Source of the DNA: a virus
Direction: 5' to 3' (one strand)
Virus record (IMG/VR): IMGVR_UViG_3300021138_000127
Span: 1-28,330 of that record
Length of the DNA stretch: 28,330 nt
Shown piece after piece: positions 1 through 28,330 of the stretch (positions within the stretch are counted from its first letter, which is position 1; every line of letters starts with the position of its first letter). The translations under genes were made by a program, and so were the position numbers. The notes beneath the pieces were generated by a model, which had not been told where the DNA came from, ran no database searches, and was given only the letters and a program-made list of their open reading frames with translations.

Positions 1-1
1 A

Positions 2-613
2 TTTGATGATCATAATAATTGGTATACAAAATGGTATATGAATAAAAATCCAGGATTTTTTATTGGTGGTCAACCAGTTTTAGAAAATTATAAAGATTTT
101 ATAGAAAAAAATATATTAGATAAATACGAATATTTGTGTCATATAGATTATAGCGATACTAAATTTTCAGGTAGCTTTATGGAAATGATGAAAAAATTCG
201 AATCATCCAATATGGATTTTATAATATCAACAGAAAAAAAATGTTGGCCATATCTTCACGCAGTTAATAACTGGTTAGATTCTCCATCATCAGACGAAGA
301 GTTTAAATTTATAAATTCGGGTGCAATTATATCAAAAACTGAAAAATTTTTACTATATTTAAATAAATTAATCGACATATGTTTAAATGAAAATATTGAT
401 TTTTGGGACGATCAGGGAGTTTGGCAATATTATAATTTGAAGATAGAAAAATTAAACGCAGATACTAATTGTGAGTACTTTTTTTCAACCTCAGAATTGG
501 ATGAAACTTACTATACAATTGAAAATAATAAAATAAAAACTAAATTTGAAACATATCCTTATTTAATTCACGATAATGGTAGTTTTAACTTAAACTTAAT
601 ATCAAAAATATGA
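2..613 (+). CDS. Glycosyltransferase-like protein, 5' end outside window
   Basis: The frame is open from base 2, so the true start lies upstream; the ATG at 38 is probably internal. The visible part holds CHIDYSD, FINSGAIIS and a downstream DDQGVW segment. This pattern (an acidic metal-binding motif, an 'NSG' strand, then D-D-Q) is seen in GT-A fold glycosyltransferases of the PLOD/procollagen-galactosyltransferase type. The likely role is sugar transfer onto a glycan or virion protein in the cytoplasm. The stop overlaps the next start (610) by 4 nt, which indicates translational coupling. The sugar donor cannot be told from the sequence. Confidence 0.6.
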   Translation, partial: FDDHNNWYTKWYMNKNPGFFIGGQPVLENYKDFIEKNILDKYEYLCHIDYSDTKFSGSFMEMMKKFESSNMDFIISTEKKCWPYLHAVNNWLDSPSSDEEFKFINSGAIISKTEKFLLYLNKLIDICLNENIDFWDDQGVWQYYNLKIEKLNADTNCEYFFSTSELDETYYTIENNKIKTKFETYPYLIHDNGSFNLNLISKI

Positions 614-1224
614 GCGGAGTAGCAGGACACTTTTTTTATAAAGATACCATCATTTCACAAAACCCAAATGTAGCGGGACCATTCAAAACATTATTTGAAA
701 CAATAAAACCAAATCAAATCCTTGAAGTTGGTACATCCCACGGAGGATTAACATTGTTATTGAGAGATTTATTAGACGAATCGGGTTTATCTGAATGTCA
801 ATTAACATCGTATGATGTTTTAGATTTTCAGAGATACGGATTAGATAAAGCAATAAATGAGGGTGCTAAAATAAATTTTATACTTAAAAATGTTTTCAAT
901 CATCAATACAATGATTTAGTGGAAATAGATGAAATTGTTAATTATATCAAACAATCGGGCCCTACAATTGTATTGTGTGATGGTGGAAGTAAAAAGAACG
1001 AGTTTAAAATATTGTCTAAATTTTTAAAACCAGGTGATATTATTATGGCTCACGACTATGCTGCTAACCAGCAATATTTTGAAGAAAATATAAAAGATAA
1101 AATTTGGAACTGGTTAGAAATACAAGATTCAGATATACAAGAAGCGTCTGATGAAAATGGATTAACTTCATTCCAACAAGATAATTTCACCAACGTTGTT
1201 TGGGTTTGTAAAATAAAAAATTAA
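610..1224 (+). CDS. SAM-dependent methyltransferase (CmcI/cephalosporin-hydroxylase-like)
   Basis: 204 residues. The glycine-rich SAM-binding motif ILEVGTSHGG lies near residues 37-46, followed by an acidic strand end (SYDVLD) and VLCDGGSKKNEF, then KPGDIIMAHDYA. This order of a class I Rossmann methyltransferase with 'CDGG...K' and 'GD...HDY' is characteristic of CmcI/rhamnosyl O-methyltransferase-like proteins (Methyltransf_24 group). It probably O-methylates a sugar, given the glycosyltransferases on both sides. It overlaps the preceding gene by 4 nt and is followed after 1 nt by the next, so the three form one operon. Confidence 0.7.
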   Translation: MSGVAGHFFYKDTIISQNPNVAGPFKTLFETIKPNQILEVGTSHGGLTLLLRDLLDESGLSECQLTSYDVLDFQRYGLDKAINEGAKINFILKNVFNHQYNDLVEIDEIVNYIKQSGPTIVLCDGGSKKNEFKILSKFLKPGDIIMAHDYAANQQYFEENIKDKIWNWLEIQDSDIQEASDENGLTSFQQDNFTNVVWVCKIKN

Positions 1225-1225
1225 T

Positions 1226-2899
1226 ATGTCTACAACAATAGTAACAGGTATTTGGGATATTAAAAGGGACCAATTATCAGAAGGATGGAATAGAAATTAT
1301 GATCATTACTTGAATAACTTAGCTAAGTTGATGAAGTGTGATGATAATATGATAATTTATATTGAAGAAAAATATAAATCATTTGTTGAAGAAAGAAGGG
1401 ACACTTCCAATACAATGATAATTGTTAGAGAAATTGATTGGTTCAAAAGTAATGGTGAAATGTGTAGTATGATTGAAAAAATAAGAACTAATCCTGATTG
1501 GTATAATCAATCTGGTTGGTTACCCGAAAGTACTCAAGCAAAATTAGAAATGTACAATCCGATTGTTATGTCAAAAATGTTTTTGATGAATGACGCAGCA
1601 ATATTGGATCCATTCAATTCAACTAATTTAGTTTGGATTGATGGAGCATTGACAAATACAGTTCACGAAGGTTATTTTTGGCACGATAATGTGGTTAAAA
1701 ATTTAGATAAGTTTTTCAATAAATTTAGTTTTGTTTGTTTCCCATACGATGGTAAAGTAGAAATACACGGATTCAAATATCAGGAGATTTGTCAATACGC
1801 TGAAGATGTAGTTAACAAAGTAGCTAGAGGTGGAATTTTTGGTGGTCCTAAAGAAATTATCAGTAGAGTAAACGACATTTACCATTCGTTATTGATGGAG
1901 ACGCTATCAAAAGGTTTGATGGGTACTGAAGAAAGTATTTTTACGATTATGGTCTACAAATATCCTGAACTTTTTCAGTACTACGAAATTGAAATGAATG
2001 GATTATTGGGGATGTTTTTCGAAAATCTAAAAAATAAAAATTTATACCCGAAAACAGAAAAAGCCGATACGATTAAAATTAATCCACACGATAAGAACAA
2101 CGTCGCTCTTTATGTACTGACTTATAATTCACCAAGTCAATTTGAAAAACTCTGTTTATCTTTTGGTGAATATGATGAAGATTTTTTGAATAAACCAAAG
2201 AAATATCTTATCAATAATTCATTGGATCACACTACAGATGAAGCTTATAATAACTTATGTGTTCAATACGGATTTGAAGAAATTAAAAAAGATAATATAG
2301 GTATTTGTGGTGGTAGACAATTTATAGCTGAACACGCAGATGAAAATGGATTCGACTATCATTTCTTTTTTGAGGATGATATGTTTTTTTATATGGGTGA
2401 GGATGAATTTTGTAAGAATGGTTTTAGAAGAAAAATTAAAAATTTCTATGATATTGTTATGAATATTACTTGGAATGAGAATTTTGATTTTTTAAAATGG
2501 AATTTTACGGAATTTTTCGGTGATAACAGTAAACAATGGGCTTGGCATAATGTACCTGCAGGAGTTAGAGCTGAATTATTTCCTGAAAAACCCGTTAAAA
2601 CAACAATTGATACCAATGCTGCTCCATTCTTAAAATTCAAAAATATAAAATCATACAGAAAAGTTCCATATGCAACTGGCGAGATTTATTATTGTAATTG
2701 GCCTCAAGTGGTTTCAAAAGAAGGAAATAGAAAAATGTTTTTAGATATTAAATGGGCCCATCCATTTGAACAAACTTGGATGTCTTATATGTACCAAGAA
2801 ACGTTGAAAGATAATTTATATCCGGGTATTTTATTAGCAACACCTACCGAGCATAATAGATTTGATTTTTATTCCGGTAGCGATAGAAGGGAAAATTGA
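1226..2899 (+). CDS. Two-domain glycosyltransferase (HtrL/YibB-like N-terminus, GT2-like C-terminus)
   Basis: 557 residues. The N-terminal ~230 residues begin TTIVTGIWDIKRDQ and contain LVWIDGAL and GGIFGGPKE, resembling the HtrL/YibB/WlaTC family. From about residue 290 a second domain starts with NNVALYVLTYNSP, typical of the first strand of GT2 glycosyltransferases, and carries the acidic motif FFEDDMFFY (about 383-391), which would bind the metal-nucleotide sugar. A fusion of two sugar-transfer domains suggests consecutive additions to one glycan. It lies 1 nt after the methyltransferase stop. The acceptor could be virion protein, host surface glycan or modified DNA; the sequence does not decide. 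Confidence 0.65.
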   Translation: MSTTIVTGIWDIKRDQLSEGWNRNYDHYLNNLAKLMKCDDNMIIYIEEKYKSFVEERRDTSNTMIIVREIDWFKSNGEMCSMIEKIRTNPDWYNQSGWLPESTQAKLEMYNPIVMSKMFLMNDAAILDPFNSTNLVWIDGALTNTVHEGYFWHDNVVKNLDKFFNKFSFVCFPYDGKVEIHGFKYQEICQYAEDVVNKVARGGIFGGPKEIISRVNDIYHSLLMETLSKGLMGTEESIFTIMVYKYPELFQYYEIEMNGLLGMFFENLKNKNLYPKTEKADTIKINPHDKNNVALYVLTYNSPSQFEKLCLSFGEYDEDFLNKPKKYLINNSLDHTTDEAYNNLCVQYGFEEIKKDNIGICGGRQFIAEHADENGFDYHFFFEDDMFFYMGEDEFCKNGFRRKIKNFYDIVMNITWNENFDFLKWNFTEFFGDNSKQWAWHNVPAGVRAELFPEKPVKTTIDTNAAPFLKFKNIKSYRKVPYATGEIYYCNWPQVVSKEGNRKMFLDIKWAHPFEQTWMSYMYQETLKDNLYPGILLATPTEHNRFDFYSGSDRREN

Positions 2900-2909
2900 T
2901 ATATTTATT
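2900..2909 (+). promoter_or_regulatory. Phage promoter-like motif (variant TATATTTATT)
   Basis: A match to the recurrent RATATTTATW motif of this window, but 39 nt before the ATG at 2949, further than in other cases. Weak assignment. Confidence 0.3.
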
Positions 2910-2948
2910 ACTACACAAAAACACCATAATAAACTAAACAAACCCCAG

Positions 2949-3216
2949 ATGGACGACAGTGATAGTAAAACAAATACACAAAATCAAACATCATTTTTCT
3001 CACAAAGAGAAAAGATTGATGTTTTACAAAGAGACATCTCTGATGTTAGCAATGTTCTTCCTACCTTTTGGATACGATGCCCTTTTCAAATTAATAATGG
3101 ACGCAACTGGTTCGTATTGGATAGCCGATATCGTTTTCTATTCTATTTCGGGATCTTTCTTTACGTTATACTTTTTATTCACGAGATACTTAAATAAAGA
3201 AAAAACCTCCAATTAG
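2949..3216 (+). pseudogene. Small membrane protein with apparent frameshift
   Basis: Two overlapping frames each look half right. From the ATG at 2949 the frame gives a hydrophilic, phage-like N-terminus (MDDSDSKTNTQ..., through SQREK). From about 3010 the +1 frame gives MFYKETSLMLAMFFLPFGYD and two hydrophobic segments (AMFFLPFGYDALFKLI and IVFYSISGSFFTLYFLF), ending at TAA 3216. The switch falls at an AAAA run (GAGAAAAGATTG), so one extra A, real or from sequencing, would explain it. A start at 2959 or 3021 in the second frame alone is possible. The protein would be a two-pass inner-membrane protein of about 88 residues; holin-like size, but no function is claimed. Confidence 0.5.
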
Positions 3217-3230
3217 GAGGTTTTCTTTTT
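3202..3230. terminator. Bidirectional intrinsic terminator between convergent genes
   Basis: AAAACCTCC (3202-3210), loop AATTA, GGAGGTTTT (3216-3224), with U-runs on both strands. Both convergent stop codons (plus strand 3214-3216, minus strand 3213-3215) lie inside it. Confidence 0.8.
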
Positions 3231-3356
3231 TTCGTCTGGTTTTTGTAAACCTTTCTTTAATTCTTCTTTTTTGGTGTTATCACCTTTAATTGCTGACTTA
3301 TGCTTTTCAAGAATTTTCTTTTTTTCTTGGTCAGTCATTCCAAATGGATTACTCAT
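3213..3356 (-). CDS. Small charged protein, 47 aa
   Basis: A short minus-strand frame starting MSNPFGMTDQEKKKILEKHK and ending KPDEKKKTS. It is lysine/glutamate rich and probably helical, with no membrane segment. The start ATG is at 3354-3356 and the stop lies in the terminator loop shared with the convergent gene. I do not recognise a family; 'DQEKKKILEKHK' resembles short tail segments of small phage proteins but no function is proposed. It is closely spaced (3 nt) after the next minus-strand gene, consistent with one operon. Confidence 0.6.
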   Translation of the reverse strand: MSNPFGMTDQEKKKILEKHKSAIKGDNTKKEELKKGLQKPDEKKKTS

Positions 3357-3359
3357 AGT

Positions 3360-3650
3360 TTATATTTTATTCATTATTGTTAAACACTCTTCTTTTTTAT
3401 ATTTCAATACCTGACATTTCTCATAATCTTCTATGTCTATAAGAGCTTGGGTTAACACATCGATTATTTCTATGTAAAATTCTAAATCATTATCATAGAT
3501 TAAGATTGTCCTGTTATTATTATAATCAATTAATGTTTCATAGTCAATAGAAATCACATAATTATATATCATTTCTAAATCATTATCGTGATAATTGTCT
3601 ACTTGTAATATTCTCGTAGCTTTTAACAAAAAATTATATGCAGGGTACAT
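3360..3650 (-). CDS. Hypothetical acidic protein, 96 aa
   Basis: Starts MYPAYNFLLKATRILQ, rich in Asp, Tyr and Ile, predicted mostly helical, without signal or membrane segment. A motif AGTATTTATAG directly precedes the ATG and resembles the phage promoter motif. It sits in a minus-strand run between a 113-codon gene and the 47-codon gene. Not recognised; function unknown. Confidence 0.6.
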   Translation of the reverse strand: MYPAYNFLLKATRILQVDNYHDNDLEMIYNYVISIDYETLIDYNNNRTILIYDNDLEFYIEIIDVLTQALIDIEDYEKCQVLKYKKEECLTIMNKI

Positions 3651-3660
3651 ACTATAAATA

Positions 3661-4002
3661 CTACAAAATATTCCTCATTTTTTTGTCTAAGATTTTGAAA
3701 CATTCATAAAATCCTTCTATTTCAATATCCTCCCGATTTTGTTTGGAACAATCGCCCAAACCAAAAACAACCCCATTACTCAAAGATACTGAAAATATCC
3801 ATTGGGACGGTTTACATATCTCAGTAGTTAAATAAACACCTTCTTTATCAAAAAAATAATAGAGTTTTTTAATATCATAAAAATAAAGACTCGAAATGCT
3901 TATAATTCCTAAGTTTGGAAACATCCTTTCCTTGAATCTTTTAAAGGCAATAGGATATAAAAATTCAATCGTATACCAGTCCATACTTTTAATTATGTTC
4001 AT
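3661..4002 (-). CDS. Hypothetical protein, 113 aa
   Basis: Starts MNIIKSMDWYTIEFLYPIAF and contains aromatic-rich segments (SSLYFYDIKKLYYFFDKEGVYLT) and WIFSVSLSNGVVFGLGDCSKQNREDIEIEGFYECFKILD. It looks like a compact alpha/beta protein. It is the first gene of a short minus-strand run (4002 to 3213), divergent from the gene at 4080. Not recognised; it could be a small accessory protein of phage origin. Confidence 0.6.
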   Translation of the reverse strand: MNIIKSMDWYTIEFLYPIAFKRFKERMFPNLGIISISSLYFYDIKKLYYFFDKEGVYLTTEICKPSQWIFSVSLSNGVVFGLGDCSKQNREDIEIEGFYECFKILDKKMRNIL

Positions 4003-4079
4003 TTTAGTTGATTTTATATATATGACTTATAAAAAAAATTATCTTTTGAAAAAAAACCATATAATTATGATTATTTGAA

Positions 4080-4319
4080 ATGAATATATTAGAACATTAT
4101 TACATAGAAGATAAGAGAACCCTTTATATTGAATTTTCAACAAAAGAAGATGGTGACGATTTTTATCGAATTTTAGAATTGGGTTTTGAAGATATTGAAT
4201 ACTATTCCCCCACTATCATTTATGAGGATGAATTGAGAAGTATTGACGAGATTTTTATATTTGACCTTATTGAGCAATATTTATTAGATAACGATCTACC
4301 AGAGGAACAGAAACTCTGA
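4080..4319 (+). CDS. Hypothetical acidic protein, 79 aa
   Basis: Starts MNILEHYYIEDKRTLYIEFST; strongly acidic with many Glu, Asp and Tyr. The alternation of EDKRTLYIEF and FEDIEYYSP suggests a small beta-alpha fold. It is divergent from the minus-strand gene starting at 4002 and 13 nt before the metallopeptidase gene, whose promoter motif overlaps its stop. Not recognised. Confidence 0.55.
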   Translation: MNILEHYYIEDKRTLYIEFSTKEDGDDFYRILELGFEDIEYYSPTIIYEDELRSIDEIFIFDLIEQYLLDNDLPEEQKL

Positions 4320-4327
4320 TATTTATA
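4318..4327 (+). promoter_or_regulatory. Phage promoter motif GATATTTATA
   Basis: Exact GATATTTATA ending 5 nt before the ATG at 4333. Confidence 0.55.
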
Positions 4328-4332
4328 TTTGT

Positions 4333-4695
4333 ATGACCGATAATCAAAAAGAACAACTTAAAGATTTTGCTAAATTTGTAAGAGAAAAATTGGAACTTGA
4401 AAAAGCTCCTATTATCTCAATTCAAAATGGTAGAGGTGATTTGAAAACAACAGCAAATTACGATTATACCAAGGAAAAGAAAGTTATTAAGGTAAACGCT
4501 AAGAACAGAGCATTGGTTGACGTAATGAGGAGCCTGGCTCATGAAATGGTACATCACAAACAGTATGAACAAGGTCGTCTCAAAGTAAAACCACCAGATA
4601 TCGGTGGTGAGATTGAGGATGAAGCTAATGCTAAGGCTGGTCAATACATCAAAATGTTTTCAAAAATAGATCCTTCAATCTATGATATCGATTAA
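4333..4695 (+). CDS. Small zinc metallopeptidase-like protein (HExxH)
   Basis: 120 residues. LAHEMVHHKQ carries HExxH at H70-E71-H74, and a likely third ligand is in GGEIEDEANAKAGQY about 20 residues on, the arrangement of short gluzincin-type or SprT/ImmA-like peptidases. No signal peptide is seen, so it would act in the cytoplasm or be packaged. The gene stands alone with its own GATATTTATA motif. Phages carry such mini-peptidases as regulators or structural processing factors; which applies here is not known. Confidence 0.65.
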   Translation: MTDNQKEQLKDFAKFVREKLELEKAPIISIQNGRGDLKTTANYDYTKEKKVIKVNAKNRALVDVMRSLAHEMVHHKQYEQGRLKVKPPDIGGEIEDEANAKAGQYIKMFSKIDPSIYDID

Positions 4696-4749
4696 GACTA
4701 CAATTAAATCACAATAATCGATATATTAAGGATTTAATACTAATTTTTA

Positions 4750-4759
4750 GATATTTATA
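4750..4759 (+). promoter_or_regulatory. Phage promoter motif GATATTTATA
   Basis: Exact motif ending 4 nt before the ATG at 4764. If it acts as a -10-like box, the message is nearly leaderless. Confidence 0.6.
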
Positions 4760-4763
4760 ACCT

Positions 4764-6254
4764 ATGAAGGTGTCTATAACCGAGAAACAACTTAAAAGAT
4801 TAATTTCAAAACAAGTTAAAACTGATTTTGGTGAAGCTGAATCTGCTACAGGTGATAAATCACCTAAATCGGGTGCTTCAGACAATCAATCAGGTGGAAA
4901 AGGTTATCCTGAAGTAACGACTTGGTCAGATACCGTAGGTAAAGAATTAACGAGAGGTGTAGGTAATCCAATTGACGATAAAACCAAATGGGCTGATGAT
5001 ATTAAGATTACAAGAGGGCCAGGGAATGAGTTAAAGGAACAGAATGATTTTGATCAAATGTCCAACATGGTTGACGGAGATGAACAAAAAAAACAGGCGG
5101 AATTAACTCAAAAGAAAAATACGTTTGATCAAAATAATTTTAATTTTAAAATACCTCCAAGTACTGTAAATCCAAATAGTACGGGTATATTAATACCTAA
5201 AACATATAAAGGTATCACAACAACATACTCTTTATGGGATAATAAGTACAATCCAAATGAATTTTTTAAAAGTTGGGTAAATTCTGAATGGGAAGATTTA
5301 ATACCTGACGATAAGACAGTTAGAGAAATGATTCCACTTAATACCTTACGTAGTTTTACTATAGGTGGAAATCAATATATTCCTTATATTAAAAAAATTA
5401 GTGATAATCCATTAAGATATAAGTTTATGTGGTATTATGATAAAAACGAAAAACCGTACAATGTAAAAGATTATTTGGATATCAAAAATATTCCACATGA
5501 ATATCAAGAGAAAACATTTTGGGAAAATTATGGTGAAATGATTTTACAGGTTGGTTTGGGTTTAGTTGCAAGTTTAGCGACTTTTGGTATCGGTGGGATT
5601 ATAGAAGCATCTGCAGCCTCAATATTTTGGGCTGAAGCAGCTGCTCAGGCTGGTGTTAATATTTCTTTCGGTTTTTATGACAAATATAAGAAAGGGGATG
5701 ATTTCGGAGCTTCAATGAACTTTTTGTTTGCTATTCTACCTTTTATTTCAAGAGGATTGGGAATTGGATATGCAAGTTCACAATCAGTAGAATCTATGAA
5801 ATCAACATTAGAATTAACAGGTAAAGAAACTTTACAAGAATTTGAACAAAAAATTACCACAAACTTTGAGAAATTATCACCTAATGAAAAAGTTACATTG
5901 AGAAAAATTTTAAATTTAGAGCCCAATAAAGTAAACATTGAAACAAGAAAATTTGTCAATCAAGTTATGAATAACTTGAAAAATAAAGGTATCAATATTA
6001 ATGATATTAAAGTAAGTTTACTTAAAAAACATGCAACAAAAGACTTACTTCTCCAATTAAGTGCAGGTAGTGCATATGGTTTATACCATACAGGAAAAGA
6101 ACTATATGGTAATGCTGCTAAAAATGTGAATAAAAAACAAACATTACAAAATTTAAACACAATAGACTCAACACAAGCTAACGATATAATGAGGGGTTTT
6201 GCACAACAATTAGATACTATTGATGTAAGTAGGAGATTGGGGTTGAAAAATTAA
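4764..6254 (+). CDS. Probable virion-associated protein with hydrophobic segment
   Basis: 496 residues starting MKVSITEKQLKRLI, a basic amphipathic helix. A Gly/Ser/Asp-rich stretch follows (about 30-110), then a soluble part with many Trp/Tyr. Hydrophobic segments span about residues 255-330 (ILQVGLGLVASLATFGIGGI, IFWAEAAAQAGVNISFG, MNFLFAILPFISRGLGIGYA), and the C-terminus is helical. Together with the next two genes it forms a plus-strand unit where each protein begins with a similar short helix. Such proteins with late pore-like helices are often internal or ejection proteins of phages; this is inference, as no family is recognised. Confidence 0.55.
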   Translation: MKVSITEKQLKRLISKQVKTDFGEAESATGDKSPKSGASDNQSGGKGYPEVTTWSDTVGKELTRGVGNPIDDKTKWADDIKITRGPGNELKEQNDFDQMSNMVDGDEQKKQAELTQKKNTFDQNNFNFKIPPSTVNPNSTGILIPKTYKGITTTYSLWDNKYNPNEFFKSWVNSEWEDLIPDDKTVREMIPLNTLRSFTIGGNQYIPYIKKISDNPLRYKFMWYYDKNEKPYNVKDYLDIKNIPHEYQEKTFWENYGEMILQVGLGLVASLATFGIGGIIEASAASIFWAEAAAQAGVNISFGFYDKYKKGDDFGASMNFLFAILPFISRGLGIGYASSQSVESMKSTLELTGKETLQEFEQKITTNFEKLSPNEKVTLRKILNLEPNKVNIETRKFVNQVMNNLKNKGININDIKVSLLKKHATKDLLLQLSAGSAYGLYHTGKELYGNAAKNVNKKQTLQNLNTIDSTQANDIMRGFAQQLDTIDVSRRLGLKN

Positions 6255-6265
6255 ACAAAAAATTA

Positions 6266-6275
6266 AATATTTATA
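6266..6275 (+). promoter_or_regulatory. Phage promoter motif AATATTTATA
   Basis: Exact motif ending 12 nt before the ATG at 6288. Confidence 0.55.
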
Positions 6276-6287
6276 AAAAAGAACAAA

Positions 6288-7466
6288 ATGAACTTTAAAA
6301 CATTAAATGAAGAAATTGGTAGATTAAAACAACTTATGTTGATCAAGGAAGCTGCGAGCGGACCTCCCGGTGATTTTTTTGGTCCATTATTCAGCTCACT
6401 TGGTGAAAGATTTCAAGCTGCTGTTGAAACTGCGTTATCAAGTAAATTAGGTAAAAAAGTAGTAGGATATGCAGCTATTAAATCATTGATAAATAATGGT
6501 GAAATAGAAGAAAAAGATGTTATTCAACTTATATTTAACACAATTAAAAATGGTGGTAAGGATATTGGATTTTTAGTAAAAGCGTTAGAAGATAATGCAC
6601 CTAAACTTACTGAATCATTAAGAACAGCATTTAAAGATCCCACAAATAAACTTACTAAATCAGAAATACTTAATAAAATTCCCGAATTAAAGAATTTACC
6701 TGATGAATTATTAAATAAATATTTAGAAACAGTAGGTTTCAAACCATTGGGTAATGTTGAGAGTATTTTAAGTCAAATTACAACAAAATCTTTGATGAGA
6801 GATTATCCAGCATTATTTCAAAAAGAAACTATTCTTTGGTGGAAATTTATTAATCAGGCAGAAATTGATGAAGCTACAAATGCATTCTTTAAAGATAATG
6901 AAGGTAAACATATTGTGGATATTGTTAATGTGATGAAAAATAAATTAGCTGAGGCTGAAAGTAGAATATTAACAAGAAACGAAATCCCAAATGCCGGTAA
7001 AAATAAACTTCTTGAGTTTATTAAAAATACAGCTAATCTTCTTACTAATTACAAAGCAGGTCCTTGGGGTATTTTGAAAAGAACAACAACATACATAACT
7101 CTTACTTGTTTAGGTACCGTTGTTTATGTAATATATGAATTAGTTACAACAGATGTAACTAAATGGCCCGCCAATCTTATTATATTTTGGAAAAGAACAA
7201 TGAGTCACGTTGACCAAGCACTTAAACAATATGGTCCAGATGATATTATACAATACTTAAGTGATATTAATGTGGGTAGGGATTTTAATGATAGTAGTAT
7301 TAAATTGGGTGATGGTAAAGGAAGATACCAAATTTATAGATTAAGTGACAATAGAATTGAACTTGTGGATACCGGTGCGAATAATGAAACATTTCTTTAC
7401 ACTTACGACCCAACTAATAAAACATTTACATACGAAAAAGCTAATTTTGACCCTAATAGAAAGTAA
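6288..7466 (+). CDS. Probable virion-associated protein, N-terminal targeting-like helix
   Basis: 392 residues starting MNFKTLNEEIGRLKQLMLIKE followed by AASGPPGDFFG. The IKE/A step at residues 19-22 fits the (L/I)-x-E/A-G-S site cut by T4-type prohead proteases, so the helix may be a cleaved capsid-targeting sequence. The body is helical. One hydrophobic stretch (TTYITLTCLGTVVYVIYEL, about 264-282) could cross a membrane, and a beta-rich C-terminus follows (GRYQIYRLSDNRIELVDTG). It lies 33 nt after the previous gene and 3 nt before the next. Function not recognised. Confidence 0.55.
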   Translation: MNFKTLNEEIGRLKQLMLIKEAASGPPGDFFGPLFSSLGERFQAAVETALSSKLGKKVVGYAAIKSLINNGEIEEKDVIQLIFNTIKNGGKDIGFLVKALEDNAPKLTESLRTAFKDPTNKLTKSEILNKIPELKNLPDELLNKYLETVGFKPLGNVESILSQITTKSLMRDYPALFQKETILWWKFINQAEIDEATNAFFKDNEGKHIVDIVNVMKNKLAEAESRILTRNEIPNAGKNKLLEFIKNTANLLTNYKAGPWGILKRTTTYITLTCLGTVVYVIYELVTTDVTKWPANLIIFWKRTMSHVDQALKQYGPDDIIQYLSDINVGRDFNDSSIKLGDGKGRYQIYRLSDNRIELVDTGANNETFLYTYDPTNKTFTYEKANFDPNRK

Positions 7467-7469
7467 ATC

Positions 7470-8555
7470 ATGAATTTAATTAATATAATTGAACAATTGA
7501 CAGGAAGAAACACAATACCGTCTGAAACAAGTGGTGGAACAGGTGGTAGTGGTTCAAATGTAATACACCCTAAACCAGGAGGTGGAACAAGTGGAAGTGG
7601 TTCAAATGTAATACACCCTAAACCAGGAGGTGGAAATACCAACACTAATACGAACACTAATACGAACACTAATACCAACACAAATACTAATACCAACACA
7701 AATACTGGTGGTTCTTCAACTAACATATCAATAAATGATATGCCTGCAGATGTTAAAGGTTTCCAAGATTGGTTAGATACAAAATATTCATGGGCAACAG
7801 GTTACAAGGATGAAAAAATAAATAAAGGTCAGTCTACACCAGGATTTCATTGGGGTGGTTACGGTAATTTTGGTCCAAGAACCAAAGCCGCCTGGAATAA
7901 ATATAAAGACGAATACCTTAAACAAGGTGGTAAATCTGTACCATTGAAAACAGGTGGTTCAGGTGGAAATAGTGGGGGTTCAAATCAATCAGGGGCACTA
8001 GACAATCAAAAAAATATTAATGATATTCAACCTTTAGGATCGCCAACTGATTATAATTTTAAAGATAAAAATACTCTTGGTAATAAAGTTAAGAATTGTA
8101 ATTTGAATAAAGATAGTACAATTAGAGATTTCAAAGATATAGGAGAAAGAAACACAATGCCTGGTTTTGAATATGGTTGTCAATCTCAAGCATTAAGTGA
8201 ACTGAAAAAAATGCTTCATTATAGTGTTATTAATGATGGTGTTTATGGTGACGATTTATTACATAAATTAATGGATATAGGCGCAATCACACCTGAACAA
8301 GAATCTCAAGCAATAAGTGATCATAAGTTATTGATTAATCAAAAAATAATTGATGACGTTAAAATTTTAAATCCTAGTTTCCGTGACTCGGTTAAAAAAG
8401 AGCCAGTTCAACTAGGTGGTCAGAATTTACCTGACAAAGATTTATATAAAAATCAACCATTGAATGAAACAATTAGAAAAAATACAACAAAAATATTAAC
8501 TGAACAATTAATAAAAATTAACACTAAAAAGGCTTTGAAATCTTACTTTAATTAA
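7470..8555 (+). CDS. Peptidoglycan-binding-like phage protein with Asn-Thr repeat linker
   Basis: 361 residues starting MNLINIIEQLTGRNTIPSE. A Gly-rich part holds two 16-residue repeats (GG-T-x-GSGSNVIHPKPG), then about 12 Asn-Thr dipeptides as a flexible linker. After this comes FQDWLDTKYSW...FGPRTKAAWNKYK (about residues 92-147), which matches the layout of peptidoglycan-binding (PGBD-like) modules: F-Q-x-W-L-D ... G-P-R-T-x-A-A-W. Another Gly/Ser linker and a soluble C-terminal half follow. It is the third gene of the 4764-8555 group and probably a virion protein that touches the cell wall; no catalytic domain is visible. Confidence 0.6.
   Translation: MNLINIIEQLTGRNTIPSETSGGTGGSGSNVIHPKPGGGTSGSGSNVIHPKPGGGNTNTNTNTNTNTNTNTNTNTNTNTGGSSTNISINDMPADVKGFQDWLDTKYSWATGYKDEKINKGQSTPGFHWGGYGNFGPRTKAAWNKYKDEYLKQGGKSVPLKTGGSGGNSGGSNQSGALDNQKNINDIQPLGSPTDYNFKDKNTLGNKVKNCNLNKDSTIRDFKDIGERNTMPGFEYGCQSQALSELKKMLHYSVINDGVYGDDLLHKLMDIGAITPEQESQAISDHKLLINQKIIDDVKILNPSFRDSVKKEPVQLGGQNLPDKDLYKNQPLNETIRKNTTKILTEQLIKINTKKALKSYFN
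7533..7628 (+). repeat. Two tandem 48-bp coding repeats
   Basis: Units 7533-7580 and 7581-7628 each encode GGT-(G/S)-GSGSNVIHPKPG and are almost identical at the DNA level, so they are recent or kept by recombination. Confidence 0.85.
7635..7706 (+). repeat. Asn-Thr dipeptide microsatellite
   Basis: About twelve AAY-ACN codon pairs in a row encode a low-complexity (NT)n linker between the Gly-rich part and the cell-wall-binding-like domain. Likely variable in length between isolates. Confidence 0.85.
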
Positions 8556-8562
8556 ATTAAAA

Positions 8563-8572
8563 GATATTTATA
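8563..8572 (+). promoter_or_regulatory. Phage promoter motif GATATTTATA
   Basis: Exact motif ending 12 nt before the ATG of the 24-codon ORF at 8585 and followed by a terminator, so it would drive a ~100-nt transcript. Confidence 0.55.
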
Positions 8573-8584
8573 ATTAGAGTTTAA

Positions 8585-8659
8585 ATGGTTTGGTCACCAT
8601 TAAACGATAATACTTTAAAACGAAAAGGAGGTATTCCAAATCTCGACATTGAGGCGTAA
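8585..8659 (+). CDS. Short ORF, 24 aa, in its own transcription unit
   Basis: ATG at 8585, first residues MVWSPLNDNTLKRKGG, stop TAA at 8657-8659. It has its own GATATTTATA motif 12 nt upstream, and the stop codon forms the loop of the downstream terminator. The peptide is basic in the middle and has no membrane segment. Expression is inferred only from these flanking signals; the unit could also be a small RNA. Not recognised. Confidence 0.45.
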   Translation: MVWSPLNDNTLKRKGGIPNLDIEA

Positions 8660-8676
8660 GCCTCTTTGTTGTTTTA
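8651..8676 (+). terminator. Intrinsic terminator
   Basis: GAGGC-GTAA-GCCTC hairpin followed by TTTGTTGTTTT. The tetraloop contains the TAA stop of the short ORF. It ends plus-strand transcription before the convergent smpB. Confidence 0.75.
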
Positions 8677-9111
8677 TATAGTTACTGATCTTTTGATTTC
8701 TCGTTCAGAATCCCTTTTTTTAATTGTTTCTCTTTTATCATAGGACTTTTTACCTCTACAAATACCAATTTCAATTTTGAAATAATTTGAGTCATTAAAA
8801 AAACCTTTCAATGGTACAATCGTGTATCCTTTTTCTTTAATCATTCCCTGTATATTGCTCAATTCTTTTTTTGTTAAAAGCAGTTTCCTATCTCTAACAT
8901 TATCATGTTTTTCCCCGAATGAATAATCGGAAATATAGATTCCACGAACGAATAGTTCGTTATTGATAAACAAACAAAAAGAATCGTTGAAGTTTAGTTT
9001 ACCCTCACGGATAGATTTAATTTCGGTACCAATTAATTGTATACCTGCGGTGTATTTGTCCTCTATTGAGTAATTGAAATATGCCTTCCGATTATCTATT
9101 ATGTTTTTCAT
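8674..9111 (-). CDS. smpB: SsrA-binding protein SmpB (trans-translation factor)
   Basis: 145 residues from ATG 9111 (MKNIIDNRKAYFNYSIEDKY); an upstream in-frame ATG at 9156 would add 15 residues absent from the family. Clear SmpB signatures: the N-terminal N-R-K-A-Y-F-x-Y, AGIQLIGTEIKSIREGKLNFNDSF, a middle ISDYSFGEKHDN, RKLLLTKKEL, GYTIVPLKGFF and GICRGKKSYDKRETIKKRDSEREIKR. SmpB binds the tRNA-like part of tmRNA, brings it to stalled ribosomes, and its C-terminal tail fills the empty mRNA channel; the tail here is short (RSVTI). The tmRNA gene lies about 640 nt away on the same strand, separated by an HNH endonuclease gene in the opposite direction. A phage-coded SmpB is rare. Confidence 0.93.
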   Translation of the reverse strand: MKNIIDNRKAYFNYSIEDKYTAGIQLIGTEIKSIREGKLNFNDSFCLFINNELFVRGIYISDYSFGEKHDNVRDRKLLLTKKELSNIQGMIKEKGYTIVPLKGFFNDSNYFKIEIGICRGKKSYDKRETIKKRDSEREIKRSVTI

Positions 9112-9175
9112 AATACGAATATACATATTATTTTTAAAATATTGACACATCTCCATAATTTTTAACCATCTCCAT

Positions 9176-9185
9176 AATATTTATT
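9176..9185 (+). promoter_or_regulatory. Phage promoter motif AATATTTATT
   Basis: Motif ending 3 nt before the ATG of the HNH endonuclease gene at 9189. Confidence 0.5.
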
Positions 9186-9188
9186 AAT

Positions 9189-9734
9189 ATGGAAAAAAGA
9201 AAAATTAAATATAAAATGGGATCCACAATTTGTAAAAATTGCGGGATTCAGTTTGAAAAACCGCTAACCGAAATAAGAAGAAATGAAAAATTAAATAGAC
9301 CTAATTTTTGTTCTAGAACGTGTGTTGGAAAAAATAATTCAAATAATTTTGGAGATAAAAGAAGCAATTATAACATTTCACAACATTCAAATAATCAACT
9401 AGACTGTTATACCAAATTTAGGTACCATTATCGAAATATATTGAAAAGAAATCAAGAAGTTAATATTACTATAGAGGATTTAAAAAATCAATGGGATAAA
9501 CAAAATGGTGTTTGTGTATTTAGTGGGGTTGAATTAATATTATCTTCATATAGTAAAATTAAAAAAAATCCAATTTATTCTGCATCATTAGATAGAATTG
9601 ATAGTACAAAAGGTTATATTAGAGGAAATATAAGATGGGTATCGAGAGCGATAAACTGGATGAAAAATGATATGTCGGATGAAATGGTTAATGAATTAAT
9701 TAACCATTTGATAGAAAATAAAAAAGAGTCTTAG
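9189..9734 (+). CDS. Free-standing HNH homing endonuclease
   Basis: 181 residues. An N-terminal zinc-finger pair (CKNCGIQFEKP ... FCSRTCVGK) comes first. The HNH-type core follows: GVCVFSGVELIL, then SASLDRIDSTKGYIRGNIRWVSRAINWMKND, which carries the D-R-I-D, G-Y and N-I-x-W-V motifs of phage HNH enzymes. It would cut DNA near its own insertion site and spread by recombination. The gene sits between smpB (divergent) and the 3' end of tmRNA (convergent, 12 nt away), so the tmRNA locus may be its target. It has its own AATATTTATT motif, like the other endonucleases here. Confidence 0.85.
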   Translation: MEKRKIKYKMGSTICKNCGIQFEKPLTEIRRNEKLNRPNFCSRTCVGKNNSNNFGDKRSNYNISQHSNNQLDCYTKFRYHYRNILKRNQEVNITIEDLKNQWDKQNGVCVFSGVELILSSYSKIKKNPIYSASLDRIDSTKGYIRGNIRWVSRAINWMKNDMSDEMVNELINHLIENKKES

Positions 9735-9747
9735 AAGACTCCTTTTT
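9726..9747. terminator. Bidirectional terminator between HNH gene and tmRNA
   Basis: GAGTCT-TAGA-AGACTC hairpin, with AAAAAA on the left and CTTTTT on the right, overlaps the TAG stop of the HNH gene and follows the CCA end of tmRNA on the minus strand. Confidence 0.75.
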
Positions 9748-10150
9748 GGCGGAGATGAGCGGACTCGAACCGCTGTGTTTCCTGTTCAACAATAAGTGAC
9801 TACACGTTTATTCAATTGGTTCTCAATTAACAAATAGAAGGTTCTTTTTTTTCCATCATTACCTACAACTGTGGGAAGATCACTTTAATCGGTAGACCCT
9901 CAAACGGTACCTTGACACTCTAAGGTGGTATCACACCGTAAGGACTTCTGTTCCTAGGTTATATGTCCGTCGACCCGAGGTAGGAACCTAATTTAATTAG
10001 GCAGCTACTTTAGAAGTTGCAAGAACACCTGCAATTTCCATGTTGTTATAAACGTTTGCGTTTATTTTTTTAGTCCAGTTTTTGAAGAGTTATACTAGCT
10101 CTTACGTGCCACCTATCCCTGATACCTGAAATCAAATCCAAGGCATCCCC
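9747..10150 (-). ncRNA. ssrA: tmRNA (transfer-messenger RNA), one-piece
   Basis: 404 nt on the minus strand. The 5' end GGGGATG pairs with CATCTCC at the 3' end (one G-U), followed by discriminator G and an encoded CCA at 9747. The T-arm is AGCGG-TTCGAGT-CCGCT, and 5'-GGGGATGCCTTGGATTTGA is the usual tmRNA opening without a D-stem. An internal frame opens with GCAAAC at 10059 and ends with TAA at 9997. The RNA enters stalled ribosomes with SmpB, is charged with alanine, and adds a degradation tag. It is a standard one-piece tmRNA, not the permuted form. A host-type promoter box lies just upstream and a terminator just downstream. Confidence 0.93.
9997..10059 (-). CDS. tmRNA tag reading frame (20 aa)
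   Basis: Encodes ANVYNNMEIAGVLATSKVAA then TAA; with the alanine carried by tmRNA the tag would be 21 residues. The resume codon GCA is followed by AAC, as in many tmRNAs. The tag is long, and its end is VAA rather than the common LAA; the final two alanines suited to ClpXP are kept. The start could only be shifted by changing frame into early stops. Confidence 0.85.
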   Translation of the reverse strand, partial: ANVYNNMEIAGVLATSKVAA

Positions 10151-10170
10151 ATATAAAAAACAAAGATATG

Positions 10171-10178
10171 GATTATTT
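10171..10178 (-). promoter_or_regulatory. Host-type -7 box TATCTTTG for tmRNA
   Basis: Exact TAnnTTTG on the minus strand, 20 nt before the mature tmRNA 5' end. No good TTTG -33 box is seen. It overlaps the stop codon region of the 72-codon gene. Confidence 0.6.
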
Positions 10179-10391
10179 TGTAACTTTAGGCTTTTTAGCT
10201 ACAACTTTTTTTACTTTAGTTTCAACAGCAGCAACTTCATCTTTAACTTTTTGTTCGGTTGAAGCAACTTTAGATTTAACTTCATTTATTTCATCTTTAA
10301 CTGCTGATTCAAGTTGTTTTAATTCAACCGCTTTTTCGGCCATTGAACCACCACCCAACAAAGATTTAATTAAGTCAATAATTTTTTTCAT
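10173..10391 (-). CDS. Small coiled-coil protein with basic tail, 72 aa
   Basis: Starts MKKIIDLIKSLLGGGSMAEK; residues 20-55 form a predicted coiled coil (VELKQLESAVKDEINEVKSKV...), and the tail is basic (VKKVVAKKPKVTK), reminiscent of DNA- or RNA-binding histone H1-like tails. The GGG after a short hydrophobic helix could be a hinge. It is the gene immediately upstream of tmRNA on the same strand, preceded by a TATATTTATT motif 13 nt before the ATG. Not recognised as a family; a nucleic-acid-binding role is only suggested by composition. Confidence 0.6.
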   Translation of the reverse strand: MKKIIDLIKSLLGGGSMAEKAVELKQLESAVKDEINEVKSKVASTEQKVKDEVAAVETKVKKVVAKKPKVTK

Positions 10392-10404
10392 ATTTTCTAT
10401 TTTT

Positions 10405-10414
10405 AATAAATATA
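10405..10414 (-). promoter_or_regulatory. Phage promoter motif TATATTTATT
   Basis: Motif on the minus strand 13 nt before the ATG of the 72-codon gene. Confidence 0.45.
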
Positions 10415-10429
10415 AACAAAAATTGCAAA

Positions 10430-11173
10430 TTAATCAATTATGGTGGCCACAATTTCCCCATAAACCTCTGTTAAATCAATTATGATAGGTTTATTGATTG
10501 GTTCATACCTTTCATTACAGATTGAAGCATTAACAAATAAAGTTTCTTTAACATAAGCAGGTCCATATGCTCCGTGAATGTGACCGAATACGTTAATTTT
10601 TGGATTAATTTGTTCTATACGATACCTTAATAATTCACAACCTACGTTTTCATTACCTCTCCATTGAGCAACAAAATCTCTAATTCCATTTGGTGGTCCG
10701 TGGGTTATTAATATATCGGTATCATCAGGAATTGCTTTCCATTTAGATTCCAATGCAGGACCTAATCTATCTAAATTAAAAGCCCAATCGTAAAATCTTG
10801 GTTGCCAAGGACTTCCATAAATTTTAATTGGTCTACTAAATTGAGGATCATTAATAACTAATTCACTATCGTGTAAATATGTTACATTACTCTGACTTAA
10901 ATTTTCTTCATTCAATAGATGATGGAGCCACGGAGCTTCGTTGTTATGTCTAACACCATTATAATACTCAAACCCGAAATCGTGATTACCTGCAATGAAT
11001 ATTTTATGATCGAAACCTTCAATATTTTGAAACCAATAAACAAAATCTTCAATTTCTTTTTCTCTTCCTTTATTGGTACAATCACCCGCGTGAAGGAGCA
11101 TATCACCCTGAGGTAATGGATTGGTCATTTGATTATGTAGACCATGTGTGTCGGATATACATACGATTCTCAT
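10430..11173 (-). CDS. Calcineurin-like metallophosphoesterase
   Basis: 247 residues. All motifs of the family are present: ISDTHG (D8, H10), HAGDCTNKG (D31), AGNHDFGFEY (N63-H64-D65), LITHGPPNG and FGHIHGAYG. The layout and length match the MPPED-like/phage group of two-metal phosphoesterases that cleave phosphodiesters, often nucleotides or cyclic nucleotides. No signal peptide, so it is cytoplasmic. It lies between the giant RNA (upstream, ended by its own terminator) and the 72-codon gene, so it needs its own promoter; none is obvious. The substrate is unknown; defence-signal degradation is one possibility but unsupported. Confidence 0.85.
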   Translation of the reverse strand: MRIVCISDTHGLHNQMTNPLPQGDMLLHAGDCTNKGREKEIEDFVYWFQNIEGFDHKIFIAGNHDFGFEYYNGVRHNNEAPWLHHLLNEENLSQSNVTYLHDSELVINDPQFSRPIKIYGSPWQPRFYDWAFNLDRLGPALESKWKAIPDDTDILITHGPPNGIRDFVAQWRGNENVGCELLRYRIEQINPKINVFGHIHGAYGPAYVKETLFVNASICNERYEPINKPIIIDLTEVYGEIVATIID

Positions 11174-11205
11174 AATGTTAATATACTAATTATTTTTGAA
11201 AAATC

Positions 11206-11238
11206 AAAAAAAAAGGGTTAAGAAATAAATCTTAACCC
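11206..11238 (-). terminator. Strong intrinsic terminator of the giant RNA
   Basis: On the minus strand GGGTTAAG-(8-nt loop)-CTTAACCC is followed by nine U, a perfect 8-bp hairpin. Confidence 0.88.
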
Positions 11239-12231
11239 CTGAGGTCTGTACGGTTCAAATAAATTTTAACCGAGTCCACCACTTAGTTTTAAAAAACTAA
11301 GAAAAATAAGTTTAAATAAAACTCTGAGAATACAAGTTTTAACAATCGACTTGGGAACATTATTTGTTTCTTTCCTTTTCCACAACCTTTTGAGTTGTAT
11401 CGATCAATGACGGTCAATTAGATTAACCAATCCTGAAGTTATTAGATACTCTTTTAATACTTATTACTCATCAAAGATGCCTCTCTGATTCAACCTTGCG
11501 GGTTTAGAGAACTTTCTCAAAAATCATATTGGGCTTGAGACCCTTTATGGCAATGAACAGCTCATTACTATGTAGTCATCTATCTCCAATAACTGGTGAA
11601 CACTTGCTCTTGTTTTATATGATTGTTAAACCAAAATTAACAAATTGAGTTTGGTTTGCAGATGAGGAAAGTAGTGGTTCACCAACCAGCCAAGCCACCT
11701 TTTGAGCGACTCGATACTAAACTACTCTCTGATGTCTCCCGACATCCATATTTTTGGTTTCCTTCGAGATTAAACCCTTGGTAGGATTTAGTCAAGGACA
11801 ATAGCAGCACCACCTGTTCTTTGCCATACCTTCCGTATTGCTACGCTACGGTTTTAAGACCACCATTATATTGAACCACGCAATAATAAAGTTGGATGAC
11901 TTTATTTCTTACAATAGTTCTACGAGTTATTCTTATTGATGTTCCCACCTCAACCAGACAACCTGCATTGCCCAGTCATCGAACCCTTTCGCTACGGAGT
12001 TACCCTCACTACTTCAGGTCCAACGATATCTCGCTTGTCTACTCGAGCTCCATTGCTGAAGCCGCAAATCGATTAAACCAAACCGATTCACTTTATCCCA
12101 CTTTCGTGGTTTATTTTATTGACTATAGACCGCCAATATTTTTAATTCAAAGAACTATTCAATTAAATAAGAACAATCTTTACCCTCTAAGCTACGGACA
12201 GATGGGATTTGTATTCCGTCGATTGTTCCTT
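11206..12231 (-). ncRNA. Giant structured non-coding RNA, ~1.03 kb (GOLLD/ROOL-like candidate)
   Basis: This stretch has no plausible gene on either strand, yet it is bounded on the minus strand by a TATCTTTG promoter box and a strong terminator. It is more GC-rich than its neighbours and full of hairpins: GAACAATC/GATTGTTC enclosing ACGGA/TCCGT at the 5' end, CCAC-GAAA-GTGG (12098-12109), CCGTA/TACGG (11833-11851), GATGTC-GGGA-GACATC (11731-11746), CTTAGTTTT/AAAACTAAG (11282-11301), CGGTT/AACCG (11251-11272) and others with GNRA loops. Large ornate RNAs of about 600-1000 nt near phage tRNA genes are known as GOLLD and ROOL. I cannot confirm membership by sequence, so it may be a divergent member or a new class. 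Confidence 0.75.
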
Positions 12232-12238
12232 TCTTTTA

Positions 12239-12246
12239 CAAAGATA
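12239..12246 (-). promoter_or_regulatory. Host-type -7 box TATCTTTG for the giant RNA
   Basis: Exact TAnnTTTG about 8 nt before the first paired region of the RNA. The -33 position has TTTT, a 3/4 match to TTTG. Confidence 0.6.
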
Positions 12247-12299
12247 CATAAACATTTTCAAAAAGAAAAATAATTTTGAAACTTTTTTTAAAAATTTTT

Positions 12300-13238
12300 T
12301 TATATTAATTTTAATTGCTCTTTTTTATGTGTTTTTGTTAATTGATTTAACTCATTTTCAAGTTCTTTCATTCTTTCAATTTTATAATTTTCGTCGGTTT
12401 TAAATCTAAATTTACTAAACCATACATGTTCGTAATTTAGGGTTTCGTGATCGATATGATTTGGATTTTTAGCCCAAAATAAACCACATCCGACTTTTGT
12501 TAAATCTATCTCAGGATAGGAAACATATATAAAATTTTCTAATGATTCTACCTTCAAATTTAATTTTCTTGCGCTATATCCCATAATTCCTTGGTCCGCT
12601 AATAACCACAACCACTCGGGTATTTTTTCATAATTTCTTTTGATGATACTCAAATGTTTATTCAGATAATCCTCACAAAGTTTATTATTATTTATATATA
12701 AAAATGAAGTATTTGGCATTAACATGTTTTGTGCAAAATCTTCAATTCCACCGATGCTATCAATTTGTTGGTTTGAAACAAAAAATTCACCTCTTTGTAT
12801 TTCCCAATGAGTATGAACTAAATCATAATCATATATCCAATTGGGTAATTCGTCCCTTATTATTAAATCATTATCTAAAAATATGAATGGTTCTTTTTGT
12901 TTTCCTATAACAATTGATTTTCCAGTAGTCCAAAATTTACCTGCTTTTATATCATTATTTTCATTATCAAAAGTGTTGAGTGTATCAACATCAATTTCAT
13001 CCCACAAATCTAACAAGTTTAATTTTTTGTAAAATTCAAAACCGATTGTATCAGTATAAAGTTTAGTATGTCCTATATGTTTTTTTGCACGTAAAACGGC
13101 TACTTTTTGAATCAATAATTCATAATCAACAATATTATAATTAGTATCATCAATGTCAGACATTTTAATCTTATTATAACCTTCAGCATCATTTTTATGA
13201 AAAAAAGGTTTTGTCCAATTTACAAAAATTGTTTTCAT
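12300..13238 (-). CDS. Glycosyltransferase-like protein with DxD motif
   Basis: 312 residues starting MKTIFVNWTKPFFHKNDAEG. PFIFLDNDLIIRDELP (D122-N-D124) looks like the metal-binding DxD of a GT-A fold, preceded by a conserved-looking KLYTDTIGFEFYKKLNL segment. The C-terminal part has LLADQGIMGYSARKL and ENFIYVSYPEIDLTKVGCGLFWAKNPNHIDHETL, where D-Q-G and H-x(2)-H could serve catalysis. It abuts the next gene with a 1-nt overlap, so both are translated from one message. The acceptor is unknown. Confidence 0.6.
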   Translation of the reverse strand: MKTIFVNWTKPFFHKNDAEGYNKIKMSDIDDTNYNIVDYELLIQKVAVLRAKKHIGHTKLYTDTIGFEFYKKLNLLDLWDEIDVDTLNTFDNENNDIKAGKFWTTGKSIVIGKQKEPFIFLDNDLIIRDELPNWIYDYDLVHTHWEIQRGEFFVSNQQIDSIGGIEDFAQNMLMPNTSFLYINNNKLCEDYLNKHLSIIKRNYEKIPEWLWLLADQGIMGYSARKLNLKVESLENFIYVSYPEIDLTKVGCGLFWAKNPNHIDHETLNYEHVWFSKFRFKTDENYKIERMKELENELNQLTKTHKKEQLKLI

Positions 13239-13999
13239 TAATTATGAATTAGATATATGTCTTTTTTGATTAACTTATTAATTATATTGTGTAAATTGAT
13301 TTGAGATTGTTTTTTTATGTTGAATGAGTTAAAAATATTATCCTCAGATCTACCAAAAATAACAGTTGGTTCGTAGTTTAAAATATAATATTCTAAATCG
13401 CAATTAACATAATTAAAAATTGAAAATTCTTCAACTAATGTAACAATGTTTAATTTATTTGAAATTTCAATAAGTTTATTTGGAATTTTTTTATTCGAAC
13501 AATAGATGAAACCAGCATTTGGTAAAACGATTTCATTATCTAATCTCCATCCATATTTTTGCATTTCGATTATTTGATTATTTACCCAAACTCGATCGTG
13601 TTCAAACTCAATTTTGTCTTTTAAATCTAAAAATTCTATCGGATAGGCATATGTTGGAACCAAAAATTCTTTATCTTCTAAGTAAGAATAAAATGTATCA
13701 TCAAATTCTCTTATAATTTCAACATCCCAATCAAGAAATATAAATTTTTCATATGATTGTGCAGCTAATCTCAAACACTCCAATTTATGATAGAATTTTC
13801 TTATGTTATCATTAACAACATCAGATTTTTCTGACACCAATACACAATCAAAACCTTTGGAAAGTAAATATTTGTATTTATCTATCCCCCAAACATAAAC
13901 AATCTCATTTAATGGAGGAGTGTTATAGAATTCATCGTATTGTCCCCATACGGCTCTAATAAATTTTATTTCTTTTTTTAAAACCATATGGAAATACAA
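13238..13999 (-). CDS. Glycosyltransferase-like protein with DxD motif
   Basis: 253 residues. KFIFLDWDVEIIREFD (D90-W-D92) is a GT-A type DxD site; IVLPNAGFIYCSNKKIP resembles the acceptor-side strand of the family. The N-terminus is MYFHMVLKKEIKFIRAVWGQYDEFY; a start at Met5 (13987) is also possible. It shares its stop/start overlap with the downstream gene at 13238, and the two are similar in length and order of motifs, so they may be diverged paralogues acting on one glycan. Confidence 0.6.
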   Translation of the reverse strand: MYFHMVLKKEIKFIRAVWGQYDEFYNTPPLNEIVYVWGIDKYKYLLSKGFDCVLVSEKSDVVNDNIRKFYHKLECLRLAAQSYEKFIFLDWDVEIIREFDDTFYSYLEDKEFLVPTYAYPIEFLDLKDKIEFEHDRVWVNNQIIEMQKYGWRLDNEIVLPNAGFIYCSNKKIPNKLIEISNKLNIVTLVEEFSIFNYVNCDLEYYILNYEPTVIFGRSEDNIFNSFNIKKQSQINLHNIINKLIKKDIYLIHN

Positions 14000-14010
14000 T
14001 GATTATTCAA

Positions 14011-14241
14011 CTATTTTTTGGATTTTTTCTCTTTTTTTGGCGTTTCCTCTACTTTTTTTGGTGGATTTTGTTCTTCTTTCTCTTCTTTAACCATTTTTTG
14101 TAGACTTTCTCTCCATTCTGATTTAGGTATGAATTTCCAATATCCTGAATCTACTTTTTGACTTGCTTCAGCATCTGAAAGTCTTCTTATTTCACCGATT
14201 TCGGTGTTTTTTGTTGCTTTGATTGATTTAATACACTTCAT
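14011..14241 (-). CDS. Small Lys/Glu-rich protein, 76 aa
   Basis: Starts MKCIKSIKATKNTEIGEIRRL; the N-terminal ~45 residues with LSDAEASQKVDSGYWKFIPKSEWR resemble a small folded domain seen in phage proteins, and the C-terminus is a charged low-complexity tail ending KKEKKSKK. It is one of the few genes here with a real Shine-Dalgarno (GGAGGT 7 nt before ATG) and a full host promoter upstream. That combination suggests early expression by host RNA polymerase. Function unknown. Confidence 0.65.
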   Translation of the reverse strand: MKCIKSIKATKNTEIGEIRRLSDAEASQKVDSGYWKFIPKSEWRESLQKMVKEEKEEQNPPKKVEETPKKEKKSKK

Positions 14242-14266
14242 AGTTTACCTCCATGTTTTATTTAAT

Positions 14267-14297
14267 CAAATATACATTATTTATCCTAAAAAACAAA
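14267..14297 (-). promoter_or_regulatory. Host-type promoter TTTG-N19-TATATTTG
   Basis: On the minus strand the -33 box TTTG (14294-14297) and -7 box TATATTTG (14267-14274) are 19 nt apart, a textbook Bacteroidota promoter for the 76-codon gene. Confidence 0.7.
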
Positions 14298-14305
14298 TAT
14301 TTATA
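14296..14305 (+). promoter_or_regulatory. Phage promoter motif AATATTTATA overlapping divergent host promoter
   Basis: Exact motif ending 3 nt before the ATG at 14309, overlapping the -33 TTTG of the minus-strand host promoter. Confidence 0.6.
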
Positions 14306-14308
14306 TAA

Positions 14309-15235
14309 ATGAATTTAGATAAAATTATTATTGAACATTTAGAGGCTCTTAAAACACCTATAGAACCTATAAATGAGTGTACAGTTGCAGGTGTTAGACT
14401 TGATGATGGTATTGTTTTAGCAAAAAATAGAGATCGAGGGTATACCGCTGAAGTCGAAATAGTTCACGAGTTAATAGAAAACGTTGAAATAGTATATTGG
14501 CACGATGTTGATACTGATTGGTCTGAAGGAATGAATGAATTTGGTATTGGGATGGTTAATTCATCATTAATGGTAGGAGATGATGAAAAAGAAGGGGATA
14601 AAGTTGAAAAGAAAAGAGAAGAAAAAAAGAAAAATCCTAATTCCGATGACAAAAAGAAATCTCCTAAACACGCAAGTGATGGTGCAAAAATCAGACAAGT
14701 TTTAACTCAAAAAAATATTAGAGATGCCGTTAAAGTATTAATTTCCACAAAAGGAGATGGAAGTGCAGATGTTAAGGGAGTGACAGGTGAATCAATAATC
14801 AGTGATGGCAAAGAAATTTATATTATCGAACATACAAGTATTGATGTGCCGGTAGTTAAAAAACTAAAAAACGACAGAAAATTAGCTGTTAGAACAAATC
14901 ACGGCATTTTTCACAAAGATGTTGGTTATCAACACGGAATTAAAAAAGATTCTACTCATAGTAGAATGGAAGTAGCTAAAGAACATTTGAAAGATGCAAA
15001 AACAGATCAAGATGTTTTAGATATTTTGAAAAAACAATGGACAAAAAATACGTTTTTGAATCCATACAGAAAAACTAACAAATTCCATATGCAAACCACA
15101 GGTCAAATTATGATAAATTTGGATAAAAGAGAAGTCACAATTCGTATGGATAAAATCCACGGCGAATTAACAGGAACGGAAAACCTCTTACCAAAAGGGT
15201 ATGAACCAAAAATCAAAGTTAAAATAGAAAATTAA
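14309..15235 (+). CDS. C45/acyl-CoA:6-APA acyltransferase-like Ntn hydrolase
   Basis: 308 residues. INECTVAGVRLDDGIVLAKNRDRGY places a Cys (C24) followed by T and a downstream N-R-D, the hallmark of the C45 (AAT-like) N-terminal nucleophile hydrolases. EGMNEFGIGMVNSSL and AVRTNHGIFH are also family-like. These enzymes act with the Cys exposed as the new N-terminus. Here residues I21-N22-E23 precede C24, which also fits a T4-type prohead protease site, so activation by the phage protease is conceivable. A charged Lys/Glu linker (about 90-125) is inserted after the N-terminal part. The gene converges with the metallopeptidase gene, overlapping it by 4 nt. The substrate is unknown. Confidence 0.65.
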   Translation: MNLDKIIIEHLEALKTPIEPINECTVAGVRLDDGIVLAKNRDRGYTAEVEIVHELIENVEIVYWHDVDTDWSEGMNEFGIGMVNSSLMVGDDEKEGDKVEKKREEKKKNPNSDDKKKSPKHASDGAKIRQVLTQKNIRDAVKVLISTKGDGSADVKGVTGESIISDGKEIYIIEHTSIDVPVVKKLKNDRKLAVRTNHGIFHKDVGYQHGIKKDSTHSRMEVAKEHLKDAKTDQDVLDILKKQWTKNTFLNPYRKTNKFHMQTTGQIMINLDKREVTIRMDKIHGELTGTENLLPKGYEPKIKVKIEN

Positions 15236-15834
15236 ATATTTTCCTCTCTAAATATTTTTTCTATTTTTTTAGGTAAAGTTTTATAGTTCATATTGAATTT
15301 ATTAGACATAGCAGCTTTTATAGCTTCATTTTTATACGGACTATTGTTTGGTTTAGACCATCTTCTGGTGATTCTCATCCAATTATAAAAATTAACATAT
15401 GCATTAGCTTTTCTAATATAATTGTCAATGTTAACTTTTAATCCAAAAGTTTGAATTACTTTAACTGATCTTTTCTCATTATCTAATTCCAAATCTCGTG
15501 CAACAGCTATGTGTTTATCAATATTTCTACAATTTTTACCATCCAACCAACTCCATACTTTTTCCAAAGAAACTTCCGCATCTTTCCATAATTTTATTTG
15601 TTCAACCCATTGAGTCAAATGAGAATATTCGTGCACAAGAATTTCAATCCAATCAGGGCGATTCATAGCTACAACCAATTCAGGTTTTTCTTCATCGAAC
15701 CATCCTGAACATCTAACTGATTCTCCACTCATTTTAACAAAGGAAACGTTTCTCAATGAACATTTCACTCCATAAATTCTACAAATTTTCTTGACGTGGT
15801 TGATGAATGCTTGTTCTTGTTTTGTGTATTTCAT
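15232..15834 (-). CDS. Zinc metallopeptidase-like protein (HEYSH)
   Basis: 200 residues. ILVHEYSHLTQW carries HExxH at H68-E69-H72; ARDLELDNEKRSV about 45 residues on could supply the third ligand (E). The protein has no signal or membrane segment. This pattern of a short peptidase-like protein with Trp-rich C-terminus (YVNFYNWMRITRRWSKP) is seen in unnamed phage proteins. Its start codon lies 56 nt inside the preceding gene in another frame, suggesting coupled translation. Target unknown. Confidence 0.65.
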   Translation of the reverse strand: MKYTKQEQAFINHVKKICRIYGVKCSLRNVSFVKMSGESVRCSGWFDEEKPELVVAMNRPDWIEILVHEYSHLTQWVEQIKLWKDAEVSLEKVWSWLDGKNCRNIDKHIAVARDLELDNEKRSVKVIQTFGLKVNIDNYIRKANAYVNFYNWMRITRRWSKPNNSPYKNEAIKAAMSNKFNMNYKTLPKKIEKIFREENI

Positions 15835-15991
15835 ATTTTTTAATTTCTTCTTCTAAAAATTCCATAGCATCATTATCACCTATTAAAAAATCATAACATT
15901 TATAGTGCTTATGGAAAGCATCTGGTCCGACCTTTTCTAAATGGTCTTTCAAATCTTCTAATTTAGGTAAATGTGTATGTGTTCCTGACAT
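15779..15991 (-). CDS. Small hypothetical protein, 70 aa
   Basis: I start it at ATG 15991 (MSGTHTHLPKLEDLKDHLEK); a longer open frame upstream to 16174 runs through a terminator hairpin and is unlikely. It contains HTH and several His/Asp/Glu residues, helical, ending HQPRQENL. The last 56 nt overlap the start of the metallopeptidase gene. Not recognised. Confidence 0.55.
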   Translation of the reverse strand: MSGTHTHLPKLEDLKDHLEKVGPDAFHKHYKCYDFLIGDNDAMEFLEEEIKKYEIHKTRTSIHQPRQENL

Positions 15992-16026
15992 AATATAATA
16001 AAAAAAAGTGAAAATAAAAAATTTCA

Positions 16027-16052
16027 ATAAAAAAACCCCAATTAAGGGGTTT
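16027..16052 (-). terminator. Intrinsic terminator
   Basis: AAACCCC-TTAATT-GGGGTTT followed by U-rich sequence on the minus strand, after the 66-codon gene. Confidence 0.75.
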
Positions 16053-16082
16053 AAATTAATTTTTTTTATAATTCGTAATTGA

Positions 16083-16283
16083 TTATGCGTAACTTTCGTT
16101 AGTATCTTCAATTTCTGAATTAACTTGAGAATGAACGATAGAATCTGTATGATCATAAATTTTAATATGACCATTGTGTCTTCTTGTTGCTTTTAAAGCT
16201 TCTTCGAAAGATTCATACAGTTCTTCGATTCTGTGCATTACACCATTTTCCCATTTTGTAATTCTTAATTTGTGACGACTCAT
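16083..16283 (-). CDS. Small hypothetical protein, 66 aa
   Basis: Starts MSRHKLRITKWENGVMHRIEE; the pattern KLRITKW...ESFEEALKATRRHNGHIKIYDH suggests a small beta-alpha-beta fold with a helix at the middle, ending in an acidic tail. It follows the glycosyltransferase gene by 12 nt and is ended by a terminator, so it is the last gene of that unit. Not recognised. Confidence 0.6.
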   Translation of the reverse strand: MSRHKLRITKWENGVMHRIEELYESFEEALKATRRHNGHIKIYDHTDSIVHSQVNSEIEDTNESYA

Positions 16284-16295
16284 GTTTTTAATTTT

Positions 16296-17351
16296 TTATT
16301 TAAATTTATCCAACCAAATTTTTTTGGTTTTATTAGTGTATTTCTTCAATTTAAATTGATTTGACAGAACATTATCTGTTGGGTCTTTATAAATTGTTAA
16401 AAGTTTATTATAAATATCATCGCTACTAGTTGGATCAGCACATTCAGAGGATTTCATCCAAGGTATTTCTACCGACCCTATTAAAGGAACACCAACACTG
16501 ATTAAATCTGCACCGACAATATTGAATGTCTCTGAAAATGAACATTGTAAGCCAATATCCATTGCTTCACATAATTCCAAAAATTCTTCTCTCGGTCTCC
16601 AATTATCATTAATCAATTGATGGTCTTTATCGAACAAATGTCCAAACATACCTTTCAAATTGTTAAGTACAGGTTCACCTTTCATTTCAATCCTTCCCGA
16701 ATTGATGTGGAATCTTAATTTTTTACCTATGCTATCAGCAAATCTTATTGATGCTATTGCTTGAATCATATGATTCTTTAAGGGTCTTACCGCACCAAAA
16801 CAACCTATATCAATTGTGTCTTTGTTAAAATTATGTTCCTTAGTTTTATAATTCTGAGGGTAATAATTAGGCATATAGAATACCTTCTCATTTAATTTTT
16901 CATTATCCCAACCTTTACTTATTTTTAAAAATGTTTGAACATCAAGTAAAGCCCTCGGTGCATTGATACCAATGTATAAATTTGGGAAATCAACATAATC
17001 ACCAATCCAATCGAATGCGTTTCCTTCACCTGCTAAAAAGGGTGTTTCACTGTGTAATCTTATAATCCATTTTACTTTAGGATGTAATTTACATAAAATA
17101 GTAAACTTACTTGGAACTACCCATAATGCTTCAATAATAACGTGTGTTGGCCTATGTTTAGTTACCTCTCTGTCAATACAATTGTTATCAATTGCAACAA
17201 AAAGATTGGACTCTATACCTGAATCAATCAACATTTGATTCATAAAATTAGCTGAGTTGTATAAACCTGTGCTCATACCAATGTGTGAGTGTGTTGCAGC
17301 ATTATAATCTGGACGCCTTTTGAGGATAAATAGAATTTTATTGTTTGACAT
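16296..17351 (-). CDS. GT-B fold glycosyltransferase (GT4-like)
   Basis: 351 residues. The N-terminal Rossmann half starts NKILFILKRRPDYN and includes VIIEALWVVPSKF and WIIRLHSETPFLAGEG. The C-terminal half has IGCFGAVRPLKNHMIQAIASIRF and SFSETFNIVGADLISVGVPLIGS, the E-x(7)-E-like sugar-nucleotide binding region of GT4 retaining transferases. It would use a nucleotide sugar in the cytoplasm. Together with the GT-A genes at both sides of the RNA block, the phage carries at least five sugar-transfer proteins in this window. The acceptor is not known. Confidence 0.75.
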   Translation of the reverse strand: MSNNKILFILKRRPDYNAATHSHIGMSTGLYNSANFMNQMLIDSGIESNLFVAIDNNCIDREVTKHRPTHVIIEALWVVPSKFTILCKLHPKVKWIIRLHSETPFLAGEGNAFDWIGDYVDFPNLYIGINAPRALLDVQTFLKISKGWDNEKLNEKVFYMPNYYPQNYKTKEHNFNKDTIDIGCFGAVRPLKNHMIQAIASIRFADSIGKKLRFHINSGRIEMKGEPVLNNLKGMFGHLFDKDHQLINDNWRPREEFLELCEAMDIGLQCSFSETFNIVGADLISVGVPLIGSVEIPWMKSSECADPTSSDDIYNKLLTIYKDPTDNVLSNQFKLKKYTNKTKKIWLDKFK

Positions 17352-17367
17352 GATTTGTGTTTGGAAT

Positions 17368-17402
17368 TATATTGTTAATTATACACAATAATTAACAATA
17401 TA
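17368..17402. promoter_or_regulatory. 15-bp perfect inverted repeat
   Basis: TATATTGTTAATTAT and its exact complement, separated by ACACA, lie between the YkuK-like gene and the glycosyltransferase start. No U-run follows on the minus strand, so it reads better as an operator or RNA processing hairpin than as a terminator. Confidence 0.6.
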
Positions 17403-17447
17403 TCAAATAAAACCGATAATTTTTATAAATTTAACATTACAAAAAAT

Positions 17448-17909
17448 TTACACTCTAACAAGTGCATTTGCTGCATATGTCATCATAGCACCTAAATGTT
17501 TGTATCTAACTTTATAACCCATACCTTCAACTAAACCTACTGCTTGTCTTAAAACAGAGTTTGATTTATATTTTGGATCAGGATTCAAGTCAATATCAAT
17601 CCATTGTGGTTTTGGTAAACCATTCTCTTTTAGAAATTCAGCAACTTCAAGGGATCTCCACACCTCATTCAATAATCTACTTGGTGTGTTTCTTTCCATC
17701 GCCACAGTCTCACGTGTACATAATACGTGAGCACCTTTACCTTTTGTGTAAAGAGCAATAACTACACCATAGATAGTTTTTTTATTACCATAACATTGTG
17801 AATCTGAACCAATAAGGATTTCCACATCCTCTCTTGTTGTGATGTACTCTTTGATGTAATCAATTACATCAGGAATTGGGGTTCCGTGAAGAGTTCTAAA
17901 ATTTTTCAT
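17448..17909 (-). CDS. RNase H-fold protein of the YkuK/DUF458 family
   Basis: 153 residues. DVEILIGSDSQCYG...TIYGVVIALYTKGKGAHVLC is the diagnostic first-strand pair with the catalytic-type Asp (D36) of YkuK-like RNase H fold proteins; RLLNEVWRSLEVAEFL and WIDIDLNPDPKYKSN supply further acidic residues. The length matches the family (about 150-170). Its biochemical role is unproven; nuclease activity is inferred from the fold. The gene directly follows the last tRNA of the array on the same strand, with no terminator between, so it is probably on the same transcript. Confidence 0.8.
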   Translation of the reverse strand: MKNFRTLHGTPIPDVIDYIKEYITTREDVEILIGSDSQCYGNKKTIYGVVIALYTKGKGAHVLCTRETVAMERNTPSRLLNEVWRSLEVAEFLKENGLPKPQWIDIDLNPDPKYKSNSVLRQAVGLVEGMGYKVRYKHLGAMMTYAANALVRV

Positions 17910-17943
17910 TCTTTTCGTTTTACATAAGTATTTGTTTATGAAG

Positions 17944-18028
17944 CGGAGAGTAGTGGTAACGATCCACTTTGGGTTTTACCCCAGCCTCGGTTTAGCAAAC
18001 CGGCCTCTTACCTTTCGAGCAACTCTCC
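17944..18028 (-). tRNA. tRNA-Ser(GCT)
   Basis: Acceptor GGAGAGT/ACTCTCC, anticodon loop TTGCTAA, long variable arm, T-arm AGTGG-ATCGTTA-CCACT. The T-loop has A54 and U58 in place of the usual T54 and A58. No encoded CCA. Last tRNA of the array. Confidence 0.9.
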
Positions 18029-18031
18029 ATT

Positions 18032-18104
18032 GTTGTCCCTCAGGGATTCGAACCCCAACTAGATGGACCAAAACCATCTGTACTACCGTTATACTAAAGG
18101 ACAA
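18032..18104 (-). tRNA. tRNA-Gln(TTG)
   Basis: Acceptor TTGTCCT/GGGACAA with one G-U pair, anticodon loop TTTTGGT, T-loop TTCGAAT. No CCA. It starts 3 nt upstream of tRNA-Ser. Confidence 0.92.
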
Positions 18105-18108
18105 TAAT

Positions 18109-18181
18109 CTCAAGCATTCTACTTTCCGCAGCACGAAATTGTATCTAACTTAGCCCAACGTTAGCGGTATGGGTACTTGAG
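18109..18181 (-). ncRNA. Structured non-tRNA element in tRNA array
   Basis: Closed by CTCAAG/CTTGAG; inside are CCCA/TGGG and CTAAC/GTTAG pairings. It fills the space between tRNA-Gly(TCC) and tRNA-Gln and has no T-arm or anticodon arm. Confidence 0.45.
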
Positions 18182-18182
18182 T

Positions 18183-18258
18183 TGGAGCGAAAAACCAGGA
18201 ACGATCTGGCAACCCTCAGTTTGGAAAACTGATGCTCTACCAATTGAGCTATTTTCGC
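18183..18258 (-). tRNA. tRNA-Gly(TCC)
   Basis: Acceptor GCGAAAA/TTTTCGC, anticodon loop TTTCCAA, T-arm CCAG-ATCGTTC-CTGG with A54/U58, discriminator T, CCA encoded. Confidence 0.92.
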
Positions 18259-18314
18259 ATTTGGTGACTGAAAAAAACCTATTCTTCTTGTGGTCTTGTC
18301 ACCGGAGACCCGTG

Positions 18315-18386
18315 AGCCCCCACTCGGAATCGAACCAAGTTATCATGATTACAAGTCATGCGCATCGCCTGCAATGCTTTAAGGGC
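18315..18386 (-). tRNA. tRNA-Thr(TGT)
   Basis: Acceptor GCCCTTA/TGGGGGC with two G-U pairs, D-arm GCAT/ATGC, anticodon loop CTTGTAA, T-loop TTCGATT. Its 5' base is adjacent to the stop codon of the GIY-YIG gene. Confidence 0.9.
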
Positions 18387-19016
18387 TTATTTTTTATATG
18401 TTCTACCTAATTCCCAACCAATAGGAATTACTTCAATTTTTTTAATTTTTTTATTTTCATTTCCGTTAGTTATCCATTGTGTTCCAAATTGTGAATTTTT
18501 TTCACCTTTTTGTTTGATTGAATTACTAAATCCAATTTTTATTTTTGTCTCTTCTTTATGTTTTTTACCTGTCCAGTTATCTTTATATTTTAAAATACCA
18601 TTAGCCCATAATTCTTTTGATTGCTTAGATTTCCATTCTGATTTTCTTTTTCTAAAATTTTCATCTCTCCAAATTATTTCTAACATTTTTTTGGCGCCTT
18701 TTTTATATCCACATTCAGATATAAAACCTCCGCCACCACCAAAAACCAGATTCAAACAATTTTCATCTGATAAAAGTTCTTTATTAACGATTTCTTTTTC
18801 TCTTTCTTTTAATAATTTTCTATTAGGTAAAATTTCGATAATTTCACATTTGAAATTTTCTTTACCATATTTTTTTATTGAATACCATAATCGTTTTCCG
18901 CTACCAACATAACCGTCATCAAGATTATCAGTTGAATGCATTCCTATATAATATTTTTCATTTATAAGATTGGTTGTTTTATAAATGTAATGGAAACTTT
19001 TTTCTTTTCTTGGCAT
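18387..19016 (-). CDS. GIY-YIG homing endonuclease
   Basis: 209 residues. HYIYKTTNLINEKYYIGMHSTDN carries the two GIY-YIG halves (YIY...YIG), followed by DGYVGSGKRLWYSIKKYGKENF with the family's Arg region, and EREKEIVNKELL with the catalytic-type Glu. The C-terminus has NUMOD3-like DNA-binding segments (WTGKKHKEETKIKIGFSNS) and SQFGTQWITNGNENKKIKK. It nicks or cuts DNA to home into endonuclease-less copies. A paralogue lies at 21772-22422. The stop codon touches tRNA-Thr, and a GATATTTATA motif lies 14 nt upstream. Confidence 0.88.
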   Translation of the reverse strand: MPRKEKSFHYIYKTTNLINEKYYIGMHSTDNLDDGYVGSGKRLWYSIKKYGKENFKCEIIEILPNRKLLKEREKEIVNKELLSDENCLNLVFGGGGGFISECGYKKGAKKMLEIIWRDENFRKRKSEWKSKQSKELWANGILKYKDNWTGKKHKEETKIKIGFSNSIKQKGEKNSQFGTQWITNGNENKKIKKIEVIPIGWELGRTYKK

Positions 19017-19030
19017 TTATATTCTTTATT

Positions 19031-19040
19031 TATAAATATC
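19031..19040 (-). promoter_or_regulatory. Phage promoter motif GATATTTATA
   Basis: Exact motif on the minus strand, 14 nt before the ATG of the GIY-YIG gene, within the tRNA array. Confidence 0.55.
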
Positions 19041-19065
19041 AAGAAAAGGTACAAAAGTTCCACAG

Positions 19066-19138
19066 AGCGGGAGACGAGGTTCGAACTCGCTACATCGATC
19101 TTGGCAAGATCGCACTCCACCAAATGAGCTACTCCCGC
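19066..19138 (-). tRNA. tRNA-Gly(GCC)
   Basis: Acceptor GCGGGAG/CTCCCGC, anticodon loop TTGCCAA, T-loop TTCGAAC, discriminator T, no CCA. Second glycine tRNA of the array. Confidence 0.93.
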
Positions 19139-19202
19139 AAATGTTGAGTGAGACTAACTCAACGTCATTTATTTGTACATAATAAACATTTAAGTCTTTT
19201 TG

Positions 19203-19278
19203 TAGAAGATATAGGATTCGAACCTATGATCTCTTGTGTGTAAAACAAGCGCTTTAAAACCAGCTAAGCGAATCTTCT
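19203..19278 (-). tRNA. tRNA-Val(TAC)
   Basis: Acceptor AGAAGAT/ATCTTCT, anticodon loop TTTACAC, T-loop TTCGAAT, discriminator A. Confidence 0.92.
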
Positions 19279-19284
19279 ATGGGA

Positions 19285-19340
19285 GGAGACTGACTTACGC
19301 CATCCCTGTCGACATCGGGTAAGGATAAATCCTAATCTCC
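19285..19340 (-). ncRNA. Structured non-tRNA element in tRNA array
   Basis: 56 nt closed by GGAGA/TCTCC, with arms AGGA-TTTA-TCCT and CCC/GGG around TGTCGACA-like sequence. Resembles a small three-way junction or a decayed tRNA; fills the Met-Val spacer exactly. Confidence 0.45.
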
Positions 19341-19342
19341 TG

Positions 19343-19418
19343 TGGATTCAGAGGGTCACGATCCCCCGACCTTGGCATTATGAGTGCCCTGCTCTAAAAC
19401 CAGCTGAGCTATGAATCC
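19343..19418 (-). tRNA. tRNA-Met or tRNA-Ile2 (CAT)
   Basis: Acceptor GGATTCA/TGAATCC, anticodon loop CTCATAA in GGCA/TGCC stem, T-loop ATCGTGA (A54/U58). The 'AGCAGGGCACTCATAATGCC' region is close to tRNA-Ile2, which needs lysidine, so this may read AUA rather than AUG. Confidence 0.88.
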
Positions 19419-19424
19419 TATTTG

Positions 19425-19506
19425 TTGGGGTAGACGGACTCGAACCGCCGGCCTCAAAAGAGAGTTGATTTACAGTCAACCGCAATCGCCGCTATGCGAT
19501 ACCCCA
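19425..19506 (-). tRNA. tRNA-Tyr(GTA)
   Basis: Acceptor TGGGGTA/TACCCCA, anticodon loop CTGTAAA, long variable arm, T-loop TTCGAGT, discriminator A. Confidence 0.93.
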
Positions 19507-19555
19507 ATTTTGTACTTCCTTTTGGATTTGTTGTTTAGTACTAACCACTCCACCG

Positions 19556-19636
19556 TGACCAAGGAGAGACTCGAACTCTCACGCATTTCTGCACCAGATC
19601 CTAAGTCTGGCGTGGCTGCCATTACACCACTCGGCC
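19556..19636 (-). tRNA. tRNA-Leu(TAG)
   Basis: Acceptor GGCCGAG/CTTGGTC with G-U pairs, anticodon loop CTTAGGA, long variable arm, T-loop TTCGAGT. Confidence 0.9.
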
Positions 19637-19642
19637 TTTTTG

Positions 19643-19715
19643 CGCCCTCTGAGGGTCACGATCCCCCGACCTCAATCTTAACAGGATTTTGCTCTACCAA
19701 CTGAGCTAAGAGGGC
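19643..19715 (-). tRNA. tRNA-Asn(GTT)
   Basis: Acceptor GCCCTCT/AGAGGGC, anticodon loop CTGTTAA, T-loop ATCGTGA (A54/U58). The T-arm is identical to that of the CAT tRNA at 19343, suggesting duplication or gene conversion. Confidence 0.92.
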
Positions 19716-19720
19716 TTTTG

Positions 19721-19797
19721 TATAGATGACTGGATTCGAACCAGTGTAGTTCTGCTTCCCAAAAGCAGCGAGATAAACCTGACTCCTCTACATCTAT
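19721..19797 (-). tRNA. tRNA-Pro(TGG)
   Basis: Acceptor ATAGATG/CATCTAT, anticodon loop TTTGGGA, T-loop TTCGAAT, discriminator A. Confidence 0.92.
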
Positions 19798-19803
19798 GTT
19801 TTG

Positions 19804-19877
19804 TGATTCGGATTGGATTCAAACCAATGACCCATATCTTAGAAGGATATTGCTCTATTCAGCTGAGCTACCGAACC
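19804..19877 (-). tRNA. tRNA-Arg(TCT)
   Basis: Acceptor GGTTCGG/CCGAATC, anticodon loop CTTCTAA, T-loop TTTGAAT. Reads AGA/AGG, the main arginine codons of this AT-rich genome. Confidence 0.92.
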
Positions 19878-19882
19878 AAAAT

Positions 19883-20200
19883 AACACTATCGCTTTTGAA
19901 AGTTTTTATTTAATTGTTATGCCTTACGGCTGTTTATTCTACTTTCTAATTTATCTAATCTGGAATCTAACACAGAAACTAATCTTCTGTCTAATTCCGT
20001 CATATCTCTGTTTGTTCTTTCAAACTCATTCGCCATTATTTGGTGAATTGTTTCAATAGCTTCGTTATGTTTTCTCACCTTAACAAAGGCCATTACAGCA
20101 ACAATAGCTATCGCTATTACCACCACAACGGACATTCCTAAAATAAATGATAATATATCCATATTATGTTTCTCCTTTATTTTCAAAGAACGATAGTGTT
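19883..20200 (-). repeat. Inverted repeat enclosing the membrane-protein gene
   Basis: AACACTATCG plus a TTTGAAA extension (19883-19901) is complementary to 20182-20200. The arms lie 5 nt from tRNA-Arg and 2 nt from tRNA-Leu, so in RNA they would pair the two ends of the released message. Confidence 0.7.
19917..20162 (-). CDS. Single-pass membrane protein with coiled-coil tail
   Basis: 81 residues from ATG 20162 (MDILSFILGMSVVVVIAIAI); an ATG at 20186 would add MKIKEKHN but lies in the flanking inverted repeat. One membrane helix (about 3-27) is followed by a cytoplasmic-type coiled coil (NEAIETIHQIMANEFERTNRDMTELDRRLVSVLDSRLDKLESRI). It lies between tRNA-Leu and tRNA-Arg. Similar helix-plus-coiled-coil proteins occur as phage spanin-like, holin-like or superinfection factors, but no specific role can be assigned. 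Confidence 0.7.
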   Translation of the reverse strand: MDILSFILGMSVVVVIAIAIVAVMAFVKVRKHNEAIETIHQIMANEFERTNRDMTELDRRLVSVLDSRLDKLESRINSRKA

Positions 20201-20202
20201 TG

Positions 20203-20289
20203 TGATCCTGGTTGGATTTGAACCAACACGAGCATTACTGCTCACGAGATTTTAAGTCTCGCGCGTGCTACCAATTTCGCCACAGAACC
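20203..20289 (-). tRNA. tRNA-Leu(TAA)
   Basis: Acceptor GGTTCTG/CAGGATC with G-U pairs, anticodon loop CTTAAAA, long variable arm, T-loop TTCAAAT. An imperfect host-type box GATCTTTG lies upstream (minus strand) near 20309-20316. Confidence 0.92.
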
Positions 20290-20349
20290 ATTTGTTTCCC
20301 AATATGTCAAAGATCAATACTAATATAAAAAATAAAAGTCACTAAAACA

Positions 20350-20383
20350 AAAAACCCGAACATTTTTTAGAAGTTCGGGTTGT
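20350..20383 (-). terminator. Intrinsic terminator
   Basis: AACCCGAAC/GTTCGGGTT hairpin followed by TTTTGTTTT on the minus strand; it ends the short-ORF unit and separates it from tRNA-Leu(TAA). Confidence 0.8.
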
Positions 20384-20405
20384 TATATCTTAAATTAAAT
20401 TTATC

Positions 20406-20513
20406 TTAGATTAGTGTGTCCGAACTTAAAGTGCATGTAGGTTGCACAAGATAGCCATTACCATTATTTAATGGTCTACTCGTAATCCCCAATATGTTAT
20501 TTAAGTTCTTCAT
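20406..20513 (-). CDS. Short ORF, 35 aa, driven by host-type promoter
   Basis: ATG at 20513, begins MKNLNNILGITSRPLNNG and ends SSDTLI. It is the only sizeable frame between a textbook TTTG-N20-TATATTTG promoter and an intrinsic terminator. One Cys, no membrane segment. It could instead be a small regulatory RNA. The unit resembles that at 24688-24932. Not recognised. Confidence 0.45.
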   Translation of the reverse strand: MKNLNNILGITSRPLNNGNGYLVQPTCTLSSDTLI

Positions 20514-20531
20514 CGTTTATATAATTATATG

Positions 20532-20563
20532 CAAATATACAAAAAGTATAAATAGGAAACAAA
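20532..20563 (-). promoter_or_regulatory. Host-type promoter TTTG-N20-TATATTTG
   Basis: Perfect -33 and -7 boxes 20 nt apart on the minus strand, upstream of the 35-codon ORF. Confidence 0.75.
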
Positions 20564-20582
20564 TATTTTATTAATTATTTTT

Positions 20583-20738
20583 TTACCAACGTCTAGGCGG
20601 CGGTGAAAATCTCGGTTGTTGATATCTATGAACGTGATACATTCTACTCCAAGGATGGTAATGAGAATATGCTCTTCGTTCCATATAACAACCTGATAAA
20701 GTTGTTATTAACAATACAAAAAATAATATCTTTTTCAT
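20583..20738 (-). CDS. Small lipoprotein, 51 aa
   Basis: Starts MKKILFFVLLITTLSGCYME: basic start, hydrophobic stretch, lipobox LSGC with Cys17, as in bacterial lipoproteins anchored after the inner membrane. The mature part is short, rich in His, Tyr and Arg (YSHYHPWSRMYHVHRYQQ) and ends PPPRRW. An ATATTTATTG motif lies 2 nt before the ATG. It lies 45 nt downstream of tRNA-Glu. Small phage lipoproteins can block superinfection or act in lysis; here no family is recognised. Confidence 0.7.
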   Translation of the reverse strand: MKKILFFVLLITTLSGCYMERRAYSHYHPWSRMYHVHRYQQPRFSPPPRRW

Positions 20739-20740
20739 AT

Positions 20741-20750
20741 CAATAAATAT
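20741..20750 (-). promoter_or_regulatory. Phage promoter motif ATATTTATTG
   Basis: Variant of the phage motif 2 nt before the lipoprotein ATG. Confidence 0.45.
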
Positions 20751-20783
20751 TGTACCCCAAAAAACATCGTGATCAAAAAAAAG

Positions 20784-20855
20784 TATTCGGTGCGGGAATC
20801 GAACCCGCGACTGGTCTTAGAAAGAGACCCGTGATAACCCCTTCACTAACCGAAC
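20784..20855 (-). tRNA. tRNA-Glu(TTC)
   Basis: Acceptor GTTCGGT/ACCGAAT, anticodon loop CTTTCTA, T-loop TTCGATT, discriminator A. Confidence 0.9.
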
Positions 20856-20884
20856 TTTTCGGGACGAGTTAGGTTTCCTCATAT

Positions 20885-20945
20885 GTCCCTACTTAATAGT
20901 TGTGTTTAGAGGGAAGTCCAAAACACGGTATTCACCAAAAGGGAC
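20885..20945 (-). ncRNA. Structured non-tRNA element in tRNA array
   Basis: 61 nt closed by GTCCCT/AGGGAC, with arms GGT-GAAT-ACC and GTGTTT/AAACAC (13-nt loop). Looks like a cloverleaf without a T-arm. The adjoining 20946-21045 also contains GTTTG/CAAAC and CCGC/GCGG pairings but no recognisable gene. Confidence 0.45.
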
Positions 20946-21056
20946 TATACTTTCAGGAGCGTTGAAACTTTTAAGACCGCCCATTCACTAACATAAGTTT
21001 GTTAATTTAACGTCCAAACAAATGTTCCAGTTGAGCGGGACAAAAAAGACGACCTG

Positions 21057-21187
21057 TGGGTTAGGAGTGGGAGTCGAACCCATAACGATGCGTAATCTTC
21101 TACTTCAACTCTTTGTACTTCAGAGTCCGTCATCGCGTCCCGTATGTAGCCTCTATACGGTGCATCTTCCATTTCTGCTACCTACCC
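21057..21187 (-). ncRNA. tRNA-like RNA with greatly enlarged variable region (131 nt)
   Basis: The 3' side has a normal T-arm (TGGG-TTCGACT-CCCA) and CTCCTAAC followed by an encoded CCA. The 5' side has GGTAGGT, which pairs imperfectly with it, and a D-arm GCA/TGC with GG in its loop. The anticodon position holds CCGTAT-(9-nt loop)-ATACGG. Before the T-arm there is an extra ~55-nt arm closed by CGATG/CATCG with an inner ACTCT/AGAGT hairpin. No anticodon can be assigned with confidence. Confidence 0.5.
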
Positions 21188-21193
21188 AAATTT

Positions 21194-21278
21194 GCTGTCT
21201 TTCCAGCTGTCACGGTATTGTTATTACGAGTGTACCGTAACCTCGTGTTCACCTCTTGACCATCCAGAAGTTGTGAAC
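21194..21278 (-). ncRNA. Spacer RNA with pseudoknot and GAAAGA-loop hairpin
   Basis: CCAGAA/TTCTGG forms a hairpin whose loop contains GTTCAC, which is complementary to GTGAAC further 3': an H-type pseudoknot with two 6-bp stems. ACGGTA/TACCGT follows, then GTGACA-GCTG-GAAAGA-CAGC-AAAT directly before the 131-nt tRNA-like RNA. Confidence 0.55.
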
Positions 21279-21296
21279 AATGGCTTTCTGGCCCTG

Positions 21297-21437
21297 CAAT
21301 CAAGGTAGGATTTGAACCTACAAACCGTTTTCGTGTTCTTCCATTCCACTCAACGACATACCTATGTGATCCTGCGGGAAGAAATCGTCCATCTTGCGAT
21401 GCCTACATAGGTGTGTATACCACTACACTTCTTGATT
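21297..21437 (-). ncRNA. tRNA-like RNA with enlarged anticodon and variable arms (141 nt)
   Basis: Acceptor AATCAAG/CTTGATT, D-arm GTGT-AGTGGTAT-ACAC and T-arm GTAGG-TTCAAAT-CCTAC are all standard. The anticodon arm is CCTATGT/ACATAGG around 37 nt including CATC-GCAA-GATG, and about 39 extra nt lie before the T-arm. It is nearly twice the normal tRNA length. Too small for a group I intron; no known splicing signal is seen. Confidence 0.6.
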
Positions 21438-21441
21438 GTTG

Positions 21442-21536
21442 CAATCAGGACAGGATTTGAACCTGTACGAACTTTCGTTCTCAGCCGATAGACCAAATGT
21501 CCGTCAGCATACGTCTACCAGTTCCGCCACCTGATC
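21442..21536 (-). tRNA. Leu-type tRNA with expanded anticodon loop
   Basis: Acceptor GATCAGG/CCTGATT, Leu-like D-arm (TGGCGGAACTGGTAGACG), variable arm GAAC-GAAA-GTTC and T-arm ACAGG-TTCAAAT-CCTGT are normal. The anticodon stem GCTGA/TCGGC encloses 15 nt instead of 7, with an inner GAC/GTC mini-stem. Identity cannot be assigned; leucine is suggested by the body. Confidence 0.6.
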
Positions 21537-21540
21537 ATTT

Positions 21541-21556
21541 CCTCGTCTTTCCGAGG
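21541..21556 (-). ncRNA. GAAAGA-loop hairpin module before Leu-type tRNA
   Basis: GTGACA-CCTCG-GAAAGA-CGAGG-AAAT, the second copy of the module seen at 21194-21207, again directly 5' of a deviant tRNA. Confidence 0.55.
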
Positions 21557-21599
21557 TGTCACTTAGTATTCTAGATTTCTCCTTGGGCTAATACCCGTG

Positions 21600-21684
21600 C
21601 GGAGAAGTGACGTGTCGATCGCCATACCTTTCGAGTACTCACAATTTTCAAAATTGGATTCAGGGCCGCCTGAATTACTTCTCC
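21600..21684 (-). tRNA. tRNA-Ser(TGA)
   Basis: Acceptor GGAGAAG/CTTCTCC, anticodon loop TTTGAAA, D-arm TTCA/TGAA, long variable arm, T-loop ATCGACA (A54 but A58). Discriminator G. The 5' end is 1 nt from the stop of an ORF remnant. Confidence 0.88.
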
Positions 21685-21685
21685 A

Positions 21686-21771
21686 TTATTCATATAATTT
21701 AATATAATCTTTTCCGTATTTGCTTATAACATAAGTTAGATAAGGTTTCATATCTTTCTCATACAATACTT
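21686..21771 (-). pseudogene. Possible C-terminal gene remnant
   Basis: A frame distinct from the GIY-YIG gene reads ...VLYEKDMKPYLTYVISKYG... and stops at 21686, 1 nt before tRNA-Ser(TGA). It is open further upstream inside the GIY-YIG 3' end but has no convincing start, so it may be the tail of a gene truncated by the endonuclease insertion, or a 21-codon ORF. Confidence 0.25.
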
Positions 21772-22422
21772 TTAGATTAAACTTAAATTGTTTAATTTTT
21801 TCTTTATTTTCCTACCTAATCTCCAACCATCAGGTATTGGGTGTGTTTTCTTTATTTTTTTATTTTCAATTTCATTTGTTATCCATTGAGTTCCAAATTG
21901 TGAATTTGATGACCCAACACCAAACCCTTTTTTAGATAATTTCATTTTTTCAATGGTTTCACTTTTATGTTTTCTTCCTGACCAATCTAAATTAGGTTTT
22001 ATTTTATTTAATACTTTTTCACGATATTCCATATCAGTTTTCATATTAGTTTTATGAATTTCATGAAACATTAACCATACCGCTCTCCCACCGGCAGCGT
22101 GAAATTTTCTTTTATGTTCTTCATTTGACAATCCACCTCCACCACCTATTTGTAGATTCAAACACATGTCATTATTTAATAATTCTTCATTTACTAATTC
22201 TTTTTCCCTTTCTTTTAATTTTTTTCTATTAGGTAACATTTCAAGTATTTCACACTTAAAATTTTCTTTACCATATTTTTTTATTGAATACCATAATCGT
22301 TTTCCACTACCAACATATCCATCATTTAAGTCGTCTGTTGTGTGCATTCCTATATAGTATTTCCCATTTATAAGATTCGTTGTTTTATAAATGTAATGAT
22401 ACTTCTTTTGTTTTCTTGGCAT
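21772..22422 (-). CDS. GIY-YIG homing endonuclease (paralogue of 18387-19016)
   Basis: 216 residues. The first ~80 residues are nearly identical to the other GIY-YIG protein: HYIYKTTNLINGKYYIGMHT, DGYVGSGKRLWYSIKKYGKENFKCE, ERE-KELVNEELL. The middle diverges (SNEEHKRKFHAAGGRAVWLMFHEIHK), then a NUMOD-like WSGRKHKSETIEKMKLSKKG and SQFGTQWITNEIENKKIKK recur. Same catalytic domain with a changed DNA-binding middle is how such enzymes gain new targets. It lies between tRNA-Met and tRNA-Ser(TGA) and has a phage motif 15 nt upstream. Confidence 0.88.
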   Translation of the reverse strand: MPRKQKKYHYIYKTTNLINGKYYIGMHTTDDLNDGYVGSGKRLWYSIKKYGKENFKCEILEMLPNRKKLKEREKELVNEELLNNDMCLNLQIGGGGGLSNEEHKRKFHAAGGRAVWLMFHEIHKTNMKTDMEYREKVLNKIKPNLDWSGRKHKSETIEKMKLSKKGFGVGSSNSQFGTQWITNEIENKKIKKTHPIPDGWRLGRKIKKKLNNLSLI

Positions 22423-22437
22423 TTATTATCTTTAATA

Positions 22438-22447
22438 ATAAATATCC
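22438..22447 (-). promoter_or_regulatory. Phage promoter motif GGATATTTAT
   Basis: Motif GGATATTTATTATT on the minus strand 15 nt before the ATG of the second GIY-YIG gene. Confidence 0.5.
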
Positions 22448-22470
22448 AAGAAAGGAACAAAAGTTCAAGG

Positions 22471-22542
22471 TTGCGGGGGTCAGAATCGAACTGACGTACC
22501 TGAGGCTTATGAGACCTAGAGCGAACCAACACGCTCCCCACA
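22471..22542 (-). tRNA. tRNA-Met(CAT)
   Basis: Acceptor TGTGGGG/CCCCGCA, anticodon loop CTCATAA, T-arm GTCAG-TTCGATT-CTGAC, discriminator A. An elongator rather than initiator pattern is likely, as no C1-A72 mismatch is present. It could be Ile2. Confidence 0.85.
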
Positions 22543-22546
22543 ATTT

Positions 22547-22588
22547 GATAGAAGCAAAACTAATGTAACCTAGACGTAATCTTCTATC
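22547..22588 (-). ncRNA. Hairpin spacer between tRNA-His and tRNA-Met
   Basis: GATAGAAG/CTTCTATC, a perfect 8-bp stem around 26 nt; just upstream is a second hairpin CCCG-CTAATAC-CGGG. Possibly a processing element. Confidence 0.45.
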
Positions 22589-22618
22589 TCCCGGTATTAG
22601 CGGGTTTTATCCTGGGTT

Positions 22619-22691
22619 GGGTGTTAGGACGGTACTGAGCCGACTTCCCGAGCTCCACAAACTCGTGCTTCACCTTAAAGCTTCAAACACC
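22619..22691 (-). tRNA. tRNA-His(GTG)
   Basis: Acceptor GGTGTT/AACACC, anticodon stem CGAGT/GCTCG with loop TTGTGGA, discriminator C typical of tRNA-His. T-loop CTCAGTA is unusual and the T-stem has one mismatch. It starts 4 nt after the HNH endonuclease stop codon. Confidence 0.8.
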
Positions 22692-22694
22692 ATT

Positions 22695-23411
22695 TTACCA
22701 ATTTTTAATTCTTTCCAAAAGTTCATCAATTGTTATTGTTGAATTTGTTTTTTTTAAATTATTATCCTTATGTATCATCAATTTACAATTTGCGGGATGT
22801 TTCATTATATCAGGCGATATTTTTAATTTAAATCCATCTTTTACTGAAAACATATAATCTCTACTAACACCATTCAAATTATTACCTCTATTTGAAGCTG
22901 AATACCACCCATATTTTTTTATTAAATCTAAATCAAATTTATTTGGATATTCATAAACATTAAAATCAAACTTAGATTCCACCCTATAATATTGATAGTA
23001 TTCAATTTTACAAGATTCACAAATGTATTTGTATTTTTCTTTTACATCGTTTGAACAAATTTTACATTTTTTTATTGGTTTTTCTTTTTTTGGTTTATTG
23101 TTAAAAAAACCCATTAATGAATTTTTTATTTTTTGTTTTGTTTCGTCAGTTAATTTTCTATTTTTATTTGTGTGTTTTGCAGAACAGGAATTTGAACAAA
23201 ATTTAGAATTAATATTTGAATAATTTTCAAATTCATTTCCACAATTAACACATTTTATTACATTTTTATATTTTATTTTTAATCCGAGTCTATTCATTTT
23301 TAATGATAGGGCCTTTTTAGTTACGCCAAGTTCTTTAATAATTTCATCTGGTCTTTTGTTTTTATTTATTAAACATTCTAATTTTTCTATTTTTGTTTTA
23401 TTCCATTTCAT
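22695..23411 (-). CDS. HNH-type homing endonuclease with HTH and zinc fingers
   Basis: 238 residues. N-terminal helix-turn-helix (PDEIIKELGVTKKALSLKMNRLGLK), two zinc-finger-like pairs (CVNCGNEFENYS...FCSNSCSAKH and CKICSNDV...YICESC). The C-terminal domain, NNLNGVSRDYMFSVKDGFKL...PDIMKHPANCKLMIHKDNNLKK, is a phage homing endonuclease pattern with catalytic-type His/Asn. It is not similar to the HNH protein at 9189. The stop lies 4 nt before tRNA-His, and a GATATTTATA motif lies 4 nt before the ATG. Confidence 0.8.
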   Translation of the reverse strand: MKWNKTKIEKLECLINKNKRPDEIIKELGVTKKALSLKMNRLGLKIKYKNVIKCVNCGNEFENYSNINSKFCSNSCSAKHTNKNRKLTDETKQKIKNSLMGFFNNKPKKEKPIKKCKICSNDVKEKYKYICESCKIEYYQYYRVESKFDFNVYEYPNKFDLDLIKKYGWYSASNRGNNLNGVSRDYMFSVKDGFKLKISPDIMKHPANCKLMIHKDNNLKKTNSTITIDELLERIKNW

Positions 23412-23415
23412 ATTA

Positions 23416-23425
23416 TATAAATATC
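23416..23425 (-). promoter_or_regulatory. Phage promoter motif GATATTTATA
   Basis: Exact motif on the minus strand 4 nt before the HNH endonuclease ATG. Confidence 0.55.
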
Positions 23426-23458
23426 ACAAAATGAGAAAAATACCGTTCTTGAACCTAA

Positions 23459-23547
23459 TGGAGACGATGGTGAGATTCGAACTCACAATGAAATAAAAAT
23501 TTTCTGGTTTTGCAGACCAGTGCTTTCAACCATTCGGCCACATCGTC
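23459..23547 (-). tRNA. tRNA-Cys(GCA)
   Basis: Acceptor GACGATG/CATCGTC, anticodon loop CTGCAAA, T-arm GTGAG-TTCGAAT-CTCAC, discriminator T, CCA encoded. The variable region is ~17 nt and AT-rich, long for a Cys tRNA. Its first base is the last base of the upstream gene's TAG. Confidence 0.88.
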
Positions 23548-23762
23548 TAATTTACCTCAATATCTTCCAACACAATATCTTCACCTTGTGTATGTCTATA
23601 CACTTTATCGAAGAACTCACCTAATAATTTGTAATCCTCATCAATCATACTACAAAAATCAAATGCTGGTATCACATTATGAATTTTCCCCTGAACAACT
23701 TTATCAAATTTTGCGTCAGGTTTATATTCAAAAATTATATTTCCTCTAAAAATGTATTTCAT
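23547..23762 (-). CDS. Hypothetical protein, 71 aa, between two tRNAs
   Basis: Starts MKYIFRGNIIFEYKPDAKFD and ends GEDIVLEDIEVN; acidic, alpha/beta in appearance, no membrane segment. The ATG is 13 nt after the 3' end of tRNA-Arg(ACG) and its TAG shares its G with the first base of tRNA-Cys, so the message is cut out by tRNA processing on both sides. Not recognised. Confidence 0.65.
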   Translation of the reverse strand: MKYIFRGNIIFEYKPDAKFDKVVQGKIHNVIPAFDFCSMIDEDYKLLGEFFDKVYRHTQGEDIVLEDIEVN

Positions 23763-23774
23763 AACTTTTATTTT

Positions 23775-23848
23775 GAGGTTTTATATAGATTCGAACTATA
23801 ACTTCAGATTCCGTAGATCTGGGTGCTAACCATTACACCATAAAACCT
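23775..23848 (-). tRNA. tRNA-Arg(ACG)
   Basis: Acceptor AGGTTTT/AAAACCT, anticodon loop CTACGGA, T-loop TTCGAAT, discriminator C. A34 would need TadA deamination to inosine. Confidence 0.9.
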
Positions 23849-23851
23849 ATT

Positions 23852-24087
23852 TTACTTCCATTTAGTCTTTCTGTTGTGTTTCCACGTTCTGAATTCTCTC
23901 CATTTATGGTTTGGTAAATTTCCGTGATGAAAATTCCAACCATAATCCCAATCACCTTCGTATTTGTCAGGTGCCGTGATAATATTATACTCTTTGTTAT
24001 GAGTAGTTGATTTGGCAACTTTACCATTTTTTCTTTTTGCTTTTATGTCATTAGGTTTACCTAATGCATATCAAATTGTTTTTTCAT
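23852..24087 (-). pseudogene. Frameshifted small basic protein gene
   Basis: ATG at 24087 gives MKKQFDMH then TAG. One nt later the other frame reads LGKPNDIKAKRKNGKVAKS... through DKYEGDWDYGWNFHHGN to a stop at 23852. Adding one T in ATGCATTAGG restores a single 78-residue basic, Trp/His-rich protein. The stop is 3 nt before tRNA-Arg(ACG). Either a sequencing slip or a decayed gene; not recognised. Confidence 0.5.
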
Positions 24088-24089
24088 AG

Positions 24090-24332
24090 TTACTTATATT
24101 TTCTTATAATTTCAAATACTCTTTTTATGTCAGTTAATTCCATTTTCTGATTTGGTTTGATTGGGTAAAATGCAATAGTGAATCCGTGGTTACCGCAAAA
24201 GTAATCTTCTTTCTTTATTCTATTACCATTAACCTTTTCAAGATATATCCAAGGAACATTTCCTGACATTTCAATATCTATTCCAATCTTTTTCAATCTT
24301 GGTACCAATCGGTTTAACACATTATTTTCCAT
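24090..24332 (-). CDS. Hypothetical protein, 80 aa
   Basis: Starts MENNVLNRLVPRLKKIGIDIEM and contains VPWIYLEKVNGNRI, YFCGNHGFTIAFYP and MELTDIKRVFEIIRKYK. This pattern is common among uncharacterised phage proteins of about 80 residues. It lies downstream of tRNA-Trp and 2 nt before the ATG of the frameshifted gene, so they form a pair on the tRNA transcript. Function unknown. Confidence 0.7.
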   Translation of the reverse strand: MENNVLNRLVPRLKKIGIDIEMSGNVPWIYLEKVNGNRIKKEDYFCGNHGFTIAFYPIKPNQKMELTDIKRVFEIIRKYK

Positions 24333-24363
24333 ATTGTGAATATTTTACTTTACATATTATTAG

Positions 24364-24436
24364 CACGGGTGCCTGAACTCGAATCAGGAACTTTAGTTTT
24401 GGAGACTAAAATGATAACCAATTTCACCACACCCAT
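24364..24436 (-). tRNA. tRNA-Trp(CCA)
   Basis: Acceptor ATGGGTG/CACCCGT, anticodon loop CTCCAAA, T-arm CCTGA-TTCGAGT-TCAGG, discriminator G. Confidence 0.88.
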
Positions 24437-24444
24437 ATTTTATG

Positions 24445-24537
24445 TGACTCCTGTGGGACTTGAACCCACATTTTCAACCAATTACCTTACTCCTGTGTAT
24501 CAGACAGGGTGGATACCTACCAATTTAAAGTGGACAC
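24445..24537 (-). tRNA. Atypical tRNA-Ile(GAT)
   Basis: Anticodon stem CCTGT/ACAGG with loop CTGATAC and T-arm GTGGG-TTCAAGT-CCCAC are good. The acceptor 3' strand AGGAGTC has no complementary 5' partner; the only candidate (GTGTCCA) is also the 3' acceptor of the upstream tRNA. The D-arm is poor and the variable region is ~22 nt. It may be decayed or need repair. Confidence 0.55.
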
Positions 24538-24600
24538 GTAGGGAATCGAACCCTTTCACTCTGATTGCAAATCAGGTGGTCTGCCATTGACATCCGGCCC
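24531..24600 (-). tRNA. Atypical tRNA-Ala(TGC)
   Basis: Anticodon stem with loop TTTGCAA and T-arm AGGG-TTCGATT-CCCT are clear. The acceptor GGGCCGG/CGTGTCC has only four Watson-Crick pairs and one G-U. Overlaps the Ile-like tRNA by about 7 nt. First tRNA of the array. Confidence 0.6.
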
Positions 24601-24687
24601 ATTTATATTTTTCCAAATCACATATTTTTTACCTCATTTGGCAAATTATAATGTTATTATATTTTACCAAAACTACTGTAAAACAAA

Positions 24688-24718
24688 AAACCCTGAGATT
24701 TTTGAAGTCTCAGGGTTT
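24688..24718 (-). terminator. Intrinsic terminator
   Basis: AAACCCTGAGA/TCTCAGGGTTT, an 11-bp stem, followed by TTTTTGTTTT on the minus strand. It separates the short-ORF unit from the tRNA array. Confidence 0.85.
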
Positions 24719-24742
24719 ATTAATATCGTGATTTAACTTTTA

Positions 24743-24841
24743 TTAAATCGTATTAGCATCTCCGAGACTATTATGCATAGTGCGCTCATCCGCCCAAATT
24801 GAACAGATTGTAAACGACATTGTATGTTTTAATTGTTTCAT
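24743..24841 (-). CDS. Short ORF, 32 aa, driven by host-type promoter
   Basis: ATG 24841, begins MKQLKHTMSFTICSIWADER and ends GDANTI. A longer start at 24916 (58 codons) is possible. It lies between a host-type promoter and a strong terminator, in the same arrangement as the ORF at 20406-20513. Both start within CGATGAA and MK-x-L. The unit may be a peptide gene or a small RNA; not recognised. Confidence 0.4.
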   Translation of the reverse strand: MKQLKHTMSFTICSIWADERTMHNSLGDANTI

Positions 24842-24924
24842 CGAAGTTATTTTTAGTTTTGTTTTCTTTGTTTGAATGAAATGTGTACTAGTACAATCCC
24901 AATACGTCCATCTCATTTGTTTTA

Positions 24925-24955
24925 CAAAGATACTAATAAGTATTTGAAAAAACAA
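24925..24955 (-). promoter_or_regulatory. Host-type promoter (CTTG-N20-TATCTTTG)
   Basis: Exact -7 box TATCTTTG on the minus strand with CTTG 20 nt upstream. It drives the short-ORF unit. Confidence 0.65.
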
Positions 24956-24966
24956 GAAAATATCAA

Positions 24967-24976
24967 AATATTTATA
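24967..24976 (+). promoter_or_regulatory. Phage promoter motif AATATTTATA
   Basis: Exact motif 14 nt before the ATG at 24991, divergent from and close to the host-type promoter at 24925-24955. Confidence 0.55.
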
Positions 24977-24990
24977 AAAAAGTTTTTTTT

Positions 24991-25668
24991 ATGTCACAAT
25001 ATGATAGTTTATATGAGAAGGGATACTATTTCGGTAATTTATCTGAATTAGATGTTAATATGGAAGAATTTATAAAAATATCCAATGCGGTTTATTCATT
25101 TGAAAAAGATAGATCGAAGTATTTTGATTATTTTAATGTTGTTGATGATAAGATGCCACATAAAATTCCCTACTCAGAAAAACAAGATAGAATAAATTAT
25201 TTGGAAAATAATCCTCAAGTTACCGCTTGTAATTCTTCACATAATTTACTTGTATCTAATGAAACAAAATATTGTATTGATTATTTTCAAGATGTTGTTT
25301 CAAAATTTTTTCATAAAATTCATTCAGACTACACTGAAGAAAAATTTAAGAATGGTGACATTAATTCAAATAGTGGCATTCAAATGTATGATAAGGGATG
25401 TTATCAAAATGCGCATACTGATGGACACGTAGGTGAATTTGTCATAATAATTTATTTCTCAGACCCATCAAATTATAATAATACTGGTAGACTAGAAATA
25501 TTAAAAGATTCATACTCAAATGAAGAAATAATTGATTTTGTTGATCCTGTTTTAGGTAAATTTTCAATATTTGAGGTTGTTAAAAATAACGTAAGACATC
25601 GTGTACAAAAAGTTGATGGTGATTTTATTAGATTTTCTTTTTTAGCACAAATAAGAAAAAATTTTTAA
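24991..25668 (+). CDS. 2-oxoglutarate/Fe(II)-dependent oxygenase (prolyl-hydroxylase-like)
   Basis: 225 residues. The facial triad is visible as H142-x-D144 (NAHTDGH) and H203 (NNVRHRVQ), with R214 (DFIRFSF) to bind 2-oxoglutarate. The strands GEFVIIIYFSDP and TGRLEIL and GKFSIFEV match the double-stranded beta-helix of P4H-type oxygenases. It would hydroxylate a protein, base or small molecule. Large phages often carry such enzymes for DNA or protein modification; the substrate is unknown. It converges with the FG-GAP gene, stops overlapping by 4 nt. Confidence 0.8.
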   Translation: MSQYDSLYEKGYYFGNLSELDVNMEEFIKISNAVYSFEKDRSKYFDYFNVVDDKMPHKIPYSEKQDRINYLENNPQVTACNSSHNLLVSNETKYCIDYFQDVVSKFFHKIHSDYTEEKFKNGDINSNSGIQMYDKGCYQNAHTDGHVGEFVIIIYFSDPSNYNNTGRLEILKDSYSNEEIIDFVDPVLGKFSIFEVVKNNVRHRVQKVDGDFIRFSFLAQIRKNF

Positions 25669-27071
25669 TTTCCCTTGAAATACGTTGTTCTCAATTTATT
25701 TGTATAGTTATCATATTGATAGTAATTCTTCTCAACAAAACTATTTCCTGTTCTCAAAAAGATTGTTTTATTATATAGTAAATTATTTGGTGTATTATAT
25801 TGTGTAACTCCTGCGTCAATATAACCTATATCTTTTTTTCCATCATTATTGAAATCATAATATACTAATTTACCTCTCCAACTTGTTTTAGTTAAACTTG
25901 GATCGTTAATTATCCAAGAATTATCAATATTAAATGAACCATTTGATTGTTGAATATAAACAACAATATTCCAAGTTGAATAATTAACCGTATTCAAAGC
26001 TATTAAGTCTTTTAAACCATCTCCGTTTAAATCATCTACTATATAATCAATTTGAACAACATTAGTTGCGGGATAATAAGGTAAAGTGTCAACATTTTGG
26101 TCATTAAATCTTCCTTTACCTTGATTTAGTAATATTTTTTGTTGCACGTTATTTGATTTGTCTTCACCGAAACAAATCACTAAATCATTTTTTCCGTCAT
26201 TGTTTACGTCCATAATGCGACCTCCATAAGCTGCTCCTGCAGCTGCTGTAACCACCTCACCAAAACCATTATCGGGATGAAAGTTTTTTGTGTCAGAAGC
26301 AAAATGTGCAAATCCGTTATTTGTGAAATATGGATATGAGGGTATACCCCAAAATATGTATGTATGTGAATTACAAGTTACCAACAAATCTGGTATTCCA
26401 TCTTCATTCAAATCACCAACATCACCACCTTCTATTGTGAAATGTAATAAATCAGGTTGGATTAAACCGTCTAATTTCGTCAAATCATATCCACCTTTAC
26501 CGTCACTAATTGCTAAAGTAATTGGTTCCAAAGGTGAATTTGGGTCCCCTTCGTCGTGATGACCAAAAATAACTAAATCAACATAATTGTCACCATTTAA
26601 ATAAACAGGTACAACTTTAATTGGTCCACCAATAAAATTAGTTTTATCGTTAATTAAATTTTGCTCTTTAAATGTCTTAGAAGCGGTGTCCCAAATTAAA
26701 AAAGATAGGTTTGATTGAATACCATTGTAAGCTGAACCTGCATTGAACACATCAATATAACCATCATTATTGAAATCACCTAAAGCTAATTGGGTGGTGA
26801 ATGCTGATAAACAACTTGATCCATTATTCCCTTGAGTTATTCCTTTTTGGAATATATCAACCATAATATCAGGTAAAACTTGTGTATTTTGCCAATAACT
26901 GCTACCTAACTGACGAGCATTTGGTGCTACTTTGTAACCATAAAAAACTGTATCTACAGCAGTAGCTACTATAGCGGTATTTGTTGTAGTGGTACTGATA
27001 TGGGTAAAATCATCGGTTTTTCTACAAGAAAACAAGGTTAAAACTAACACTGAAAAGACTAATTTTTGCAT
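25665..27071 (-). CDS. FG-GAP/VCBS repeat lipoprotein
   Basis: 468 residues. Starts MQKLVFSVLVLTLFSCRKTD: a lipoprotein signal with lipobox Cys16. At least six calcium-binding-like repeats follow, each D-x-N-x-D-G-x-x-D (DFNNDGYIDVF, DLNEDGIPDLLV, DVNNDGKNDLVI, DLNGDGLKDLIAL, DFNNDGKKDIGYID), as in integrin-type beta-propellers. It would be displayed at the host outer membrane or cell surface, a probable adhesin or surface-altering protein. Such proteins are typical of Bacteroidota genomes, so capture from a host is likely. Confidence 0.82.
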   Translation of the reverse strand: MQKLVFSVLVLTLFSCRKTDDFTHISTTTTNTAIVATAVDTVFYGYKVAPNARQLGSSYWQNTQVLPDIMVDIFQKGITQGNNGSSCLSAFTTQLALGDFNNDGYIDVFNAGSAYNGIQSNLSFLIWDTASKTFKEQNLINDKTNFIGGPIKVVPVYLNGDNYVDLVIFGHHDEGDPNSPLEPITLAISDGKGGYDLTKLDGLIQPDLLHFTIEGGDVGDLNEDGIPDLLVTCNSHTYIFWGIPSYPYFTNNGFAHFASDTKNFHPDNGFGEVVTAAAGAAYGGRIMDVNNDGKNDLVICFGEDKSNNVQQKILLNQGKGRFNDQNVDTLPYYPATNVVQIDYIVDDLNGDGLKDLIALNTVNYSTWNIVVYIQQSNGSFNIDNSWIINDPSLTKTSWRGKLVYYDFNNDGKKDIGYIDAGVTQYNTPNNLLYNKTIFLRTGNSFVEKNYYQYDNYTNKLRTTYFKGN

Positions 27072-27164
27072 ATTCTAGTTATTTGAAGTGTAAAATTAGA
27101 ATATTCTAATTAAACCGCCAAAAAAAGTTTTTTAATTATTTAACGACCCGAAACCCCAACTGGT

Positions 27165-27174
27165 TATATTTATA
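27165..27174 (+). promoter_or_regulatory. Phage promoter motif TATATTTATA
   Basis: Good match to the motif but 73 nt before the ATG at 27248; a tiny frame ATG ACA AAA TAA follows it. Confidence 0.35.
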
Positions 27175-27247
27175 AATGACAAAATAAATGTACCTCTTTT
27201 GGATATAATCTAATTTATGCCCCTCAGAGGCCACTCAACTCAATTTT

Positions 27248-27898
27248 ATGGAAAAGATAATCGCACTAACGTCTAATTTGAAAGAAAAATTCGTCTATGG
27301 ATTTTTGATTTTATTCGGAGCTTGGTTAATATTTGCTCTTGGTTTAATATTTTATACTGTATTTTTAGAAGCTACAGGTAATGAAACGGCTTTACAGAAT
27401 ATGGCTAACCAATTTGAATGGAAATTTGATGGTACATTCAAAAACGATCCAAATAACATTTGGTATAATGCAGACGAACAAATGTTTGTGGAAAGCGTAA
27501 CAAATAAGGTTGTTATTGGAAAATTAGCGGGAAATAGAAATTTAGCTTTTGGAGTGAAAAACATCTTGGAAGAATTTTTACAAGAAAAGGGTTACAATCT
27601 TTCACCATCAGCCCCTAACAAACTTCAAGTCGAAATTATATTTTTAGATGTATTAACAACCAAAAAAAATATATCAGTTTTTCACAAAAACGATGAAGAA
27701 GTGGTTGTTCGTATGAAGGGTAATGTAATAAAAAATGGTAAAAAGGGTAAAGATATAATCGTAGAAGCTTCTTCAGATGAAATATCTATGTCAACTTTAG
27801 CTATTGATGAAGGTGGTAAATTCAATCAACAAAGTTTGAGTAATGCAATAAAGAAAGCGTGTGAATCGCTTGTTAAAGAAATAGAAAAACAAAAATAA
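27248..27898 (+). CDS. Membrane-anchored protein, 216 aa
   Basis: One membrane helix near the N-terminus (about 15-37: FVYGFLILFGAWLIFALGLIF) and a soluble domain. In it LQVEIIFLDVLTTKKNISVFHKNDEEVVVRMKGNVIKNGK and SSDEISMSTLAIDEGGKFNQQSLSNAIKKACESLVKEIEKQ resemble YajG/LPS-lipoprotein-like domains, where alternating strands are followed by a C-terminal helix. It lies 23 nt before the next gene on the same strand. No closer identification. Confidence 0.6.
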   Translation: MEKIIALTSNLKEKFVYGFLILFGAWLIFALGLIFYTVFLEATGNETALQNMANQFEWKFDGTFKNDPNNIWYNADEQMFVESVTNKVVIGKLAGNRNLAFGVKNILEEFLQEKGYNLSPSAPNKLQVEIIFLDVLTTKKNISVFHKNDEEVVVRMKGNVIKNGKKGKDIIVEASSDEISMSTLAIDEGGKFNQQSLSNAIKKACESLVKEIEKQK

Positions 27899-27921
27899 AA
27901 ATAAAAAAGACAAAAAATAAA

Positions 27922-28330
27922 ATGAAAAAAATACTCTCCACCTTAGGGACAATAATATTGTCCTTAGCTACTGCATTTAGCTTAAATGCTCAAAGTATTT
28001 CAATTAATCAAGCCATTGTTCAACAACCACCATATCACGTTGGTGATACTTTAACAATGACATATACTGTAACTAATACAAGTACAAATCCTCGTTATTT
28101 TTGGTTAAGATATCAATATAATAACCAAGCTTTACAATTTGTTCCGAACAGCACAGTTTTCTCACAGGGTACGTCTTCTCAGACTTATTATACAAGTTGG
28201 AGTAACTATCAATTTAATTCAAATCCTAATTTTAATGTTGGTGATTTATATAATCAATATCATACAACACCTTGGAATTATGTTTCAAATAACAGTTGGA
28301 ATGTGGGACAATTAACTGTTCAAAGAACAG
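27922..28330 (+). CDS. Secreted protein, truncated by the window end
   Basis: Starts MKKILSTLGTIILSLATAFS with a probable signal peptidase I site after LNAQ. The mature part (SISINQAIVQQPPYHVGD...TYTVTNTSTNPRYFWLRYQ) looks like an immunoglobulin- or CARDB-like beta domain, rich in Asn, Gln and aromatic residues. Probably a surface or adhesion protein. The 3' end is outside the window. It follows the membrane protein by 23 nt, likely in one operon. Confidence 0.7.
   Translation, partial: MKKILSTLGTIILSLATAFSLNAQSISINQAIVQQPPYHVGDTLTMTYTVTNTSTNPRYFWLRYQYNNQALQFVPNSTVFSQGTSSQTYYTSWSNYQFNSNPNFNVGDLYNQYHTTPWNYVSNNSWNVGQLTVQRT

Follow-up and report, generated by a model that had tools for sequence, protein, structure and literature searches.

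An uncultured phage carries smpB beside a long-tag tmRNA gene, a probable trans-translation pair

Our analysis supports the model that the stretch of DNA studied here (the window, a linear IMG/VR virus record of 28,330 bp) encodes a working phage trans-translation pair, an SmpB protein and a tmRNA that probably rescue ribosomes during infection and mark the released chains with a phage-specific tag. The initial annotation had reported such a pair within 1.5 kb; its coordinates are right and both genes are present, 0.6 kb apart on the minus strand. Both are intact and under selection, the tmRNA has alanine identity and a tag unlike those of the presumed host, the DNA is of phage origin and smpB is an accessory gene. 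From these properties we infer expression, ribosome rescue and the protease fate of tagged proteins. The source is probably a large uncultured T4-like phage with a Bacteroidota host. The features of the locus are these:

8674–9111, minus strand: smpB, 145 amino acids, matching PF01668 and SmpB in the PDB
9116–9123, minus strand: TATATTCG, one base off TAnnTTTG, just before smpB; relatives have TAnnTTTG at the same place
9189–9734, plus strand: open reading frame for a homing-type HNH endonuclease, 181 amino acids (phrog_3322, E = 1e-21, and other HNH families)
9720–9746, minus strand: terminator-like hairpin and T run directly 3′ of the tmRNA, from comparison of the window with L002, L003, L005 and L006
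9747–10150, minus strand: tmRNA (ssrA), one-piece form with an encoded CCA end, found with RF00023 and ARAGORN
9997–10059, minus strand: tag reading frame ANVYNNMEIAGVLATSKVAA followed by TAA, 20 codons, read by ARAGORN and conserved in frame among relatives
10161–10168, minus strand: promoter-like element TATCTTTG, which fits TAnnTTTG, upstream of the tmRNA, from comparison with relatives
11321–11729, minus strand: GOLLD RNA (RF02032, 297.7 bits), upstream of the tmRNA and on the same strand

The smpB gene had been described as intact, and the family model bears this out: PF01668 (Pfam) matches the window protein with 180 bits (cut-off 27; E = 3e-53) over positions 1–141 of 143, and SmpB structures in the PDB are matched with E = 1e-43. 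A longer open reading frame begins at 9156 (8674–9156, minus strand); translation probably starts from the ATG at 9111, which yields 145 residues in agreement with all close relatives. The basic C-terminal tail with its DKR motif (mRNA channel) is present (GKKSYDKRETIKKRDSEREIKR), the tail GKKSYDKRETIKKRD is conserved, and GK and YDKRETIK are invariant across 20 phage SmpBs. Within the clade dN/dS is 0.02–0.09, values that are rough at a dS near saturation and that indicate strong purifying selection. The longer frame also matches PHROG 6791 (E = 3e-47), a phage protein family listed as of "unknown function" whose members are evidently SmpBs. Between the HNH frame and smpB (9133–9180, minus strand) lie two TATGGAGATGG-like copies that resemble the 5′ end of the tmRNA (ATGGGGATG) and are also found in L005 and L006; they may be what is left of a tmRNA end that was duplicated.

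The tmRNA, likewise said to be intact, scores far above chance with the RF00023 covariance model of Rfam (85.8 bits, gathering score 47; full length, 1–374; E = 3e-32) and is called independently by ARAGORN. The Rfam alignment runs continuously across the mRNA-like domain (pseudoknot region) and is poorly supported there. Pairing in the tRNA-like domain is complete, with 7 of 7 pairs in the acceptor stem GGGGATG/CATCTCC and 5 of 5 in the T-arm AGCGG-TTCGAGT-CCGCT, and both stems show compensatory changes among 38 distinct relatives. The alanine determinant G3:U70 is present in the window and in all 38 distinct tRNA-like domains; the scan takes the best-pairing frame, so that 100% pairing is partly by construction, whereas U70 (free to be C) and A73 are unforced. 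At the discriminator (position 73; window 9750) 37 of the 38 domains have A and the window, as the sole exception, has G, a minor element that would lower the expected charging of this copy while leaving its place in the family untouched. ARAGORN alone finds no tmRNA in L002, L006, L007 and L008 and shortens the tag of L003, and for these we used Rfam and reading by hand. A blastn search with the window tmRNA against annotated phages returned no match, and thus no isolate with this tmRNA family there. Elsewhere among the phage tmRNAs, group I introns interrupt the T-loop in L175 (343–548, minus strand, 72.5 bits) and L068 (1318–1532, minus strand, 68.7 bits); tmRNA genes with an intron are already known in bacteria.

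The hairpin 3′ of the tmRNA maintains its pairing while its stem sequence varies among relatives, so that tmRNA and smpB are probably transcribed separately. An element of the TAnnTTTG type, the form of the Bacteroidota –7 promoter element, stands before the tmRNA across the clade (8 of 8 tmRNAs compared) and before smpB in most clade members. With one changed base in its smpB promoter element and a G discriminator in its tmRNA, the window copy may work less well.

The window tag has 20 residues and ends KVAA, and its resume codon, GCA (alanine), is preceded by ATAAAC; most phage relatives resume on glycine, as Bacteroidota do. An exact 19-base core motif of the window tmRNA, a query that favors one tmRNA subfamily, is found in 116 stretches of viral contigs; the analysis covered 80 of these loci. 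Automatic extraction from 79 of these loci and the window gave 49 distinct tags, all of 20–24 residues, which are related within classes and are not independent events; the tag of L227, outside automatic extraction, reads GKTFAKMAALGLTREASVVAA (21 residues). The main classes have the forms [G/D/A]NVYxxMExxGxLATSxVA(V)A, GNV[L/I]xK[M/L]xxxGLxRxExxVxA, GNTFAKMAxLGLxxEAxVxA and xSTMTFEDLMAFVGADYAVAA (first residues less certain), and the conserved inner motif is [VT][YLF]xxM...GL. In frame, pN/pS is 0.28–0.59 versus 0.65–3.6 in the other two frames, with a weak contrast in the TFAK class (0.59 versus 0.65 and 0.78); by this measure the tag family is under purifying selection. In a search based on SmpB, made without the motif, 16 of 18 records likewise have long tags (alignment and hand count), the two short ones being GEDEYAMAA and ADDYNYAVAA.

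Chromosomal tags of Bacteroidota have 9 residues and the form GxxxYA[L/M]AA in 27 of 27 tmRNAs examined, 26 as given by ARAGORN and one, which ARAGORN misread, as GENTYAMAA. Neither the window tag nor any of the 49 distinct family tags is a short tag ending YA[L/M]AA, and a search of 199 genomes from one Bacteroidota order for the phage core motif, tolerating one mismatch, found none. These comparisons suggest that the phage tag, about twice the host length, has been rewritten by such phages for their own use. The earlier proposal that the pair could replace host tagging gains support, since the tag encoded here is very different from those of hosts.

How the pair might act can be outlined from these features. 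The phage tmRNA would be charged with alanine through G3:U70 and bound by SmpB, either its own or, in most relatives, presumably the host's. During infection the complex would enter ribosomes that have stalled on cut or non-stop mRNAs and free them; rescue after destruction of host mRNA, as first suggested, is plausible. Rescued chains would receive the phage tag of about 20 residues in place of the host's nonapeptide. We favor the reading that this tag is most likely still directed to a protease yet re-coded: hydrophobic residues followed by alanine, with alanine always last, would fit a degron, and the longer body could give the phage control over what becomes of the fragments, for instance by way of another adaptor or protease. 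The smpB gene, acquired from a Bacteroidota chromosome and set beside the tmRNA, would supply a dose-matched or specificity-matched partner. More tentatively, large Bacteroidota phages may use the re-coded, conserved tag of 20–24 residues to send chains to another protease, adaptor or fate and so take over protein quality control in the infected cell, with the window lineage made self-sufficient by its own SmpB.

The main rival to a working pair of this kind, which we think unlikely, holds that the tag has lost its role as a degradation signal: ribosomes would be freed and the fragments marked as stable, localized or bound by phage proteins, so that proteolysis is spared or host proteins are redirected. 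The doubled length and the conserved inner motif fit such a role, as do the 32 of 49 distinct tags that lack a final Ala-Ala and end in VA, GA, KA, LA or IA. However, the last residue is alanine in all 49 and is preceded by hydrophobic residues, and the penultimate residue is also alanine in 17, the window included. E. coli tag variants ending -LVA are known to be degraded.

Most phages that carry this tmRNA have no smpB. PF01668 matched nothing in 50 virus records with the tmRNA motif (0 of 50, including records of 317, 335 and 238 kb), although absence from a fragment does not prove absence from that phage. A syntenic record 96% identical to window positions 87–5039 and with an identical tag, L212, has the empty site: no more than 80 bp past its tmRNA begins the sequence that the window has beyond smpB, with neither smpB nor the HNH gene, and smpB was not found in the entire 30-kb record. 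Together these results identify smpB as an accessory addition of Bacteroidota origin that is gained or lost as a module. It is dispensable in near relatives, which counts against a working pair. The scarcity of smpB also bears on a quite improbable alternative, in which the phage tmRNA, with or without SmpB, is a decoy that poisons host trans-translation or competes with it, a role proposed for the tag-less tmRNA fragment of mycobacteriophage DS6A. Most relatives do carry tmRNA without SmpB, and two reports describe inhibition of tmRNA by a tRNA-like tmRNA fragment, perhaps through titration of SmpB (PMC4131195, PMC11915505). A decoy needs no tag, however, whereas every relative keeps its tag frame intact and selection acts on it; supplying SmpB would also ease the titration.

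Where smpB is present, it often lies close to the tmRNA. Among 43 SmpB-bearing virus records, 18 have a tmRNA above the cut-off, and in 11 of these 18 the two genes are at most 5 kb apart (positions worked by hand), in several separate SmpB lineages. The closest relatives of the window, L002–L007, have SmpBs 83–88% identical to its own and all have the tmRNA beside smpB, with only 40–66 bp between the genes in L002 and L003; in the window they are separated by the HNH frame on the opposite strand, which the initial annotation did not include. In an SmpB tree whose bacterial members were selected for being closest to the phage sequences, the window clade stands apart from other phage SmpBs, and the topology requires two or more switches of carrier between phages and bacteria. 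In the flanks (up to 3 kb) of 80 bacterial smpB loci a tmRNA was found at one Clostridiales locus and at no Bacteroidota locus; the adjacency thus most likely arose in phages. The view that a phage SmpB next to its tmRNA is unusual is partly supported: both genes in one phage have been published before, and their close adjacency is lineage-specific and belongs to a minority of phages. Matches to smpB in annotated temperate phages of Staphylococcus, Klebsiella and E. coli were left uncounted, as they are probably host flanks of integration sites, with the features at record ends.

That host ssrA and smpB were caught by imprecise excision or transduction and are carried unselected is very improbable. 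Some of the temperate-phage matches look like such flanks, and the HNH gene beside the tmRNA suggests mobility. Against this stand the low dN/dS of smpB, the lack of decay seen in either gene within the clade, the occurrence of the tmRNA motif in 116 viral stretches and in none of 199 genomes from a host order, and the Bacteroidota smpB loci, from which the adjacency was not copied since none of those examined has a tmRNA in its flank of up to 3 kb.

The pair was claimed to be phage-borne, and the window is indeed phage DNA rather than chromosome, because a T4-type Gp23 capsid gene is present in close relatives (the L002, L003 and L004 records), as is a large terminase in one of them (the 203-kb record of L002). 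In the window itself a search for terminase found none, and capsid families had no match among the 20 window proteins scanned. The phylogeny against host SmpBs proposed at the outset nests the window clade within Bacteroidota SmpB, with the nearest bacterial matches 63% identical; this nesting, the TAnnTTTG elements and the glycine resume codon of most relatives point to a Bacteroidota host for what are, in the window and its relatives alike, uncultured metagenomic fragments. That a piece of host chromosome was misfiled here as virus, as a window lacking terminase and capsid matches might suggest, is scarcely credible beside syntenic relatives with the Gp23 capsid (and in L002 the terminase), a tRNA array with GOLLD and homing endonucleases, and a tmRNA core motif not found in the genomes of one Bacteroidota order.

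With about 19 tRNAs, the GOLLD RNA and genes of the HNH and GIY-YIG-like kinds, the surroundings of the pair are in keeping with a large-phage translation island. Related proteins, GIY-YIG-like as judged by eye, are encoded at 18387–19016 and 21772–22422 (both minus strand) in the window's tRNA cluster and 3′ of the tmRNA in L186 and L217, and the tmRNA 3′ flank seems to be a hot spot for homing-type endonucleases. GOLLD is present in 8 of the 43 SmpB-bearing virus records, in several relatives within the same translation island; it adjoins smpB and tmRNA in L008 and L048 and also occurs in L003. This RNA forms nanocages and binds ribosomes in pull-downs (PMC12286853), properties that make its recurring place in the tmRNA/smpB island deserve attention. 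Farther along the window, 25665–27071 (minus strand) encodes an FG-GAP repeat protein with a lipoprotein-like signal, an unusual phage cargo, and 27248–27898 is a second lipoprotein-like open reading frame. Three SmpB-bearing phage records contain tRNAs with a CTA anticodon (called Pyl) or an odd TCTA (L010, 7578–7652; L014, 3636–3708; L308, 2039–2114, minus strand), possibly amber suppressors, and possibly a sign of stop-codon reassignment.

Phage tmRNAs have so far been mostly curiosities whose use was guessed at. With a large family whose long, selected tag is clearly unlike the host nonapeptide, that use becomes open to experiment. Should the tag redirect proteolysis, phages would have edited the way bacteria control the quality of their proteins. 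The presence and absence of smpB between near-identical phages is, moreover, a natural experiment on bringing one's own partner protein. The long-tag family and the clustering of smpB with it are not described in the passages of PMC-indexed papers that we consulted.

The chromosomal ssrA and smpB of Bacteroidota resemble those of the window in SmpB sequence (up to 63% identity), in promoter type (TAnnTTTG) and, for most phage relatives though not the window with its alanine codon, in the glycine resume codon. They differ in the 9-residue tag (27 of 27), in the tmRNA core and, at the loci examined, in having no smpB within 3 kb of the tmRNA. That tmRNA and SmpB can occur in one phage is already known: Al-Shayeb et al. 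(2020) reported both in huge phages, naming the genes without discussing tags or adjacency in the accessible part of the paper (PMC7162821). In the huge phages, as far as that part goes, and in the Lak phages of Prevotella, both lie among other translation genes, as in the window. The two Lak genomes examined differ in that tmRNA and smpB are far apart and the tags have 10 residues (DDEIDFRMAA and DDEIEFRMAA), against adjacent genes and 20 residues here. One 636-kb record has a 24-residue tag, DNVNSFEQSILNELFAPVEMAVAA, long like those of the window family. Phage ssrA genes have also been described in the mycobacteriophages Bxz1, Wildcat and DS6A and in Bacillus phage G (PMC4131195), and a two-piece tmRNA in the OM43 phage Melnitz (PMC9004378), with no phage smpB mentioned in the accessible parts of either report. 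DS6A has the tRNA-like part only and Melnitz a tmRNA in two pieces; the window, in contrast, combines a one-piece tmRNA of the long-tag family with smpB.
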